Both the position numbers and the translations under genes were made by a program. A stretch of DNA of 64,000 nt from Parvibaculaceae bacterium Mf 1.05b.01 (GTDB lineage Bacteria > Pseudomonadota > Alphaproteobacteria > Parvibaculales > Parvibaculaceae). The notes beneath the pieces are model-generated. The model saw nothing but the letters and a program-made list of their open reading frames with translations, was not told the DNA's origin and made no database searches. Position 1 is the stretch's first letter, and every line of letters starts with the position of its first letter. The stretch is from the NCBI GenBank assembly GCA_000509225.1, contig BAOK01000001.1, forward strand, positions 62,001-126,000, read 5' to 3'. Shown piece by piece: positions 1-64,000 of the stretch.

Positions 1-295
1 CACTGATAGCACGCTCGGCTAAAATGCTCGCTGAATCGAGCCGACCCATCGCTGCCATCCATTTTGATTTGTCACACGTGGCGAGTGCTGCGTCGGCGTC
101 CTGGACGGCTTGAGTCAGGTTTTCTGCACGCACGCTGTTGTGAAGCATGAGACCGGAATTCCCAACCTCGAACTGTGGGAGCGCCGGATTGTGACTGTTA
201 TCGACAGCGTTAGCCGCTGGCACGGAAAGCGATAGTGCGAAAGCGACAACGGTTGCGATGGGCGCAACTCTGCGGATTAGTTTGAGACGGACCAT
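1..295 (-). CDS. Exported protein of unknown function (3' part outside window)
   Basis: Partial gene: the start codon is at 295 and the reading frame runs off the left edge. The first ~29 residues form a clear Sec signal peptide (basic start MVRLKLIRR, hydrophobic core, A-N-A before a V-D cleavage site). The mature part has a motif DAALATCDKSKW that resembles TAIAACDSETF in the 439-residue exported protein at 4797-6116, so the two are probably paralogues. An AGGGG ribosome-binding site lies 7 bases before the ATG, inside a strong inverted repeat (301-345). Function is unknown; by analogy it may be an outer-membrane protein. Confidence 0.7.
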   Translation of the reverse strand, partial: MVRLKLIRRVAPIATVVAFALSLSVPAANAVDNSHNPALPQFEVGNSGLMLHNSVRAENLTQAVQDADAALATCDKSKWMAAMGRLDSASILAERAIS

Positions 296-300
296 GTGAA

Positions 301-345
301 ACCCCTGTTGTGACGCCCTTGAGGGCGCTGACCTGAGACAGGGGT
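301..345 (-). promoter_or_regulatory. Leader hairpin that would hide the ribosome-binding site
   Basis: Nested inverted repeat in the leader of the gene starting at 295. The outer arms are ACCCCTGT (301-308) and ACAGGGGT (338-345); the inner arms are CGCCCT and AGGGCG around a 2-base centre (314-327). Read on the minus strand, the AGGGG ribosome-binding site is the 3' arm of the outer stem. Folding would mask it. The regulatory role is inferred; only the base pairing is seen. Confidence 0.5.
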
Positions 346-387
346 CAAACCTACGGAGCGAAAATCAGTGGTTCGTCATACATTTGT

Positions 388-1461
388 ATGAGGCGGTGGC
401 ATGTTTTAGCCTTTACTCCCAATAGCGTCGGGGATGAGGAGGGTGTTCTGGATCAGACCGTGTATGAAGAAGCGCCGAGCTGGCGACCCCAGGTGAACGC
501 TGCGAGCCTGCGTGCGCGGTTTTGGATTGGTCTCGTTCAAACGATCAATAAGCTCTTGCGAAAATCCGTTGGTGCTGAAGGTGCAGAAAAGAAGCCCTTC
601 GACGTGATCACCGCGCGTAAGCGGGTGAAATTTCTTGAGAATATTATTGCCATGGTTCCGTCGAACGCGACCTTTGAAGATGCCATGGGCGCGCCGGTTG
701 CGGGACCTTGGGTGCGTATTGAGAGGACAGCCCAGCCTCGCACACTACTCTACGTCCATGGGGGCTCGTTTATGCTGGAGCGTTCCGGTGTTCATGACGC
801 CCTGATTGCCAATATCTGCAAAGAGGCCGATGCAGCAGCGTTTGTGCTGGATTATCGACTGGCGCCGGAAAACCCCTTTCCGGCTGGAATTGACGATGTA
901 AAAGCAGCCTATCGATGGCTGCTTGGTGAAGGCACGCCGCCTGAGACTCTGGGTGTGGTGGCGGATTCTGCCGGCGGCGGGTTGGCACTGGCTGCTCTTA
1001 TTGCACTCCGTGACGAAGGAGTGGCGATGCCTGGGGCTATGGTGCTGCTCGGCCCCTGGGTAGACATGACGCTTTCGGGAAATTCGATTTTGAGCAATCT
1101 GGAGAACGATCCCATGGTGAGTTCTCTGGAAGGGCTTAACATGTGCTCCAGGCTCTATCTGCAGGGGCACTCCCCGACTGATCCATTGGCATCGCCTTTG
1201 TTTGCAGATCTTGCGGGTTTGCCGCCAACTCTTATTCATGTCGGCGCGCCGGAAATCCTGCGTGATGATTCCACTCGGCTTGCGACACGCCTTCGCGCGG
1301 CTGGAGTGGAGGCGTGGTGCGATGTCTATCCGCGTATGCCACATGTCTGGCATCGATTGGGCCCGTTGCTGCCAGAGACAAAGCGCTCCATCAAAGAGAT
1401 TGGTGATTTTCTCCGCGAGATGCTTCCGGGACGGAGCGAAGACAGAAGGCGGGTCGGCTAG
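388..1461 (+). CDS. Alpha/beta-hydrolase, hormone-sensitive-lipase (family IV) type esterase
   Basis: Predicted carboxylesterase/lipase acting on short acyl esters. It shows the family's oxyanion motif HGGS (residues ~128-131) and the nucleophile elbow ADSAGGG (~191-197). A C-terminal catalytic His in a PHVWHRL-like context and an acidic residue at the GAPEILRDD turn complete a plausible triad. The length of 357 residues is slightly above the usual 300-330 because of an N-terminal extension. No good ribosome-binding site precedes the ATG at 388, so the true start is uncertain. It ends 4 bases before the LuxR-type regulator gene at 1466, which suggests co-transcription. The natural substrate is unknown. 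Confidence 0.75.
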   Translation: MRRWHVLAFTPNSVGDEEGVLDQTVYEEAPSWRPQVNAASLRARFWIGLVQTINKLLRKSVGAEGAEKKPFDVITARKRVKFLENIIAMVPSNATFEDAMGAPVAGPWVRIERTAQPRTLLYVHGGSFMLERSGVHDALIANICKEADAAAFVLDYRLAPENPFPAGIDDVKAAYRWLLGEGTPPETLGVVADSAGGGLALAALIALRDEGVAMPGAMVLLGPWVDMTLSGNSILSNLENDPMVSSLEGLNMCSRLYLQGHSPTDPLASPLFADLAGLPPTLIHVGAPEILRDDSTRLATRLRAAGVEAWCDVYPRMPHVWHRLGPLLPETKRSIKEIGDFLREMLPGRSEDRRRVG

Positions 1462-1465
1462 CGCC

Positions 1466-1912
1466 ATGGCAGACAAAAGCACCAAAGACCGGCGCCACAG
1501 GGACCGACTAAGTGCGCGGGTTTGGCCGGGTATTCATGAAGGGTTGGTGCCTGAAACTGATCGCCGCCTCTCCGAAATCATGGATTGGGCTGCTAACAAT
1601 GGTGAAGACTGGATCTTCGAATTTCTGAATGCCCGGTCAAAGGCCATTCAGGAGAATGACCCGGATGCTCTTGTTGGAAAAATTCCACCGGAGGACTTTC
1701 TGGCCGTGCGATTTGATCTCACTTCGGCGCAGGCGCGCGTGCTCTGTGCGTTTCTCAGTGGGCAAACATTGCAGGAAATTGCGGATAGCCAGGGTGTCAC
1801 CATCAATACGGTGCGTACCCATTTCGTTCAGGTGCGTGGAAAGCTCGGTGCGCGCGATCAGGCAGATGTCGTGCGCATTGCACTGCTCGGAAATGACGAA
1901 GGCCGCGCCTGA
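1466..1912 (+). CDS. LuxR-type HTH transcriptional regulator, no sensor domain
   Basis: A 148-residue DNA-binding protein. Residues ~84-143 form a GerE/LuxR helix-turn-helix: FDLTSAQARVL, then ADSQGVTINTVRTH as the recognition helix region, and an end reading ARDQADVVRIALLG. The N-terminal ~80 residues match no sensor that I recognise. The ATG at 1466 was chosen because it follows the esterase stop by 4 bases; a longer in-frame extension upstream overlaps the esterase and is unlikely. The last 25 codons and the following hairpin recur in degenerate form at 4683-4773. It probably regulates neighbours, but the target is not evident. Confidence 0.75.
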   Translation: MADKSTKDRRHRDRLSARVWPGIHEGLVPETDRRLSEIMDWAANNGEDWIFEFLNARSKAIQENDPDALVGKIPPEDFLAVRFDLTSAQARVLCAFLSGQTLQEIADSQGVTINTVRTHFVQVRGKLGARDQADVVRIALLGNDEGRA

Positions 1913-1925
1913 GAGGCGCGACCTT
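1899..1925 (+). terminator. Terminator-like hairpin overlapping the LuxR gene stop
   Basis: 11-bp arms AAGGCCGCGCC and GGCGCGACCTT with one mismatch and a 5-base loop containing the TGA stop. No long T-run follows. The same structure follows the LuxR remnant at 4747-4773, so it was duplicated with the coding end. Confidence 0.45.
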
Positions 1926-1985
1926 CTTGCCCGTGCGAGGTTCAGGCTAAGTGTTGCCCACCTGAGTTGGCAATCTCATGCCACT

Positions 1986-4076
1986 TCAGAGTTTTGCGCG
2001 AATGAAGAAGAGGGCACTCGCACCAGGTTCAAGAATATCGTCTTTCTTGAACGACACGTGGTTGCGAATGTCATCATCCAGCAGGTTTGTGCCAACCACG
2101 CCCAGTTCGATCTCGCGATCTGAGTCAGGCAGGAAGAAGGTGTAGGTCGCTTCCGCCCGCAGGTCTGTGTACCCGTTGGTGCGTGTTTCGTTGATGGCGA
2201 CATCGTCCTGTTCATCCGCTCTCAAGAAACTGATGCGACTGAACAGATTTTCGTTTTCAAAGAAAACACCTGCGCCATAGCGGGGCGGGGTGATGCGAGG
2301 CACATTGCCGCCTGCATCCAGTTTGCCGCGGACATAGTCGAAGCGGCCGTCAAAGCCCAGACGTCCATCGGCCAGATCAAACGCTGACCAGCGTGCGGCG
2401 AATTCAGCGCCGTGGAAATCTGCGTCGGATTGACGATAGGCGATCTGGGTCAACTCATCCTCAACACCTGCTGCGCCGTCAACGCCACATGTGTCAAATT
2501 CTTCGCCACAAACAAAGCCTGTGTTTTGTTTGAAGATGAAGTCGCTGAACGATGTGTAGAAGAGATTGGCTTCCAGTGACAGATCGCCTGTGTTTCGTGC
2601 CAGGCTCAGGTCGAAAGAAGTTGCGCTCTCTTTGCCGAGCGTTGGGTCGCCAACCTCAAAGGTTTCCGTGGCCTCGTGCGGACCTTTGGCAAACAGCTCT
2701 AACAGATCAGGGGCCCGCTCAACATATTGCGCGTTGAGACCCAGGCTGATGTCGTCTGTTACGTCGAAGACCAGTCCGGCAGCGCCACTGATCGGTGTGA
2801 AGTCAAGCGACCGGCGGCTGCCAAAGTCTGCAAGCTCCTGACCCGGCAAGGTCACACCTTGAAGTGTGGGCGGTGCTACCCCCAATCCTTCGAGTTCAAC
2901 CTGTTCAATGCGCCCAGAAACCTGGAGCCGAAGCGCCGGGTTGATCTTCCATTCTTCAAAAAGGAAGGCAGCGAGGCTGTCGCGGGTTGAGGGGGCAATA
3001 AGTTCGCCGCCTTCACCGATGGCGCTCAGGTCGCGGGTCGATGCCTGGACGCCCCAGGCACCTTCCACATTGCCGATTGCGCGGTGAAGAACTTCCAGGC
3101 GTCCTTCCCGTTCCTCATTGTCGAACCGGGAGCCGATTGTGCCGGCGACTTTTGAGACTTCATCATGGGTATAGTCGGAATAGCCAATGTCCGCATTGAG
3201 GCCCGTGAAGAAGCCGCCCAGTTCTTCAAGACGGGCGGAGGCTGCATATCGTGTCTGTTCCAGGTCGATGGCGAGGCGGTTTGCTGCCGCTTCGGCACCC
3301 GGCACCCGATAGTCACTGTCATATTGCGTCACGGAGACACCAACATGGCCGTTTGGCAGGAGGTAGCTAATGCCTGCGGAAAGGCCATTTGTTTCAGCGG
3401 CGCTGTTTGCCTGCGTGCCTTGCGGTGTTGAATAGTCATCTGCTGAGCGCGCAAAGGCATCAATATGCACCGCGATCGGTCCTGCGCCCACATCAACAGA
3501 TCCCCGGCCCATGAGGCCACTATCGGCAGTTGTTGTGTTTGCCTCAATCTCGGCTTCAAAACCGCCGTCCGGTGCTCTGGTGGGAATACGGTTGTTCAGA
3601 ACACTCACAAGGCCCCCAATGGCCTCGCTGCCATAGCGGAGTGCGGCAGGGCCGCGGATGATTTCAATCCGTTCAGCAGCCGAGGGATCAATGGGAATGC
3701 CATGGTCTTCACTAATCGCAGACACGTCATGAGCGCCCAGACCGTTTTCCTGAACACGAACACGCGAATTGTCGAGACCGCGAATGATGGGGCGGCTTGC
3801 ACCTCTGGCAAACGAGGATTGTGCCACACCTGGCTCCGCGCCGAGCAGACCACCGAGTGTTGACGCGCCGCTGCGGGATATTTCTTCTTTGCCAATGATT
3901 GTAATCGGTTGTGCCAGCTCGGCGGTGGTGCGTGCGAGCGGCGATGCAGTGATGACGATAGATGGTGCGCTTACCGGTTCGGCATTTGCGCCGATCGGAA
4001 AGGCGAGAGATGCGCAGGCGAGGAGCGCTGCCCCTCGCTTTAGGTTTCTGTGTTTTGACGCGTAGGCGTGTTTCAT
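1986..4076 (-). CDS. znuD: TonB-dependent outer-membrane receptor, ZnuD-like (zinc)
   Basis: A 696-residue outer-membrane active transporter driven by TonB. After a signal peptide ending near A-N-A (residue ~32) come a TonB-box-like stretch (SIVITASPL), a plug domain (IRGLDNSRVRV, IEIIRGPAALRYGSEAIGG) and a 22-strand-type barrel ending in the conserved C-terminal dyad region (FFIRAKL). The motif FAKGPHEATETFEVGD is typical of the ZnuD family. The start at 4076 is preferred over 4097 because AGGGGG lies 6 bases upstream of it. It lies 91 bases downstream of a Zur-type gene on the same strand, which supports zinc as the substrate. It lacks the His-rich loops of Neisseria ZnuD, so another metal or a metallophore complex remains possible. 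Confidence 0.8.
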   Translation of the reverse strand: MKHAYASKHRNLKRGAALLACASLAFPIGANAEPVSAPSIVITASPLARTTAELAQPITIIGKEEISRSGASTLGGLLGAEPGVAQSSFARGASRPIIRGLDNSRVRVQENGLGAHDVSAISEDHGIPIDPSAAERIEIIRGPAALRYGSEAIGGLVSVLNNRIPTRAPDGGFEAEIEANTTTADSGLMGRGSVDVGAGPIAVHIDAFARSADDYSTPQGTQANSAAETNGLSAGISYLLPNGHVGVSVTQYDSDYRVPGAEAAANRLAIDLEQTRYAASARLEELGGFFTGLNADIGYSDYTHDEVSKVAGTIGSRFDNEEREGRLEVLHRAIGNVEGAWGVQASTRDLSAIGEGGELIAPSTRDSLAAFLFEEWKINPALRLQVSGRIEQVELEGLGVAPPTLQGVTLPGQELADFGSRRSLDFTPISGAAGLVFDVTDDISLGLNAQYVERAPDLLELFAKGPHEATETFEVGDPTLGKESATSFDLSLARNTGDLSLEANLFYTSFSDFIFKQNTGFVCGEEFDTCGVDGAAGVEDELTQIAYRQSDADFHGAEFAARWSAFDLADGRLGFDGRFDYVRGKLDAGGNVPRITPPRYGAGVFFENENLFSRISFLRADEQDDVAINETRTNGYTDLRAEATYTFFLPDSDREIELGVVGTNLLDDDIRNHVSFKKDDILEPGASALFFIRAKL

Positions 4077-4082
4077 CGGTAC

Positions 4083-4123
4083 CCCCTGTTGTGACATGCG
4101 AGTTCGTGTCCCCGTTAAGGGGA
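4083..4123 (-). promoter_or_regulatory. znuD leader with CCCC/GGGG hairpin and shared RBS block
   Basis: The block CCCCTGTTGTGAC (4083-4095) is identical to 302-314 in the leader of the exported-protein gene at the left edge. On the minus strand it supplies the AGGGG ribosome-binding site. A short inverted repeat TCCCC-GTTAA-GGGGA (4109-4123) lies just upstream in the transcript. Its CCCC could pair either locally or with the ribosome-binding site. The function is inferred. Confidence 0.35.
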
Positions 4124-4167
4124 TGGTTCAAATTCAGAGCTGCGGGCTAGCCGCTTAAGTCAGACCG

Positions 4168-4554
4168 TCATGCTGGTCTGCACTCGGCACAAAGGCCGAG
4201 AATTTCAAATGTCTTTTGGGACGGCATGAAGCCGGTCTTCTTTTTCCAGTCGCCAAGCAAATTGCAGAGCTGGTGGTCTTCAATTTCCTGTACTTGATTG
4301 CAGTCGCTGCAGACTGCGAAAACAGTCTCGTGGTGGTGGTGATGTCCGTCACAGGGAACAAACGCTTTGAGGCTTTCAATGCGATGCACCCGACCTTCCG
4401 CGCTTAATCTGTCCAGCGCGCGGTAGATGGCCGGTGGCTTGGGCTTTGGGCCTTCAGGCAGCAAATCGAGCAGGTCATAGGCAGATAGCGGCTGATCGGC
4501 TGTCTTCATAGCCTCGATCAGCTGTTCGTCATTGATGGTTCGCGCACGCGCCAT
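4168..4554 (-). CDS. zur: Fur-family regulator, zinc uptake regulator Zur type
   Basis: A 128-residue Fur-superfamily repressor. The N-terminal winged helix includes PPAIYRALDRLSAEGRVHRI. The C-terminal metal domain has a run of five His (residues 71-75), the Cys pair C82-x2-C85 and the Cys pair C122-x2-C125, the structural zinc ligands of Fur/Zur proteins. The Zur assignment rests on the znuD-like gene directly downstream. The start at 4554 follows a strong GGAGG five bases upstream; an ATG four codons earlier lacks this. A palindrome at 4570-4588 covers its upstream region. A hairpin CAGACC/GGTCTG (4161-4180) spans the stop and could attenuate read-through into znuD. Confidence 0.85.
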   Translation of the reverse strand: MARARTINDEQLIEAMKTADQPLSAYDLLDLLPEGPKPKPPAIYRALDRLSAEGRVHRIESLKAFVPCDGHHHHHETVFAVCSDCNQVQEIEDHQLCNLLGDWKKKTGFMPSQKTFEILGLCAECRPA

Positions 4555-4569
4555 TATCGCCTCCAAAGA

Positions 4570-4588
4570 AAACGTATAACATACGTTT
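4570..4588. promoter_or_regulatory. Candidate Zur operator
   Basis: Perfect 8-bp inverted repeat AAACGTAT-AAC-ATACGTTT, starting 15 bases upstream of the zur start codon. Its position and its AT-rich palindromic form fit an autoregulatory Zur box controlling zur-znuD. The exact match to the alphaproteobacterial Zur consensus was not computed. Confidence 0.6.
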
Positions 4589-4682
4589 AGCGGCTGGGTA
4601 TTGGAGGGTCAATAGAAGAATGGGGCGCAGCCGCCAATGGCCATGCTTTTTTCACGCAAACCAGGGTACTGCACAGATGTTG

Positions 4683-4760
4683 TATGGAAAGCCCAGCGCG
4701 CGAGATCAGGCAGATTGTGTGCGGATTGGCTTGTTGGGAAGTGACGAAGGCCGCGCCTGA
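4683..4760 (+). pseudogene. Remnant of a LuxR-type regulator gene (C-terminal 25 codons)
   Basis: In frame this reads YGKPSARDQADCVRIGLLG then SDEGRA and a TGA stop, against RGKLGARDQADVVRIALLG then NDEGRA in the intact gene (1835-1912). Nucleotide identity extends through the stop into the hairpin GCGCGACCTT. No matching HTH can be read upstream, so only the tail is preserved. It is interpreted as the decayed end of a duplicated LuxR gene lying between zur and the exported-protein gene. Confidence 0.75.
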
Positions 4761-4773
4761 AAAGCGCGACCTT
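4747..4773 (+). terminator. Hairpin after LuxR remnant, copy of 1899-1925
   Basis: Arms AAGGCCGCGC and GCGCGACCTT separated by CTGAAAA, which contains the remnant's stop. It may now serve as a weak terminator for the convergent exported-protein gene ending at 4797. Confidence 0.35.
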
Positions 4774-4796
4774 CCGCTGTGCATGTTTGTTTCGAT

Positions 4797-6116
4797 CTAG
4801 AACCGGAAGCTCGCTCTGATAGAGCCAACCACTGCGTCACCATCATCAAAAGTTAAGCGCGACGCGTTGGTGCCGTCTCGTTCAACAACCGGCAGGTTTT
4901 CCTGGTAGATGTAGGTCGCGTCAATTGAGAGCTTGAACGGCGACTTATCATTCCCAAAGGTGAAGCCGGCCCAGGCGCGGCCGCCATAGGTTGTCTCATC
5001 ATTGCTGAGTGAGGCCTGACTGTCTGCAACGCCGGTGAAGGACAGCCTGTCTGTTCCCTTGCCATCGTTGGAATCGATGGATACCAGCCCGCCGCCATGC
5101 ACCGAGACCCGCCCCAGGTCTTTTTCCAAATCGACGCCGATAAAACCGCTCAATGTATCAACATAGACAGCTGTGTTGTAGGCGAAGTTACGTCCGAACC
5201 CGGGGATGGACCCAGTGAAGCGGCTCATGCTTTCCTGTTCGCTGTAGGCGACACCGACAAACGGTGTGACTTTGACCTCTCCACAATCAAATGGCAGCCC
5301 GCCCTTGGCGTAGAAGCTGTCCCACTCGGCATCTACCTCATAGGTTGCGTTTTGAACAACATTCAAACCGCCAGCACTGACCAGGGCAAAGCCAGACGCT
5401 CCGCCGAGAGGACCTGGGATTAAGAGCCCATCACCGGCGGGATCAATCGTCTGGGCTGTGCCGGATGCATTGGCGGTGGTTCTGAGATAGCCAAAGGCGG
5501 TCCAAAAGCCTTGCGATCCAAAAATACCGTGACCCGGAAAAAAGACGGAGCCATCCAACGACGCGCCGGTTGTGCGGGCTTCTTCTTCACCCACAGCAAC
5601 ACCAATTGTTTGTGCCAGTGTTACTGCGTTCTCGAAGCCAAGGAATGCCTGGTGGGGCAGATTGAGAATGCCTGCGAAGAAACTCGCGCCCGCCCCGAAG
5701 ATGGCGGCGTCGGATTGCTCAGGCTTGTCGCAGGCGGCACGCCATTCTCTGTAGAGGTCTGATGTGAGGAACCCAAGCGCGTCTGCGTCTTTCTCGTCCT
5801 GACTTTCAAACAAGGCGTCTATCAATTGGCCTGCAATTGGGTCCTGGTCCCTTGCCTTCACCTCACTGCTCGATTTTTCACTGTAGATGGCCTGGATCGC
5901 GGAATTGAATGTTTCGCTGTCGCATGCAGCGATAGCGGTTCGCGCACGCACCACTTGAGAATTTACTCTTTCGGCGGCGTTTCCATCGAAGAGACCATGC
6001 TCGGTTCCAGCAATTGGAAAGCTGGGCGTCGTTGCGCTGTTGTCCGCATGGGCTGCTGTGCCCATAAAAACGGGTAGAAAAAGTGCCGCTGAAGCCCATA
6101 GATATATCGTGCGCAT
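4797..6116 (-). CDS. Exported protein, probable outer-membrane beta-barrel
   Basis: A 439-residue protein with a Sec signal peptide (MRTIYLWASAALFLPVF, then A-H-A before D-N-S). Residues ~30-160 are helical-looking, with TAIAACDSETF and a few Cys. From ~190 on, alternating aromatic/polar strands suggest a beta-barrel (e.g. TTYGGRAWAGFTFGN, SIDATYIYQENLP), and the chain ends in the typical terminal Phe (SIRASFRF). Function is unknown. It is related in its first part to the truncated gene at 1-295. The leader also contains a CCCCAT/ATGGGG hairpin followed by an AGGGG ribosome-binding site. Neighbouring zur-znuD and LuxR genes suggest a stress- or nutrient-linked surface role (inference). Confidence 0.65.
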   Translation of the reverse strand: MRTIYLWASAALFLPVFMGTAAHADNSATTPSFPIAGTEHGLFDGNAAERVNSQVVRARTAIAACDSETFNSAIQAIYSEKSSSEVKARDQDPIAGQLIDALFESQDEKDADALGFLTSDLYREWRAACDKPEQSDAAIFGAGASFFAGILNLPHQAFLGFENAVTLAQTIGVAVGEEEARTTGASLDGSVFFPGHGIFGSQGFWTAFGYLRTTANASGTAQTIDPAGDGLLIPGPLGGASGFALVSAGGLNVVQNATYEVDAEWDSFYAKGGLPFDCGEVKVTPFVGVAYSEQESMSRFTGSIPGFGRNFAYNTAVYVDTLSGFIGVDLEKDLGRVSVHGGGLVSIDSNDGKGTDRLSFTGVADSQASLSNDETTYGGRAWAGFTFGNDKSPFKLSIDATYIYQENLPVVERDGTNASRLTFDDGDAVVGSIRASFRF

Positions 6117-6224
6117 TGTGCCGTCCCCTTACTGTTTGACCTGTGTTCAATCAAGCAAGGCGCTGTTGTTTCTGTCCCCATCCAATTGAATGGGGAAAGC
6201 AAAGTTTTGGCGAAAAAGTGCGCT

Positions 6225-7346
6225 TTAAAGGCCGTTCACACGTCCCAGAACAATTCGGACAATGTCTGCCTGGGTATGGGCGCCGAGTTTTGTACGGATG
6301 GTGCCGAAGTGCCACCGGACTGTGTTGAGGCTCAAGTCCCGGTCGGACGCAAGACGCTTGAGATCGCTCCCCTGGGCGAACGCGACCGCGAGGCTTGCCT
6401 CTGTCGGCGTCAGATCAAAGAGTTCCATCAACGCTGCTTTGGCGTGACTTGGAACTTGGGGATCTGCATTGATCATTAGGAGAATTGCCTGGGCTTCCTC
6501 GTCCCGCGTGTTGGGCTCCCTGAGCAGGGGTGTTGCACGGGCAAGGAGCGATCCGCCACCGGGACGTGAAACTCTTATGAGAGGTGGTGGTGTGACACCG
6601 TCCTGACCGACTGTTGCAGCCAATGACAGCCCCTCGTTCAGGGCTTTTTGTTCTTCAGGTCGCGCGGTTCGCAAATACCTCCCTGACAAAATGAGGCCGT
6701 CGGGCGTGGCCAGGAGTTTTTCCGCCGCCTGGTTGGCAAATAATACTTCTCCCGACCTTGTTAGCGTGAGCGCGGGTGAGGGGAGGGCATCCAGTGTCGC
6801 TGCCAGCGTTGCGTTTTTCTGTCGCTGGACGAGGAGTGTTTCGGTGGTTTCATGCGCTGCTTTTAGGTGCGGCATCAGCTGGCGGAGCATTGCAATGTCG
6901 GAGTCGTCCACATGGCCTTGTTGTCTGCTGCGTTGAATAGCGAAGGTGATGCGTCGTTGGGAGTTGTTGATCAGATTTGCGGAGAGGAAGTAGCGCAAGC
7001 CTGATGGAGCGAGGAAGTCCTGATAGTACTCGTCCCGATCAAGATCCTTTTCTGAGCCAATCGTTCGATCAAAGAAGATGGTGCCTTCTGGCGCGCGACT
7101 GGAAAATTTCACCCGCGGATTGATGGCGTAGAAATGTCGCTGATAATTGTTTCGGCTGGTCGGATTGAGTATCCCTGAGTCTCTGCTGCCAAGGGTGTTG
7201 GATTTTTTGTCGACGGCTTCAAACAGGGCACCTGCGCCGTTCATGCCTGTAGCAATCTGCTGAAGGGCGTCAGGCCAGCGTTCGGGTTCACCTACAGCAC
7301 TGTAGATAGTGTTCACCAAGCGCAACAAATTTTCTGACCGAGCCAT
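6225..7346 (-). CDS. LuxR-type regulator with central PAS-like domain
   Basis: A 373-residue transcriptional regulator. An N-terminal ~180 residues (GEPERWPDALQQIA, then a region seen in many alphaproteobacterial LuxR solos) is followed by a PAS-like segment (ALPSPALTLTRSGEVLFAN, ~190-270). The C-terminal HTH spans ~305-370 (FDLTPTEASLAVAFAQGSDL, SLNTVRWHFGTIRTKLGAH, then QADIVRIVLG). The HTH end resembles that of the 148-residue regulator at 1466-1912 and its remnant at 4683. It is transcribed toward the exported-protein gene at 4797-6116 with a 108-base gap, so co-regulation is plausible. No cognate signal synthase is present. Confidence 0.8.
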   Translation of the reverse strand: MARSENLLRLVNTIYSAVGEPERWPDALQQIATGMNGAGALFEAVDKKSNTLGSRDSGILNPTSRNNYQRHFYAINPRVKFSSRAPEGTIFFDRTIGSEKDLDRDEYYQDFLAPSGLRYFLSANLINNSQRRITFAIQRSRQQGHVDDSDIAMLRQLMPHLKAAHETTETLLVQRQKNATLAATLDALPSPALTLTRSGEVLFANQAAEKLLATPDGLILSGRYLRTARPEEQKALNEGLSLAATVGQDGVTPPPLIRVSRPGGGSLLARATPLLREPNTRDEEAQAILLMINADPQVPSHAKAALMELFDLTPTEASLAVAFAQGSDLKRLASDRDLSLNTVRWHFGTIRTKLGAHTQADIVRIVLGRVNGL

Positions 7347-7428
7347 GTCGATAGACTTGTCGATCTATGGGCGCAGGTCAATCTGTGTGCTGATATTGAA
7401 AAGCAAACTTTTGTGAAATGTGTGCGTT

Positions 7429-8931
7429 CTATCGCGTTACATCGAGACCGAGGTCGCGGACTTTGCGATAGAGCGTAGAGCGTCCGATGCCCAGACGTCG
7501 GGCAACTTCAGACATATGGCCTTTGTACTTGTCGATGGCCATGCGGATGAGATCCGCTTCAATGTCTTCCAGCTTGCGTAGCTCACCACCGTCGTCTGTC
7601 ACCGTGATGCCTTCACCGAAGGTAGAGCGGGCAAATGCTGCAATCCCGTTTGATGAGGTCACTGGATCGCCTGTGATCATGGCAGGTTGGGGTTCCGCTT
7701 GGACGGTCGGCGATGCTGGAGCTGTTGCCACGATCGGGTCATATCCCTCGACCTGGGCGGCGATCTGCGGGAAGTCGGCAATGGTCAGCATGTCACCATC
7801 ACACAAGACGATGGCACGGAAGACAGTGTTTTCGAGCTGGCGCACATTGCCGGGCCAATCATAGGCGGCCAACATGCCCATGGCATCGGATGCGACACCG
7901 GCGATTTTTTTGCCTTCTTCAGCGGCAATGCGCTGAACGAAATGGGTGACGAGGTCAGGCACATCTTCTTTGCGGTCGCGCACCGGCGGCAGGAAGATTG
8001 GGAAGACGTTTAGTCGGTAATAGAGGTCTTCACGGAAGCGCCCGTCAGTCACCATCTGGATGAGGTCACGGTTGGTCGCTGAAATGAGGCGAATGTCGAC
8101 TTTCACCGGGCGCTTGGCGCCAACAGGGTCTACTTCGCCTTCTTGGATGGCGCGGAGCAGCTTCACCTGCATATCGAGCGGCAGTTCGCCGATCTCGTCC
8201 AGGAAGAGAGTGCCGCCGCTGGCTTCGACAAATTTACCGGCATGTTTTTCAGAGGCCCCTGTGAACGCGCCTTTTTCATGGCCGAAGAGAATGCTCTCAA
8301 TGAGGTTTTCCGGGATGGCCCCACAATTGACCGTAATGAGGGGGCCGCCGGCCCGATCGCTTTCGCCCTGAATGGCGCTGGCGATCAATTCCTTCCCAAC
8401 ACCACTTTCGCCCTCAATAAGAACGGGAATGTTGGATTGTGCGGCTCGTCGCCCCAGCTTAAGCACGGAGCTCATGGTGGGGGCGCCGGCTATAATATCG
8501 TCAAAGGTCAACTGGCCTTTGGCTTTCTTCTTGAGCCTGTTCACTTCGCCTGCAAGTGCTGTCACCTTCAGCGCATTGCGAATAGAGACATAGAGCCGCT
8601 CTGGGCTCACCGGCTTCATGACAAAGTCATCTGCACCGGCCCGCATCGCCTTCACGACCGTCTCTACACCTGCCTGCGCCGTCAAAACGATGACTGGCAG
8701 GTCACTGTGGGTTGGGGCGATGGCTTCGAGCACTTCCATGCCATCCATGCCTGGCATCACCAGGTCGAGGATCATGCAGGAAATGTCCTTGCCATTGGGG
8801 CCATTGAGGATATCGAGAGCTGGATCGCCCCCGTCTGCGCTCACTACGCGGTAGCCATCACGGCTGACGACTTCTTCCAGAATACGCCGCTGTGCTGGGT
8901 CATCATCGACGACCAATACCGTTTGAGCCAT
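7429..8931 (-). CDS. Sigma-54-dependent response regulator (NtrC family, TacA-like)
   Basis: A 500-residue two-component activator of RpoN promoters. The receiver domain (1-125) has the phospho-acceptor D56 and conserved K106. The AAA+ domain has Walker A GESGVGKE (174-181), the sigma-54 contact loop GAFTGA (221-226) and Walker B LFLDEIGE (242-249). A Fis-type HTH ends the protein (MSEVARRLGIGRSTLYRKVR). The start at 8931 follows GAGGT four bases upstream; an upstream in-frame ATG has no support. No histidine kinase is adjacent, so it is an orphan. The receiver start (VDDDPAQRR) resembles Caulobacter TacA, the regulator of stalk and polarity genes, but orthology is not proven. Confidence 0.85.
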   Translation of the reverse strand: MAQTVLVVDDDPAQRRILEEVVSRDGYRVVSADGGDPALDILNGPNGKDISCMILDLVMPGMDGMEVLEAIAPTHSDLPVIVLTAQAGVETVVKAMRAGADDFVMKPVSPERLYVSIRNALKVTALAGEVNRLKKKAKGQLTFDDIIAGAPTMSSVLKLGRRAAQSNIPVLIEGESGVGKELIASAIQGESDRAGGPLITVNCGAIPENLIESILFGHEKGAFTGASEKHAGKFVEASGGTLFLDEIGELPLDMQVKLLRAIQEGEVDPVGAKRPVKVDIRLISATNRDLIQMVTDGRFREDLYYRLNVFPIFLPPVRDRKEDVPDLVTHFVQRIAAEEGKKIAGVASDAMGMLAAYDWPGNVRQLENTVFRAIVLCDGDMLTIADFPQIAAQVEGYDPIVATAPASPTVQAEPQPAMITGDPVTSSNGIAAFARSTFGEGITVTDDGGELRKLEDIEADLIRMAIDKYKGHMSEVARRLGIGRSTLYRKVRDLGLDVTR

Positions 8932-9347
8932 GCCTACCTCTAGTTCCCCTGCCGGTCCGCTTAAGGCCGCGGGCGACGAATCACAAAACGAGGCCACTGA
9001 GATAGGAAACGAGTGTTCGCGCCCCTCAGCGGCTGTGACCCAATATGGGGCAGACAGGTAAAGGCGGGTTTAAAGAGGGGGAGATTCGATTGTTTCGTGC
9101 CCGTTTTTTTCGCTGATCCCCGCCAATAATGGTTAATGTATGTGCGGGGTGCGTAAAACTGTCACATTTTGGTCCATAGGTGTTGCGGAGGGGTGACTCT
9201 GCGCTCGCAATTAAGGCTAAAACCTGAAACCACCTTGATGGACCCAGCCGATACGTGCGACCAATTGGTTTCATGAATGGCAGTCCGGTGGGGTCCGGGT
9301 CCTCCGTATGTACGGGGGGTGTGCTTAAAACGACGACGGAGAGTGGG
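8932..9347. other. Divergent intergenic region without recognised gene
   Basis: 416 bases between the minus-strand sigma-54 regulator and the plus-strand OmpA lipoprotein. It must hold both promoters. I see AT-rich patches around 9090-9180 but no convincing -35/-10 pair, operator or RNA gene, and the short open frames here have no ribosome-binding site. Confidence 0.4.
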
Positions 9348-10190
9348 ATGAAAATTCTATCCCGGATGATTGCGGTAGGGGCGATGTTGGGTTTGGCCGC
9401 TTGCGGTACCTGGCATGCTGAGTCCTACCTCAGCGAGGAAATTTCAGGCAGTGACTTTAACGCCTGTCTCGCGCGGGAATATCAAGACCGTGCTACTTCA
9501 GAAGCATATGTTGATTGCGACTGGATCGATACAGCACGCATCGTAGAAAAAGGCCGCGCTGCAGCTGCCGGTCAGACGGTAATGCCGTATGACCCAGCGA
9601 ATTTCGCAGTTTTGCCTGAAGCTCTTGGCGAATTGCAGGAAGGCCGTTCACGTCTTCTTGCTGCGCTCGACAATGGTGGTCGCGAAGGCGACAACGCTTG
9701 TCAGTGTGCAAAAGCTCAGCGCTACTATGATGGTTGGGTTGAACAAGCTAGCGACAACGATATGGGCATTGACGGCTCATACTTCGGTGGTGTTGGCGGT
9801 CCAGTACAGCCAAACCGTGTTGAAGCAGAAAAAGCAGCTTTCTACGAAGCTCTTGCTGAATGCGAACAAGCTCCAGCTGGTCCTTGGACCATCTATTTCG
9901 GCTACGATAAGTCGAACCTGACAGCTGCAGCTCAGTCTGTTGTTGACGAAATTGCCAACACTGTTGGAAGCCGCTCCGTGAGCGTTGTCGGTCACACCGA
10001 TACCTCAGGTAGCTCCGCTTACAACACGGCACTTGGTCAGCGTCGCGCCAATGCAGTGTCTAGCGCTCTGCAGGCTCGTAACGCAGGCGTGTCAAGCTCA
10101 ACAACATCTGGTGAGAGCAATCTTGCTGTCTCAACAGGTGATGGTGTGCGTGAGCCTCTCAACCGCCGTGCGGTTGTGACGGTCGACTAA
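9348..10190 (+). CDS. OmpA-family lipoprotein
   Basis: A 280-residue lipoprotein. The signal peptide MKILSRMIAVGAMLG ends in the lipobox LAAC (Cys at ~20). The C-terminal ~105 residues are an OmpA peptidoglycan-binding domain (IYFGYDKSNLTAAAQ, VVGHTDTSGSSAYN, LGQRRANAV, PLNRRAVV). The central part is alpha-helical and Cys-containing (DNACQCAKAQRYYDGWVEQ). It likely anchors the outer membrane to the cell wall. The start was chosen at 9348, with the purine-rich GGAGAGTGGG just upstream; longer frames do not begin with a signal peptide. Codon use is richer in T-ending codons (GTT, GCT) than its neighbours, as in highly expressed genes. A strong terminator follows at 10213. Confidence 0.85.
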   Translation: MKILSRMIAVGAMLGLAACGTWHAESYLSEEISGSDFNACLAREYQDRATSEAYVDCDWIDTARIVEKGRAAAAGQTVMPYDPANFAVLPEALGELQEGRSRLLAALDNGGREGDNACQCAKAQRYYDGWVEQASDNDMGIDGSYFGGVGGPVQPNRVEAEKAAFYEALAECEQAPAGPWTIYFGYDKSNLTAAAQSVVDEIANTVGSRSVSVVGHTDTSGSSAYNTALGQRRANAVSSALQARNAGVSSSTTSGESNLAVSTGDGVREPLNRRAVVTVD

Positions 10191-10212
10191 GCCGACACAC
10201 ATAGACTTTGGG

Positions 10213-10247
10213 AAGGCCCTGGTTGAAAAACCGGGGCCTTTTCTTTT
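10213..10247 (+). terminator. Rho-independent terminator of the OmpA lipoprotein gene
   Basis: 10-bp arms AAGGCCCTGG and CCGGGGCCTT (one G-U pair) with an 8-base loop, followed by TTCTTTT, 22 bases after the stop. Confidence 0.85.
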
Positions 10248-10353
10248 GGGGGACGCTGTTTCCCGCGTACTGGGGTCTCTTGTTGGGCATGTGTTTCGCC
10301 GACAGCTCCAGGAGGTAATTTGATACTTCGCGGAAACATGCATATTTGCCAGC

Positions 10354-10397
10354 GCACTTTCGAACCGCAAAAGTCTGGCAACTTTTGCTGAAAGTGC
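10354..10397. repeat. REP-like palindromic element, single copy
   Basis: 44-bp imperfect palindrome: outer arms GCACTTTC/GAAAGTGC, inner arms GCAAAAGT/ACTTTTGC, with GAACC bulged on one side. The core TTTCGAACC-NN-AAAAGTCTG is shared with the three tandem copies at 57164-57326. There the outer arms are GCGTTTTC/GAAAACGC, so arm bases have changed in a compensating way. Confidence 0.7.
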
Positions 10398-10471
10398 TTT
10401 CTGCTCTTTGAGACTCATGCTCTCGGGGCCATATTCCCTGTTCCCGTCACAAACGAGCAGCGAGTGGTTTT

Positions 10472-12280
10472 ATGGATATGAGTGCGTCACCCACAGAGAA
10501 ATTAGGCAATTTGCCAGAGTGGGACCTCCGTGTGTTCTATCAGGGGGTGGATGACCCCCGAATCGCTGCTGATATTGCCTCGCTTAAGGAAGAAGTGGCG
10601 GACTTTGCCAAGACCTATCATGGAAAGCTTGCAGAGCATGTGGCAGCGCCAGATGGGGGCGATGTGCTTGCGACCGCAATTGTCGCTTATGAGGCGCTGG
10701 AAGACCGTATGGGGCGCATCGCCTCCTATGCGGGGCTCTTGTTCGCGACTTCGTCAACGGTTCCAGAGCACGCGCGCTTCTATGGCGATATGCAGACCGC
10801 TCTTACGGAGCTGAATTCCGAGCTTCTGTTTTTTGGATTGGAGCTCAATGGTCTTAACGACAAGGATATTGAGCAGCTCGCGGCATCCTCGCCGGCGTTT
10901 GCCCACTATCTGCCTTGGGTGAATGATCTGCGTCTTCACCGCGAGCATGATCTGTCGACAGAATCTGAGCAGCTCATGCAAGATAAATCGCTCACAGGGC
11001 GGTCTGCCTGGACGCGGTTGTTCGACGAGACAATGGCGCGGATGCGGTTCGACTTCGAGGGCGAGACTGTTTCGCTCGAGCAAGTGTTGGATAAGCTCTC
11101 TGATCCGGATCGCGCATTGCGCCAAAAAGCCGTGGAGGCGTTGACCAAACGATTTCAGACTGATCAACCGCTCTTCACGCACATTACCAATACGCTGTCC
11201 AAGGACCTTGAGCTTGATGGCAAGTGGCGTGGTTATGCGGATGTGGCGGGCGCTCGCCACATTGCCAATCGGGTTGAGGCGCCAGTTGTTGAGGCGCTTA
11301 CCCAATCTGTCCAAGGTGCCTATCCGAGGCTCTCCCATCGCTATTATGCGCTGAAAGCAAAATGGCTGGGGCTCGACAAGCTGGAGACCTGGGACCGGAA
11401 CGCGCCGCTTCCAGAAGAGAAGACGGATCTCATCCCCTGGGCCAGGGCCAAGGACATTGTGCTCTCGGCCTATGGTGATTTTGCGCCGGACCTTGCAGCT
11501 CATGCTGCCCCCTTCTTTGATCGCGGCTGGATCAATGCCGCACCCCGCGAGGGGAAAGCAGGCGGTGCATTTTCACACCCGACGGTGCCCTCAGCGAACC
11601 CGTTTATTCTGATCAACTATATGGGCCGGACGCGCGATGTCATGACGCTGGCGCATGAGCTGGGGCATGGGGTGCATCAAGTGCTCGCCGCCGATCAGGG
11701 TGCCCTGATGGCAGAGACACCGCTGACGCTTGCGGAGACAGCCTCCGTCTTTGGAGAGATGCTCACCTTCAAGCGCCTGCTGTCGGAAACGACGGACGCA
11801 GCCTCACGCAAAGCCATGCTTGCCTCCAAAGTGGAGGACATGATCAATACCTGTGTACGCCAGATAGCGTTCTACACATTTGAACGCCGGTTGCATGTGG
11901 CGCGACGTGAGGGTGAGCTCACATCAGAGGATATCGGGCAAATTTGGATAGAGGTGCAGACCGAAAGTCTTGGTCCCTCCGTGCGTTTGTCTGAAGGGTA
12001 TGAGACCTTCTGGTGCTACATTCCCCATTTCATTCATTCACCTTTCTATGTCTATGCCTATGCGTTTGGGGATTGTCTGGTGAACTCGCTCTATGCGGTT
12101 TATGAATCCTCAGAAGATGGGTTCCAGGAACGGTATTTTGATATGTTGCGGGCCGGTGGATCGCGGCGTCACAAGGACTTGTTGGCACCGTTCAGGCTTG
12201 ATGCGTCGGACCCAGCCTTTTGGAACAAGGGCCTTGGCGTGATTGAAGGCTTTATTGATGAGTTGGAGGCGCTCTCTTGA
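10472..12280 (+). CDS. pepF: Oligoendopeptidase F (M3 family metallopeptidase)
   Basis: A 602-residue cytosolic zinc peptidase that cleaves short peptides. The zinc motif HELGH is at residues 395-399 (context TLAHELGHGVHQ), with the third ligand Glu in the downstream TLAETASVFGEM helix, as in the M3B family. The N-terminal helical domain (EWDLRVFYQGVDDP) is also typical. An ATG two codons downstream is an alternative start. The next gene overlaps its stop by four bases, indicating translational coupling. It is likely involved in peptide turnover. Confidence 0.92.
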   Translation: MDMSASPTEKLGNLPEWDLRVFYQGVDDPRIAADIASLKEEVADFAKTYHGKLAEHVAAPDGGDVLATAIVAYEALEDRMGRIASYAGLLFATSSTVPEHARFYGDMQTALTELNSELLFFGLELNGLNDKDIEQLAASSPAFAHYLPWVNDLRLHREHDLSTESEQLMQDKSLTGRSAWTRLFDETMARMRFDFEGETVSLEQVLDKLSDPDRALRQKAVEALTKRFQTDQPLFTHITNTLSKDLELDGKWRGYADVAGARHIANRVEAPVVEALTQSVQGAYPRLSHRYYALKAKWLGLDKLETWDRNAPLPEEKTDLIPWARAKDIVLSAYGDFAPDLAAHAAPFFDRGWINAAPREGKAGGAFSHPTVPSANPFILINYMGRTRDVMTLAHELGHGVHQVLAADQGALMAETPLTLAETASVFGEMLTFKRLLSETTDAASRKAMLASKVEDMINTCVRQIAFYTFERRLHVARREGELTSEDIGQIWIEVQTESLGPSVRLSEGYETFWCYIPHFIHSPFYVYAYAFGDCLVNSLYAVYESSEDGFQERYFDMLRAGGSRRHKDLLAPFRLDASDPAFWNKGLGVIEGFIDELEALS

Positions 12281-13644
12281 GCAAACGCGATGCTGAAGAA
12301 AACAGGCTAAGCGCCAGGGTCGCCCGCTATGCGAAAGTCGGCGTCAATGTGGGTGGCGTCGCGGCCAAGGTTGCCGGTCAACGTCTGATGGGCGGTGATG
12401 GATCGTCTGACAAGAATGCGCAGGATCTGAAGGCGGCGCTTGGTGGCCTCAAAGGTCCCATCATGAAAGTCGCTCAGATGATGGCGACCATACCCGAAGC
12501 CTTGCCGAAAGAATATGCCGCCGAGCTGTCGCAACTTCAGTCAATGGCGCCTGCCATGGGATGGCCGTTTGTGAAGCGGCGCATGGCGGCAGAACTTGGG
12601 CCGGGCTGGAAAAAGAAGTTCACCTCCTTCGAGCGTGAAGCGGCCGCTGCGGCGTCTCTGGGACAGGTCCATAAAGCTGAGACACTTGAGGGCGACGCTG
12701 TTGCCTGCAAGCTGCAATATCCAGACATGCAGTCAGCGGTGGAGGCCGACCTCAGCCAATTGGCCATGATTTTCTCCATTCACAGGCGGATGGATAGCTC
12801 CATCGACACGAGCGAAATGGCAGATGAGATTGGCCTCAGACTTCGGGAGGAGTTGGACTATGAACGCGAAGCGGCGCATATGCGTCTCTACGCTAATGTT
12901 TTTGCCGATGAACCCCGGATCACTGTTCCAGGTGTTCACGACAGCCTCTCGACAGAACGTTTGCTTACGATGGATTGGCTGGATGGCAAGCCGCTTCTCG
13001 ACTTCACCGAACATTTGCTGGAAGACCGCAATGCCATTGCGGAAGCTATGTTTACCGCCTGGTGGTATCCGTTCAGTCATTATGGTGTGATCCATGGTGA
13101 CCCGCATCTTGGCAATTATAGTGTTCGGCCAGATCTCGGGATCAACCTTCTCGACTATGGTTGTATTCGCATATTCCCGCCGACCTTCGTGCAGGGAGTG
13201 ATTGAGCTTTACCGGTCTCTGGAAGCTGATGATCGAGATAGGTCGGTTGCGGCATATGAAACCTGGGGCTTTCGCAACCTGTCGAATGAGCTGATCGACA
13301 TTCTGAATCTCTGGGCAGGCTTTATTTATGGGCCGCTCCTGGATGACCGCGTTCGCTCCATCGCGGATGGCATTTCACCAGGGGATTATGGGCGCAAGCA
13401 GGCGAGTTCCGTTCATGCAGCCCTTAAGGAGCATGGGCCGGTAACGCCGCCCCGCGAATTTGTTTTTATGGATCGTGCGGCGATTGGTTTGGGTGGGGTG
13501 TTTCTTCACCTGGGCGCTGAGCTTAATTTTTATCGGCTCTTTAATGAGACGATTGCAGATTTTGAGTTTGTGCAGCTTCAGCAGCGTCAGGCCGCAGCCC
13601 TTGCAAAAGCAGGTGTGCCAACCCCCGATTTTTCAGCACCCTAA
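12277..13644 (+). CDS. ABC1/UbiB-family atypical kinase
   Basis: A 455-residue protein of the ADCK/COQ8/UbiB superfamily, ATPases or kinases linked to ubiquinone and lipid metabolism. Visible motifs are the family's N-terminal signature as KVAQMMATIPEALPKEY (KxAQ in place of the usual KxGQ), the Ala-rich loop AAAASLGQVH, the catalytic HGDPHLGN (~272) and the metal-binding LLDYG. It starts with TTG inside the pepF stop (TTGA overlap). No C-terminal membrane segments are seen. A role in quinone synthesis is possible, given that COQ9 is elsewhere in this window, but the substrate is unknown. Confidence 0.85.
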   Translation: MSKRDAEENRLSARVARYAKVGVNVGGVAAKVAGQRLMGGDGSSDKNAQDLKAALGGLKGPIMKVAQMMATIPEALPKEYAAELSQLQSMAPAMGWPFVKRRMAAELGPGWKKKFTSFEREAAAAASLGQVHKAETLEGDAVACKLQYPDMQSAVEADLSQLAMIFSIHRRMDSSIDTSEMADEIGLRLREELDYEREAAHMRLYANVFADEPRITVPGVHDSLSTERLLTMDWLDGKPLLDFTEHLLEDRNAIAEAMFTAWWYPFSHYGVIHGDPHLGNYSVRPDLGINLLDYGCIRIFPPTFVQGVIELYRSLEADDRDRSVAAYETWGFRNLSNELIDILNLWAGFIYGPLLDDRVRSIADGISPGDYGRKQASSVHAALKEHGPVTPPREFVFMDRAAIGLGGVFLHLGAELNFYRLFNETIADFEFVQLQQRQAAALAKAGVPTPDFSAP

Positions 13645-13659
13645 ACAAAACGGCGTCTT

Positions 13660-14097
13660 ATGACTGATGATCTTTTAGAAGAAACACTGCTGCCCGTGCC
13701 AGATGGCTACGAACAGATGAACTGGTCGCGAGGATTTGGCCGCCAGATCGGACCCCTCTATGAACGCCGGGGCGAGGGGAAGGCTTATACGCGAGCGTTT
13801 CGCGTTGAAGAGCATCACACCAATGGCATGGGTAATTGTCATGGAGGCATGTTGATGGCTTTTGCCGACACGGCCTTCGGACATGCAGTCACAGTCGCAC
13901 ATCATCGCTATTGGGTGACCGTGCGCTTGTTGACAGACTTTGTCTCCGCCGCGCATCTCGGTGACTGGGTGGAAGGGTCTGCGGAGATTACCGGGGAAGA
14001 AGATGGCTTCATCACCGTGTCGGGTAAGATTTGGGTCGGCGAGCGTACTGTCATGACGGGGAGCGGCATCTTCAAAGCGCTTGGAGAACGTCCATGA
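13660..14097 (+). CDS. PaaI-type hotdog-fold thioesterase
   Basis: A 145-residue acyl-CoA thioesterase-like protein. The hallmark is [20 protein letters not shown], where the HGG(M)-x-AFAD segment caps the central helix and the Asn/His and Asp are the usual catalytic positions. It follows the ABC1 gene by 15 bases, and the hydrolase gene starts within its stop codon (ATGA), so it sits in an apparent pepF-to-hydrolase operon. The acyl substrate is unknown. Confidence 0.85.
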
Positions 14098-15092
14098 ACG
14101 ATGACATGAAGGGCGGAACCAAGGACGGTCTGGTTGTTGATCAGCCGGTCGACAAAAAGGCGTTTGATCTCGCACCTGGCGACAGTGTGGGCCCTGATAT
14201 TATTCAGCCCCCGTCCTGGTTTACCCGTGCTCTCGATACAGAGCCAACTAGCCACAAGGTTGATGTTGAGGGCTGTCCTATTCACTATCTGCAATGGGGC
14301 GAGCGGACGAAGCCCGGGCTTTTGCTGGTTCATGGCAATGGGGCGCATGCGCGCTGGTGGTCCTTCATTGCCCCTTTCCTGGCGCGGGAATATTCCGTCG
14401 TTGCCATGGACATGTCGGGCATGGGCGATAGCGGGTTCCGGGATACGTACTCCGTCGAGATGTTTGCTGAGGAGCAAATGGCGGTCTGCGAAGCGGCGGG
14501 ATTTTTTGAGAATTCTGAGCCACCGATCATTGTGGCGCACTCATTCGGCGGCTTTATCGCCATTCTGACGGGCGCTCTTTATGGAGACCGGCTTGCCGGG
14601 ACAGTGATTGTGGATAGCCCGGTGAACCCGCCAGACCGCCCGGGCGGGCCACCAGACAGACAAGTGCGCCCTCACAGGGTCTATAAAACGCTGGATGAGG
14701 CGGTTTCCCGGTTTCGACTGGCGCCGCCGCAGCCATGCGAGAATCTCTACGCGGCTGACTATATCGCCCGGACCTCGCTCAAACGGGTGGAGGGCGGCTG
14801 GACGTGGAAATTTGACCCGAAAATCTGGCAAAGGTTCGAGATCGGGGACACGGCTGGCCGGTTAAAAGCCACAAAATGTCGAATCGCGCTGATGAGGGGC
14901 GAATATTCGGTCCTGATGCCGGTGGAAATCGGGGAATATATGTTCGATTTGCTGGGCCGGGCGGCCCCGGTGATCGAAATCCCCCAGGCGCGGCATCACG
15001 TTATGCTGGACCAACCGCTCGCCTTTGTGGCGGCGATCCGGGCGCTTTTGGCGGATTGGGAGCATTCTGACCCCAACCACAGAGTTGGCTGA
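14094..15092 (+). CDS. Alpha/beta-hydrolase
   Basis: A 332-residue alpha/beta-hydrolase-fold enzyme. The oxyanion-side motif [10 protein letters not shown], the strand [12 protein letters not shown], the nucleophile elbow AHSFGG and the late His in [10 protein letters not shown] are all visible. The ATG at 14094 overlaps the stop of the thioesterase gene by four bases, and an earlier in-frame ATG lies inside that gene. Together with the thioesterase it suggests acyl-ester handling. The substrate cannot be told from the sequence. Confidence 0.85.
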
Positions 15093-15127
15093 TCACCCGT
15101 GCTCTCCTGTCTGATCATTTTCGACTA

Positions 15128-15176
15128 GATCACGATCTTTTTTGGGCAAACCCGCCTAAAAAAGATAAACGTGATC
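15128..15176. repeat. Palindromic intergenic element (GATCACG hairpin)
   Basis: Arms GATCACG/CGTGATC, and inside them ATCTTTTTTGGGC / GCCTAAAAAAGAT, giving a long imperfect hairpin. This type of element is common between genes in Rhizobiales-like genomes (recalled, not searched). It may also terminate the upstream hydrolase operon. Confidence 0.6.
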
Positions 15177-15190
15177 GAATCTTGAGGAGT

Positions 15191-15239
15191 AGAGCGGGAT
15201 CGGACGGAAAACCGCACACACTTTTCCTGACCCCGCTCT
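15191..15239. repeat. Palindromic intergenic element (AGAGCGGG hairpin)
   Basis: Outer arms AGAGCGGG/CCCGCTCT and inner arms GGAAAA/TTTTCC, 14 bases after the previous hairpin. The pattern of AGAGCGGG followed by GGAAAACCGC and CACACTTTTCC is a recurring element type of alphaproteobacterial spacers. Confidence 0.6.
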
Positions 15240-15325
15240 AAATTAGTGCATCAGCGAAGGTTGCCGGAGGGGCCGCTTTTGCTATAGTCCGCGCAAATAC
15301 GCGGTTTTTTGAAAGGCAGAGGGCA

Positions 15326-15475
15326 ATGAGCGAAGGAAAATCCGACAGCGTTTGGAGCGACACAATGGACGAGGCAGAACACGAACGCACGTTTGACGGT
15401 TTTGTCGCTTTAACAAAGTACGGCACCATCGGGTGTACGGTTCTTTTGATCCTGATGGCTGTGTTTCTCCTCTAG
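15326..15475 (+). CDS. aa3-type cytochrome c oxidase subunit IV (small membrane protein)
   Basis: A 49-residue protein. An acidic N-terminal part (MDEAEHERTFDGFVALTKYG) matches the CoxIV_2 family signature, followed by one membrane helix of ~20 residues (CTVLLILMAVFLL) at the C-terminus. In the family this subunit sits beside the catalytic subunits of aa3 oxidase; its role is minor or structural. GGCAGAGGG lies just before the ATG at 15326. Its position upstream of the transhydrogenase genes is common in Rhizobiales. It is short and easily missed by gene finders. Confidence 0.85.
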   Translation: MSEGKSDSVWSDTMDEAEHERTFDGFVALTKYGTIGCTVLLILMAVFLL

Positions 15476-15541
15476 TCAGGTCTCTTTTTCGTGAGGTCGG
15501 TTGCGGATTTCCGTGCGGCGCCTCATGTGGTTCAAGCATTG

Positions 15542-15637
15542 GAGCGGTTCTTTCTTCCGTAGGATCATGGGAACCGCTCTTAGTTTATTCCGACGCATTT
15601 CCGGACGGTGACCTGGATCCATTTCACCTGGAAATGC
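15542..15637. repeat. Two-hairpin dispersed intergenic element, copy A
   Basis: First hairpin GAGCGGTTC ... GAACCGCTC (15542-15579) with GATCATG in its loop; second hairpin GCATTTCC ... GGAAATGC (15595-15637) with GGTGA/TTCACC inside. The same order, spacing and bases recur at 58154-58251. It lies between the oxidase subunit gene and pntAA, about 100 bases before the latter. Confidence 0.75.
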
Positions 15638-15738
15638 TCAATGTGCAATCGACGTGGGACGGGTGCGTTTGTCACTGTTCCACTATCAGGCAACGGCGTC
15701 TTCAAGAACGACCGTGTTGAAAGGGTGGCGATTAATCC

Positions 15739-16875
15739 ATGAAGCTCGCAATTCCCAAGGAAAGAACAGCTGGAGAACCGCGTGTAGCGGCTTCTGCTGA
15801 AACGGTGAAGAAACTCACTGGGCTTGGTTTTGACGTTGTCGTTGAAACAGGTGCCGGCGCGGGATCTCACATTTCGGACGATGTGTTCAAGGAAGCTGGC
15901 GCAACAATTGCGGGCTCTTCTGCCGACGCCATCAAAGATGCTGATGCGGTCTTTGCTGTGCGCGGTCTGGATGACGAACAGTTGGGCGCGATGAAAAAAG
16001 GCGCTCTTCTTGCCGCGATCCTGAACCCCTATGGGGACAAGGAGCGCGTCCAGAAATATGCAGATGCCGGTATTGTGGCCATTGCCATGGAATTCATGCC
16101 ACGTATCACGCGCGCGCAATCGATGGACGTTCTGTCTTCGCAGTCCAACCTTGCGGGCTACAAAGCCGTGCTGGAAGGCGCAAACGCGTTCTCCCGCGCC
16201 ATGCCCATGATGATGACAGCGGCTGGGACCGTGGCTCCGGCCCGTGTCTTTGTTTTTGGTGCAGGTGTTGCGGGTCTTCAAGCGATTGCAACGGCCAAGC
16301 GCCTGGGCGCTATTGTGAGCGCGACAGACGTTCGCCGGGCTGCTGGCGAACAGATCGAAAGCCTGGGTGGCACCTTCATCATGGTCGAGAGCGACGATGA
16401 AGATGGTGAAACTGCTGCGGGTTATGCGAAAGAGATGAGTGAAGACTATAAGCGCCGTCAGGCTGAGCTTGTGGCTGAGCACATCAAGAAGCAGGACATT
16501 GTCATTACGACCGCGCTGATCCCAGGTCGTGCAGCTCCCGTGCTGGTCACCGAAGATATGGTGAAAAGCATGAAGCCTGGCTCGATCATTATCGACCTGG
16601 CGGTGGAGCAGGGTGGCAATTGCCCCCTCTCCAAACCAGGTGAGACGGTCGTCGCGCATGGCGTGTCTATCATTGGCATGACCAATATGGCAGGCCGCAT
16701 CCCGGTTGATGCGTCTTCTCTCTATGCCAAGAACCTGCTCAATTTCATTACGCCCCAGATCGATCAGGAAGCAAAAAGCCTGAAGCTTGATTGGGAAGAC
16801 GAAACTGTTACCGGCACGGCCCTGACGCGCGATGGCGCGATCATCCATCCGGCCCTAACTGGGGAGACTGCATAA
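15739..16875 (+). CDS. pntAA: NAD(P) transhydrogenase subunit alpha part 1 (NAD-binding domain I)
   Basis: A 378-residue soluble NAD(H)-binding component of proton-translocating transhydrogenase, which makes NADPH from NADH using the proton gradient. It begins [17 protein letters not shown], typical of AlaDH/PNT. The Rossmann motif [20 protein letters not shown] (~172-191), the RQD-type dimer-loop region and [17 protein letters not shown] are visible. The three-gene split (alpha1, alpha2, beta) is the Rhodospirillum/alphaproteobacterial arrangement. Its stop overlaps the pntAB start by one base. Confidence 0.95.
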
Positions 16876-17180
16876 TGGGTGAGATTGCTCCATTTATCTT
16901 TCTGTTCTCGATTTTCGTGATGGCCATCTTCGTTGGCTATTACGTGGTCTGGTCGGTGACGCCAGCGCTCCACACACCGCTGATGGCTGTGACGAACGCT
17001 GTGTCCTCTGTGATCATCGTGGGTGCAGTGACGGCCGTCGGCGTGGAAGCGCTTAGCGACGGTGCAACAGTTTCCAAGTGGCTCGGCTTTGGTGCGGTGG
17101 TCTTGGCCTCGGTCAATATCTTTGGCGGGTTCCTCGTCACGCAACGTATGCTTGCCATGTACAAGAAAAAAGAAAAGTAA
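16875..17180 (+). CDS. pntAB: NAD(P) transhydrogenase subunit alpha part 2 (membrane domain II)
   Basis: A 101-residue membrane subunit with three to four helices ([56 protein letters not shown]) and a basic C-terminus. It forms part of the proton channel with PntB. The start at 16875 overlaps the pntAA stop; earlier in-frame ATGs lie inside pntAA. pntB follows after 12 bases with a GGAGG site. Confidence 0.95.
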
Positions 17181-17192
17181 GGAGGCGACATC

Positions 17193-18599
17193 ATGTCTGC
17201 GAACGTAATCGCGCTGCTCTATCTCGCCTCTGGCGTACTCTTCATTATGGCTCTTCGGGGCCTGTCCTCGCCTGAAACATCCCGCCAAGGGAATGTGTAC
17301 GGCATGGTCGGTATGGCAATTGCCATCCTCACAACTCTCACCTTGCTACAATCTTCGACCAGTCTTACCTGGGGCATGATTGCCGGCGGTATTGTGCTGG
17401 GGGGCGGTGTTGGCGCCATCATTGCCAACCGGATCGCGATGACGGACATGCCGCAGCTCGTGGCGGCGTTTCACTCGCTTGTCGGTATGGCCGCTGTTCT
17501 GGTCGCCTGGGCCGCCTTTATGGCACCCGAAGCTTTCGGTATCGGTGCTGTTGGTAATATCAAGGTAGCAAGCCTTGTTGAAATGTCGATCGGTGTGGCG
17601 ATTGGTGCCATCACCTTCTCCGGCTCCGTGATCGCGTTTGCGAAGCTCAACGGCAATATGTCCGGTGCGCCGATCATGCTGCCAGGTCGCCATCTGATCA
17701 ACGGTTTGCTGGCTGCGGCTATTGTCGGTGGTATCGCCTATATCTGCATTGATCCTGCCAACCAGACGATTGAGATGTTCCTGATCGTGACGCTTCTGTC
17801 ATTTGTCATCGGCTTCTTGATCATCATCCCGATTGGGGGTGCAGACATGCCGGTGGTTGTGTCGATGCTGAACTCCTATTCCGGGTGGGCGGCTGCAGGT
17901 ATCGGCTTCACGCTCGGCAATATGGCACTCATCATCACCGGCGCGCTTGTTGGGTCCTCTGGGGCGATCCTCTCCTACATTATGTGTAAGGGTATGAACC
18001 GCTCCTTCTTCAGCGTGATCCTTGGTGGCTTTGGCGGCGAAGAAGCTGCGAGCGGCGGCGGTCATGTGGAAACGCGTCCGGTGAAGCAGGGATCTGCGGA
18101 TGATGCGGCCTTCATCATGAAGAATGCATCTTCTGTGATCATCGTACCTGGTTACGGCATGGCGGTGGCGCAGGCGCAGCACGCGCTTCGTGAAATGGCC
18201 GATGAACTTAAAAAGGAAGGCGTTAAAGTCTCCTATGCGATCCACCCTGTGGCGGGTCGTATGCCGGGTCACATGAACGTGCTCCTGGCGGAAGCCAATG
18301 TGCCCTACGATGAAGTGTTTGAGCTGGAAGACATTAACAGCCAGTTCTCTCAGGCCGATGTGGCCTTCGTGATCGGCGCGAATGATGTGACCAACCCGTC
18401 AGCGAAGACGGACACAACAAGCCCGATTTACGGTATGCCGGTTCTCGATGTTGAGAATGCGGCGACGGTTCTCTTCATCAAGCGCGGTATGGCGGCGGGT
18501 TATGCCGGCGTTGAGAATGAACTTTTCTTCCGGGACAACACGATGATGCTGTTCTCGGATGCGAAGAAGATGGTCGAGGAGATCGTGAAAGCCCTCTAA
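17193..18599 (+). CDS. pntB: NAD(P) transhydrogenase subunit beta
   Basis: A 468-residue subunit. The N-terminal ~260 residues hold the remaining membrane helices of domain II (e.g. LVAAFHSLVGMAAVLVAWAAF with the conserved His). The C-terminal ~190 residues are the NADP(H)-binding domain III with the inverted-order nucleotide motif VIIVPGYGMAVAQAQH and the YAIHPVAGRMPGHMNVLLAE segment. GGAGG precedes the ATG. It ends the operon, with a terminator at 18641. Confidence 0.96.
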   Translation: MSANVIALLYLASGVLFIMALRGLSSPETSRQGNVYGMVGMAIAILTTLTLLQSSTSLTWGMIAGGIVLGGGVGAIIANRIAMTDMPQLVAAFHSLVGMAAVLVAWAAFMAPEAFGIGAVGNIKVASLVEMSIGVAIGAITFSGSVIAFAKLNGNMSGAPIMLPGRHLINGLLAAAIVGGIAYICIDPANQTIEMFLIVTLLSFVIGFLIIIPIGGADMPVVVSMLNSYSGWAAAGIGFTLGNMALIITGALVGSSGAILSYIMCKGMNRSFFSVILGGFGGEEAASGGGHVETRPVKQGSADDAAFIMKNASSVIIVPGYGMAVAQAQHALREMADELKKEGVKVSYAIHPVAGRMPGHMNVLLAEANVPYDEVFELEDINSQFSQADVAFVIGANDVTNPSAKTDTTSPIYGMPVLDVENAATVLFIKRGMAAGYAGVENELFFRDNTMMLFSDAKKMVEEIVKAL

Positions 18600-18640
18600 G
18601 GGGTGCTTTGACCTCTATCTTTTCTCGTGCGAGGTTCGAC

Positions 18641-18672
18641 AAGGGCGGTGGAAACATCGCCCTTTTTGTTTT
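18641..18672 (+). terminator. Rho-independent terminator after pntB
   Basis: Arms AAGGGCG and CGCCCTT with a 10-base loop, followed by TTTGTTTT, 42 bases after the pntB stop and just before the next gene. Confidence 0.85.
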
Positions 18673-18681
18673 GGGGGAGAC

Positions 18682-20760
18682 ATGGAGCGCGCACTCGATC
18701 ATTTGATGCCTATGCCAGTGGTTGTGACACCCGGTGAGGGCGCCCTTATTCTCAATGGTCTGTCTTTTGATGTCCCGACGCCGCGCCTTCAGGCCGCGCT
18801 CCGTCGCCTTCTGGGTCGTTTGGAAAATGCAGGTGGCCTCCCTCTGCCCATCTTGGAGGAAGGACAAGGCACGCATTTTTTGATGGCGGTGCCGGCCGCT
18901 GTTGCTACTTACCCCATGCCCGATATGGATGAGAGCTATCGCCTACGCATTGCCGATGACGGGGTTCGTCTCACAGCTGTGAGCGAAGTAGGCGCGCTCC
19001 GTGGACTGCAGACCCTGCTTCAATTGTTCGATTGTGCGGAGGGTTCCTGGCGGCTTCCTTGTTGTGAGATAGAAGATCATCCCCGCTTTTCCTGGCGTGG
19101 CATGCTGCTCGATACGTCCCGCCATTTTATGCACAAGGAACATGTGCTCCGTTTGCTTGATTGCATGGAAGTCGCAAAACTCAACGTGCTCCACTTTCAC
19201 CTGGCCAATGATCAGGGCTTTCGGATGGAGTGTGAGACGTTCCCCAAGCTGCATGAAGAGGGCAGTGAAGGGGCCTACTACACCAAAGAGGACATGGCGG
19301 AGATCATCGCTTTTGCCGCTGACCGGGGCATTCGTGTGGTGCCGGAATTCTGTTTGCCCGGTCACTCTGTTTCCTGGCAGGTCGCCTACCCGGCGCTGTC
19401 AGCGTCGGATGATCCGCCGACACGCATCGGTGAGACCCGCGGTGCATTTTCTATGCCCATTGATCCGTCCCGCGAAGAGACCTATGCGTTTATCGATAAG
19501 TTCGTCGCTGAGATGGCAGAGGTCTTCCCAGACCCGCATTTTCACACAGGCGGGGATGAGGTGAATCCGACGGCCTGGAAAGAAAACCCGCGCATTCGAG
19601 ATTTCATGGAGGCGCAGGGCTTCAAGCGAGGACGTGACCTTCAGGCCTATTTTACTGGGCGCTATGCGGCGCTCGTGGCGAAACATGGGAAAATCCCTAT
19701 CGGTTGGGAAGAAGTTTTGCACAGCGACGTGCCCGAAGATGTGATTGTGCACCTTTGGAAGGATGGGGCTTATGCCGAAGGCCTTGCCCGCCATCCCGTT
19801 CTCACCTCGTGGAACACCTACCTGGATCTGCAACAACCATCTGATTGGCTCTACGGCAAGGACCCTCTTGATTTCACCATCAATGGTGATGCGCCGCCAG
19901 AGGACCTCAATATGGTTGGCGCTGAGATGACCAATTGGGCGGAGACGATCCACGGTGGCAATCTGGATATGCGGACATGGCCTCGGGGGGGTGCTATCGC
20001 CGAGAGGTTCTGGAGCCCGCGGAGCTATTGTGATGAGCGAGGGGCGGACACGCTTTATGCCCGACTTGATGTTTTTGAGCGTCACCTGACCGCAGCGGGG
20101 TCCCGGCATCAAGGACATGCGGCGCGGGCATGTGTGGAGCTTTTTGAGAGTGCTGGTGAGGAGACGCTTGGACGTTTTGCTGATCTTGTTGAACCTGCGG
20201 CTTATCCCTTCTTGCGTCGTCGTCGACTGCTTCTCGAACGCATGCTGCCGCGGCTGTTCCCGGCACCAGATGTGGAGCGGTATTCCGATATGCGACGGTT
20301 TGTTGATCACTTGCCTGCAGAAAGCATGATCGGCCGGGAGTTTCGGGTAGACGTGTTTGCCTTCTCGAAGACTGGCGATCCGGACCTGGCGCGTACCATT
20401 GCTGAGCGTCTCCTGGTCTGGGACGTGCTTGCAAAGGAGGTTCAGACACTCGCATGTCAAAACTCAGCCATGCGGTCAGACGGTCTGGACAGGCTCGCCA
20501 GTGGATTGGGACGCATTGCGCGGATTGGTTCCAGCTGTTTGCGCGCACTGCAGAAGGGGCGTTCTTTGTCTCCGCTTCGTGCCTGGTGGTACCAACAGCG
20601 TTTAAGGACATATGCCTACGAGATTTTCTATCTCGATAAGGACGTGTTGCAACGCGTCATTCGTGACCTGCGAAAGCCAGACGTTCTCAATCGCCATAAC
20701 ATTGCAATTTTGCCCGGCGTCGCCCATTTATTGGAGATGGCTTCCGGGGAAAGGCATTAG
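18682..20760 (+). CDS. GH20 beta-N-acetylhexosaminidase
   Basis: A 692-residue enzyme releasing terminal N-acetylglucosamine/galactosamine by substrate-assisted catalysis. An N-terminal GH20b-like domain (~1-125) leads into the GH20 barrel starting at PRFSWRGMLLDTSRHF. The catalytic pair D292-E293 lies in HTGGDEVNPTAW, and NVLHFHLANDQGFRME and VPEFCLPGHS are further family motifs. Unlike most GH20 enzymes it has no signal peptide, so a cytoplasmic role (for example in cell-wall sugar recycling or chitobiose breakdown) is likely. About 190 C-terminal residues after the barrel match no domain I know. The next gene begins 2 bases downstream. Confidence 0.88.
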   Translation: MERALDHLMPMPVVVTPGEGALILNGLSFDVPTPRLQAALRRLLGRLENAGGLPLPILEEGQGTHFLMAVPAAVATYPMPDMDESYRLRIADDGVRLTAVSEVGALRGLQTLLQLFDCAEGSWRLPCCEIEDHPRFSWRGMLLDTSRHFMHKEHVLRLLDCMEVAKLNVLHFHLANDQGFRMECETFPKLHEEGSEGAYYTKEDMAEIIAFAADRGIRVVPEFCLPGHSVSWQVAYPALSASDDPPTRIGETRGAFSMPIDPSREETYAFIDKFVAEMAEVFPDPHFHTGGDEVNPTAWKENPRIRDFMEAQGFKRGRDLQAYFTGRYAALVAKHGKIPIGWEEVLHSDVPEDVIVHLWKDGAYAEGLARHPVLTSWNTYLDLQQPSDWLYGKDPLDFTINGDAPPEDLNMVGAEMTNWAETIHGGNLDMRTWPRGGAIAERFWSPRSYCDERGADTLYARLDVFERHLTAAGSRHQGHAARACVELFESAGEETLGRFADLVEPAAYPFLRRRRLLLERMLPRLFPAPDVERYSDMRRFVDHLPAESMIGREFRVDVFAFSKTGDPDLARTIAERLLVWDVLAKEVQTLACQNSAMRSDGLDRLASGLGRIARIGSSCLRALQKGRSLSPLRAWWYQQRLRTYAYEIFYLDKDVLQRVIRDLRKPDVLNRHNIAILPGVAHLLEMASGERH

Positions 20761-20762
20761 GC

Positions 20763-21113
20763 ATGGACATTTATCACGGGTGGTGCGACCTCAAAGACGG
20801 TGTGAGCGATATCGATTTCGCTGAAGCTTTCACGACCTATATGGAAAAGCTCAAGTCAGACGGGTTTATCGAAGGCTACCGCCTGACACGGCGAAAGCTT
20901 GGCCTGGGCGGTGAGGGGCTTGGCGAGTTTCATTTCATGATCGAACTGGAAGGCCTGGCTCAATTGGATGAAGCTTTTGGTCTGGTGGCGTCGCGGGCGG
21001 CGCCGATCGAAGGTCCACACTTTGCGGTCAACTCCCTCATCGCAAATGTTCGGTTTGCGCTTTATCGTGACTTTCCAGATGCCGGGCGTGTCCAGGGGGA
21101 AGAACTCTTCTGA
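20763..21113 (+). CDS. Small conserved protein, DUF6614-like
   Basis: A 116-residue soluble protein starting MDIYHGWCDLKDGVSDIDFA, with RLTRRKLGLGGEGLGEFHFM and a Phe/Ala-rich second half. From memory this resembles the DUF6614 group of alphaproteobacterial proteins, which may adopt a ferredoxin-like alpha/beta fold. It has no known activity. It is tightly placed between the hexosaminidase (2-base gap) and the acetyltransferase (1-base overlap), so the three are probably one transcript. Confidence 0.7.
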   Translation: MDIYHGWCDLKDGVSDIDFAEAFTTYMEKLKSDGFIEGYRLTRRKLGLGGEGLGEFHFMIELEGLAQLDEAFGLVASRAAPIEGPHFAVNSLIANVRFALYRDFPDAGRVQGEELF

Positions 21114-21595
21114 TGAGTGATATTGTTGTGCGGGTTGCTCTGCCGGAGGACCATGCTTTTCTGGCGGCTTGCATGGGAGGTCTGCAGGAAGCCGAGATAG
21201 AAGTAGAAGCGAACCGTAGTTCTGTTGATGAGTCGGCGGAACCTCACCTCAACTGGGTCCTGGGCCAGGTTGCTGCGAAAGATGGTGCGGTGTTTGTTGC
21301 AGAGTTTCAGGGACAGCGGGTCGGCTGTCTTATGTGCACGATGGACGAAGACAATGGGGAATATGTGAAGCCCAAACATCGGCGCTATGGTTATGTAAAT
21401 GATCTTTATGTCGGTCAAAAAGCGCGGGGAACAGGCACTGCTGACGCGCTGATGCAGGCGGCGGAAGATTATTTCCGTGAAAAGGGCCTCACCAACATGC
21501 GGCTTGGCGTGCTGAGCGAGAATAAGCGAGCGCGGTCATTCTATGAGCGCCTCGGTTGGCATTCCTATGAGCAGGTTTATCGGAAGAATCTCTAG
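21113..21595 (+). CDS. GNAT-family N-acetyltransferase
   Basis: A 160-residue acetyl-CoA-dependent transferase. The acetyl-CoA binding motif appears as YVNDLYVGQKARGTGTADAL (~95-114), followed by the typical LGVLSENKRARSFYERLGW end. The start codon overlaps the previous stop (ATGA-type junction). Its place after a hexosaminidase gene hints at an amino-sugar or small-molecule substrate, but the specificity is unknown. Confidence 0.85.
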   Translation: MSDIVVRVALPEDHAFLAACMGGLQEAEIEVEANRSSVDESAEPHLNWVLGQVAAKDGAVFVAEFQGQRVGCLMCTMDEDNGEYVKPKHRRYGYVNDLYVGQKARGTGTADALMQAAEDYFREKGLTNMRLGVLSENKRARSFYERLGWHSYEQVYRKNL

Positions 21596-21649
21596 AGACC
21601 TTCAACACGCGCAATTGTTTTTCTAAAGAAAACTGTTTATCTATTTTGG

Positions 21650-22333
21650 ATGTCTAAAGCTTCCTCACAAAGCGGGTCACGGGGTGCCGGTCGCAGCCGG
21701 GCAGCGATCCGAACCATCCTGAAGAATTCAGGCCCTGCAGACGCCTCGACGATGGCCGAGGAACTGGGGGTTGCCCCGATGGCGGTGCGACAGCATCTCT
21801 ATGCGATGCAGGAAGAGGGTCTTGTTTCTTTTGAGGAAAAAGCCGAGGGCCGCGGGCGCCCTACGAAATATTGGGCTCTGACCGACGCGGCAAACACTTA
21901 TTTTCCCGACGCCCATGGCGACCTGGCGGTGAGCCTTCTGACAGAGATGCGCGAAGTGTTTGGCGAGGACGGATTGGAGCGCCTGCTCGCCGCGCGGACA
22001 GAGGATCAGAAGAAGACCTATAAGAAGCGCCTGAAGGGTGCTGAGACGTTGGAAGCAAAGCTTGGGGCCCTGGCTGAAATTCGCTCTGAGGAGGGCTATA
22101 TGGCCACCTCAATGCCTGCGCCAGATGAAGAGGGTGCCTATCTTCTGGTCGAAAACCATTGTCCGGTCTGCAGCGCAGCAGCGGCCTGCCAGGGGCTTTG
22201 TAAGTATGAACTGGAACTTTTCCAAAGCGTCGTCGGCCGGGGCGTGGATGTTACCCGGGAAGAGCATATTTTGAGTGGTGCCAGGCGCTGTGCCTATCGG
22301 GTTTGCCCTAAACGCAAAAAAGCCGCCCGTTAA
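21650..22333 (+). CDS. SufR-like iron-sulphur HTH regulator
   Basis: A 227-residue winged-helix protein. The N-terminal DNA-binding part (TMAEELGVAPMAVRQHLYAM, GRGRPTKYW) belongs to the DeoR/ArsR-like SufR group. The C-terminal part carries the cluster-binding Cys pattern ENHCPVCSAAAACQGLC ... RRCAYRVCP, matching the Cys-x12-13-Cys-x13-14-Cys layout of SufR repressors of Fe-S assembly genes. No suf genes are in this window. The last codons and the stop form one arm and the loop of the terminator that ends rpsU on the other strand. Confidence 0.75.
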   Translation: MSKASSQSGSRGAGRSRAAIRTILKNSGPADASTMAEELGVAPMAVRQHLYAMQEEGLVSFEEKAEGRGRPTKYWALTDAANTYFPDAHGDLAVSLLTEMREVFGEDGLERLLAARTEDQKKTYKKRLKGAETLEAKLGALAEIRSEEGYMATSMPAPDEEGAYLLVENHCPVCSAAAACQGLCKYELELFQSVVGRGVDVTREEHILSGARRCAYRVCPKRKKAAR

Positions 22334-22340
22334 GGCGGCT
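22315..22340 (-). terminator. Rho-independent terminator of rpsU inside the end of the SufR-like gene
   Basis: Arms AGCCGCC and GGCGGCT (7 bp) with a 6-base loop that contains the TAA stop of the plus-strand gene. On the minus strand the hairpin is followed by TTTTTT, so it terminates rpsU. The T-run codes for the Lys-rich tail of the convergent gene. Confidence 0.85.
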
Positions 22341-22369
22341 CATTTGGAATTTAACTGTTAGAAGCTGAA

Positions 22370-22591
22370 TTAGCGCTTCTTGCCGGGCAAAAGGCCTTCA
22401 CGCTGCATTTTCTTGCGGGCCAGCTTACGGGTCCGGCGAACAGCTTCAGCTTTTTCGCGTGCGCGTTTCTCAGATGGCTTCTCATAGAAGTTCCGCAGCT
22501 TCATTTCGCGGAAAATCCCTTCACGCTGCATTTTCTTTTTGAGCGCTTTGAGAGCCTGATCGACGTTATTGTCGCGAACGAGTACCTGCAC
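22370..22591 (-). CDS. rpsU: 30S ribosomal protein S21
   Basis: A 73-residue basic protein of the small ribosomal subunit, involved in initiation and mRNA binding. [20 protein letters not shown] at the start, the [16 protein letters not shown] core and a Lys/Arg-rich tail ending in GKKR are diagnostic. It is a single gene, convergent with the SufR-like gene and sharing its 3' terminator with that gene's end. Confidence 0.97.
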
Positions 22592-22887
22592 GAGCTATCC
22601 CTGCCTTTTCCCAATTGGGTCAGAAATGGCCAAAATTGGCCGAAAATAGCGGCTTTTCACCGCCAAACGCTGCAGCGGGGCATTTCCTGCGCAGCGAGGC
22701 CGGATAGGTAGCAAAAGAATCGGGGGCTGTCCACCTTAGCAATAGAGAATTTTGGCTGATTGCCGGGGTTTCTCTGTCAGATGCCCTATTGCTGGGGGGT
22801 GGCGTTTTTAGGGAGGGTTTTCTAAATCCGACTTCCGCGACCGATTGGTAACTTTACGCCTGGAGGGTGCAAGCCCATATTCCCTCC

Positions 22888-23460
22888 ATGACGATCCGCA
22901 AAATTGCCCGCATGGGCCACCCTGTTCTCCAGGGTGTCGCTGAAGCCGTTTCGGAGCCGACCGCGCCGGAAATCCTTGATCTCGTGGCCGACATGATCGA
23001 GACGATGGAAGATGCGAATGGGGCAGGCCTTGCTGCGCCGCAGGTCTATGTTCCCCAGCGTGTGGTGATTTTCCAGGCACCTGGCGCGCGGGCAACGGCT
23101 GACATTGACGCGGAAGAGGAATTTGACCCAACAGCACCGCTCACTGTGTTGATCAACCCGGAGATAGAACCGGTTGGTGAAGAGTTGGAGCTGGGCTGGG
23201 AAGGGTGTCTCTCTGTCCCGGGTCTGCGTGGTCTCGTGCCGCGTCATCGACGCATCATTTACCGTGGTGTGGATTTGGATGGTCAACCAATCGAACGCCG
23301 GGCGCAGGGCTTTCATGCGCGGGTGGTGCAGCATGAATGCGACCACCTGGACGGCATTTTATATCCCCAGCGCATGCCAGACATGCGAGCGCTGATCTTC
23401 GAGAGCGAAGTTAAACACTGGCTCGAAGACACAAGTGAAGAGGTACCAGGCGATGACTGA
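22888..23460 (+). CDS. def: Peptide deformylase
   Basis: A 190-residue metalloenzyme removing the N-formyl group from new proteins. All three motifs are present: GAGLAAPQV (motif 1), E105-G-C107-LSVP (motif 2, metal ligand C107) and H149-E-C-D-H153 (motif 3). The start at 22888 matches the family N-terminus MTIRKIARMGHPVL; an ATG seven codons earlier has no support. The next gene, COQ9, begins inside its last codons. It is not next to fmt, so it may be one of several deformylase paralogues. Confidence 0.94.
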   Translation: MTIRKIARMGHPVLQGVAEAVSEPTAPEILDLVADMIETMEDANGAGLAAPQVYVPQRVVIFQAPGARATADIDAEEEFDPTAPLTVLINPEIEPVGEELELGWEGCLSVPGLRGLVPRHRRIIYRGVDLDGQPIERRAQGFHARVVQHECDHLDGILYPQRMPDMRALIFESEVKHWLEDTSEEVPGDD

Positions 23461-24130
23461 GCGAAAGAAACCTGAGGCGAAGAAAGATCAGCTGGAAAGC
23501 GTGCGCAGCAAGATTCTTGAAGCTGCCCTTCCAGATGTCCCTTTTGATGGATGGACGGGCGCTGTGTTGATGCGCGCTGCCAAAACAGCGGGGGTCGATC
23601 ACGGTCTCGCCCGGCTGGCCTTTCCCAATGGCGCACGTGATCTCGCTGAGTATTTTCTCGCCGATGGGGATCGCCGCATGATCGACCGGTTGGCTAAGAG
23701 TGACCTTGCTTCGATGAAGATTAGGGAGAAGATCACATTTGCCGTTCGTACCCGCCTTGAAGTGGATGCGGCCAATAGAGAGGCGCTCCGCCGAGCCAGC
23801 ACGTCGCTGCTTATTCCACCTGCCTCAGGCAGCGCAGCGAAATCTCTCTACAATACGGTTGATGCGATTTGGGTCGCGATCGGCGACACATCAACCGACT
23901 ATAATTTCTATACCAAGCGGGCCACACTTGCGGGTGTCTTTACGACCACGCTGGCGTGCTGGTTTGCCGATGAGAGTGACGGGCATGCCGACACATGGGC
24001 CTTCCTCGATCGCCGTATTTCCGATGTGATGCAGATAGAAAAAGTCAAAGCTCAGGCGACAAAGGTAATAGACGCATTGCCAGATCCGCTGGGATTGATC
24101 GCGCGCATCCGATATGGATCAACGGGCTAG
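23453..24130 (+). CDS. COQ9-family ubiquinone biosynthesis protein
   Basis: A 225-residue protein of the COQ9 family, a TetR-like fold that binds lipid and assists the COQ7 hydroxylation step in mitochondria. RSKILEAALPDVPFDGWTG and FADGSDGHADTW-like C-terminal features (here FADESDGHADTWAFLDRRI) mark it. COQ9 is limited to alphaproteobacteria and eukaryotes. The ATG lies 8 bases inside the def gene, so translation is probably coupled. Confidence 0.88.
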   Translation: MTERKKPEAKKDQLESVRSKILEAALPDVPFDGWTGAVLMRAAKTAGVDHGLARLAFPNGARDLAEYFLADGDRRMIDRLAKSDLASMKIREKITFAVRTRLEVDAANREALRRASTSLLIPPASGSAAKSLYNTVDAIWVAIGDTSTDYNFYTKRATLAGVFTTTLACWFADESDGHADTWAFLDRRISDVMQIEKVKAQATKVIDALPDPLGLIARIRYGSTG

Positions 24131-24143
24131 GTGGGAGATCAGC

Positions 24144-24734
24144 CTATGCCGGTATTTCGTCCGGTATGCCGGCTCCCAAATCAATCCATTTAAGTTCGAG
24201 AATTTTCGCGGCGACCGTCGAGTGAGCCTGCTCATCTTCATAAGTGACGGTTTTTTCACGTGAGTGAACGCTGACGATGCGGTCCGATTGGCCTTCAGCC
24301 TTTTGCAGGGGCAGGTAAAGGCTCTCCACCACCGACCTTTTGCCGGTGCTGTAAACATTCTCATAAGTGGCGATGGCGCCCACTGGATGGGATACGATCA
24401 TATACAGAATTTTTGAGACCATGGCGCGTGTTTCGGGCGCTGTCATTTCTATGAGGTTGTTTCCTGTTGGGTCCTCACCCATTCGCTCAGCTATGCCTGT
24501 CCCTGCCAGGCGGTACAGAATGTTCATGGGATCGATGACATCCAGAATGGCAATGTCTTTCAAGATGTAAGCGATCTGAGAGGGATCAATGTCGCCGGTG
24601 CTAGGAAGCAGTCTGTCACCGCGGACTTCATCCCAAAATTCACACAATGGCTTGAGAGCTTGATTGTGAACTTGATCTGCTATCTTACAGCTTGTCGATT
24701 TGGGGCTGTCTTTTTTGTCATCTTTTTCTGTCAT
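24144..24734 (-). CDS. PAS-domain protein (PAS_5 type)
   Basis: A 196-residue protein with one PAS_5-like domain, a type widespread in alphaproteobacteria: ALKPLCEFWDEVRGDRLLPS, DIAILDVIDPMNILYRLAGT, then MVSKILYMIVSHPVGAIATY. It lacks any output domain and is probably a small sensory or adaptor protein. The start at 24734 follows GGGGG closely; an ATG seven codons upstream is less likely. Its stop is 13 bases from the convergent COQ9 gene. Confidence 0.75.
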   Translation of the reverse strand: MTEKDDKKDSPKSTSCKIADQVHNQALKPLCEFWDEVRGDRLLPSTGDIDPSQIAYILKDIAILDVIDPMNILYRLAGTGIAERMGEDPTGNNLIEMTAPETRAMVSKILYMIVSHPVGAIATYENVYSTGKRSVVESLYLPLQKAEGQSDRIVSVHSREKTVTYEDEQAHSTVAAKILELKWIDLGAGIPDEIPA

Positions 24735-24884
24735 GGTCCCCCGACCCGTACGCAACTCAACTCAAAGCTCCAACCGATACACAGCCGAGCCGACTCAACT
24801 TGGGTGACAGTTTCTCAGTTTCTTATGCGAATGGGAATGGCACTAATTTGCAAAGAACTAGGTCGGGCGATCTACCTGATCTAC

Positions 24885-25997
24885 CTATTCAGGTTTGGTA
24901 AAACCTGAATTAAGTTTTGTTACGTGCCCCATTTTTCGGCCAGGCCGCGCTTCCCGTTTGCCATAGAGATGAACGGCGCAATGAGGCATTGACGCATGAG
25001 TGATCCACTCATCGGCTTCTGCGCCGATCAGGTTGGTCATCACCGCATCGCTGTGACGGGAAGGGTTGCCCAACGGCCAGCCCGCAATGGCTCTTATGTG
25101 TTGTTCAAACTGGCTCACCGTGCAGGCGTCTGAGGTCCAGTGGCCGGAATTATGAACGCGCGGGGCGAATTCATTGACGCAGAGCTGGCGCTTGTCACCA
25201 TTTGTGAGCACGAAAAACTCGACACCGATCACGCCGACATAGTCGAGGCCATGGGCGATGCGCGCAGCAATCGTCCGCGCTTCCTCTGCGACGGAGGCAT
25301 CCAGGGCAGCAGGGATTGTTGTTGTGTGCAATATGTGATCGCGGTGCACATTTTCACCCACATCATACGCTGCTGAGGTGCCGTCCAAGGCGCGGGCTGC
25401 AATGACTGAGACTTCTTTTTCAAAGGGCATGAAGCCTTCAAGGATAGCAGGTGCGCCTGCGATGGCATCGAAGGCAGCAGCGGCTTCTGACGGGTCATCT
25501 ATTTTGACCTGGCCTTTGCCGTCATAGCCAAAGCGACGGGTTTTAAGAACAGCTGGTGTGCCCAGCTTCGCCAATGCGCTGATAAGGTCGTCGAGTGTGT
25601 CCACCTGCGCGAAAGGCGCGGTTGCGATCCCAAGGCCATTCAGAAAATTTTTCTCGTCGAGCCTATCCTGGGAAATCGCCAACGCCTTGGGGCCCGGACG
25701 GACTGGCGCATGTTCGCTGAGGATGCGCGCTGTTTCGCCCGGCACATTTTCAAACTCATACGTCACCACATCGACGGCGTCTGCAAACGCAATTAGGGCT
25801 GCTTCATCTTCATAAGCCGCCCTGGTTGCGTTGCCTGCTACTTCAGCTGCCGGACTTGTCTCTTCCGGTGCGTAGATGTGAACGCGCAGGCCAAGCTCGG
25901 CAGCAGCAAGTGCGAGCATGCGGCCTAGTTGACCGCCGCCCAGAATGCCGATGGTGCTGCCGGGAGGAAGCGGTTCTGCTGAGCTGAGGTCAGCCAT
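24885..25997 (-). CDS. purK: 5-(carboxyamino)imidazole ribonucleotide synthase
   Basis: A 370-residue ATP-grasp enzyme of purine synthesis converting AIR, bicarbonate and ATP to N5-CAIR. The N-terminal [20 protein letters not shown], the ATP-grasp core ([16 protein letters not shown]) and [16 protein letters not shown] near the active site are diagnostic. The start at 25997 lies 8 bases inside purE, the usual overlapping purE-purK arrangement; longer frames extend into purE. Confidence 0.95.
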
Positions 25998-26499
25998 TGC
26001 GATCTGGTGTTTCTGCAACCGCATCGGTTTGTGCCTGGCGCCAGGCATCCAATTGGGCGGCGAGTGCGTCATCGTGCAGGGCCAATATGCTCGATGCCAG
26101 CAAGGCTGCGTTTTTTGCGCCTGCATCTCCAATGGCCAATGTCCCGACGGGGATGCCTCCAGGCATTTGCGCAATGGATAGAAGACTGTCCTGCCCGCTC
26201 AGGGCTCTTGACTGAATGGGAACGCCGAGAACCGGCAGCGGTGTCATGGATGCCGTCATGCCGGGCAGGTGGGCGGCGCCGCCGGCGCCTGCGATGATCA
26301 CATTTATCCCGCGCTGCTTTGCCGTCTTGGCATAGTCGGCCATGCGGTCGGGCGTGCGGTGGGCGGAGATGATTTTGACTTCGTGGGGAACCTGCAGCGC
26401 TTCTAAAATGTCAGCCGCATGCTTCATGGTTGGCCAATCTGATTGACTGCCCATGATGATACCGACCTGCGGTGTTTGGGAGGCTGTTGGTTCGGCCAT
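25990..26499 (-). CDS. purE: N5-CAIR mutase
   Basis: A 169-residue class I PurE converting N5-CAIR to [17 protein letters not shown], the catalytic-His loop [10 protein letters not shown] and [15 protein letters not shown] are diagnostic. It is followed by purK with an 8-base overlap on the same strand. The C-terminal ~15 residues ([13 protein letters not shown]) are a variable extension. Confidence 0.96.
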
Positions 26500-26741
26500 C
26501 GTCCGGTTCCGTTCGCGAAACGCGCGATGCGCCGAAAATGGCGGCGGTGCGCGGAAAGCGGCGGATTATAGGCATGGGGTCAGGCTTGGCAAGCAGCGAT
26601 GGGGCATCTCTGAAGCCTGTGCGATCAGGGGGTGGCGGTGCACCATCCTTCGCCCTATTCTGGGCGGGAAGTCACGCCGAATCACTCAGTTTTCTGCGGG
26701 TTTTGCAGGGGTCAGGTGGAGCTCAACAAAGGGGGCAGGCG

Positions 26742-27476
26742 ATGAAGATCGGTGAGAAAAGGCCTGTTGGGAAGACAACCATCCGCGGTGCCGCTGCGCC
26801 AGCAGCCAATACGACACCCTCAGATGTTGTGGGTGTAGATGGTCGTGTGATCAAAGACAGTACTTCGATCATGGGTATTCCCGAGCCGGAGCTCACTCCA
26901 AGCGTGCGCACTGCCATCATGACCCTCATGGGTGAGGTGGATAAGATGCGCAAGGAAATGCGCTCTGTGCGCGAACGGCTGCGCAGCGCGGAAGCCCTGG
27001 CTGATCATGATGCTCTCCTGCCACTGTTAAACCGCCGGGCGTTCGTCCGGGAACTCTCGACCGCCATTTCCTATGCCAAGCGCTACCAGACGCCGCTCAG
27101 CCTTCTTTACATCGACATTGATGGTTTTAAGGCGATCAATGACACGTATGGCCATGCGGCAGGGGATGCTGTCCTGAACGATGTCGCGCGCAAGATCATC
27201 GCGCATATTCGCGAGTCAGATATTGCCGGTCGTCTGGGCGGTGATGAGTTCGGGATTATTCTTCCCCACGCGGCGGAGAAATCGGCTCGGGCCAAAGCCA
27301 GCTCCATCTCAGACGTTGTGGCCCGTGACCCGGTGCTTATGGAAGGCCAGAGCCTGGCGGTGACAATTTCCATTGGGGCGGTGATGATTGGCCCTGACGA
27401 TGAGCCGGAAGGGGCACTCGCCCGGGCTGATAAGGCGATGTACACCGCGAAACGTTTTTCCCGGTCCGCACACTAG
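26742..27476 (+). CDS. GGDEF diguanylate cyclase
   Basis: A 244-residue enzyme making cyclic di-GMP from two GTP. The N-terminal ~85 residues are low-complexity then helical (coiled-coil-like ~55-90). The GGDEF domain spans ~90-240 with DIDGFKAINDTYGH, the intact catalytic GGDEF (166-170) and an allosteric inhibitory site RESD (157-160) at the proper distance, so product feedback is expected. The start at 26742 has GGGGGCAGG upstream; longer frames have none. It is cytosolic, with no sensor domain recognised. Confidence 0.9.
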   Translation: MKIGEKRPVGKTTIRGAAAPAANTTPSDVVGVDGRVIKDSTSIMGIPEPELTPSVRTAIMTLMGEVDKMRKEMRSVRERLRSAEALADHDALLPLLNRRAFVRELSTAISYAKRYQTPLSLLYIDIDGFKAINDTYGHAAGDAVLNDVARKIIAHIRESDIAGRLGGDEFGIILPHAAEKSARAKASSISDVVARDPVLMEGQSLAVTISIGAVMIGPDDEPEGALARADKAMYTAKRFSRSAH

Positions 27477-27510
27477 CTTTTTATGATTATGCCGCTTGCG
27501 TCAGGTTGCT

Positions 27511-27726
27511 TTAGGCAATGATGTCTGGTGTCAGACGGTCTTCAATTTCTAGAACACGATCGCGGAGTGCCAGCTTCTTGATCTTCAAGCGGCGCAGCTG
27601 CAGATGGTTCGGATAGGGCATGGCTTCAAGCGCTTGCACCGCACCATCAAGGTCTCGGTGTTCCTGCTTCAGCTGGATAAGCTCTTTTCTGAGCTCAGCT
27701 TCTTCATCCATGCGCGTGCGCCCCAT
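27511..27726 (-). CDS. YdcH family (DUF465) small protein
   Basis: A 71-residue helical protein. RKELIQLKQEHRDLDGAVQA and LQLRRLKIKKLALRDRVLEI are the two helices of the DUF465/YdcH family, whose function is unknown. A second ATG five codons in (27711) is an equally possible start. A second, different YdcH-like gene starts on the opposite strand at 27960, and the two share a 233-base divergent spacer. Confidence 0.85.
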   Translation of the reverse strand: MGRTRMDEEAELRKELIQLKQEHRDLDGAVQALEAMPYPNHLQLRRLKIKKLALRDRVLEIEDRLTPDIIA

Positions 27727-27959
27727 GTCCGGTTTGTTCTATTTTTTCAGGGATGAATTTTACGATGGCCCCTCAAAGCGTTCTAGCGATCATGGGCCTT
27801 TCGAACAAGTCTGTTAGTTGGATGTGGATTGGTTTTTCGCGATTCGTGTCAAGAAAGAATTCGCCTAAAATCCGTCGCAGAATTCCGCCAAACTCGACAG
27901 ATGGACATGAAAGAGTCACACTTCTCCTCGTAAACCTCAGATGAGATAAGGAGATATGT

Positions 27960-28139
27960 ATGGCTGTTGAGTCGCGCATCGCCGAGTTGGAAAAGCGGCA
28001 CGAACTCCTGGAACGAGCGATTGAGGACGAGCTACTCAGTCCTGGAAGTGACGATTTGCAGGTCACTCAATTGAAGCGACAAAAACTCCGAATAAAGGAA
28101 GAGATTGAGCGATTATCGGCAGAGGCCAAAGCCGCCTGA
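27960..28139 (+). CDS. YdcH-like (DUF465) small protein
   Basis: A 59-residue helical protein: MAVESRIAELEKRHELLERA, then VTQLKRQKLRIKEEIERL and a short Ala tail. AAGGAG lies 6 bases before the ATG at 27960, and an overlapping ATG at 27956 leads to an early stop. It has the layout of the divergent YdcH protein at 27511-27726 but is clearly diverged. It is followed by a strong terminator at 28175. Function is unknown. Confidence 0.8.
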   Translation: MAVESRIAELEKRHELLERAIEDELLSPGSDDLQVTQLKRQKLRIKEEIERLSAEAKAA

Positions 28140-28174
28140 TAATCGCGCCCCCACAGTTTCTGAGTGCGTTTTAA

Positions 28175-28208
28175 CGCTGGGCCAGGATGGCCCGGCGTTT
28201 TGTATTTT
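28175..28208 (+). terminator. Rho-independent terminator after YdcH-like gene
   Basis: Nine-base arms CGCTGGGCC and GGCCCGGCG (one G-U pair), 5-base loop, followed by TTTTGTATTTTT. Confidence 0.85.
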
Positions 28209-28228
28209 TGGGAATGCGGCGGCGCCGG

Positions 28229-29884
28229 TCAGCCGGGCATGAAAGATTTGCCGCCAGCGAGGTCCTCCGCCATGCCGCGCAGTTTGAACTTCTGCACTTT
28301 GCCGGTGGAGGTTTTCGGTAGTTCGCAGAAGACAACTTTTGTGGGGCATTTGAAGTGGGCCAAATTCTCGCGGCAATAGGCGATGAGATCGGCTTCGGTC
28401 ATCTCGGGCGCGGTGCCCTTCAAGGTGATGAAGGCGCAGGGTGTTTCGCCCCAGCGTTCGTGGGCCATGGCGACAACGGCAGCTTCCAGAATGTCGGGAT
28501 GCTTGTAGAGCGTGTCTTCCACTTCAATCGATGAGATGTTTTCCCCACCTGAGATGATGATGTCCTTGGAGCGGTCTTTAAGCTGCACGTAAGAGTCTGC
28601 GTGCCAGACGCCAAGGTCGCCGGAATGGAACCAGCCCCCTGCAAAGGCGTCATTCGTGGCGGTCGGGTTCTTCAGGTAGCCCTTCATCACCACATTGCCG
28701 CGGAACATGACCTCGCCCATGGTTTCGCCGTCCTGAGGAACAGGCTGCATGGTTTCGGGATCAATGACAGCAAGGTCTTCCAACACTGGATAGTTCACGC
28801 CCTGGCGGGCTTTCACCTGGGCGCGCTCGCCGTCGGGCAGAGCGTCCCACTCTTCGTGCCAGGCATTCACGACGGCGGGGCCATAGGTTTCGGTGAGACC
28901 GTAGACGTGGATGACATTGAAGCCTTCTTCTTCCAGCGCACGGATGGTGGCTGCTGGTGGCGGCGCAGCGGCGGCAAAGAAGTTCACGACATTGGGCAGT
29001 TTCTGTTTTTCATCTGCATCCGCATTGATCAGGAAGTTCATGACCGTGGGCGCGCCGCCCATATGGGTGACTTTGTGCTCGGCGATGGCAGCGTAGATGT
29101 TGGGGGCGGCCACTTTGCGCAAGCAGACATGGGTGCCTGCAACCACGCTCATGGACCAGGTGAAAATCCAGCCATTGCAGTGGAACATGGGCACTGTCCA
29201 GAGATAGACGCTGTCGCGGGTCATCTCAGCGGTCACGATGTTGCCTGCGGCGAGCAAGTACGCGCCGCGATGGTGATAGACGACACCTTTGGGATTGCCC
29301 GTGGTGCCGGATGTGTAGTTCAGCGCGATGGCATCCCACTCATCATCTGGCAGGGACCAGTCAAACTCCGGATCCCCATTGGCGATGAAGCTTTCATATT
29401 CGGCTTCACCGATAAGCTCACCGGGACCGTCATATTCAGGGTCGTTAATGTCGATAATGAGCGGATCGCCTTTGGCGAGTGAGACTGCTTCCTTCGCGAG
29501 CGCGGAGAATTCTCGGTCTACAAAGAGCGCCTTTGCTTCCCCGTGGTCCAGAATGAAGGCGAGCGCTGCAGCATCCAGACGGATATTTAGCGTATTGATC
29601 ACGGCCTTGAGCATGGGCACGCCGTAGTGCAGTTCCAGCATGGCGGGCACGTTGGGTGCCAGGACGGCCACGGTGTCGCCCTTGCCAATGCCTTTGGTGG
29701 CGAGTGCGCTGGCAAGTTTCCGACAGCGCGCATAATACTCGGCATAGGTGCGCCGCATGTCCCCGTGGATGACGGCTGTCTTGTCAGGGTAAATGCGCGC
29801 GGCTCTGCGCAAAAAGGAGATGGGAGACAGCGACTGATGGTTGGCGGCGTTTTTGTCCAGATCCTGATCATAGATGCCGGTCAT
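28229..29884 (-). CDS. AMP-forming acyl-CoA synthetase
   Basis: A 551-residue member of the ANL superfamily activating a carboxylic acid to its CoA ester. The ATP motif YTSGTTGNPKG is at 190-200, with HVYGLTETYGP, the hinge region YVQLKDRSKDIIISGGENIS and the C-terminal catalytic Lys in LPKTSTGKVQKF. GGGGAG precedes the ATG. The overall length and the N-terminal SPISFLRRAARIYPDKTAVI fit the medium-chain/methylmercaptopropionate (DmdB-like) branch, but the substrate cannot be fixed. A plain fatty-acid ligase is the alternative. Confidence 0.88.
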   Translation of the reverse strand: MTGIYDQDLDKNAANHQSLSPISFLRRAARIYPDKTAVIHGDMRRTYAEYYARCRKLASALATKGIGKGDTVAVLAPNVPAMLELHYGVPMLKAVINTLNIRLDAAALAFILDHGEAKALFVDREFSALAKEAVSLAKGDPLIIDINDPEYDGPGELIGEAEYESFIANGDPEFDWSLPDDEWDAIALNYTSGTTGNPKGVVYHHRGAYLLAAGNIVTAEMTRDSVYLWTVPMFHCNGWIFTWSMSVVAGTHVCLRKVAAPNIYAAIAEHKVTHMGGAPTVMNFLINADADEKQKLPNVVNFFAAAAPPPAATIRALEEEGFNVIHVYGLTETYGPAVVNAWHEEWDALPDGERAQVKARQGVNYPVLEDLAVIDPETMQPVPQDGETMGEVMFRGNVVMKGYLKNPTATNDAFAGGWFHSGDLGVWHADSYVQLKDRSKDIIISGGENISSIEVEDTLYKHPDILEAAVVAMAHERWGETPCAFITLKGTAPEMTEADLIAYCRENLAHFKCPTKVVFCELPKTSTGKVQKFKLRGMAEDLAGGKSFMPG

Positions 29885-30057
29885 GGCTTTTCTCCCCTGT
29901 TTGACCTTTTTGTTTAGGGGCTTTTTACCATGAAGTTCGCGGGTTCGGGGCGAATTTCGGCTCTCACACTCTTTGGCGGTAACTGTGTTTTTTCAGGGCA
30001 TTTTAAGCAGGACGTCGGAGAATAAGCGCCTCTCAGACCTCAGAAAGGAGGCCGATC

Positions 30058-30330
30058 ATGACCCGTTTCCTCGTCTCCGATGACAATGAAAACGGCTATC
30101 GCCTGGAAGATATTCTGACCGCGGTGCGTGCCGATGTCGTGAAGCGGTGTGGGAAAATCGTGGATGATCATCGCGAAGAAGCCCATCACGTGTTGGAAAA
30201 CAATATCCGGGTGTTGTCGCTACTGAGCGAGGCCATCAAGCTTGCGGAAGATTCGACGCACATGCTTGATAAGTCTTTTGGGCCAAGCTCTGCCGCTGAT
30301 GGTGGCGAGCCGCGCATCGGGCGGGCCTAA
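30058..30330 (+). CDS. Small conserved hypothetical protein
   Basis: A 90-residue predicted helical cytosolic protein (GYRLEDILTAVRADVVKRCG, EEAHHVLENNIRVLSLLSEA). It has an excellent ribosome-binding site (AAGGAGG, 7 bases before the ATG), so it is very likely real. No family is recognised. The next two genes (30424, 30733) are also uncharacterised and on the same strand. Confidence 0.7.
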   Translation: MTRFLVSDDNENGYRLEDILTAVRADVVKRCGKIVDDHREEAHHVLENNIRVLSLLSEAIKLAEDSTHMLDKSFGPSSAADGGEPRIGRA

Positions 30331-30423
30331 CCAGCCATCTTCCTTTGTTGCTGATCGGCTGATTTGATCCTATATTTTGATATCACCGTTTTTAACGGGG
30401 ATAGCTATGGATCAGGACAGATC

Positions 30424-30726
30424 ATGCCCGCGAAATCGAAATCAGCTAACACGTTTGGCACTTTTTTGAAGACGGTCGAGCAGAACCGCTCTATCCGCAG
30501 TGCTGCGGTAGAGGGGCCTGATCTCGCGCGCGGCGTTCTGAAGGCGCTTGACGGACAAGACCTCCAGCTGCCTGACATCGCTGAAACAATCGGTCAGGAC
30601 GCACTTTCTCTCATTCCAGTTCTTGAAGAAATGTCCTTTGCGGGCCTTGTGAGCACTGTTGAGTTGAATGGTGAGAAAGCTTTCCATCTGACAGATGCGG
30701 GCAAAAAAACGGTCGCTGAGGGGTAG
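30424..30726 (+). CDS. Small winged-helix-like protein
   Basis: A 100-residue protein. Residues ~35-100 read like a small winged helix: LKALDGQDLQLPDIAETIG, SLIPVLEEMSFAGLVSTVEL and KAFHLTDAGKKTVAE (wing and end). The start at 30424 (MPAKSKSANTF) follows AGGA; a frame extension upstream is possible but unsupported. It ends 6 bases before a membrane-protein gene, suggesting the two act together. It could be a DNA-binding or a scaffold domain. Confidence 0.65.
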   Translation: MPAKSKSANTFGTFLKTVEQNRSIRSAAVEGPDLARGVLKALDGQDLQLPDIAETIGQDALSLIPVLEEMSFAGLVSTVELNGEKAFHLTDAGKKTVAEG

Positions 30727-30732
30727 GGGCTG

Positions 30733-31392
30733 ATGGATAGCTATCAGATATATCTGGTCGCTATTCTGTTGGGAGTGCTTGTCGGGGTGACCGAAATCGT
30801 CAGTCGTTATCCTGATGATCCGGCAAGGGCTCTTAAAACCATACCGGCCTTCATCTATCTGGGCGTGAATGCCGCGGCGGCTGCATTTGCTCTCATGTCA
30901 TTGCGCTTGTTTGGCGAAGGAGTGGTGTTTCCTAACGCAGCAACTGACGCCGGATCGGCGCTCTATCAGGCAATCGGTGCAGGCCTGGGGGCCATGGCAG
31001 TTTTGCGATCGTCGCTGTTTCAACTGAAAATCGGTGGTTCAGATGTACCGCTGGGGCCATCCATTATCGTTTCAACGCTTCTTCAGGCTGTGGACCGGGC
31101 GGTTGACCGGGCCATGGGGGATGCTCGTGCGGACATTGTCGCGGAGATTATGAAAGGCGTTGTGTTTGCAAAAGCGGACAAAGTTCTTCCGTCCTATTGT
31201 TTTGCATTGATGCAGAACGTCACGCCGGAAGAACAGTCAAGCGTCGGCATGCAGGTTGATGCCCTCGCGGCGGATACGCAGTTTGACGCTGAAGTGAAGT
31301 CGCTTCTCCTCGGTCTCACCTTGCTCAATGTTGTCGGTGAAGGTTTATTGCGGACCGCGGTCGAAAATCTCCACGACAGAATTTGCGACTAG
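30733..31392 (+). CDS. Membrane protein of unknown function
   Basis: A 219-residue protein. Three likely membrane helices (YLVAILLGVLVGVTEIV; FIYLGVNAAAAAFALMSLRL; LYQAIGAGLGAMAVLRSSLF) are followed by a soluble, mostly helical ~120 residues. I recognise no domain. It is coupled to the winged-helix-like gene six bases upstream. The stop overlaps the end of the convergent permease gene by four bases. Confidence 0.65.
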   Translation: MDSYQIYLVAILLGVLVGVTEIVSRYPDDPARALKTIPAFIYLGVNAAAAAFALMSLRLFGEGVVFPNAATDAGSALYQAIGAGLGAMAVLRSSLFQLKIGGSDVPLGPSIIVSTLLQAVDRAVDRAMGDARADIVAEIMKGVVFAKADKVLPSYCFALMQNVTPEEQSSVGMQVDALAADTQFDAEVKSLLLGLTLLNVVGEGLLRTAVENLHDRICD

Positions 31393-32156
31393 GTCAGAAA
31401 CGCCCCGGTCGCGCCGTCCCAGACAAGTTTGCAGCCCACCAGAAACAACGCCATGTAAGCAAAGCGGTAGAACGGTTTCTCTGGAATGAGATCCAGTGCC
31501 TTGATGCCGAGCCACATGCCGATGGGGGCTAAGGGCATCAGCATAAGCGATGTGGAGAGGTTGGTAATCTCAAACTGTCCGAGCAGTGCATAGGGTGGCA
31601 CTTTGATCAGGTTCACCGCCCAGAAGAACATGACGCTGGTGCCGACATAGAGCCTTTTGTCGAGCTTCTGCGGCAGCATGTAAATCTGGAAAGGTGGGCC
31701 GCCCGCATGGGCGACGAAGCTGGTAAAGCCTCCGACAGCGCCCCACGCCGTCCCCTTTGTCTGATTGACCTGTTTCGGTGCTGCCTCTGCCCGCCGCCCG
31801 ATCCAATGGTCGAGTGCAAATGCAACAGCAATGCCCCCGACTAAAAGACGCACGAAATTGTCGGTGACATAGCTCGCGGTCAGCGCGGCAATCAGAATGC
31901 CTATGGCGGCGCCGGGTACCATGATCATCAGGTTCTTCAGATGAAAGCTTTTGCGATAGGCCCAGACACCAATCAGGTCCATGACAATGAGAATGGGCAG
32001 TAGGATGCCGGCAGCCTGCAGGGGAGAAATAACGAGCGCCATCATGGGCACACCCAGAATGCCCAGGCCCCCTGCGAAGCCGCCTTTCGAGAGCCCGACG
32101 AGCAACACCGCTGGAACGGCAACCGCGTAGAACCAGGGGTCGATAATCATATCCAT
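31389..32156 (-). CDS. TauE/SafE-family (sulfite exporter type) membrane permease
   Basis: A 255-residue integral membrane protein of ~8 helices. The family hallmark GLSKGGFAGGLGILGVPMMA lies near the N-terminus, and VGGFTSFVAHAGGPPFQIYM is the second repeat. The family exports or imports small organosulphur or carboxylate anions; the specificity here is unknown. A start two codons later is possible. It is divergent from prpE with a 143-base spacer. Confidence 0.88.
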   Translation of the reverse strand: MDMIIDPWFYAVAVPAVLLVGLSKGGFAGGLGILGVPMMALVISPLQAAGILLPILIVMDLIGVWAYRKSFHLKNLMIMVPGAAIGILIAALTASYVTDNFVRLLVGGIAVAFALDHWIGRRAEAAPKQVNQTKGTAWGAVGGFTSFVAHAGGPPFQIYMLPQKLDKRLYVGTSVMFFWAVNLIKVPPYALLGQFEITNLSTSLMLMPLAPIGMWLGIKALDLIPEKPFYRFAYMALFLVGCKLVWDGATGAFLT

Positions 32157-32299
32157 AGAATGTTTTCTCCGTCAGGCCTGACTTCCACTACGTGAGGCTT
32201 GCAAAGCTCCAGCAGGCTTGAAACAGTCTCCAGCAAAAGAGAAAGACACAGCTTCACGTGAGGCTGTGCGAAGAAGATCAAGGCCGGGAGGAAAGTACC

Positions 32300-34207
32300 A
32301 TGAGTCGCTACGCTGAAACCTATGAGGCTTGGAAAAATGACCCGGAAGGTTTCTGGGCGGATGCTGCGCAGGAGATTGACTGGGCGCAACCCTGGGACCG
32401 CGTCTTGGAAACAGATGGCGGCGGTGCCAATTGGTTCTCAGGAGCCTTATGCAACACCTGCTATAATTGCCTTGATCGTCATGTCGAGAATGGGCGTGGT
32501 GACCAAGCGGCGCTGATCTATGACTCCCCCATTACGGGCAAACAGAAAACGTTCACCTATGCGGAATTGCTCGACAAGGTCGCGTGTTTTGCCGGCGTGC
32601 TACAGGCCAATGGTGTGGGTGTTGGCGATCGGGTGATCCTTTACATGCCAATGGTGCCGCAGGCGGCGGTGGCGATGCTTGCCTGCGCGCGGCTTGGCGC
32701 TGTGCATTCTGTTGTGTTTGGGGGGTTTGCGGCAAACGAATTGGCGACACGGATTGATGATGCAAAACCAAAACTCATTGTCACCGCATCCTGTGGCATC
32801 GAGCCTGGTCGGGTGATTGCCTATAAGCCCCTTCTCGACGGGGCGATTGAGCTTGCCTCTCACAAGCCTGAGACGTGCATCATCCTGCAGCGAGAACAGG
32901 AGCCGGCGGAATTGACGCCTGGGCGTGATCTCGACTGGAAGCATGAGATGGAGAAGGCGGCCGCGAGCAGCAACAAACCGGCTTGCGTTGATGTGGCGGC
33001 GACAGACCCTCTGTACGTGCTCTACACATCGGGCACGACCGGCCAGCCGAAAGGCGTTGTGCGGGACAATGGCGGCCACATGGTGGCGCTCAAATGGTCG
33101 ATGAAGAACATTTACGGGATGGACCCGGGCGATGTCTGGTGGGCGGCGTCTGATGTGGGCTGGGTCGTGGGACATTCCTACATCGTTTATGGGCCGCTCT
33201 TACATGGCTGCACCACCATCCTGTTTGAAGGCAAGCCTGTGGGCACGCCGGATGCGGGCACCTTCTGGCGGGTGATTTCAGAGCACAAGGTGCGGGCCTT
33301 TTTCACCGCGCCAACGGCCTTTCGCGCAATCAAGAAGGAAGATCCAAAAGCCTCCCTCATCGCGAACTATGATCTGAGCGGGTTTGAGACGCTCTTCCTC
33401 GCTGGTGAGCGCGCGGATCCGGACACAATCCAATGGGCGGAGAAGGCGCTTAAAGTGCCTGTCATCGATCATTGGTGGCAGACGGAGACCGGCTGGTCGA
33501 TTGCCGCGAACCCGGTCGGCCTCGGCGCTCTGCCCGTAAAGCACGGCTCGCCGACAGTGGCCATGCCGGGCTATGACGTACAGGTGGTGGATGAAGCCGC
33601 CAAGCCTGTTGCGACCGGTGAGACGGGTGCGATTGTCGTGAAGCTTCCCTTGCCGCCGGGATGTCTTCCAACGCTCTGGGAAAATGAAGAGGGCTTTCGC
33701 GCGTCCTATCTTGAAGACTATCCGGGCTTTTACAAAACGGCCGACGCGGGCTTCATGGATGAAGATGGCTATCTCTACATCATGAGCCGGACAGACGACA
33801 TCATCAATGTGGCGGGGCACAGGCTCTCTACAGGCGGCATGGAAGAAGTGCTGGCCGGGCACCCGGATGTGGCCGAATGTGCTGTAATGGGGATTGCCGA
33901 CAAACTCAAAGGCCAGGTGCCGGTTGGACTGCTCGTCCTTAATGCGGGTGTGGATCGTAGTGATGGCGACATTGCGCGCGAGGCGGTGCACCTGGTCCGC
34001 GACAAGATCGGGCCGGTGGCTGCGTTCAAAACAGCGCTCATCGTTCAGCGGCTACCCAAGACGCGGTCGGGAAAAATTCTGCGCGGCACGATGCGCAAGA
34101 TTGCCGATGGCGAGGCGTGGAAAATGCCCGCGACGATTGATGATCCCGCAATCCTGGATGAGATCACGGGCGTTCTGGTGGATGCGGGCCTTGTGTCGGG
34201 GAAGTGA
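32300..34207 (+). CDS. prpE: Propionyl-CoA synthetase
   Basis: A 635-residue AMP-forming acyl-CoA ligase of the acetyl/propionyl-CoA synthetase group. It opens with MSRYAETYEAWKNDPEGFWA, has the ATP motif YTSGTTGQPKG (242-252), the WWAASDVGWVVGHSYIVYGP segment, and the C-terminal PKTRSGKILRGTMRKIADG with the regulatory acetylatable Lys. The LPLPPGCLPTLW segment is typical of PrpE rather than Acs. GGGAGGA lies before the ATG at 32300. It feeds propionate into the methylcitrate or methylmalonyl pathway; no partner genes are nearby. Confidence 0.9.
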   Translation: MSRYAETYEAWKNDPEGFWADAAQEIDWAQPWDRVLETDGGGANWFSGALCNTCYNCLDRHVENGRGDQAALIYDSPITGKQKTFTYAELLDKVACFAGVLQANGVGVGDRVILYMPMVPQAAVAMLACARLGAVHSVVFGGFAANELATRIDDAKPKLIVTASCGIEPGRVIAYKPLLDGAIELASHKPETCIILQREQEPAELTPGRDLDWKHEMEKAAASSNKPACVDVAATDPLYVLYTSGTTGQPKGVVRDNGGHMVALKWSMKNIYGMDPGDVWWAASDVGWVVGHSYIVYGPLLHGCTTILFEGKPVGTPDAGTFWRVISEHKVRAFFTAPTAFRAIKKEDPKASLIANYDLSGFETLFLAGERADPDTIQWAEKALKVPVIDHWWQTETGWSIAANPVGLGALPVKHGSPTVAMPGYDVQVVDEAAKPVATGETGAIVVKLPLPPGCLPTLWENEEGFRASYLEDYPGFYKTADAGFMDEDGYLYIMSRTDDIINVAGHRLSTGGMEEVLAGHPDVAECAVMGIADKLKGQVPVGLLVLNAGVDRSDGDIAREAVHLVRDKIGPVAAFKTALIVQRLPKTRSGKILRGTMRKIADGEAWKMPATIDDPAILDEITGVLVDAGLVSGK

Positions 34208-34234
34208 GAGCGAACTTTCTCATCAAATAGAAGA

Positions 34235-34327
34235 TGTCACCCCGGACTTGATCCGGGGTCTATTCAGATTCAATGTTTTGACGATGGGCTCTATGGATCC
34301 CGGCTCGCTGTCGCGTCCGGGATGACA
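34235..34327. repeat. Palindromic dispersed repeat (TGTCA ... TGACA type)
   Basis: 93-bp element with ends TGTCACCCCGG and CCGGGATGACA as imperfect inverted repeats and internal hairpins CCCGG/CCGGG. It matches the widespread proteobacterial intergenic repeat with the motif CCCGGACTTGATCCGGG (recalled). It lies 27 bases after prpE and before the trcR terminator. Confidence 0.65.
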
Positions 34328-34357
34328 CCTAAGTTTGTGATCGCAGCCCGCTGTAAC

Positions 34358-34391
34358 AAAAAAAGGGGCCGCCGGTGGATCGGCAGCCCCT
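34358..34391 (-). terminator. Rho-independent terminator of trcR
   Basis: Minus-strand hairpin AGGGGCTGCCG / CGGCGGCCCCT (one G-U or mismatch) with a 6-base loop followed by TTTTTTT, 28 bases after the trcR stop. Confidence 0.85.
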
Positions 34392-34418
34392 GATCATTAT
34401 CGCTCTGTTTAGAGAGCG

Positions 34419-35276
34419 TTACTCTTTGTTTTCGTCGTCGCCGCTCTCACCTTCGACCTTCAGGTCTTTCAGCTTTGCAAAGACGGAGTCGACATCCGGT
34501 GCGGCTTCTTCTTCCTTCGGCGCAGGGGCCGTCGTGAACGCGTCTGACACGTCGCTCACCGCAAATGGTTTCGGCTCTGATGGGTCCGCATCGTCAACGG
34601 ATGGGACGTTCAACTGATCGGCTGGTACTTCGTGGGCTGCCGGACGGGCAAGACCCAATGGATCGGCTGTTGCTTCGCCTGTGGTTTCTTCTGCAGGAAG
34701 AAGCGTGCCAGCTTTCCGAGCTGCTTTTTCTGCTTTCTTGCGCGCGCGTTCCAGCTTGTCAGCGGCTTTCTGTACCGCAGCATCCAATTCCATTTGGCTG
34801 CAGAGGCCCAGTGTTACGGGATCAACCGGCTTGATGTTCTGGGAGTTCCAATGGGTCCGGTCGCGGATTGACTGGATGGTTGGTTTTGTTGTGCCCACAA
34901 GGCGTCCAACTTGCGCGTCTGGCAGCTCAGGATGGTTCCGCAGAAGCCAGGCGATGGCGTCCGGGCGGTCCTGACGGCGCGACACAGGTGTGTAGCGGGG
35001 CCCCTTCTGAGGCTTCGGGGCGGGCACTTCATGCTTGCGCTCGGCAGATTGCAGCCGCTCGTTTGGACTTTCCTGGCAGCGCTCAATTTCGGCACGTGTC
35101 AGCTCACCAGAGGCAACAGGGTCCATGCCCTTAATGCCCTGGGCGACGTCGCCATCGGCAATGCCCTTCACTTCAAGCGGGTGCAGGCCGCAATAATCGG
35201 CAACCTGATCGAAGGTCAGTGAGGTGTTATCTACGAGCCAGACGGCGGCAGCCTTTGGCATGAGCGGCTTAGACAT
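34419..35276 (-). CDS. trcR: Cell cycle transcriptional regulator TrcR (DUF1013)
   Basis: A 285-residue alphaproteobacterial protein. The N-terminal DUF1013 region (~1-185) contains PKAAAVWLVDNTSLTFDQVA, an HTH-like PDAIAWLLRNHPELPDAQVG and TTKPTIQSIRDRTHWNS. In Caulobacter the family is a cell-cycle-regulated factor near RNA polymerase. The last ~100 residues are charged and Pro/Ala-rich, starting with a Lys/Ala-rich helix (LERARKKAEKAARKA) and ending in acidic VEGESGDDENKE; this tail is probably disordered. It has its own terminator. Confidence 0.88.
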   Translation of the reverse strand: MSKPLMPKAAAVWLVDNTSLTFDQVADYCGLHPLEVKGIADGDVAQGIKGMDPVASGELTRAEIERCQESPNERLQSAERKHEVPAPKPQKGPRYTPVSRRQDRPDAIAWLLRNHPELPDAQVGRLVGTTKPTIQSIRDRTHWNSQNIKPVDPVTLGLCSQMELDAAVQKAADKLERARKKAEKAARKAGTLLPAEETTGEATADPLGLARPAAHEVPADQLNVPSVDDADPSEPKPFAVSDVSDAFTTAPAPKEEEAAPDVDSVFAKLKDLKVEGESGDDENKE

Positions 35277-35391
35277 ATCTTCTCCTTTGCCCCGGGAGCC
35301 TTCCCCCGAGATCGGCGTATGCCACTGAAAATGAACGGATTAACGGTCTTATAAGCCTTTCCAGTCGTTCTGGGAAGACCTCTCGTCTCAT

Positions 35392-36393
35392 TTAGACAGT
35401 CAGGATGATTTTTCCAATATGCCCGCCTTTTTCCATCCGTTCATGGGCTGCTTTTGCGTCTCTGAGCGGGAAAGTGCTGTCCACAATGGGTTTCAGGCGG
35501 CCTGCGGCGATCCAGGGCCAGACTTCGCGGAGGACTGTCTCTGTGAGGACGGTTTTCTCCTCAAGCGGCCGGGCGCGCAGGGTAGAGCCGGTGAGGGTCA
35601 CCTGTTTCAACATCAGGGGCAGAAAGTTCACTTCTGCCACCGAACCCTGCTGATAGGCGATATTGACGATCCGGCCCCCGCGCGCTGCGCAGGTAATGTT
35701 GCGCTGGATGTAATCGCCGCCGACCATGTCAAAGATCACGTCGGCGCCTTGGCCGCTGGTCGCTTCATCCATCACCATGACAAAATCTTCTGCGCGATAA
35801 TTAATGCCGCGCCGGGCGCCAAGCTCCTCGCACTTGCGGGCTTTTTCGTCTGACCCGGCTGTGGCAAAGACCTTTGCGCCCCAGGCAACGGCCATCTGAA
35901 TGGCAGTGGTGCCGATGCCGCTGGTGCCGCCATGGATGAGAAGTGTTTCGCCGGGCTGCAATCGGCCGCGATCAAAGACATTGGTCCAGACCGTCATGAT
36001 TGTTTCTGGCAAAGCCGCCGCTTCTACCATTGAGTAGCCATCCGGGATAGGCAGCGCATGGCTTTCGTGCACGATGGCGTATTCCGCATAGCCGCCACCG
36101 GCCACCAGGGCGCAGACATTGTCACCGAGGGACCAGCGAGATGCGCCGGTGCCCAGTGCGACAACTTCCCCAGCAAACTCCAGGCCCGGTGTGTCTGTAA
36201 CGCCCTTTGGCGCGGGGTAGAGGCCGATGCGTTGTACAAGGTCGCCGCGATTGACCCCGGCTGCTGCAATGTGCACCAGAATTTCGCCGTGCCCCGGTGT
36301 TGGCAGCGGCACCTCTGTTGGGGTGAGGACTTCAGGCCCGCCGGGTTCGGGAATTTTGATGGCGGTCATATTGGTCGGCAGATTTGAAGGCAT
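35392..36393 (-). CDS. NAD(P)H:quinone oxidoreductase, zeta-crystallin/PIG3 type
   Basis: A 333-residue zinc-independent medium-chain dehydrogenase reducing quinones or enones with NADPH. The N-terminal GroES-like domain (AAGVNRGDLVQRIGLYPAP) and the Rossmann motif LIHGGTSGIGTTAIQMA (~150-166) are followed by a typical end (HMEKGGHIGKIIL-like). The start at 36393 was preferred over an ATG 19 codons upstream; a third ATG at 36369 is possible. It is monocistronic in appearance. Confidence 0.85.
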   Translation of the reverse strand: MPSNLPTNMTAIKIPEPGGPEVLTPTEVPLPTPGHGEILVHIAAAGVNRGDLVQRIGLYPAPKGVTDTPGLEFAGEVVALGTGASRWSLGDNVCALVAGGGYAEYAIVHESHALPIPDGYSMVEAAALPETIMTVWTNVFDRGRLQPGETLLIHGGTSGIGTTAIQMAVAWGAKVFATAGSDEKARKCEELGARRGINYRAEDFVMVMDEATSGQGADVIFDMVGGDYIQRNITCAARGGRIVNIAYQQGSVAEVNFLPLMLKQVTLTGSTLRARPLEEKTVLTETVLREVWPWIAAGRLKPIVDSTFPLRDAKAAHERMEKGGHIGKIILTV

Positions 36394-36514
36394 TGATGAA
36401 ACTCTTTGTCTTTGGAGGTGACGGTATGAAATGGCAAAGTGGCTCACCATTCAATGATTGGGCGGTTCGCGCAACAGGGCAGCGGATCACGATCAAACGA
36501 TGAGGAGGGAGCCG

Positions 36515-36715
36515 ATGGACCCGGAAGATTTACAACCCAAGCGCGTGCCTGACCGCCTTCAGGCGCTGGCGAAAGAGGATATTTCGCTTCTGGGTGTCGA
36601 TGAGCTCAATGAACGAATCACTTTGCTTGACGCGGAAATTGCGCGTTCGAGGGCCATGATCGCCTCAAAGCAGGGCAGTTTGACCGAGGCAGAGGCAGTT
36701 TTTCGAAAATCATGA
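36515..36715 (+). CDS. DUF1192-family small protein
   Basis: A 66-residue helical protein typical of alphaproteobacteria: MDPEDLQPKR, the conserved DISLLGVDELNERITLL, then LDAEIARSRAMIASKQGS. Function is unknown. GGAGGG lies 5 bases before the ATG at 36515. It lies just upstream, on the same strand, of the long spacer leading to rcdA. Confidence 0.85.
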   Translation: MDPEDLQPKRVPDRLQALAKEDISLLGVDELNERITLLDAEIARSRAMIASKQGSLTEAEAVFRKS

Positions 36716-37203
36716 TTCTGCCAAAGGATTTGTTAAGTCCTTGTAACAAATGAGTTCTTTTGATTCTGATCAAGTATAGAGCGGCTGTTTTAGGTCTTGT
36801 GACTGCGCTCTCGCTCAATTTTAACTATTTGTTAGGCAGTCCTTATGTATTGTTTAGAGGCGTAATCCAGTCATCTGGATTTGAGTGGCTCCTATCCACT
36901 CTGTTTGACGCCTCCCTGTTAGAACTTGAGCCGCAGGCAACTGTGGCTCATTTTTTGTGTGGTGTTCCAACTACACGTTCCGCCTTTCAGAGGCTTCCCC
37001 ACTACATCTAGTTTAAATCCGACTTGATCAATACCCGACAAGGTTTTGACGCTCGAATTTTTGTTTCAATTTGAGACAAAACCGGATGGCACGCTTGTTG
37101 ATAGTTGAGGCGCAACGCGTCCTTGGTTGGTACGGTCGCTGGCTACGTGCTGGTGTCTGCTTGCTCATGGGCGCCAGCAACATGATTAACAGTGAGTGGT
37201 CTT
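36716..37203. other. Long AT-richer spacer upstream of rcdA
   Basis: 488 bases without a convincing gene; an 83-codon open frame here has no ribosome-binding site or family. Contents seen: a perfect 8-bp inverted repeat ATTTGTTA/TAACAAAT (36728-36751), a CtrA-like half match TTAA-N7-TTAG (36821-36835), and a sigma-54-like TGGCACG-N4-TTGAT (37087-37102). Unusually T-rich for this window, it looks like a regulatory region. Confidence 0.4.
37087..37102 (+). promoter_or_regulatory. Sigma-54-like promoter candidate upstream of rcdA
   Basis: TGGCACG, 4 bases, TTGAT: a perfect -24 box with the -12 GC changed to GA. It is about 100 bases upstream of the rcdA start. A chance match cannot be excluded. 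Confidence 0.25.
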
Positions 37204-37743
37204 ATGAGTTTCGGCAACAAAACAAGCGGTGGTGGTGAAAACGGAGACGGTCGGTCGCCTTTTGGCGGGTCGCAGCTCTTTCAGCGCACCTATCGTGAAG
37301 GCATGGCGCTTGTAGAAGAGGCAGCGACCTATCTTGACGGTCCTGGCCGGGACCAGGCGAAAGACCTTCCCCGGGCAACAGCTCTGGCCTATGCCACTGA
37401 AAGCATGCGCCTGACGACACGCTTGATGCAGGTTGCAGCGTGGCTGCTGGTTCAGAAGGCGGTTAACGAAGGCGACATGACGGAAAGCGATGCGCTGTCC
37501 GATAAATATGCGCTGGGCGGTCGTGAGCTCGGGCGGGCAAAGAAGCTCAATGGGACGGATCTTCTTCCTGATGCGCTGAAAGAATTGATTGTGCGCTCTG
37601 AGAATATCTACCGTCGGATCGACCGATTGGATGCCCAGATGCGCGCTGGCGAAGAGATTGAGCAATCGAGCCTGACTGAACAGCGGGAACGGGCGGAAGC
37701 CTTTTTTCAGGAGGCGCTCGGCAGCCGACCAACGCGCCACTGA
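37204..37743 (+). CDS. rcdA: RcdA-family protein (DUF1465), CtrA degradation adaptor
   Basis: A 179-residue helical protein. FQRTYREGMALVEEAATYLD, ALAYATESMRLTTRLMQVAAWLL and the C-terminal LIVRSENIYRRIDRLDAQM are the DUF1465 helices. In Caulobacter RcdA is an adaptor that helps CpdR/ClpXP degrade the cell-cycle regulator CtrA at the pole. The N-terminal ~20 Gly/Ser-rich residues are likely flexible. The start at 37204 was chosen as the family start; an ATG 4 codons upstream is possible. It ends in a bidirectional terminator shared with rpmE. Confidence 0.85.
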   Translation: MSFGNKTSGGGENGDGRSPFGGSQLFQRTYREGMALVEEAATYLDGPGRDQAKDLPRATALAYATESMRLTTRLMQVAAWLLVQKAVNEGDMTESDALSDKYALGGRELGRAKKLNGTDLLPDALKELIVRSENIYRRIDRLDAQMRAGEEIEQSSLTEQRERAEAFFQEALGSRPTRH

Positions 37744-37771
37744 CATTAATTTGGCGCGTTTCCAGATACAC

Positions 37772-37799
37772 AAAAGCCCCGGCATGCCGGGGCTTTTTT
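37772..37799. terminator. Bidirectional terminator between rcdA and rpmE
   Basis: Arms AAAAGCCCCGG and CCGGGGCTTTT with a 4-base loop. A-run on one side and T-run on the other make it work for both converging genes. Confidence 0.92.
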
Positions 37800-37840
37800 G
37801 ATGGTGTATCGGAGGAAAAGCCTCCGGAAGCCGTTTGGGC

Positions 37841-38062
37841 TTAGACGCCCAGGCCGTCGTATTTTTTCTTGAACCGGCTCACGCGACCACCGCGGTCGAG
37901 CAATGCGCCTGTGCCACCTGTCCAGGCTGGGTGCGTCGTTGGATCGATATCCAGCGTCAGCGTGTCCCCTTCGGCGCCATATGTGGACCGAGTCTGATAG
38001 GTGGTGCCGTCCGTCATTGCCACGGTGATCATGTGGTAGTCAGGATGGGTGTCCTTTTTCAT
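37841..38062 (-). CDS. rpmE: 50S ribosomal protein L31
   Basis: A 73-residue large-subunit protein: [34 protein letters not shown] and a basic tail [12 protein letters not shown]. It lacks the N-terminal CxxC pairs, so it is the zinc-free (C-) form. The leader carries a run of short perfect hairpins (38091-38139) that could regulate its translation. Confidence 0.95.
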
Positions 38063-38375
38063 AACGCTTGCTCGCTCAAAAGAAGTGTCAGGCGGCTAAA
38101 TCCGCCCGTTCAGGCGCACAAAGCGCCCGCGAAAGCGGGTGTATAGCGGAGCTTTCAGCCTATTGCAAGGCTCAGGTGAAGCCTCCCGCTGAGCGCTGAT
38201 CAGGGTCCTGGCGCAGGATTGAGGCTGCTCGGTCTTCTGCAGCCTTTCGCCCGGGGATTGGGGAGGGATTCAGGTGGGAAACAGGCGCTCTGGCCCTAGT
38301 TTCTACCAGGCGCTGTTGCTATATCTCCTGCTTACCCTTTTGGGATGACCACAAGCCAGCCAAAGCCGGACATAT
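38063..38375. other. Divergent spacer between rpmE and ABC exporter gene
   Basis: 313 bases. The rpmE-proximal part holds the leader hairpins described separately. In the remainder (38140-38375) I see no gene, operator or RNA that I can support; it should contain the promoter of the ABC transporter. Confidence 0.4.
38091..38139 (-). promoter_or_regulatory. Row of three hairpins in the rpmE leader
   Basis: Three perfect 5-bp stems in 49 bases: GGCGG-CTAAAT-CCGCC (38091-38106), GGCGC-ACAAA-GCGCC (38113-38127) and CCCGC-GAAA-GCGGG (38126-38139; overlapping the previous by two bases). They end 28 bases before the rpmE start. Ribosomal-protein leaders often fold for autoregulation; here that is inference. 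Confidence 0.4.
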
Positions 38376-40232
38376 ATGAGCGAGAGTGCCAACACGGTCG
38401 CGGAAGCGATCGAAGAAGAAGCCCTGCGGCGGACGAAGAGCCGCGCTGTGCGGCCCATCCTGGGTCTGATCCCTTTTGTGCTGTCCTACAAGGGCATGTT
38501 GTCTGGCGCCTTCGTGATGCTTGTTGTCGCCACTCTGTCGACCCTGGCTTTTCCTGTCGCGGCCAGGCGGGTGATGGATGCGATCAGTGAGGGTGATGTC
38601 CAGTTCATTGATCAGTATTTCCTTGTGCTCATTTTGGTGGCGGCCCTGCTTGGCATATCGAGTGCGGCGCGCTTCTACTTTGTCAGCTGGATTGGGGAGC
38701 GGGTGGTCGCGGATTTGCGGTCTGCTGTCTATGACCATGTGACGCGACTTTCTCCCGCTTTCTTTGAAACCATGCGGACCGGGGAAGTGCTCTCCCGTCT
38801 GACCGCGGACACGACCCTCATCAAGACAGTGGTCGGTTCAAGCGCATCGATTGCGCTGCGCAATATGTTTCTGTTTTTCGGCGCTGCGACGATGATGACC
38901 TATACGAGCCCTGGGCTCTCCGGCCTCGTATTACTTGCCATACCGGTCATCATGTTGCCGCTGATTGTTTTCGGTCGTTGGGTGCGCCGCCTGTCGCGCC
39001 TCAGTCAGGACCGTATTGCTGATACCAGCGCCTTTGGTGGTGAAACGCTGAACGCCATGCAGACAGTGCAGGCGTTTAATCACGAAGCGATTGACCGGTC
39101 TTCCTTTGCGCAAACGGTTGAGGCTTCTTTCATTGCAGCCCGCAGCCGTATCCAGGCGCGTTCGGTGCTCACAGCGCTGGTCATGTTTCTAGGACTCTCA
39201 AGCGTCTTTGGTGTTTTGTGGGTCGGCGCGCAGGAAGTCATCACAGGGACCATGACGGGTGGTGAGCTTCTTCAATTCACCCTCTATGCGTTGATGGCTG
39301 CTATGTCGATGGCCGCCTTGTCTGAGGTCTGGGGTGATGTGCAGATGGCCGCGGGGGCAACAGAGCGCTTGATGGAGCTCTTGCATATTGAGCCGGAAAT
39401 CAAAGTGCCCGCCAATCCTGTTGCCTTGCCAGAACCCTCGCTGGGTGATCTTCGGTTCGAGAATGTCGGTTTCTCCTATCCAACCCGTCCTGATGTTTCG
39501 GCGTTGGATGGCTTAAACCTCTCTGTGCGTCCTGGCGAGACGGTTGCGATTGTCGGCCCCTCGGGTGCGGGCAAGAGTACACTCTTCCAGCTGCTGCTGC
39601 GTTTCTTTGATCCTCAATCAGGCCGTATTCAGCTTGATGGCGTTGCCCTTCCAGATGGAGACCCAAGCGAGGTGCGTCGCCGCTTTGCGCTGGTGCCGCA
39701 GGAGACAGTTGTGTTTGGCATGAGCGCGCGGGAGAATATTCGTTATGGACGCCCGGACGCGAGCGATGAGGAAGTTCGCGCTGCGGCGAAGGCCGCCCAC
39801 ATTGATGAGTTTCTGAGCGATCTACCCCAGGGCTATGACACGGTTTTCGGGGAGCGTGGTGTGACGCTTTCGGGCGGTCAGCGTCAGCGCATCGCCATCG
39901 CTCGCGCGATCTTACGAAATGCACCGGTGCTGCTGCTCGATGAAGCAACGAGTGCGCTGGATGCAGAAAGTGAAAAGTTTGTGCAGCAGGCGCTCGAGGG
40001 GCTTATGGCGGGGCGCACGACGATCGTAATCGCTCATCGTCTCGCCACGGTACGCAAAGCAGACCGTATCATTGTGATGGACCAAGGACGAATTGTTGCG
40101 GAAGGCACTCATGACGCGCTGGTTGCTGAAGGCGGGCTTTATGCGCGTCTGGCGTCGCTGCAGTTTAGCGCCGACGCCCTTGCAATGGCGGCGGAAGAAA
40201 CCGCACCACCTGCATTTGCTGCGAATGACTAG
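38376..40232 (+). CDS. ABC exporter, fused membrane and ATPase domains (ABCB/MsbA type)
   Basis: A 618-residue half-transporter working as a dimer. Six membrane helices (~35-330) precede the nucleotide-binding domain, with Walker [10 protein letters not shown] (~394-402), signature [14 protein letters not shown] (~497) and Walker [13 protein letters not shown]. The domain order and the [21 protein letters not shown]-loop match ATM/MsbA-like exporters of lipids or hydrophobic drugs. The ribosome-binding site is weak. A paraoxonase-like gene follows 33 bases downstream and may be co-transcribed. Confidence 0.9.
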
Positions 40233-40265
40233 CCGCAGAGCGGCACTTAAAGTTTAGGGGAAATT

Positions 40266-41360
40266 ATGACACCGCTTACCCGTAACATTGTTGTTGCCGT
40301 CATTATCGTTATTGCCACACTGAGTTTTATCGGTGTGCGGTTTTTCACGAATGCGGGTCAGCTCACCACACTGACCGCAGCCATGGAGGTCTCGCCCCAG
40401 TGCACGGTTCTGGCGTCCCCGCCAGGGCCTGAAGACTTGGTGATTGATCATGAGCGTGGCATGGCCTTTGTGTCCGCCACTGACCGTCGGGCTATCGCAG
40501 CAGGCGCTGAAAATGTGCGCGGCGGCATTTATGTGATCGATCTTAAGGGTGATCCCTCAAGCTGGGCGCTGCGGCCAGTTACGGCCCATGTGCCGGCGGC
40601 GTTTCAGCCCCATGGTCTTGGCCTCTATATCGATGAGGCTGGCGTGCGTACCCTCGCCGTCGTCAATCACACAGGCGATGTGGATAGCGTTGAGCTGTTT
40701 GATGTGGCGGCAGACGGCATCTTGTCCCATCGGGCAACGGTGAAAGACCAGGGCATGTTCGCTCTTAATGATGTGCAGCCGGTTGGCCACAGCGCTTTTT
40801 ATGCGACAAATGATCATGGCAGCGGTTCAGATTTTTGGAATGCGTTGAGTGACGTACTGATTCTTGCTCAGGCGAACCTTGTCTATTTCGACGGCACGTC
40901 GGTGCGCGAAGTGGCCAGTGATCTGGGCTATGCCAATGGCGTCAATGTCTCTCCAGACGGCAAGACCGTCTATGTGGCTGAGACGAGTGGCATGGCGCTC
41001 AACATTTATAATCGAAACATTGAGTCAGGCGACCTAACCGCCTTTGATTTTGTCTCGCTTGGATCTGGCCTCGACAATGTGGACGTGGCGCCCGATGGAA
41101 CGCTGTTGATTGGGGCGCATCCAAAGCTGGTTGATTTCATCAATCATGCGGCAGACGCGAAACAGATTTCGCCGAGCCAGGTTGTGCGTCTCATCCCGCG
41201 GGAAGGCGGCGGCGGTATTGCCGACACGGTCTATCTAAATCTGGGAGACCAGCTGTCAGGCTCAAGTGTCGCGGCGTCCTTCGGCGACAAGATGCTTATC
41301 AGCGGTGTCTTTGATCCGAAGATCCTGGTGTGTGAGTTGTTGCCGCCGCGCACAGAGTAA
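40266..41360 (+). CDS. Paraoxonase/arylesterase-like six-bladed beta-propeller
   Basis: A 364-residue protein anchored or exported by an N-terminal hydrophobic helix (IVVAVIIVIATLSFIGVRFF). The rest resembles serum paraoxonases/SMP-30: PPGPEDLVIDHERGMAFVS, PHGLGLYIDE, the calcium/catalytic-site region LNDVQPVGHSAFYATNDHG, and YANGVNVSPDGKTVYVAETS. PON-type enzymes hydrolyse lactones and aryl esters with calcium. Its TAA stop directly abuts the stop of the convergent hydrolase gene, with no spacer. The preferred substrate is unknown. Confidence 0.8.
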   Translation: MTPLTRNIVVAVIIVIATLSFIGVRFFTNAGQLTTLTAAMEVSPQCTVLASPPGPEDLVIDHERGMAFVSATDRRAIAAGAENVRGGIYVIDLKGDPSSWALRPVTAHVPAAFQPHGLGLYIDEAGVRTLAVVNHTGDVDSVELFDVAADGILSHRATVKDQGMFALNDVQPVGHSAFYATNDHGSGSDFWNALSDVLILAQANLVYFDGTSVREVASDLGYANGVNVSPDGKTVYVAETSGMALNIYNRNIESGDLTAFDFVSLGSGLDNVDVAPDGTLLIGAHPKLVDFINHAADAKQISPSQVVRLIPREGGGGIADTVYLNLGDQLSGSSVAASFGDKMLISGVFDPKILVCELLPPRTE

Positions 41361-42521
41361 CTATGTCCCGATTTCCGGGTGCTCCAGCTGAAAGACAAGC
41401 CAGTTTGCGATCCAGTCTGCTGCGAGTTGCAGGTTTCCAACCTGGCAATGGCTGCTAGCGTGCTCTTTATCAGTGAACAAGCGTGTTGTAAGGGACCGGA
41501 CGTTTGGCAGGTTGTTTGCCTGGCTGAAAAATTGAGGCAGGGGAACGAGGTGGTCTTCAGCTCCGCCTAAGAGCAGGAAATCCTGGTCAATGAGAGGGGC
41601 GAAGGGCGCGGTTGTAAAACTCTCGACCCATTTCAAGTAATCGTAAGGCATTGTCGTGCCGCTCACATGCATGCCGTGCCCGAATGCCCATCTGGCGAAT
41701 TCGTCTTTTTTGATCACACCGGACATGAGCGTATTGATGGTGTGTCGCGCGCGCATGCGCATAAGGAGCGCCAGGAGTTTTTGCGCACCAGGGTCGAGCT
41801 TTGCTGACAGGCAGCCCAGGAAATCTTCGAGCACGTCATAGGCCACAACGCGTCTGATGCGTTTGTCGAAGGCCGCCGCGCGCGGCGCAAGATAGCCACC
41901 CAATGAGATGCCGATGAGGCTGCAGGATGAGATTTGCAGATGGTCCAGGATCGCGCCAACAGGCCGTTCCCAATCGGTTGGCATGGCGAGGTGGTTCAGC
42001 ATCAGAGGTTCGCCCTGACCGGGACCTTCAAACAGGATGAACTCGATACCCTGGCTGGTGAATGTCGCCGCCATTTCAATGAACTCTTCTTTGAACGAGT
42101 CAAAGCCGCCATGGACCAAAACCGTGTCTCGTTTGGGACCGTCTGCAGGGAATATCAAAGCGGGCAGGGTGGAGCCCTCGTATGGAACGTTGACCCGGGT
42201 CATCAGCGGGTTGGTCACCTCGGCGTAAAACAGTTCTCGAAAGCGGTTGTAGGCAATGAGTTTGTCTGGATCATCGGGCGCGATGAAGAACTCGGCAGCG
42301 CGGTAGAAAAAGGCCGCATTGAGTGCCCTGTTTTCGGCTTCACAGGTTCTTGCCGCCTTTAACAACTCCGACTTCCATGTTGCCAGATCGGAGATGTTGG
42401 CGGCGATGTACCGGACTTCTTCTTCGTCCCAATAAGTCAGCCACCGGTTCAGTTGAAAATTGTAGTTGGCGTCGTCATGGAGGTGCCGATAGCCAATAGG
42501 GAATTCAAACCGATTGGTCAT
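41361..42521 (-). CDS. Alpha/beta-hydrolase with N-terminal cap, C-C bond hydrolase-like
   Basis: A 386-residue enzyme. An N-terminal helical cap of ~120 residues (LNRWLTYWDEEEVRYIAANI) precedes the hydrolase core with VLVHGGFDSFKEEF, LFEGPGQGEP, the nucleophile elbow GISLGGYLAPRAAAF and a late LLGGAEDHLVPLPQF/His region. This layout is like the 2,6-dihydroxypseudooxynicotine hydrolase/DUF1100 group, which cleaves carbon-carbon or ester bonds. It is transcribed after a TetR gene (6-base gap), which probably controls it. Confidence 0.82.
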   Translation of the reverse strand: MTNRFEFPIGYRHLHDDANYNFQLNRWLTYWDEEEVRYIAANISDLATWKSELLKAARTCEAENRALNAAFFYRAAEFFIAPDDPDKLIAYNRFRELFYAEVTNPLMTRVNVPYEGSTLPALIFPADGPKRDTVLVHGGFDSFKEEFIEMAATFTSQGIEFILFEGPGQGEPLMLNHLAMPTDWERPVGAILDHLQISSCSLIGISLGGYLAPRAAAFDKRIRRVVAYDVLEDFLGCLSAKLDPGAQKLLALLMRMRARHTINTLMSGVIKKDEFARWAFGHGMHVSGTTMPYDYLKWVESFTTAPFAPLIDQDFLLLGGAEDHLVPLPQFFSQANNLPNVRSLTTRLFTDKEHASSHCQVGNLQLAADWIANWLVFQLEHPEIGT

Positions 42522-42527
42522 GGTCGC

Positions 42528-43148
42528 TTACTCACTCAGGGACGGCGCTTCGAGACCTGCAATGAGGAAGGCTCGAAGGCTCGCGTGTGTTCGCTTCGGG
42601 GTTGGCGTCTCACCCAGGGCTGTGAGGCGTGTCTGGTCGCTTAATGCGTGAGCAATAGCGCCGATGGCGAAGTCGAGACGCAGGACAAGTTCCAGGCGAC
42701 TAAGGTGGGGGAGGGCATTTTGAAACGCCTTGAGAAAGGCTTCGGAATATGCCGTGAGTTCACCACCGAAGATTTCTTTGATGGCAGCGGTAGGTTCTAC
42801 AACCGTGCGGGCGAACAGCTTGGCGAATGCCTGGGCGCTGGGATCGGGTTTTGACACGAGTTCCAAGAGTGGGTTCATGAAAGCGTCTAGCAGATCGCCT
42901 GTATCTGGTGTGCGGGCATCCCCCTGCAGGGCCGCAAGAAGGTCGAGGCGTCGCTCAGCCAGTGGCACAAGGCGTCGGGCAAACATCTCTCGAATGAGTC
43001 CCGACTTGCCATCAAAGTGAAAGTTCACCGCTGCAACATTGGCGCCTGCGGCGTCCGTGATGGCGCGAATAGAGGTGCCGTCGATGCCATTGGCTGCGCA
43101 GAGCCGTTCGGCGGCATCGAGCAATCGTTCTTTTGTTGGCTTGGTCAT
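42528..43148 (-). CDS. TetR-family repressor
   Basis: A 206-residue regulator. The N-terminal HTH (RLLDAAERLCAANGIDGTSI, ITDAAGANVAAVNFHFDGK) is typical TetR, and the C-terminal part is a helical ligand-binding domain of the CecR/DUF1956 style (LLELVSKPDPSAQAFAKLFA). The start at 43148 fits the family; an ATG six codons upstream is an alternative. A 35-bp palindrome (43162-43196) lies directly before the gene. The downstream hydrolase is its likely target. Confidence 0.85.
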   Translation of the reverse strand: MTKPTKERLLDAAERLCAANGIDGTSIRAITDAAGANVAAVNFHFDGKSGLIREMFARRLVPLAERRLDLLAALQGDARTPDTGDLLDAFMNPLLELVSKPDPSAQAFAKLFARTVVEPTAAIKEIFGGELTAYSEAFLKAFQNALPHLSRLELVLRLDFAIGAIAHALSDQTRLTALGETPTPKRTHASLRAFLIAGLEAPSLSE

Positions 43149-43161
43149 GATCAAGAGATAA

Positions 43162-43196
43162 TTCAAACAGTTGTTTGAGTCAAACGTTTGTTTGAA
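43162..43196. promoter_or_regulatory. Palindromic operator of the TetR-hydrolase operon
   Basis: Outer arms TTCAAACA/TGTTTGAA (8 bp) and inner arms GTTTGA/TCAAAC (6 bp), centred on one base, with three mismatched pairs between them. It ends 14 bases before the TetR start, as expected for an autoregulated repressor. Confidence 0.65.
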
Positions 43197-43262
43197 TTTG
43201 AACCAAAACTGTTTGAGCAGGCAGGAATGAGTGCCGTTCGATGTGGTGTGATGGACAGGTCC

Positions 43263-43697
43263 CTAAGCGGCTCCAAGTGCGCCCAGCAGATCCAGCTCGT
43301 TTTCAGTGATGTTCGCTAAGGAGTAGCCGTCCAGCACGTCGAGAAAGGCGCTCTGCGCTTCAAACAGCACCGATTTGAATTGGCAGGCACTGCTGATCCT
43401 GCAGTTATCGTCCTTCCGATTGAAGCACTCGACCAGGTGAAAGTCCGGCTCCAATCCCCGAATGGCGTCGCCCAGGTTAATCTCGCCTGCCGGACGCGAC
43501 AGTTTCATACCGCCATTTTTCCCCTTTTGCGTTTCGACATAACCCAGCTTCGAAAGCTGGTAGGCGACTTTGACCATGTGGTTTTGGGAAATCTGAAACG
43601 TCTCCGCAATTTCCTTGGCTGTGCAAAGCCGCTCTGGGTGTACCGCGAGGTACATCAGGGCGCGCAGCGAATAATCTGTGAATGCGGTCAGCTTCAT
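43263..43697 (-). CDS. nsrR: Rrf2-family nitric-oxide-sensing repressor NsrR
   Basis: A 144-residue winged-helix regulator. MKLTAFTDYSLRALMYLAVH and QISQNHMVKVAYQLSKLGYV form the HTH, and C91, C99 and C105 (in ECFNRKDDNCRISSACQFK) are the Fe-S cluster ligands in the NsrR pattern. Nitric oxide damages the cluster and relieves repression. It is divergent from hmp with a 78-base spacer containing a large palindrome, the classic target arrangement. Confidence 0.93.
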   Translation of the reverse strand: MKLTAFTDYSLRALMYLAVHPERLCTAKEIAETFQISQNHMVKVAYQLSKLGYVETQKGKNGGMKLSRPAGEINLGDAIRGLEPDFHLVECFNRKDDNCRISSACQFKSVLFEAQSAFLDVLDGYSLANITENELDLLGALGAA

Positions 43698-43730
43698 TTT
43701 CTACCTGTCCTCACTTGACAATAATCTCTA

Positions 43731-43769
43731 CCACCTTAAATAAGTATTTCAAATACATATTTAAGGTGG
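43731..43769. promoter_or_regulatory. 39-bp NsrR-type operator between nsrR and hmp
   Basis: Two 19-base arms around a central C (43750) with a single mismatch. The inner part AAGTATTT-C-AAATACAT matches the NsrR box form, and the outer arms CCACCTTAAATA/TATTTAAGGTGG extend it. The right end AAGGTGG is also the hmp ribosome-binding site, 6 bases before its ATG. Binding would block both promoters, and the RNA could fold to hide the site. Confidence 0.85.
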
Positions 43770-43775
43770 TCAATC

Positions 43776-45026
43776 ATGCTCAGTGAAAAAACAATCTCCC
43801 TCATAAAGTCTACAGTACCGGCTCTTCAGGAAAATGGAGAGACATTGACCCGACATTTCTACGAACGGATGTTTGACCGGAACCCAGAGGTTCGTGCTTT
43901 CTTCAACCCGGCAAACCAGGCCTCTGGTGGTCAACAGCAGGCGCTTGCGGCTGCGATCTGCGCCTATGCAGCGAATATCGACAATCTCGGCGCGCTGACG
44001 GGAGCCGTGGAAGTGATTGCGCAGAAGCATGCGTCCCTACAGATCAAGCCGGAGCATTATCCGATTGTTGGTGACAACCTGTTGGCCTCCATCAAGACGG
44101 TTCTGGGGGAGGCAGCAACCGATGAGGTGATTGACGCCTGGGCGGCTGCGTATGAAGTGCTTACAGGAATCCTGACGGGGCGCGAACGCGAAATCTACGA
44201 CGGACAGGCGGCGGCGCCTGGTGGGTGGCGCGATTTCAAAGAGTTCAAGGTTGTGAAGAAGGAGAAGGAAAGCGAGGTCATCACGTCGCTTTATCTCGCT
44301 CCCGATGATGGCACAGCAGTGCCTCCGTTTAAGCCAGGGCAGTATATTTCGCTTAGGGTTCCGTCTGAAGATGGCTCAACAACGATGCGGAACTATAGCC
44401 TGTCGGGTCGGCCAGGAGAGGAGCATTTTCGGATCAGTGTGAAGCGGGAGGCAGGTCAGGGCGTACCGGACGGATATGTTTCCAATCTGCTGCACAAGTC
44501 GGTTGAGGTTGGCCAGACGGTTGAACTTGCAGCCCCTAGTGGTGAGTTTGTGCTCGACCAGTCGACGGGATCAGACCGCCCGCTCGTTTTGCTTGCTGGT
44601 GGTGTTGGGATTACGCCAGTCTTCAGCATGCTCCTCGTTGCACTTGAAACGATGCCGGAGCGCGATGTCAGCTTTATCTATGGGTGTCTTGATGAAAAGC
44701 ATCAGGCGTTCAAGGCGGATATTGATCAGCTGCAACGGGATCACCCCAATCTGAAGGTTCACTACCGATATAGTGATCGTCCCGCTGAAGAGATCGCAAA
44801 AGAGACGGCGGCAAACGTGAGTGATGGGTTTGTCGATGCTGGCCTGATTGACAGTGTCGTGAGTCAGCGGGATGCGGACTATTACTTCTGCGGGCCCAAA
44901 CTGTTTATGGCAGCGGTAAATAGAACGCTGGTTGGCTGGAATGTCCCACGCTCTCAAATACATTTTGAGTTCTTTGGACCAAAAGAGGATCTGGAGTCCC
45001 CGGCGGCAAGTGCGACTGCTGCCTGA
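43776..45026 (+). CDS. hmp: Flavohemoprotein, nitric oxide dioxygenase
   Basis: A 416-residue enzyme oxidising NO to nitrate with O2 and NAD(P)H. Globin domain 1-145 with the distal Y29 (HFYERMF), Q53 region and proximal H85 (AQKHASLQIKPEHYP). FAD domain ~150-260 with FKPGQYISLRV and MRNYSLSG. NAD domain with VLLAGGVGITPVFSMLL and the C-terminal FFGPKE motif. All catalytic residues are intact. Expression is expected to be NO-induced through the NsrR box in front. Confidence 0.96.
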   Translation: MLSEKTISLIKSTVPALQENGETLTRHFYERMFDRNPEVRAFFNPANQASGGQQQALAAAICAYAANIDNLGALTGAVEVIAQKHASLQIKPEHYPIVGDNLLASIKTVLGEAATDEVIDAWAAAYEVLTGILTGREREIYDGQAAAPGGWRDFKEFKVVKKEKESEVITSLYLAPDDGTAVPPFKPGQYISLRVPSEDGSTTMRNYSLSGRPGEEHFRISVKREAGQGVPDGYVSNLLHKSVEVGQTVELAAPSGEFVLDQSTGSDRPLVLLAGGVGITPVFSMLLVALETMPERDVSFIYGCLDEKHQAFKADIDQLQRDHPNLKVHYRYSDRPAEEIAKETAANVSDGFVDAGLIDSVVSQRDADYYFCGPKLFMAAVNRTLVGWNVPRSQIHFEFFGPKEDLESPAASATAA

Positions 45027-45034
45027 TGTATCAC

Positions 45035-45064
45035 CCGAGCGCTGGCCTTGAGTTCAGCGCTCGG
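45035..45064. terminator. Convergent terminator hairpin after hmp
   Basis: Perfect 10-bp arms CCGAGCGCTG and CAGCGCTCGG with a 10-base loop between the hmp stop and the end of the minus-strand gene; it overlaps that gene's stop codon. There is no T-run. Confidence 0.6.
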
Positions 45065-46073
45065 TAAGTTTGAACTCGATGCGGCGATTGCGGCGGTTGG
45101 TCGCTTCGCCACTGCCTTCCGCCAGCGGGTGGAACTCCGCAAAGCCCGCGGATGAGAGCCGGCGCTCGCTGACACCGCCCTCGATGAGGTATTGAACCAC
45201 TGACAGGGCACGGGCATTGGCCAGATGCCAATTTGATGGAAACTCTGAGGTTCGGATGGGTGTGGAGTCTGTGTGCCCGTCCACTCGCAGGATCCAGTTG
45301 ATGTCGCCGGGGATCTCCGCGGTGATTTCCCGAATGGCCACAGCAATTTTCCGAAGTTCCCGCTGACCGGCCGGGCTGATATCTGCTGACCCTGACGCGA
45401 AGAGAATTTCTGACTGGAGCACAAAGCGGTCACCGACAACTTCAATGTCGTCGCGATTGCCGAGCGCTTCTTTCAGGCGGGCAAAGAAATCAGAGCGATA
45501 GCGTGCGAGCTCCTGAACCTTTTGGGCAAGCGCTGAGTTAAGACGGCGGCCAAGATCAGCGATCTGCGCGTCGGATTCTCTGTCTTTAGCTTCGGCAGCT
45601 TCGAGCGCTTGCTCCAGTGCTGCCAGCTGACGGCGGAGCGCTGCCAGCTGCTGGTTCACCAGTTCTACCTGCGCGAGGGCTAGTGCACTGATTTGTCGTT
45701 CTTCATCCAACTCGGATAAGAGGACGGCTTCACGGTCGCCTGACCCGGCACCTTCTGCGAGCAGACCTGCAAGCCGGGATTGTTCATCCTCGGCACTTGC
45801 AAGGGCGCTGGACAGGGACGCCACAGTGGATTGCAGGTCAGCATTTTCAAGCTGGGCTAAGGCCAGAAGATCAGCGAGTTCAGAAACCTGGGACCGCAAC
45901 CGATCGAGCGCGCTGTCCTTGCCGGTGATGGACTGCGCAAGAAAGAACTGAGTGAGCATGAAGATGGAGAGCAGAAAGACCAGCACCAGCAAAAGTGTTG
46001 CCATAGCGTCCACAAAGCCCGGCCAATAATCGGCGCTTGGTGCTCTGCTTCTGATGCGGTGGGAAATGGCCAT
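45054..46073 (-). CDS. MotB/OmpA-like protein with TM helix and coiled coil
   Basis: A 339-residue inner-membrane protein. A single TM helix (~20-45, MATLLLVLVFLLSIFMLTQF) carries the Asp in WPGFVDAMA, at the position of the MotB proton-binding Asp. Then come a long coiled coil (~50-190) and an OmpA/MotB peptidoglycan-binding domain (~215-335: ILFASGSADISPAGQ, RVDGHTDSTPIR, NWHLANARALSVVQ, NRRNRRIEF). It is translated after the MotA/TolQ-like gene (15-base gap). The pair looks like a proton-driven stator, but flagellar genes are absent here. Confidence 0.85.
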   Translation of the reverse strand: MAISHRIRSRAPSADYWPGFVDAMATLLLVLVFLLSIFMLTQFFLAQSITGKDSALDRLRSQVSELADLLALAQLENADLQSTVASLSSALASAEDEQSRLAGLLAEGAGSGDREAVLLSELDEERQISALALAQVELVNQQLAALRRQLAALEQALEAAEAKDRESDAQIADLGRRLNSALAQKVQELARYRSDFFARLKEALGNRDDIEVVGDRFVLQSEILFASGSADISPAGQRELRKIAVAIREITAEIPGDINWILRVDGHTDSTPIRTSEFPSNWHLANARALSVVQYLIEGGVSERRLSSAGFAEFHPLAEGSGEATNRRNRRIEFKLTER

Positions 46074-46088
46074 GATATCTACCGGGGG

Positions 46089-46994
46089 TTAGCGACCCTC
46101 TTGCTCCAGCGCGCGGGTGAGCCGCTCCAACACGGGCTGCAAGGCTTCTTGGTTACGTGCAAGACCATTTACCAGATGTTGTTCTGCGCGCATTTGCTCA
46201 GTAAGAGCGGCAATCTGATTGGCGAGCGCCATGAGTGTCTGACTTGGATCGGCAGAAGGCGCTGTGTCTCCATTGGTGCCGACAATGTCGGTAACCGTGG
46301 AGAGCCATTCTTCCAGCTCATTGTAGAAGCGGTTTTGTGCCTGACCTGCCTGGAGGTCGAGGAAACCGAGAATGAGGGATCCGGCAAGACCAAAAAGTGA
46401 GGAAGAGAAGGCTGTACCCATGCCCCGGAGCGGCTCCTGCAAGCCTTCGCGAAGCGTGCTGAAAACCGTGAGGCTGTCTGCGGCGTCGACATCAAGAGAG
46501 TCGAGTGTGCCGGCGATGGAGGAGACAGTGGCGAGCAGGCCCCAGAAGGTGCCCAGGAGGCCTAAGAAGATCAGCAGCCCGATCATGTAGCGGGAGATTT
46601 CCCGCTGTTCTTCGAGGCGCGAGGCCAGGCTGTCGAGCAGGGAGCGCATGGACAGGGCGCTTAGCACCACATGGGTGGTGCGGTTCCCAAACATAGTGGC
46701 CATGGGGGCCAAGAGCTTTGGCGGTTTTGGAAGCGCCAGCCCCGGATCAGACCGTCTGAAGGAATTCACCCAGCGGATTTCCGGCCCCAGAACCAGGATC
46801 TGACGAAAGGCATAGAGCGTGCCGATGATCAAGACGCCGACAATCAGACCATTCAGGCCCGGGTTGGCCATAAAGGCTTCGGAGAATTGTGGCAGCAGAA
46901 TAAGACCAAGAAAGCCCACCAGCGTTAAGAAGAGCAGCATGCGGGTGAGATAGGGGCGGGGTCGTGAAAGGGTCACGCCGTCCTGTCTGTCCAT
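46089..46994 (-). CDS. MotA/TolQ/ExbB-type proton channel protein
   Basis: A 301-residue membrane protein. Two N-terminal helices (LFLTLVGFLGLILLPQF; LIVGVLIIGTLYAFRQIL), a cytoplasmic stretch, then two helices typical of the proton channel (ISRYMIGLLIFLGLLGTFWG; FSSSLFGLAGSLILGFLDLQ) and a C-terminal helical tail. Gly/Pro-rich LLGTFWGLL corresponds to the conserved TolQ/MotA pore segment. It sits between an OmpA-like gene (47022) and the MotB-like gene (45054), all on the minus strand. It probably forms a stator complex with the MotB-like partner. Confidence 0.85.
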   Translation of the reverse strand: MDRQDGVTLSRPRPYLTRMLLFLTLVGFLGLILLPQFSEAFMANPGLNGLIVGVLIIGTLYAFRQILVLGPEIRWVNSFRRSDPGLALPKPPKLLAPMATMFGNRTTHVVLSALSMRSLLDSLASRLEEQREISRYMIGLLIFLGLLGTFWGLLATVSSIAGTLDSLDVDAADSLTVFSTLREGLQEPLRGMGTAFSSSLFGLAGSLILGFLDLQAGQAQNRFYNELEEWLSTVTDIVGTNGDTAPSADPSQTLMALANQIAALTEQMRAEQHLVNGLARNQEALQPVLERLTRALEQEGR

Positions 46995-47021
46995 ATTCTC
47001 TCCCCCTCGGATTGCTTAGTG

Positions 47022-47957
47022 TTATCGACTGCTCAACAGAATATCGACCCGATTGGCGGGGCCACTGTCGCGGGTGCCGCCGAGGGCGCGTACATCAATG
47101 CGGCTTTGCAACACGCCGCGCTCAACGAGGAATTTTCGCACATTAAGTGCTCGCTTAAGGGACAGGCGGCGCGCATCGGAACTCACATCTCCTGCTGTTC
47201 CGGCAAAGGCCTGGATCTCGATCCGATCGTCATGACGCATCAGCTCCATTGCGATCATTTCCAACTCGTCACGGGCGCCGCCCAGAATATCAGCTGTGCT
47301 TTCTTCAAAGTTCAGACGATGGCTTGCTGATTGTGGGGCAGGCAGGCTTGCGACCTGAACAGGCGGCTCTTGGACTGTCTCCGCTGGTGTCTGTGTCAAT
47401 GTTGGCGCGGTTACCGGGGAAACGGGTGCTGCGCTCGGCGCCGGGGGAACAGGGGGGACCAAGGGTGTAAGTGTTGCAGTTGCCGGTGCTTGTTGAGCCA
47501 CTGAGGGCGTAGGTTGGACGCTTTGTATTGCCTGCTCAACGGGTGCGGCCGGACGGGTCTCGACACGCTGCGGCGTCGGAGCGGGAGCTCTTAGGGTCGG
47601 CGTTGTAACAGGTGTCGGCGTGGCGGTTCTTGCTGCCGGCGTTGGAATGCGGGGTGGAACCGGCGGAGCCGCTGCTGGTTGCACCTCAACAGCCGTGGCA
47701 TCAGCAGGTCCCAAAATTTTTGGTGTTTCTTGTGATTGGCGCACTGACGCAGGTGGCGTGAGCAATATCCGTGTTGGCGGGGTTTCGCCGGGATATCGCA
47801 ACTGTACGGGTGCCTTTCCCGGTGCGATGCGTGCATCCGCCTCAGTCTGTCCACCGATGGCGGTCAGATTGACTTCCACATCCGCATGAACTGACGTGGA
47901 CGTCAGCGCGATGAAAAGAGCTGGAACAATGAGGGTGGTGTGGCCTGCTAGGCGCAT
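47022..47957 (-). CDS. Exported OmpA-like protein with Pro-rich linker
   Basis: A 311-residue protein. A signal peptide (MRLAGHTTLIVPALFIALTS, S-V-H-A) is followed by ~65 structured residues, then ~110 residues of Pro/Ala/Thr-rich linker (~75-200) and a C-terminal OmpA-like domain (~215-311: LNFEESTADILGGARDELEM, IEIQAFAGTAGD, LSLKRALNVRKFLVERGV). The linker could span the periplasm. It ends 27 bases before the MotA-like gene, so the three genes probably act together at the envelope. Confidence 0.8.
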   Translation of the reverse strand: MRLAGHTTLIVPALFIALTSTSVHADVEVNLTAIGGQTEADARIAPGKAPVQLRYPGETPPTRILLTPPASVRQSQETPKILGPADATAVEVQPAAAPPVPPRIPTPAARTATPTPVTTPTLRAPAPTPQRVETRPAAPVEQAIQSVQPTPSVAQQAPATATLTPLVPPVPPAPSAAPVSPVTAPTLTQTPAETVQEPPVQVASLPAPQSASHRLNFEESTADILGGARDELEMIAMELMRHDDRIEIQAFAGTAGDVSSDARRLSLKRALNVRKFLVERGVLQSRIDVRALGGTRDSGPANRVDILLSSR

Positions 47958-48136
47958 TCTTAACGGTCCTTACTCTCCGGGCTCGCTGATTTCGCTTGTC
48001 AGCACCAATTCCGACTCACTCGACATTATTGCTGCCTCTGAAGGGTACTGCCAGTGTCAGAGGGACAAATCACGAGCCAAGGTTAAGGGAGAAGGGGGCA
48101 AAATTGGGGCGAACAGGTCCTTTGGGTGGCTCGCCG

Positions 48137-48940
48137 TCAGGCGCTTCCGGCCTTTTTCAGGATATTGATTAGAGGCCGGTGCAGTGTTTCATTGCTCGCA
48201 AGCACACTTCCAGTGCCTAGAACATCCGACTTGTTATTGAGGTCTGTGATGGTGCCGCCGGCTTCGCGAACCAGAATAATACCTGCGGCCAGGTCCCAGG
48301 CATTCAGACCGCTTTCCCAATACGCGTCAAACCGACCAGCCGCGACGAAGGCCATGTCGATGGCGCAGGAGCCCGTGCGGCGGACCCCGGCGACCTGCGG
48401 CATAATTTCGGCAAGCTGCTTTGAGAAGGTAGCATGGTTCTTCCAGCCAATATGCGGAACGCCCGTGCATACAACGGCTTGGGACAGGTCACGGCGCGCG
48501 GCGACACGCAGGCGTTTGTCGTTCACAAAAGCGCCTTTACCTTTTTCCGCCCAGAAGAGTTCGTCGGCAATTGGATTGTAGGTGAGCCCGGCAATGATCT
48601 CGCCTTCTCGTTCCAGTGCGATGTTGATTGCAAAGAGTGGGATGCCGTGAAGAAAATTGGTGGTGCCGTCCAACGGATCGATGATCCAGCGATGGCTTTT
48701 GTCTGTTCCCTCAACCGTGCCGCCTTCTTCCAGCAAAAAGCCGTATCCAGGCCGGGCGCGGGTTAATTCTTCACGCAGGGTCTCCTCCGCGCGCAGATCA
48801 GCTGCGGAGACGAAATCTCCGGGACCTTTCACGGATACCTGAAGGTTTTCCACTTCCCCGAAGTCGCGGATCAGCGTCCGGGCGGCCTTGCGGGCAGCCT
48901 GCACCATCACGGTGAGGGTAGGAGAGTGGCGGCTGCTCAT
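48137..48940 (-). CDS. suhB: Inositol monophosphatase family protein (SuhB)
   Basis: A 267-residue Mg-dependent, Li-sensitive-type phosphatase. Metal motifs are FLLEEGG (Glu pair near 70), WIIDPLDGTTNFLHGIPLF (the Asp-Pro-Leu-Asp motif) and the C-terminal NAWDLAAGIILVREAGG. In bacteria SuhB also binds transcription antitermination complexes. It lies between the OmpA trio and efp with ~50-180-base gaps, in the minus-strand run. Confidence 0.92.
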   Translation of the reverse strand: MSSRHSPTLTVMVQAARKAARTLIRDFGEVENLQVSVKGPGDFVSAADLRAEETLREELTRARPGYGFLLEEGGTVEGTDKSHRWIIDPLDGTTNFLHGIPLFAINIALEREGEIIAGLTYNPIADELFWAEKGKGAFVNDKRLRVAARRDLSQAVVCTGVPHIGWKNHATFSKQLAEIMPQVAGVRRTGSCAIDMAFVAAGRFDAYWESGLNAWDLAAGIILVREAGGTITDLNNKSDVLGTGSVLASNETLHRPLINILKKAGSA

Positions 48941-48996
48941 GCGATGTGCCTTCGTGTCATACTAAATGATGAAAGATGTTTGTCAGTGGAGATCGG

Positions 48997-49560
48997 CTAT
49001 TCAGCGCGCTTCACATAGGTGACTTCGTTTGTGTCGACAACAATTTTGTCACCGGTGTTGACGAAGGGCGGCACCATGACGCGCACGCCGTTTTCCATCA
49101 TCGCGGGTTTGTAGGATGAGGTGGCTGTCTGGCCTTTAACGACGGGTTCTGTGTCCGTGATTTCCAGCGTCACATGATCGGGCAGGCTGATGCCCAGCGG
49201 GCGACCTTCGTGGCTTTCAACTGTTACTTCCATGCCGTCCTGCAGGAAGGCCGCGCGCTCACCTACAAAATCTGTTTGCAGTTCGATCTGCTCGTAGGTG
49301 GTGGTGTCCATGAAGGTCAGCATGCCGTCTACTTCATAGAGGTACTGGTAGTCTTTCTGTTCCAGCCGGATCTTTTCGACCGTTTCAGCGGACCGGAAGC
49401 GCTCGTTCAGCTTTGAATTGTCGATCAGGTTTTTCAGCTCAACCTGTGCGAACGCACCGCCCTTGCCAGGCTTCACGTGCTGCGTTTTTACCGCAACCCA
49501 AAGTCCGCCTTTGTGCTCAATGACGTTGCCAATGCGAATTTCGTTGCCGTTGATCTTCAT
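48997..49560 (-). CDS. efp: Translation elongation factor P
   Basis: A 187-residue factor that rescues ribosomes stalled on proline runs. The start [18 protein letters not shown] at 49560 is the family start; a 14-codon upstream extension is not supported. The tip loop [10 protein letters not shown] carries K33, the position that is modified in many bacteria. The OB domains end normally ([13 protein letters not shown]). Pro-rich targets are present nearby, e.g. the linker of the OmpA-like protein at 47022. Confidence 0.96.
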
Positions 49561-49756
49561 GCGCTTACATCCGGAAGGGCCAGGTTTGAGCGACGAGGCC
49601 AAAGCTGGCAGAAAACAAAGGACTTGGGCGTCCTGGAACGCCCTGTCCGGCGCTTGGATAGCACTTGAGCGGGGTTGGTTCCAACCGGAATCGGTGGTTG
49701 AACCGAAAACCTACGCAAATCGCAGGAAAAAGGCTCTGGGGATGCTTTTCGGGACC

Positions 49757-50785
49757 CTATTGAGGCCGGGTCGCTGCTTCCCAGTCTTTTAGAGCTTCTT
49801 CCGCCTGAGCGAGAAGTTCAGGTGTCATTTCAGGTTCAAGCAATGCTGCCAGGTCCGGATCGTCCTGGCCACCTGCGCGCGCAATGCTGAGCCAGGTATA
49901 GGCCGCCATGAGATCTTTTTCGACGCCTTTGCCGAGAAAATACATTCGGGCAAGCCGCGTTTGGGCCAGCGTGTCGCCACGCAGTGCGGCTTCGTTGAAC
50001 CAGGTGGCCGCTTTCTCATCACTTTTCTCGACGCCGGTGCCGTTCGCGTAAAGAAAAGCCAGGGCCGTCTGTGCTTCTGCCAAACCCTCAGCTGCGGCGA
50101 ACTGGAAGAATTCGAGCGCGCCGGCCGGGTGTTTCTCAACGCCGGTGCCTTCAACCATCATAAGGCCCAGATTGTAAGCGGCATCTGCCTGGCCTTTTTC
50201 GGCAGCCTTGCGGAAGTAGCTGGCTGCACGGCTCATATCCTGCGGCTTGATCTCACCAGCGGCATAGATCGCGCCCATTGAGTAAAGCGCGCCTGGATGA
50301 CCGGCGTCAGCGGCTTCCTGAAAAAGCTCGACGGCGCGTTCTGAATTGGCGCTGCCTCCTTGCCCTGCGGCCAACATGTTGGCGAGTTCGAACTTGGCGG
50401 GCACAAGGCCACCTGAACTTGCGCGTTCGAAATAGCGCCGTGCCTCCGCATCATTACGTGCTGTGCCAGCGCCGGTGCGGTAGGCAGAGGCAAGCGCGAA
50501 GGCTGCGGTTGGGTTGCCAGCATCTGCCGCAGACTTGAACCAGCGAAGCCCCTCAACATAGTCCGCCTCAACACCTTCTCCGTTAAAGAGCATTGTGCCG
50601 AGCAACAGCTGTGCGTCTGCGTTGCCGCCAAGGGCAATCTCTCTCAGACCCGCCAGGGCTGTTGTATAGTCGCCCGCCTGATACGCCTCCGCAGCTTCTT
50701 CAAAAGTCTGCGCCCCTGCCATGCTTGCGGGCAAGAAGGCCAGACTTAAGCTCAGAATAAGGGAGGAGAGGGTAAAGCGAGGCAT
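49757..50785 (-). CDS. Exported Sel1-repeat protein
   Basis: A 342-residue protein with a signal peptide (MPRFTLSSLILSLSLAFLPA, A-G-A) and about seven Sel1-like helical repeats of ~36 residues, e.g. ADAQLLLGTMLFNGEGVEAD, PTAAFALASAYRTGAGTARN, ADAAYNLGLMMVEGTGVEKH and TLAQTRLARMYFLGKGVEKD. Sel1 proteins are protein-protein adaptors. The partner is unknown; the location is periplasmic. Confidence 0.85.
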   Translation of the reverse strand: MPRFTLSSLILSLSLAFLPASMAGAQTFEEAAEAYQAGDYTTALAGLREIALGGNADAQLLLGTMLFNGEGVEADYVEGLRWFKSAADAGNPTAAFALASAYRTGAGTARNDAEARRYFERASSGGLVPAKFELANMLAAGQGGSANSERAVELFQEAADAGHPGALYSMGAIYAAGEIKPQDMSRAASYFRKAAEKGQADAAYNLGLMMVEGTGVEKHPAGALEFFQFAAAEGLAEAQTALAFLYANGTGVEKSDEKAATWFNEAALRGDTLAQTRLARMYFLGKGVEKDLMAAYTWLSIARAGGQDDPDLAALLEPEMTPELLAQAEEALKDWEAATRPQ

Positions 50786-50839
50786 GGGCGTACTTTCTCT
50801 AAACTTAAGGCCGGCGTTGGTCTGATCGAGACCGCCTGT

Positions 50840-51508
50840 TTAAGACCCGGCGGCCTCGCCAATGATGCGGTTGAAATCAGCCACGGCTGCCGCAGGTCCG
50901 TGGACATGGCCCCAAACTCCGGCGGAAACCGCCAGAAAATCAGCGCCTGCTGCTACCAATGGGGCAGCGTTCTCAACCGTGATCCCGCCAATGGCGACGC
51001 AGGGAACTTCAAACAGCGTCGACCACCATGTCAGGATTTCAGGTTCGGCCTTACTTATAGCCGCCTTTGTGTCGGTTTTATGAAAGGCGCCAAAGGCGAC
51101 GTAATCCGCCCCTGCTTCGCCTGCGACCATGGCCAGATGGCGGGTCGCGTGACAGGTCACGCCGACAATATGGTCAGGACCCAATAGCTTTCGGGCCTCC
51201 TCGTAGGGCATATCGTTTTGGCCGACATGGACGCCGTCTGCGCCGAGCTCAGCTGCGAGGTCCGCCCGGTCATTGATCAGGAAGGCAGCACCTGCTGCCT
51301 GGGTGACAGGCATCAGGATCTCGGTCGCACGCGCGATGATGTCCGCGTCCGCGCTGGTTTCGCCGTCTTCCTGCTTGAGGCGGAGCTGAACACAGGCGAC
51401 ATCGCCTGCGCCCAAGGCCGCTTTCAGCGTTTCAGCGAAGCCCTGAGGCTCAAGACGCGGTGGCGTGATGAGGTAGAGGCGGCAGTCAGGTTGTGTTGGC
51501 TCGGTCAT
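50840..51508 (-). CDS. thiE: Thiamine-phosphate synthase
   Basis: A 222-residue TIM-barrel enzyme joining HMP-PP and HET-P in thiamine synthesis. VQLRLKQED, the phosphate and Mg motif [20 protein letters not shown], and [20 protein letters not shown] are diagnostic. The QLRLK motif (Lys of the active site) and the D of INDR are intact. No TPP riboswitch was recognised before it, and other thi genes are not here. Confidence 0.9.
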
Positions 51509-51554
51509 GCAGCCGGTTTATCGCGACCAGAGGTCCCCTGTCATCCGTTTTGTG

Positions 51555-52766
51555 TCATCCGTTCTCGAGGGCTGCGACGCCGGGCAGGGTCTTTCCTTCG
51601 AGCCATTCGAGGAAGGCGCCACCTGCTGTGGAAACATAGGAGAAGTCGTCAGCGGCGCCGGCACCGTTGAGCGCAGCGACGGTGTCGCCGCCGCCTGCGA
51701 CGGAGACCATGGCGCCCATTTTGGTCAGCATGGCCACGTGGCGCGCGGCGGTGTCTGTCCCAATATTGAAGGGCTCGACCTCAAATGCACCAAGCGGTCC
51801 GTTCCAGACCACGGTTTTGGCGGTTTCGAAGTGGCCCGCCAGGGTCGCCAATGTGTCGGTGCCAACGTCGAGGATCATCTGATCCTCAGGCACTGCATCA
51901 ATCGCAACGGTCCTTGAGGTCGCATGCGCCTTGAACTCTGCTGCGACAACCGCGTCTGTCGGCAGGATGATGGTGCAGCCTTCCGTCTCGGCTTTGCCCA
52001 TGATTTCCCGGGCGGTGTCAGCCAGATCATGTTCGCAGAGTGACTTGCCCACATTCACGCCTTTGGCGGCGAGGAAGGTGTTGGCCATGCCACCGCCGAT
52101 CACAAGCGCGTCGACCCTGGCCACCAGATTGCCGAGCAGGTCCAGCTTGGTTGAGATCTTGGCGCCACCCACTATGGCAACCACGGGCCGTTCGGGCTGT
52201 CCGAGCGCCTTTCCAAGGGCGTCGAGTTCCTGCTCCATGGCGCGGCCTGCATAGGCTGGGAGCAGATGAGCAATGCCTTCGGTTGAGCCATGAGCACGAT
52301 GAGCGGCAGAGAAGGCGTCATTCACGTAGATCTCTGCATTCTCTGCGAGGGCAGCAGCAAATTCCTTGTCGTTTTTCTCTTCGCCAGAATGGAAGCGGGT
52401 GTTTTCCAGAACCACCACGCCACCGTCGCTGAGGGCAGACAGGGCATCGCCTGCGGTAAGACCAATGCAATCTTCAGCAAAGGCCACGGGGGCTCCAAGA
52501 AGGTCGCTTAGGGCCGCGGCGATGGGCTTCAGGCTCATTTCAGGCTTGCGCTCACCTTTGGGGCGACCGAAATGCGACAGAATGCCGATCTTGGCGCCCT
52601 TGGCACTCAGGTCTTTCAGCGTGGGCAGAAGACGTTCCAGGCGGGTGGCATCGCTAACGGCACCGGCTTCATTGACGGGAACATTCAAGTCCGCGCGGAC
52701 AAGGACGTGTTTGCCTGTGAGGGGGCCTTGTCCGAATAGATCGTCCAGCGTCTTGTGGTTTGCCAT
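51555..52766 (-). CDS. pgk: Phosphoglycerate kinase
   Basis: A 403-residue glycolytic/gluconeogenic enzyme transferring phosphate between 1,3-bisphosphoglycerate and [40 protein letters not shown] and the C-terminal [20 protein letters not shown] motif are diagnostic. It lies downstream of gap on the same strand, but a strong terminator (52810-52842) separates them, so it needs its own promoter or read-through. Confidence 0.97.
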
Positions 52767-52809
52767 CTGTCTTTTTCCCGAAAAATGTCTGCCTGTTTGG
52801 CGGCTTAAA

Positions 52810-52842
52810 ATGAAAACGCCCCTGAACTTGGTTCAGGGGCGT
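52810..52842 (-). terminator. Rho-independent terminator between gap and pgk
   Basis: Perfect 12-bp arms ACGCCCCTGAAC and GTTCAGGGGCGT with a 3-base loop; on the minus strand followed by TTTTCATTTT. It ends the gap transcript. Confidence 0.9.
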
Positions 52843-52860
52843 CACATAGCAGAGTGGTGA

Positions 52861-53868
52861 CTAGAGCAGTTTGCCCATGGCAACGGCTGTATCGCCCATG
52901 CGGTTCGCAAAGCCCCATTCATTGTCGTACCAGGACAGGACACGCACGAAGCGGCTGCCCATAACCTGTGTCTGTGTCAGGTCGAACGTGGAAGAGTTTT
53001 TATTGTGGTTGAAGTCGATGGAGACCAGAGGCTCATCAACATAGCCAAGCACGCCTTTCAGCGGGCCGTCGGCTGCTTTCACAATTGCTTTGTTCACTTC
53101 TTCCGCCGTCACTGCACGACCGGCGTCGAAGCAAAGGTCAATCATGGAGACGTTCGGTGTTGGAACGCGGATCGCTGTGCCGTCAAGCTTGCCAGCTAGT
53201 TGTGGCAGTACCAGGCCAACCGCTTTGGCGGCACCGGTTGATGTCGGGATCATGGACATGGACGCGGCACGTGCACGGCGGAGATCGGAGTGGAGTGTAT
53301 CCACTGTCCGCTGGTCGCCAGTGAATGCGTGGATCGTTGTCATGTAGCCCTGCTTGATGCCGCACAGCTTGTCGAGGACCTGTGCAACAGGCGCCAGGCA
53401 GTTGGTTGTGCAGGACGCGTTGGAAACCACTTTGTGGCTCTTGCGCAGCTTCTTGTCGTTCACGCCGTAGACGACGGTGAGGTCTGCATTGCTTGCAGGT
53501 GCCGAGACGAGAACCTTCTTGGCACCAGCTTCGAGATGCGCAGAGGCTTTCTCCTTAGACGCAAAGAGGCCTGTGCATTCCAGAGCGATGTCAACGTCGA
53601 GCTTTTCCCAAGGGAGTTTCGATGGGTCGCGCTCGGCTGTGATTTTGATGGAACCCTGACCCACATTCATGGATGACTTGGTTGTGCGAACTTTGCCAGG
53701 GAAGGGGCCATGCACACTGTCATATTTCAGAAGGTGCGCATTGTCGTCCACGCTGCCCAAATCGTTGATTGCAACGACCTGAAGGTCCTTGCGGCCTGAT
53801 TCTGCAATGGCCCGAAGGACCAGACGGCCGATCCGACCAAACCCATTAATTGCTACGCGTGTTGCCAT
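52861..53868 (-). CDS. gap: Glyceraldehyde-3-phosphate dehydrogenase
   Basis: A 335-residue NAD-type enzyme. The N-terminal Rossmann motif VAINGFGRIGRLVLRA, the catalytic C153 in SNASCTTNCLAP and SWYDNEWGFANRM are intact. AAGGAG precedes the ATG. With tkt upstream and pgk downstream it forms the classic tkt-gap-pgk order of alphaproteobacteria, linking the pentose phosphate and lower glycolytic routes. Confidence 0.97.
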   Translation of the reverse strand: MATRVAINGFGRIGRLVLRAIAESGRKDLQVVAINDLGSVDDNAHLLKYDSVHGPFPGKVRTTKSSMNVGQGSIKITAERDPSKLPWEKLDVDIALECTGLFASKEKASAHLEAGAKKVLVSAPASNADLTVVYGVNDKKLRKSHKVVSNASCTTNCLAPVAQVLDKLCGIKQGYMTTIHAFTGDQRTVDTLHSDLRRARAASMSMIPTSTGAAKAVGLVLPQLAGKLDGTAIRVPTPNVSMIDLCFDAGRAVTAEEVNKAIVKAADGPLKGVLGYVDEPLVSIDFNHNKNSSTFDLTQTQVMGSRFVRVLSWYDNEWGFANRMGDTAVAMGKLL

Positions 53869-53913
53869 GTTCTAATTCTCCTTAGCCTCTCCGCTCCATA
53901 CCGTCTTTCGCGG

Positions 53914-55950
53914 TCAGAGCCGTTCTTTTGCGGCCGCCACTGCCGCTTCTGCTGTAATTTCAAAGTGATTGTATAGATCGTTGATGGGGGCGCTGGCGCC
54001 GAACCCCGTCATGCCGACAAAGGCACCATCCATCCCGATATATCGGTCCCAGCCCTGCTGGATTGCGGCCTCAATGGCGATGCGAACTGTGCCTTCGCCA
54101 AGGGTTTGCTTTTTGTATTCAGCTGACTGCTGTTCAAAGAGCTCCAGGCAAGGCGCGGATACGACGCGGGCGCCGATGCCTTCGGTCTGGAGCTGTTTCT
54201 GTGCATCCATTGCGATGGCAACTTCGGAGCCGGTTGCAATCAGGGTGACCTTTGCCTCTCCCTTGGCAGGGCTCAGCTCATAAGCCCCACGGGCACAGAG
54301 ATTTTCATCTGTGTGTTCTGTCCGGACGAGCGGAAGGCCCTGACGGGTGAGCGCCAGAATGCTTGGCGTGTCTTTGGTTTCCAGCGAGAGCTGCCAGCAT
54401 TCTGCTGTTTCCACAGCATCTGCAGGGCGGAACACGTTGAGGTTTGGCATCGCGCGGAGCGCTGCGAGGTGCTCAACCGGCTGGTGGGTTGGGCCATCTT
54501 CGCCAAGGCCGATGCTGTCATGGGTCATCACATAGATAACCCGCTGGTTCATCAGCGCTGACAAGCGAATGGCCGGCCGGCAATAGTCTGTGAAGACAAG
54601 GAAGGTGCCTGAGTAGGGAATAAGGCCGCCATGCAGTGCCATTCCATTCATGGCCGCGGCCATGCCATGTTCGCGAATGCCATAATGGATGAAGCTGCCG
54701 CTGAAATCATCAGCTGTGACCGCCACCTGCTCTTTCGAGCGGGTATTGTTTGATCCGGTCAGGTCAGCGGAGCCGCCGATGGTCTCAGGGACAACAGCAT
54801 TGATGACGTTGAGTGTTTCTTCTGAGGATTTGCGGGTCGCCCAGCCAGGCTTGTCGGCGCTCAGCTGTTTTTTGAAATCATTGATGGCTTGTGCAAATCC
54901 GGCAGGCAGGTCGCCGGCAAGGCGACGGTCAAATTCTGCTCTTGTCTCTGCATCGAGCGCTTCATAGCGTTCTTCCCAGGATTTCCGAGGTTTGCAGCTC
55001 TTCAGCCCGGCAACGCGCCAGGCGTCCAGCACGTCTGATGGAATGTCGAAAGGCTCATGGGGCCAGCCAAGCTCTTTTCTGGTCAGCTCAATTTCTTCGG
55101 TTCCCAAAGCTGCGCCGTGGGACGAAGATTTCCCACCCTTGTTTGGGGATCCATAGCCGATGGTTGTTTTGCAGGCGATCAGGCTTGGTTTGTCTGACTT
55201 GCGTGCTTCTGCAATGGCCTTCTCAATGGCGTCGGCGTCGTGTCCGTCAATGCGAACGGCGTCCCAGCCAGCGGCTTCGAAGCGTTTCAATGCATCGCCA
55301 GATTCAGACAGGCTGAGAGGTCCATCAATCGAAATGTCATTATCATCATAGAGCACGATCAAGCGGGAGAGCCCCATATGACCTGCCATGGAGATGGCTT
55401 CGTGGCTGATGCCTTCCATGAGGTCGCCGTCGGAAGCGATGACATAGGTGTAGTGATCAACGATATCTGATCCGAAGCGGGCTTCCTGCAGTCGTTCCGC
55501 GAGCGCCATACCGACGGCTGTCGAAATGCCTTGGCCAAGAGGGCCGGTTGTCGTCTCAATACCTGCAGTGTGACCGAACTCTGGGTGGCCCGGGGTTTTG
55601 GAACCCATCTGGCGGAAGTTTTTGATCTCATCCAGGGTCATGTCCTCATACCCCAGAAGGTAGAGGAGAGAGTAGGCAAGCATAGAGCCGTGGCCCGCGG
55701 ACAGAACAAAGCGGTCCCGGTCTGGCCAATTTGGTTGGCGCGGGTCGATCTTCATGAATTTGGTGAAGAGGACAGTGGCCATGTCAGCGGCGCCCATGGG
55801 CATGCCTGGGTGGCCGGATTTGGCCTTCTCGACCGCGTCCATGGACAGGGCGCGAATTGCGTTTGCCATCATGTGATGGGTTGCTGGTACAGCCGCGGAT
55901 TCGTTCTCTGAGGAAACAGAGGCCGCTGCCGATTGCTCTGATGGCGTCAT
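53914..55950 (-). CDS. tkt: Transketolase
   Basis: A 678-residue thiamine-diphosphate enzyme moving two-carbon units between sugar phosphates. [20 protein letters not shown] opens the core, with the ThDP motif region [13 protein letters not shown] (read here as [15 protein letters not shown]), [11 protein letters not shown] and the pyrimidine-domain stretch [20 protein letters not shown]. About 25 residues precede the usual start, and an internal Met ([10 protein letters not shown]) is an alternative start. It is the first gene of the tkt-gap pair. Confidence 0.96.
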
Positions 55951-56447
55951 TTTTAAACTCTTGTTGCCGTGGGCTGCCCAAATCGAGAGTGATCTGGCAG
56001 CGCAGTATAGTCGGCGGGACTATTGAGAAGAGCGATCTCTGCGGCCAGCCCCCTGAGCCACGCGAAAAGGACAATCAACTGACGACCTTTGATCACTTCC
56101 CGCTCCGTCTGAATCCTGCTCAAGGCATCTCACGCAAAATGCTAAAGCCAGCCTTGAAAAACCCTGTCCAGAGCGGCGCCACAATGACTATCTGCCTATA
56201 GAGAGTCAATGGGATTCGGGGGGATTCGGCCTGATTTGGCGAGCGCCTCGCCCTGATTGGAATGGGCATTCGAATATGGCCCGCGACGCGTGGCCTTGGC
56301 TTGCCTCATTGCCGGTAATTTCTGCGGGAGATGCCGTGAAATTGGTTCCAAACCCTTCTGTTGACCGAGTTTATGACGGCCCCCTATCTTAGGCGCTGTG
56401 ATTTGCGGCGTTTTTACGCTTCGAGACCAGTCAAAAGGCATATTGAT
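55951..56447. other. Divergent spacer between tkt and the DUF4164 gene
   Basis: 497 bases. A promoter is seen at 56361-56390 for the plus-strand genes. The direct repeat GGGATTCGG occurs twice near 56210-56228. Otherwise there is no gene or RNA that I can support; the tkt promoter must lie at the left end. Confidence 0.45.
56361..56390 (+). promoter_or_regulatory. Sigma-70-type promoter for DUF4164-zapA
   Basis: TTGACC (56361-56366), 18-base spacer, TATCTT (56385-56390), about 58 bases before the DUF4164 start. Confidence 0.5.
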
Positions 56448-56708
56448 ATGAGCGAGCTTGATAAAGCCATGGAAGCGTTTTCGGCTGCCCTGGACAAACT
56501 AGAAGGGGCTCTGGGCGGTCATGAAGTGCGGGCGGAAGCGCGTTCTGAGCTGGAAAATCAGATCGCCAGCCTGAAAGAAGACCGGGCGCGGCTTGCTGAA
56601 GAATTGGACATCGCTCACGCAGATGTCAGGCGGCTGGATGGTCTCAATGCCCAGGCTTCTGCCGAGATTGACGCGACGCTCAAAGATATCGACCGACTGC
56701 TTGCTTAG
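56448..56708 (+). CDS. DUF4164-family coiled-coil protein
   Basis: An 86-residue protein that is almost wholly coiled coil (LDKAMEAFSAALDKLEGALG, ASLKEDRARLAEELDIAHAD). The DUF4164 family lies next to zapA in many alphaproteobacteria and may help in cell division. The start at 56448 was chosen because upstream in-frame codons overlap the promoter. It ends 23 bases before zapA. Confidence 0.82.
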   Translation: MSELDKAMEAFSAALDKLEGALGGHEVRAEARSELENQIASLKEDRARLAEELDIAHADVRRLDGLNAQASAEIDATLKDIDRLLA

Positions 56709-56731
56709 CTCTGATTGAAAGGACGTGGCTT

Positions 56732-57091
56732 ATGGGCCAAGTCAATGTCTCCATTAATGATCGTTCCTACTCCGTTGCCTGTGGGGATGGAGAAGAAGAA
56801 CATCTACGAGAACTGGCGCGCTATCTTGATGGACACGTTGCTGATCTCGCCAAGTCTGTTGGCCAGGTTGGCGATACACGCCTTCTTTTGCTGGCAGGAT
56901 TGTTGCTCGCGGATGAATATTCCGACGCGTTGAAACGTGTTGAAACTCTGACGGCCGAAATGAAAAGCCTCCGGCAAGCCCAGGAGAGCGAGATCGGGCG
57001 CGAAGAAGCCGTCGAGCAGAAACTCACGGCCTTTATCAGCGATGCGGCTGGCCGAATTGAGAAAATGGCGGATACGCTCGAAGCTTCCTGA
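56732..57091 (+). CDS. zapA: Cell division protein ZapA
   Basis: A 119-residue protein that bundles FtsZ filaments. MGQVNVSINDRSYSVACGDG and EEEHLRELARYLDGHVADLA form the ZapA head, and a helical C-terminal part (~70-119) forms the coiled coil. AAAGGA lies before the ATG. It is upstream of 6S RNA and the cyclo-ligase gene, an order also known from E. coli. Confidence 0.92.
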   Translation: MGQVNVSINDRSYSVACGDGEEEHLRELARYLDGHVADLAKSVGQVGDTRLLLLAGLLLADEYSDALKRVETLTAEMKSLRQAQESEIGREEAVEQKLTAFISDAAGRIEKMADTLEAS

Positions 57092-57163
57092 GTGCCCTTA
57101 TCGTTGCGGTCCAATCCTTACGGTCCAGGGGGAAATGTCTGCGACGTTCTTGTTCTTTGTCTG

Positions 57164-57326
57164 TCGCGTTTTCGAACCACAAAAGTCTGCACCTTTTATT
57201 GAAAACGCCACATCTCATTTTGTCGCGTTTTCGAACCCTAAAAGTCTGCACCTTTTATTGAAAACGCCACATCTCATTTTGTCGCGTTTTCGAACCTTAA
57301 AAGTCTGCACCTTTTATTGAAAACGC
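57164..57326. repeat. Three tandem REP-like palindromes, 59-bp period
   Basis: Copies start at 57164, 57223 and 57282; the last ends at 57326 without the spacer CACATCTCATTTTG. Each holds GCGTTTTC-GAACC-NN-AAAAGTCTGCACCTTTT-ATT-GAAAACGC, a hairpin with a GAACC bulge. Copies differ at two to three bases only, so the expansion is recent. It is related to the element at 10354-10397. It ends 17 bases before the 6S RNA -10 box. Confidence 0.85.
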
Positions 57327-57343
57327 TCTGGGCAGAAGCATGT

Positions 57344-57349
57344 TATAAT
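57344..57349 (+). promoter_or_regulatory. -10 box of 6S RNA
   Basis: Perfect TATAAT, 6-8 bases before the likely transcript start. The best -35-like hexamer, TTGAAA (57317), lies in the end of the third repeat with a 21-base spacer, longer than usual. Confidence 0.7.
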
Positions 57350-57353
57350 CAAC

Positions 57354-57520
57354 GCGGGTGCTGCCGGATGCGTCAGGAACGCTATTGCTCGGGGCCTTAC
57401 GTTTCTCTAGGGAACTGTCCCTGGGGCGGGCCGTGGCCTGCTTCACACGGTGCCCACCTACTCTTGTAGGTCTCCGAGAATCACTGTTCCAACGATCCGG
57501 TGGGCCCACTTCGTTTCGGC
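57354..57520 (+). ncRNA. ssrS: 6S RNA
   Basis: Regulatory RNA that binds the housekeeping RNA polymerase by mimicking an open promoter. A closing stem is seen: CCGGAT (57364-57369) with ATCCGG (57495-57500), and GGAAC (57376-57380) with GTTCC (57486-57490). A terminal hairpin CCTAC-TCTT-GTAGG (57457-57470) is preceded by GTGCCCA, as in alphaproteobacterial 6S RNAs. Position between zapA and the 5-formyl-THF cyclo-ligase gene is diagnostic. The exact ends are approximate. Confidence 0.87.
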
Positions 57521-57561
57521 CGGCCTCTCATGGCTTGGTCCTTTTGCTTAATTGAGCGCCA

Positions 57562-58155
57562 ATGCCTGATCCCACCCACTCCGCCACGTCGACCGTCTCC
57601 AAGTCAGTGCTTCGACAGCAGGCGTTGCAAACGCGGTCTGACGCGAGGAAGTCCCTCGGCGAGGCTGCCGGGCAAGCCATACTCGACAATTTCCTGGCTG
57701 ATGTGCCGCGGACGTCTGGCGCCTCCATCGCCGGGTATTTTCCGATCCGCTCAGAGGCTGATCCAGTTCCGCTGATGGAGGAGCTCGGTCAGCTTGGGCA
57801 TACATGCGCGCTGCCACGGGTTGTCGGCGCTGAAAAGCCGCTTCGCTTCTTCAGGTGGGCGCTGGGTGATCCAACAGACGAGGGTGCCTTTGGCACGCGG
57901 GTGCCGGTGAAAAAGGCGGAAGAAATCATCCCTGATATTCTGCTGGTGCCGCTCGTCGCCTTTGATTTGAACGGCTTTCGCTTAGGCTATGGCGGTGGAT
58001 TTTACGACAGAACTTTGGCGGCGCTTCGAGCGAAACGCTCCTGTCTTGCTGTCGGTCTCGCCTATTCGGTTCAGGAATATGACACGGTGCCCCATGATGT
58101 GTATGACCAGCCTCTGGATTGGGTGGTGAGCGAAAGAGGCAGCCGCCGTTTTTAG
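57562..58155 (+). CDS. 5-formyltetrahydrofolate cyclo-ligase
   Basis: A 197-residue ATP-dependent enzyme converting 5-formyl-THF to 5,10-methenyl-THF (FAU1/YgfA family). SVLRQQALQTRSDARKSLGE, AGYFPIRSEADPVPLMEEL and the hallmark LGYGGGFYDRTLAALRA are present. It is downstream of 6S RNA as in E. coli (ssrS-ygfA), where they are co-transcribed. Its stop is the first base pair of the dispersed element at 58154. Confidence 0.92.
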   Translation: MPDPTHSATSTVSKSVLRQQALQTRSDARKSLGEAAGQAILDNFLADVPRTSGASIAGYFPIRSEADPVPLMEELGQLGHTCALPRVVGAEKPLRFFRWALGDPTDEGAFGTRVPVKKAEEIIPDILLVPLVAFDLNGFRLGYGGGFYDRTLAALRAKRSCLAVGLAYSVQEYDTVPHDVYDQPLDWVVSERGSRRF

Positions 58156-58251
58156 AGGGGTTCTCGTTATATGGTGATCATGAGAACCGCTCTAACTTTC
58201 TATTTTGCCCCATTTCCGGACGTTGAAGTGCTTCAACTTCAACTGGAAATG
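58154..58251. repeat. Two-hairpin dispersed intergenic element, copy B
   Basis: AGAGGGGTTCTC ... GAGAACCGCTCT (58154-58193) with GTGATCATG in the loop, then CATTTCC ... GGAAATG (58211-58251) with GTTGAAG/CTTCAAC inside. Same layout and many identical bases as 15542-15637. It fills the gap between the cyclo-ligase and phosphoesterase genes. Confidence 0.75.
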
Positions 58252-58269
58252 TTCTGAAAGGACGCGTTT

Positions 58270-59082
58270 GTGAGATTATTGTTTTTGGGCGATTTGGTCG
58301 GTCGAGCAGGTCGAGACGCCGCTATCGCCGCTTTGCCGCGCCTGCGTGCAGATCTCAATGCTGATTTTGTCGTGGTGAATGGTGAGAATGCAGCTGGTGG
58401 GTTTGGCATCACGGGCTCAATCTGCGACCAGGTCTTTGATGCCGGCGCAGACGTCATCACACTTGGCAACCACGCCTGGGATCAGAAGGAAGCACTGGTT
58501 CATATTGAACGGGAGCCGCGGCTCATCCGTCCCCGCAACTATCCGCAAGGCACGCCGGGCAAGGGAAGCGATCTGTTTGAAACCGAGGATGGCAGGCGTG
58601 TGATGGTTGTAAACGTGCTCGGCAGTGTCTTCATGAATGCGTTGGATGACCCTTTTGCAAGTGTCGATGAAGCGCTTGAGGAATGCCCGCTGAGCATGGT
58701 GGCCGATGCGGTGATCGTTGACATGCACGCAGAAGCGACGTCAGAAAAAATGGCTATGGGCCATTTCTGTGATGGGCGCGCCAGCCTGGTGGTGGGGACG
58801 CACAGTCATATTCCAACGGCAGATGCGCAGATTTTTGACGGTGGCACGGCCTATCAAACCGACGCAGGTATGTGCGGGGATTACAACTCCGTCATTGGTA
58901 TGGAAAAGGATGAACCGATCAATCGGTTTACGCGCAAAATTCCAAGCGGGCGCTTTACACCGGCGTCAGGGGCTGCAACGGTCTGTGGCGTGTTTGTCGA
59001 AACCGATGATAAAACGGGACTGGCACTTAAGATCGATCCGGTGCGTATTGGGGGTCGGTTGAAAGAACTCTTGCCGGTTTGA
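58270..59082 (+). CDS. YmdB-type metallophosphoesterase (TIGR00282 family)
   Basis: A 270-residue calcineurin-like phosphodiesterase. It starts with GTG, supported by AAAGGA upstream. LFLGDLVGRAGRDA, VVNGENAAGGFGIT, LGNHAWDQKE and VVGTHSHIPTADAQIFDGG carry the metal ligands. Relatives (YmdB of Bacillus) hydrolyse 2',3'- or 3',5'-cyclic nucleotides. The gene lies 18 bases after the dispersed element. Confidence 0.9.
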   Translation: MRLLFLGDLVGRAGRDAAIAALPRLRADLNADFVVVNGENAAGGFGITGSICDQVFDAGADVITLGNHAWDQKEALVHIEREPRLIRPRNYPQGTPGKGSDLFETEDGRRVMVVNVLGSVFMNALDDPFASVDEALEECPLSMVADAVIVDMHAEATSEKMAMGHFCDGRASLVVGTHSHIPTADAQIFDGGTAYQTDAGMCGDYNSVIGMEKDEPINRFTRKIPSGRFTPASGAATVCGVFVETDDKTGLALKIDPVRIGGRLKELLPV

Positions 59083-59104
59083 ATGAAGTAGCGCCTAGAA
59101 GACA

Positions 59105-60325
59105 ATGAATATTCCCAAGCTCTTTTCCGATAGTGTCTGGCGCGACGATCTTGTTGCCATCACAAAGACTCCCGAATTGTGGCTTTATGCGGTCCTCGTC
59201 GTGCTCGCCCCTTCGATTACGTTTGTGTCGCTGCGCGCGCTAGGCTCCATTGTTCCTGGCGCCTGCGTTATTCTGAGCATCCTTTTCCTTTGGCAGTATC
59301 GGCGACTGCCCCTTCCGTCATTCGGCTTGGCGAGCATCTGGGCAGCCTTTATGGCTCTGATCGTGTATGCCTCACTGATTGCTCTTGATGCTGATTATGC
59401 ATGGGGGCGGGTTGGCAAGCTCGCCATGTTCAGTTTTAGCGCGATGATGATCTGGATTTGTGCGCAGCAGGGTCATGTGCTTCGCCCGCTCAAGACAGTC
59501 ATGGTTGGCATCATGGGGATCGCCATCCTGTTCGGCTTGATGGAGGGGCTGACGGATGGATGGTTCTTCTGGCTCACTCATGACGTTGATCGCCTTGGAG
59601 CGGTGCTTGCCGCTAACAGGCCGATGGTCGTCCTTGCCTTGATGATATGGCCGGTGGTTTTGATCTTGGCGGAGCGTGTCGGTGTGCTGGCGGTGGCCGG
59701 TCTCCTCCTGGGAATTCTGCTCGTGTCCTTCACAGCAGAAAGCCAATCAAGCCAGCTCGGATTGTTTGCCGGTTCTGTTGTTTTGTCGCTGGCTCTCGTT
59801 TGGCCTCGCGCTACTGGTTGGGCTTGCCTGGTCGGTGGTGCCGTTGCCATTCTGGGCATGCCGTTCTTCTTTGCATTTATCGATCTAAACCAGGCGATTG
59901 GGGAGTCCGCATTAGCAAGAAACACCATTTTGCCGCGTCTTGAACTATGGGCTTTTGTTGGGGAAAAAGTCATAGACCTGTTCCCGTTTGGCTATGGCCT
60001 GGAAGCAGGGCGGTCAATCTCGCTTGCCGATATGGATCAGACCTATTTTCAAGGATCGCTGATGCATCACCCCCACAATGGCGTGCTCCAGATATGGCTG
60101 GAATTTGGTTTGATAGGCGCCGTCGGTGCAGCCCTTGCTTGGATGGCTCTAATCAAGCGGGTCATTGAGATGAACCGCTGGCCTGCCGCCACGTCTTTGG
60201 CCGGAGCTGGTTGCTTTCTTGTTATCGCTTCTGTTTCGCATGGACTGTGGCAAAGCTGGTGGGTGAGCGCGCTTGCGCTTGTCCCTTTCTTGTTTGCCGT
60301 CGCTAATGTGCCCGAAAAGCGATAG
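59105..60325 (+). CDS. O-antigen ligase/polymerase-like membrane protein
   Basis: A 406-residue integral membrane protein of about 10-12 helices. A long periplasmic loop in the second half contains GLEAGRSISLADMDQ and HHPHNGVLQIWLEFG, the Wzy_C/WaaL-type H-x-x-x-N-x-x-L-Q motif. It likely joins O-antigen or another polysaccharide to a lipid. It is alone, without a glycosyltransferase cluster, and follows the phosphoesterase by 22 bases. Confidence 0.82.
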   Translation: MNIPKLFSDSVWRDDLVAITKTPELWLYAVLVVLAPSITFVSLRALGSIVPGACVILSILFLWQYRRLPLPSFGLASIWAAFMALIVYASLIALDADYAWGRVGKLAMFSFSAMMIWICAQQGHVLRPLKTVMVGIMGIAILFGLMEGLTDGWFFWLTHDVDRLGAVLAANRPMVVLALMIWPVVLILAERVGVLAVAGLLLGILLVSFTAESQSSQLGLFAGSVVLSLALVWPRATGWACLVGGAVAILGMPFFFAFIDLNQAIGESALARNTILPRLELWAFVGEKVIDLFPFGYGLEAGRSISLADMDQTYFQGSLMHHPHNGVLQIWLEFGLIGAVGAALAWMALIKRVIEMNRWPAATSLAGAGCFLVIASVSHGLWQSWWVSALALVPFLFAVANVPEKR

Positions 60326-60480
60326 CGCGCCTTTTTTCTCAACTCAAATTGGCGCCGAAACAGGCTGCTTGAATTGATCTAGGTCTAAATCCTCTCCGGA
60401 TTTTTCCCTACACTGCGTGAGGGGGCTTTGAGCTGGGCTCTGGCATGCAGTCAGTCGCCTGCTCCGCTAAGGAGTTGATA

Positions 60481-60954
60481 ATGAGCATATTGAAAATTGG
60501 GCTCGCGGGTGTTCTGGCCCTCACACTTGCTGCCTGTGAACCAGGTGCTGGCCCGAAACAACAGATTGGGACCATTGGTGGTGCCGTCGCCGGTGGCCTT
60601 GCAGGATCTGCGTTCGGATCAGGATCTGGCCGCCTTGTGGCGGTCGGGATTGGCACTTTGTTGGGTTCCATGGCCGGCGGCGAAGTTGGGCGATCCTTGG
60701 ATCGTGCAGACCGTCTTTATCTGGAGCGGACAACAGGACATGCGCTGGAGTATGGCCCATCGGGTGTTTCGCAAACTTGGAGAAATCCCGACAACGGACA
60801 TTATGGTGCTGTGACGCCGAGGCCTGCCTATCAAACCCCTCAGGGCGAAAATTGCCGTGAGTATCAACAGACAATAACGATTGGTGGGCGTACCGAGCAG
60901 GGCTACGGCACGGCATGTAGAGACGCGGCAGGCAACTGGCGGATCGTAAGTTAA
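60481..60954 (+). CDS. Glycine-zipper outer-membrane lipoprotein (17 kDa antigen-like)
   Basis: A 157-residue lipoprotein. The signal peptide MSILKIGLAGVLALT ends in LAAC. A glycine-zipper segment (IGGAVAGGLAGSAFGSGSG, LLGSMAGGEVGRSLD) and a C-terminal domain with REYQQTITIGGRTEQGYGTA and two Cys follow, as in Rickettsia 17 kDa antigen relatives. The start at 60481 has AAGGAG upstream. It probably supports outer-membrane integrity. Confidence 0.87.
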   Translation: MSILKIGLAGVLALTLAACEPGAGPKQQIGTIGGAVAGGLAGSAFGSGSGRLVAVGIGTLLGSMAGGEVGRSLDRADRLYLERTTGHALEYGPSGVSQTWRNPDNGHYGAVTPRPAYQTPQGENCREYQQTITIGGRTEQGYGTACRDAAGNWRIVS

Positions 60955-60983
60955 GGTTGCATTGTCGGGCTTCAAAAAGAAGT

Positions 60984-61019
60984 CCCCGCCTCATCGCAGG
61001 GTGGTGCGGTGAGGCGGGG
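60984..61019. terminator. Terminator hairpin between lipoprotein and chemoreceptor genes
   Basis: Perfect 10-bp arms CCCCGCCTCA/TGAGGCGGGG with a 16-base loop; on the minus strand followed by ACTTCTTTTTG. Suits the end of the minus-strand chemoreceptor gene, and possibly both genes. Confidence 0.55.
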
Positions 61020-61119
61020 CGTCGTGCACCGTCGGGGATCAGACGGTACTCAAGCTCTGACCCCATACGGGTGGCGGGTCAGGATCAGAGCTATCTCGGG
61101 GTGCCGTCGAAAGGGGGCG

Positions 61120-62385
61120 TTAAAGTTTTTTCACTTCGTCCAAGAATTTCTCGACTTCTTCTCCAAGCACATCCGCCTGGCTGTTGAGTTCTGAGGAGCT
61201 TTGCAGGACCTGACCTGCGGCTTTGCCGGTATCGGCTGCGGCCTGGGTCACAGTTCCAATGTTGGAGGATACGTCCTGTGTGCCGGTGGCGGCTTCTTGA
61301 ACATTGCGGCTGATCTCTGTCGTTGCAGCGCTTTGTTCTTCGACGGAGGCAGCGATTGATGAGGCGATCTCATTGATTTTCTGGATCGTCGTGCCGATTG
61401 ACTCGATCGCATCAACAGCGCCCTCTGTCTCCTGCTGAATGGTGCCAATTTGCGTGGCGATTTCTTCGGTCGCCTTGGCTGTTTGGCTGGAAAGCTCCTT
61501 CACCTCTGCGGCCACCACCGCAAATCCCTTGCCGGCTTCACCGGCTCGGGCAGCTTCAATTGTGGCATTGAGGGCGAGTAGATTGGTCTGGCTTGCAATG
61601 TCCTGGATGAGATTGACGACTTCGCCAATCTTCTCTGATGCGGCAACCAGGCCCTGGACGGTGCTGTTCGTGCGTTCAGCTTCTGCGACAGCTTCCTGCG
61701 CAATGCTGGAACTGTCTGCGACCTGGCGGGTGATTTCGCTGATCGAGTTGGACATTTCTTCAGCTGCGCTTGCAACCGTCTGCACATTGGCGGTTGTTTC
61801 TTCTGCTGCCGCTGCGACAGTGCTTGCCTGTTTGGTGCTTTGCTCGGCAGTTTCTGCGAGAGACTCAGCCATGCCTTTCATCTCTGTCGACTTGTTGCCG
61901 ACGTCAGACACGATGGCCTTCACATTCGTTTCGAAATCCGTGATCGCATTTTGGAGTTGGGTGACAACACTCCATGTGACCATGGCGCCGACATAGTTGC
62001 CGGCATTGTCGTGAACCGCTGAGACATTGAGATCAAGCGTTTCCGGGCCCAGTTTGATTTTGGCATTGTGGGGTAGGTTTCTTGGGTCTGCCAGCACGCC
62101 GCGCTGATGAGACGGTTGTTTATGGAAGACGTCGATGCAGACGCCCATCATGTTTTCAGGGTCAACTTCGTGAGGAAGGAGCTCGCGCACCGTTTTGAGT
62201 GTTTCGACGCTCGTCTTGTTGATGTAGTTGATCTTCAGATCGATCGGATCTGCCATCATGACATTGATGGGCATGTTATCCAGCATGGTCAGGAGGGTTT
62301 CGCCGTCGACGCGCCCCGCATCCTGCGCTGAGGCAATGCTGATCACATCAGCGGTTTCAGCAGCTGCACTTCTTTTCTTGAACAT
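61120..62385 (-). CDS. Soluble methyl-accepting chemotaxis protein with PAS domain
   Basis: A 421-residue receptor without membrane helices. An N-terminal PAS-like domain (~30-145: [40 protein letters not shown]) is followed by a long coiled-coil signalling domain. The hairpin tip is [20 protein letters not shown] then [18 protein letters not shown], the CheA/CheW contact. GAGGGG lies before the ATG. Being cytoplasmic, it should sense an internal signal. No che genes are in this window. Confidence 0.9.
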
Positions 62386-62566
62386 TGGCTGTTCCCCTCT
62401 TGATCTCTAAAGTCCCTAGTGACGTCGTTTTGACGGCTGGGCACCCCAGTGGTGGTCTCGATTTATCCAGATGCCTTGAAGGCGTTGGCCTCCAGGCTTT
62501 GAAATGATCGATACACCAAGAAGTTGTATCGACTCATCAATACAACTATAGATAGGTTAAAGGATA

Positions 62567-62749
62567 ATGAACGTTTTACCTAAGAACGAATGTTTTCTTG
62601 TGGGCGTTGTGGAGACCGTCCATCCTGAGACTAGGTTGGTTGGAAGGATGTTTTTTGACCGCCAAGGTCCGCCTATGGATTTTGAGGCTCACGCTGCCTA
62701 TAAAGGGCGCAAAATGGCGTTGGAGTTGATGACGCCCACAACACCCTAA
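62567..62749 (+). CDS. Possible small protein upstream of yebC
   Basis: A 60-residue frame ([20 protein letters not shown] ...) with AAAGGATA next to the ATG, on the same strand as yebC and ending 19 bases before it. No family is recognised. It may be a real small gene or the leader of yebC. Confidence 0.35.
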
Positions 62750-62768
62750 AGTTGAAAGAGCGAACGCC

Positions 62769-63515
62769 ATGGCGGGACATTCCAAATTCAAAAACATCAT
62801 GCATCGCAAGGGCGCGCAGGATAAGAAGCGCGCCAAGCTCTTCTCCAAGCTCGCAAAAGAAGTCACCGTTGCGGCTAAGATGGGAATGCCTGATCCGGAG
62901 CATAATCCGCGGCTCCGCGCTGCGATCAATGCAGCCCGCGCCCAGTCCATGCCCAAAGACAATATCGAGCGCGCAATCAAGAAGAGCACCGAACAGGGCG
63001 GCGAGAACTATGAAGAGGTCCGCTATGAGGGCTTTGGACCTGCAGGCGTTGGCGTGATCGTCGAGGCATTGACGGACAACCGCAATCGCACCGCCAGTGA
63101 AGTGCGCACGATTTTTGCTAAGAATGGCGGAAATCTGGGTGAGACAGGGTCAGTGTCGTTCAGCTTTGAACGGGTTGGCTCTATCGAATATGCGGCAGAT
63201 GCGGCAGATGCGGATGCCATGTTTGAGGCGGCCATTGAAGCTGGTGCTGACGATTGCACCTCAGACGAAGAAGGCCACACGCTCATCTGCAATGCAGAAA
63301 GCCTGCACGAGGTTGCAGGCGCGTTGGAGGCTTCCTTTGGGGCGGCAAACAGCGCCACGATCATCTGGAAGCCGACGAATACCATCCCGGTAGAAGCTGA
63401 TCAGGGCGAGACGTTGCTGCGCCTGTTGGATTTGCTGGACGATAGCGATGATGTGCAGCAGGTTTATGCCAACTTTGAAATGTCCGATTCGGTGATGGAA
63501 CAGCTCTCCGCCTAA
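62769..63515 (+). CDS. yebC: YebC/PmpR-family transcriptional/translational regulator
   Basis: A 248-residue conserved protein. [20 protein letters not shown], the acidic [20 protein letters not shown] and [19 protein letters not shown] are diagnostic. YebC proteins act on ribosomes stalled at proline stretches or as DNA regulators. The gene lies directly before ruvC, the usual bacterial order. Confidence 0.96.
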
Positions 63516-63560
63516 TCGGGTATGTAGGCGCTGAAGTCAGCGCTGTATTCAGGCGAGACA

Positions 63561-64000
63561 ATGAGCGAAACCGTCAGACTGCTGGGATTGGATCCCGGAT
63601 TGCGCGCCATGGGATGGGGCGTGATTGATGTGACCGGCAATCGCCTGTCGCACGTGGCGAACGGGACGGTGACATCCAGCAGCAAACTCTCGCTTGCAGA
63701 GCGCCTGGTTCAGCTGGAAGAGGGCTTGGTGTCCGTCATTGCAGATCATGCGCCGGCTTCAGCCGCTGTTGAGACGGCTTTTGTGTCGAAGGATGCGGCA
63801 GCAGCATTGAAGCTCGGCCAGGCCCGTGCAGTCGCCCTTCTCGTCCCATCACGGTCCGGCCTGGATGTCGCGGAATACGCACCCAACAAAATCAAGAAAA
63901 CGGTGACCGGTTCGGGGCATGCAGACAAGCAGCAGATCAAAATGATGGTGGAAACCTTGTTGGCACGGTGCAAGACCGAGAGTGAGCATGCCGCAGATGC
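63561..64000 (+). CDS. ruvC: Holliday junction endonuclease RuvC (3' end outside window)
   Basis: First 146 codons of the resolvase that cuts Holliday junctions with RuvAB. The catalytic Asp is in LLGLDPGLRAMGWGVID, and the catalytic Glu in VETAFVSKDAAAALKLGQA; the C-terminal Asp region is reached as EHAAD at the edge. The start at 63561 fits the family N-terminus. It follows yebC by 45 bases. Confidence 0.95.
   Translation, partial: MSETVRLLGLDPGLRAMGWGVIDVTGNRLSHVANGTVTSSSKLSLAERLVQLEEGLVSVIADHAPASAAVETAFVSKDAAAALKLGQARAVALLVPSRSGLDVAEYAPNKIKKTVTGSGHADKQQIKMMVETLLARCKTESEHAAD

Follow-up and report, generated by a model that had tools for sequence, protein, structure and literature searches.

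Gene fragments are commonplace in bacteria. Like other bacterial pseudogene fragments, the segment described here is the truncated and decaying copy of a gene present elsewhere in its own genome; it differs from them in that its hairpin end has apparently been kept, with paired changes in a related genome (G004). A narrow literature search, covering titles and the openings of abstracts, returned no named example of a gene fossil that keeps a hairpin of the opposite strand.

Two further systems are close to this locus. In PMC7566282, intrinsic terminators of E. coli are described as often bidirectional between convergent genes, and the convergent class as over-represented among the mapped intrinsic terminators of Zymomonas mobilis. 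With bidirectional terminators, as characterized there, the locus shares the presence of one hairpin at two convergent gene ends. Here, however, the hairpin lies partly inside the coding sequence of a LuxR-type (lux) gene, is better paired on one strand and is without a clear U-tract, and at 4746-4774 one of the two convergent genes is dead. The second system is given by the LuxR/GerE-type regulators (PF00196). The remnant aligns with residues 123-148 of the intact gene luxA, but it is devoid of the first 38 of the 55 residues of the GerE match and of the N-terminal part.

Genomic Context of the Lux Remnant

The window, i.e., the whole stretch of 64,000 nucleotides that was analyzed, belongs to the genome G000, which we compared with six congeners, G001 to G006. 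The gene order is: end of the first barrel gene, hydrolase gene, luxA, TonB receptor gene, zur-like gene, lux tail, barrel3, longer LuxR gene, and activator gene. The lux tail, barrel3 (minus strand) and the longer LuxR gene constitute a block of about 2.8 kb between zur and the activator gene. The individual features are as follows.

G000:C2:60970-62238 (genome match), minus strand: first beta-barrel-like gene; the window starts with its end, before the hydrolase gene
388-1461, plus strand: alpha/beta hydrolase gene (PF07859), directly upstream of luxA
1466-1912, plus strand: luxA, intact LuxR-type gene, 148 aa, GerE domain (PF00196), paralog of the remnant
1898-1926, minus strand: hairpin at the luxA end, homologous to 4746-4774; it lies 59 nt past the stop of the TonB receptor gene, which converges on it
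1986-4097, minus strand: TonB-dependent receptor gene (PF00593, PF07715), convergent with luxA
4168-4566, minus strand: zur-like gene of the FUR family (PF01475), putative zur
4683-4745, plus strand: what remains of the final codons of a LuxR/GerE-type gene; 82% nucleotide identity to the luxA tail over 4685-4774
4746-4774, minus strand: hairpin of 13 bp that pairs completely in minus-strand RNA and probably forms the 3' end of barrel3, with which the remnant is convergent; on the plus strand it holds the last codons and the stop of the remnant
4758-4760, plus strand: TGA stop of the remnant, at the hairpin loop, in a position equal to that of the luxA stop (1910-1912)
4797-6116, minus strand: barrel3, open reading frame for a predicted exported beta-barrel-like protein of 439 aa, convergent with the remnant
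6225-7346, minus strand: longer, second regulator of the LuxR type (373 aa, with a GerE domain), in the same block as barrel3
7429-8997, minus strand: gene of a sigma-54-type response regulator (activator), which adjoins zur directly in congeners without the block

No Pfam family was matched by barrel3, and the term beta-barrel-like is our own reading of its sequence. The orthologs of barrel3 and of the longer LuxR regulator in G004 are 84% and 75% identical, respectively. Upstream of zur, at 4571-4587, lies the palindrome AACGTATAACATACGTT, present too in G001 to G004, which we take to be perhaps a Zur box for autoregulation. A TTGACA-like -35 motif, which reads TTGACC in G000, is found beside the edge of the block.

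Homology and Truncation of the Tail

A repeat search within the window aligned 1837-1926 with 4685-4774, free of gaps, over 90 nt and at 82% identity, with frame and stop common to both copies. Translation of 4683-4760 yields YGKPSARDQADCVRIGLLGSDEGRA and translation of the luxA end (1835-1912) yields RGKLGARDQADVVRIALLGNDEGRA, each closed by a stop codon. In searches against the own genome, the luxA protein matched the remnant (G000:C2:66680-66757, 73% over residues 123-148, E 3.4e-4), and the DNA of 4600-4800 matched the luxA end (E 2.2e-19). The local alignment of 4567-4796 with 1466-1985 was assessed against 1000 dinucleotide shuffles of the intergenic region: its score of 60 was reached by none of them (mean 13.1, maximum 25), and with the hairpin left out the score of 34 still exceeded all 1000 shuffles (maximum 20). 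A distant DNA search of the plasmid collection with 4567-4800 gave no match.

Measured against five intact lux ends in bins of 10 nt, the match amounts to 6.2-8.6 in the first 60 nt upstream of the hairpin and to 1.0-4.0 in the next 90 nt further upstream. The lux homology is thus sharply truncated about 60 nt upstream of the hairpin, and what is left, luxA residues 123-148, overlaps the GerE match (85-139) by the final 17 residues of the latter. As in a pseudogene, significant homology to an intact gene is found together with the loss of most of the GerE domain. Judged by its letters, 4683-4774 is evidently what survives, as a fossil, of the 3' end of a LuxR-type gene, truncated at its 5' side and decaying in its coding part. 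A preliminary description of this DNA had already read 4683-4760 as the luxA C-terminus with substitutions, had seen the similarity continue through stop and hairpin, and had concluded that only a decayed tail survives; the alignment and its shuffles bear this out, with the match and the hairpin reaching 4774, one base past the range first given.

A dispersed repeat, or a chance likeness of a common terminator, was considered as another source of the similarity and rejected as exceedingly improbable. Short and weak hairpin matches do exist elsewhere in the genus, at E 0.05 or worse, but the coding part is significant when taken alone, and the strict pattern GAAGGYCGCN{4,22}GCGRCCTTC, searched without mismatch in the own genome, hits the hairpins of the tail and of luxA only (the backwards control hits once).

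Age and Parentage

Of the 61 nt before the hairpin, 47 are identical to luxA in G000, and the changes relative to this own-genome luxA number 4, 4, and 6 on codon positions 1, 2, and 3, respectively. Third positions account for 6 of 14 changes against G000 luxA, 8 of 19 against G004 luxB, 10 of 16 against the lux end of G003, 10 of 18 against that of G002, and 9 of 18 against G004 luxA. In three of these five comparisons (those with G003, G002, and G004 luxA), third positions are in excess, as expected if the parent of the tail evolved mostly as a living gene. The same excess, together with a remnant frame that is open for 74 codons, would also suit a living small gene whose short peptide product ends with the LuxR tail. 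However, the history of the parent gene leads to the same expectation, the changes relative to the own luxA are spread over all three codon positions, the homology stops at about -60, and the corresponding peptide of G004 is largely different, so that we consider a living gene highly improbable. The tree of the 73-nt lux ends has no starred branch and thus does not tell which lux gene gave rise to the tail.

Distribution of the Block among Congeners

The block is located at the same place in G000 and G004, and it is missing there in five of the six congeners (G001, G002, G003, G005, and G006). According to the match coordinates, the gap between the matches to zur and to the activator gene measures 2865 nt in G000, 2813 nt in G004, and 80 to 111 nt in the five others. 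Positions 4739-9000 of the window align at 77% with G004 L041 548-4822, from the hairpin on through the block, and contig C94 of G004 accordingly carries zur, a hairpin with traces of the lux tail, barrel3, and the longer LuxR gene. Among 61 genomes (the own and 60 others), a barrel3-like protein was found in 13 at E 0.001 and a luxA match in 35, the latter mostly to the DNA-binding domain alone. In the named genome collection, two contigs were matched by the barrel3 protein, probably C94 and C111 of G004 itself.

The barrel3 protein tree pairs G000 with G004 at 100/100. The activator-gene tree contains a G000-G004 group at 97/99, a G000-G003 group without G004 at 89/94 (not starred), and G000 with G003 at 100/99. 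Since this tree places G000 with G003 and leaves G004 outside, the block was probably lost more than once or exchanged. It may have been acquired a single time, with losses in G001, G002, and G003, or it may have passed from one lineage to another.

Contig C111 of G004 holds a unit of barrel, hydrolase, and lux genes twice in succession, followed by the TonB gene. In locus L016 (G004:C111:2700-10032), this tandem duplication of a three-gene unit, barrel on the minus strand and hydrolase plus LuxR gene on the plus strand, extends over 1-7333 beside the TonB gene. The second hydrolase-LuxR pair consists of open frames at L016 3542-4540 and 4556-5041, and hence hydrolase and lux genes do duplicate; the second LuxR gene (luxB) adjoins the TonB receptor gene, not the zur site. 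Two observations concern the same neighborhood. The luxA gene of G000 has a body like that of G004 luxA, and last codons and a hairpin like those of luxB, as a deletion between both would give. Compared by eye, the TonB receptor of G002 (L018 5038-7152) differs strongly over a long range from the receptors of G000, G003, and G004, while its last part looks alike, perhaps due to allele replacement.

The preliminary description had taken the tail as direct evidence of local duplication and loss, and had pointed to close relatives for an intact second LuxR gene at the syntenic site. Duplication as such is seen in the lux and hydrolase genes of G004. No intact LuxR gene, though, is present at the zur/barrel3 site in any of the seven genomes of the genus (the own and six congeners): G004 has a tail there as well, and five lack the insertion. 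The fragment may have arrived already truncated together with the block, rather than having been duplicated and lost in place.

Along this line, the tail could be a recombination scar, in which the lux end served as a homology arm in the move of the block, and exchange between lux ends could excise or re-insert such modules. The barrel-hydrolase-lux unit of G004 does sit between two lux ends, zur lies beside the activator gene in five of the seven genomes, and the G000 luxA protein, 84% identical to G004 luxA and 53% to luxB, nevertheless has a luxB-like end (EGRA, hairpin, TonB gene next). On the other hand, no recombination intermediate was seen among the genomes compared, and the tail offers too few positions for a tree with support. 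We regard the scar as possible but rather unlikely; it concerns the origin of the tail and can be compatible with a hairpin retained for its function as a 3' end.

The Further Decayed Tail of G004

At the same site in G004, the hairpin of the tail is plain, while decay of the coding tail has gone so far that it escapes a plain alignment. Direct DNA searches for the G004 lux tail did not find it. Unanchored alignments of the coding tail were not significant with two lux genes (732 and 378 of 1000 shuffles as high, respectively), and with the tail region of G000, 529 of 1000 shuffles were as high. In the register anchored by the hairpin, the 33 nt in front of it agree with the five intact lux ends at 17.4 positions on average; of 20000 mononucleotide shuffles, 1 did as well, and none of 39 shifted registers exceeded 11.8. 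Over 38 nt and 61 nt, 0 and 2 of 20000 shuffles were as high, respectively. Among the windows of both G004 stretches, 6 of 25782 (33 nt), 6 of 25762 (38 nt), and 15 of 25670 (61 nt) reached the score of the tail; the tail and the two genuine lux ends are among those counted. The last 38 nt have 22 identities with G000 luxA; when 16 kb of G000 sequence were scanned, 1 of 15963 windows did as well. The coding tail is identical to G000 luxA in 30 of 61 positions. It reads DVYLIASIINGEGRT versus DVVRIALLGNDEGRA, both followed by a stop, and in G000 and G004 alike the resemblance to lux dwindles at 50-60 nt before the hairpin. With good but not full certainty, we consider the G004 tail as the same fossil in a further decayed state. 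The G000 tail is kept much better; either the lux gene of G000 died later than that of G004, or the G000 tail was refreshed from luxA.

Pairing and Strand of the Hairpin

In luxA, the stop codon is situated at the loop of a 13-bp hairpin, as is TAA in the luxA genes of G002 and G003; in G004 luxB the stop at the hairpin is lost and the frame reads on. Six hairpins were aligned, those of luxA in G000, G002, and G003, of luxB in G004, and of the tails in G000 and G004. Standard pairs, with G.U allowed, are formed in 78 of 78 cases in the minus-strand RNA and in 69 of 78 in the plus-strand (lux) RNA, and three pairs are changed on both sides. All nine failures on the plus strand are A.C, i.e., G.U on the minus strand, and for this reason the RNA of the convergent gene is most likely the relevant one: by base pairing, that of the TonB receptor at luxA and that of barrel3 at the tail. 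The nine G.U cells are confined to four pairs and some are inherited, such that few independent events are involved and the strand evidence is fair, not overwhelming. The lux coding sequence also constrains one hairpin arm in four of the six.

The observed percentage paired was reached by 1 of 500 shuffles on the minus strand and by 1 of 500 on the plus strand, as was the covariation score on the plus strand (1 of 500). For the number of pairs changed on both sides, it is not unusual that a shuffle does as well (40 of 500 on the minus and 54 of 500 on the plus strand). Folding favors the minus strand in all six hairpins, with minus/plus energies of -23.8/-19.3, -21.1/-14.8, -21.8/-14.7, -18.4/-9.7, -21.5/-19.4, and -22.5/-19.0 kcal/mol; with its flanks, the G004 tail hairpin folds at -24.2 (minus) versus -12.0 kcal/mol (plus). 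The tail hairpin is situated 22 nt beyond the barrel3 stop in G000 and 28 nt beyond it in G004.

The preliminary description had assigned the hairpin to the LuxR gene as "its terminator". This does not agree with a pairing that is best kept on the opposite strand, that of the convergent gene. Taken together, the description is partly supported: right on homology and decay, incomplete on the persistence of the piece and on the strand of the hairpin, and unproven as to the loss of a whole gene in place.

As with bidirectional terminators, a stable G+C-rich hairpin lies between convergent genes. Since no clear U-tract follows the hairpin at 4746-4774 on either strand, termination there is something we only infer; and since the hairpin is likewise not among the predictions of a terminator scan of 1400-7500, an end made by another route and then trimmed back as far as the hairpin is no less likely than intrinsic termination. 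A second kind of hairpin, GCCCGGC...GCCGGGCTTTTTG, which has a T-run, lies past the first barrel gene of G000 (L042 1917-1950) and at the luxA/barrel2 junction of G004 (L016 1945-1990), and the hairpin kind GAAGGCCGCG is found at four other lux ends. As this second kind is different and has a T-run, barrel3 carries the hairpin kind of the lux gene beside the TonB gene.

A Retained 3' End?

Our preferred explanation, to which we assign a probability of roughly 0.68, takes the tail for a fossil of lux and its hairpin for a part retained to form the 3' end of the barrel3 message. In intact lux genes, the hairpin over the stop codon would also provide the convergent minus-strand gene with its 3' end. 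A lux gene, or a piece of one, beside barrel3 would have fallen out of use; its coding part would then have decayed, and the hairpin would have stayed because it still formed the 3' end of the barrel3 message, be it as a terminator or as an RNA-protecting end. Going by the sequence comparisons, the hairpin would thus end or protect the minus-strand transcript, and selection for this may explain why the piece survived.

The simplest alternative is a plain decaying pseudogene tail without any function kept, where the hairpin is still there by chance since the loss is recent. The 47 of 61 identities before the G000 hairpin do make the decay look recent. In G004, however, where the coding part is barely recognizable, all 13 minus-strand pairs of the tail hairpin form, one of them changed on both sides, and we therefore deem mere recency unlikely.

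Beyond the retained 3' end itself, we tentatively suggest that the coding end of lux is shaped by the need of the opposite gene for a 3' hairpin, the antisense element alone being preserved once lux dies, although we would not rate this as probable. If true, the size of the fossils left by the ends of such convergent gene pairs would be predictable, and barrel modules on the move would obtain their 3' ends ready-made, by reuse of lux ends. Where a hairpin is common to two convergent genes, a strand-specific pattern of G.U versus A.C can hint at the one it serves. The tail beside barrel3 provides a concrete and testable case for why one piece of a dead gene persists, namely that it would double as the 3' end of the message of its neighbor, and as such it may be a modest example of debris put to use.
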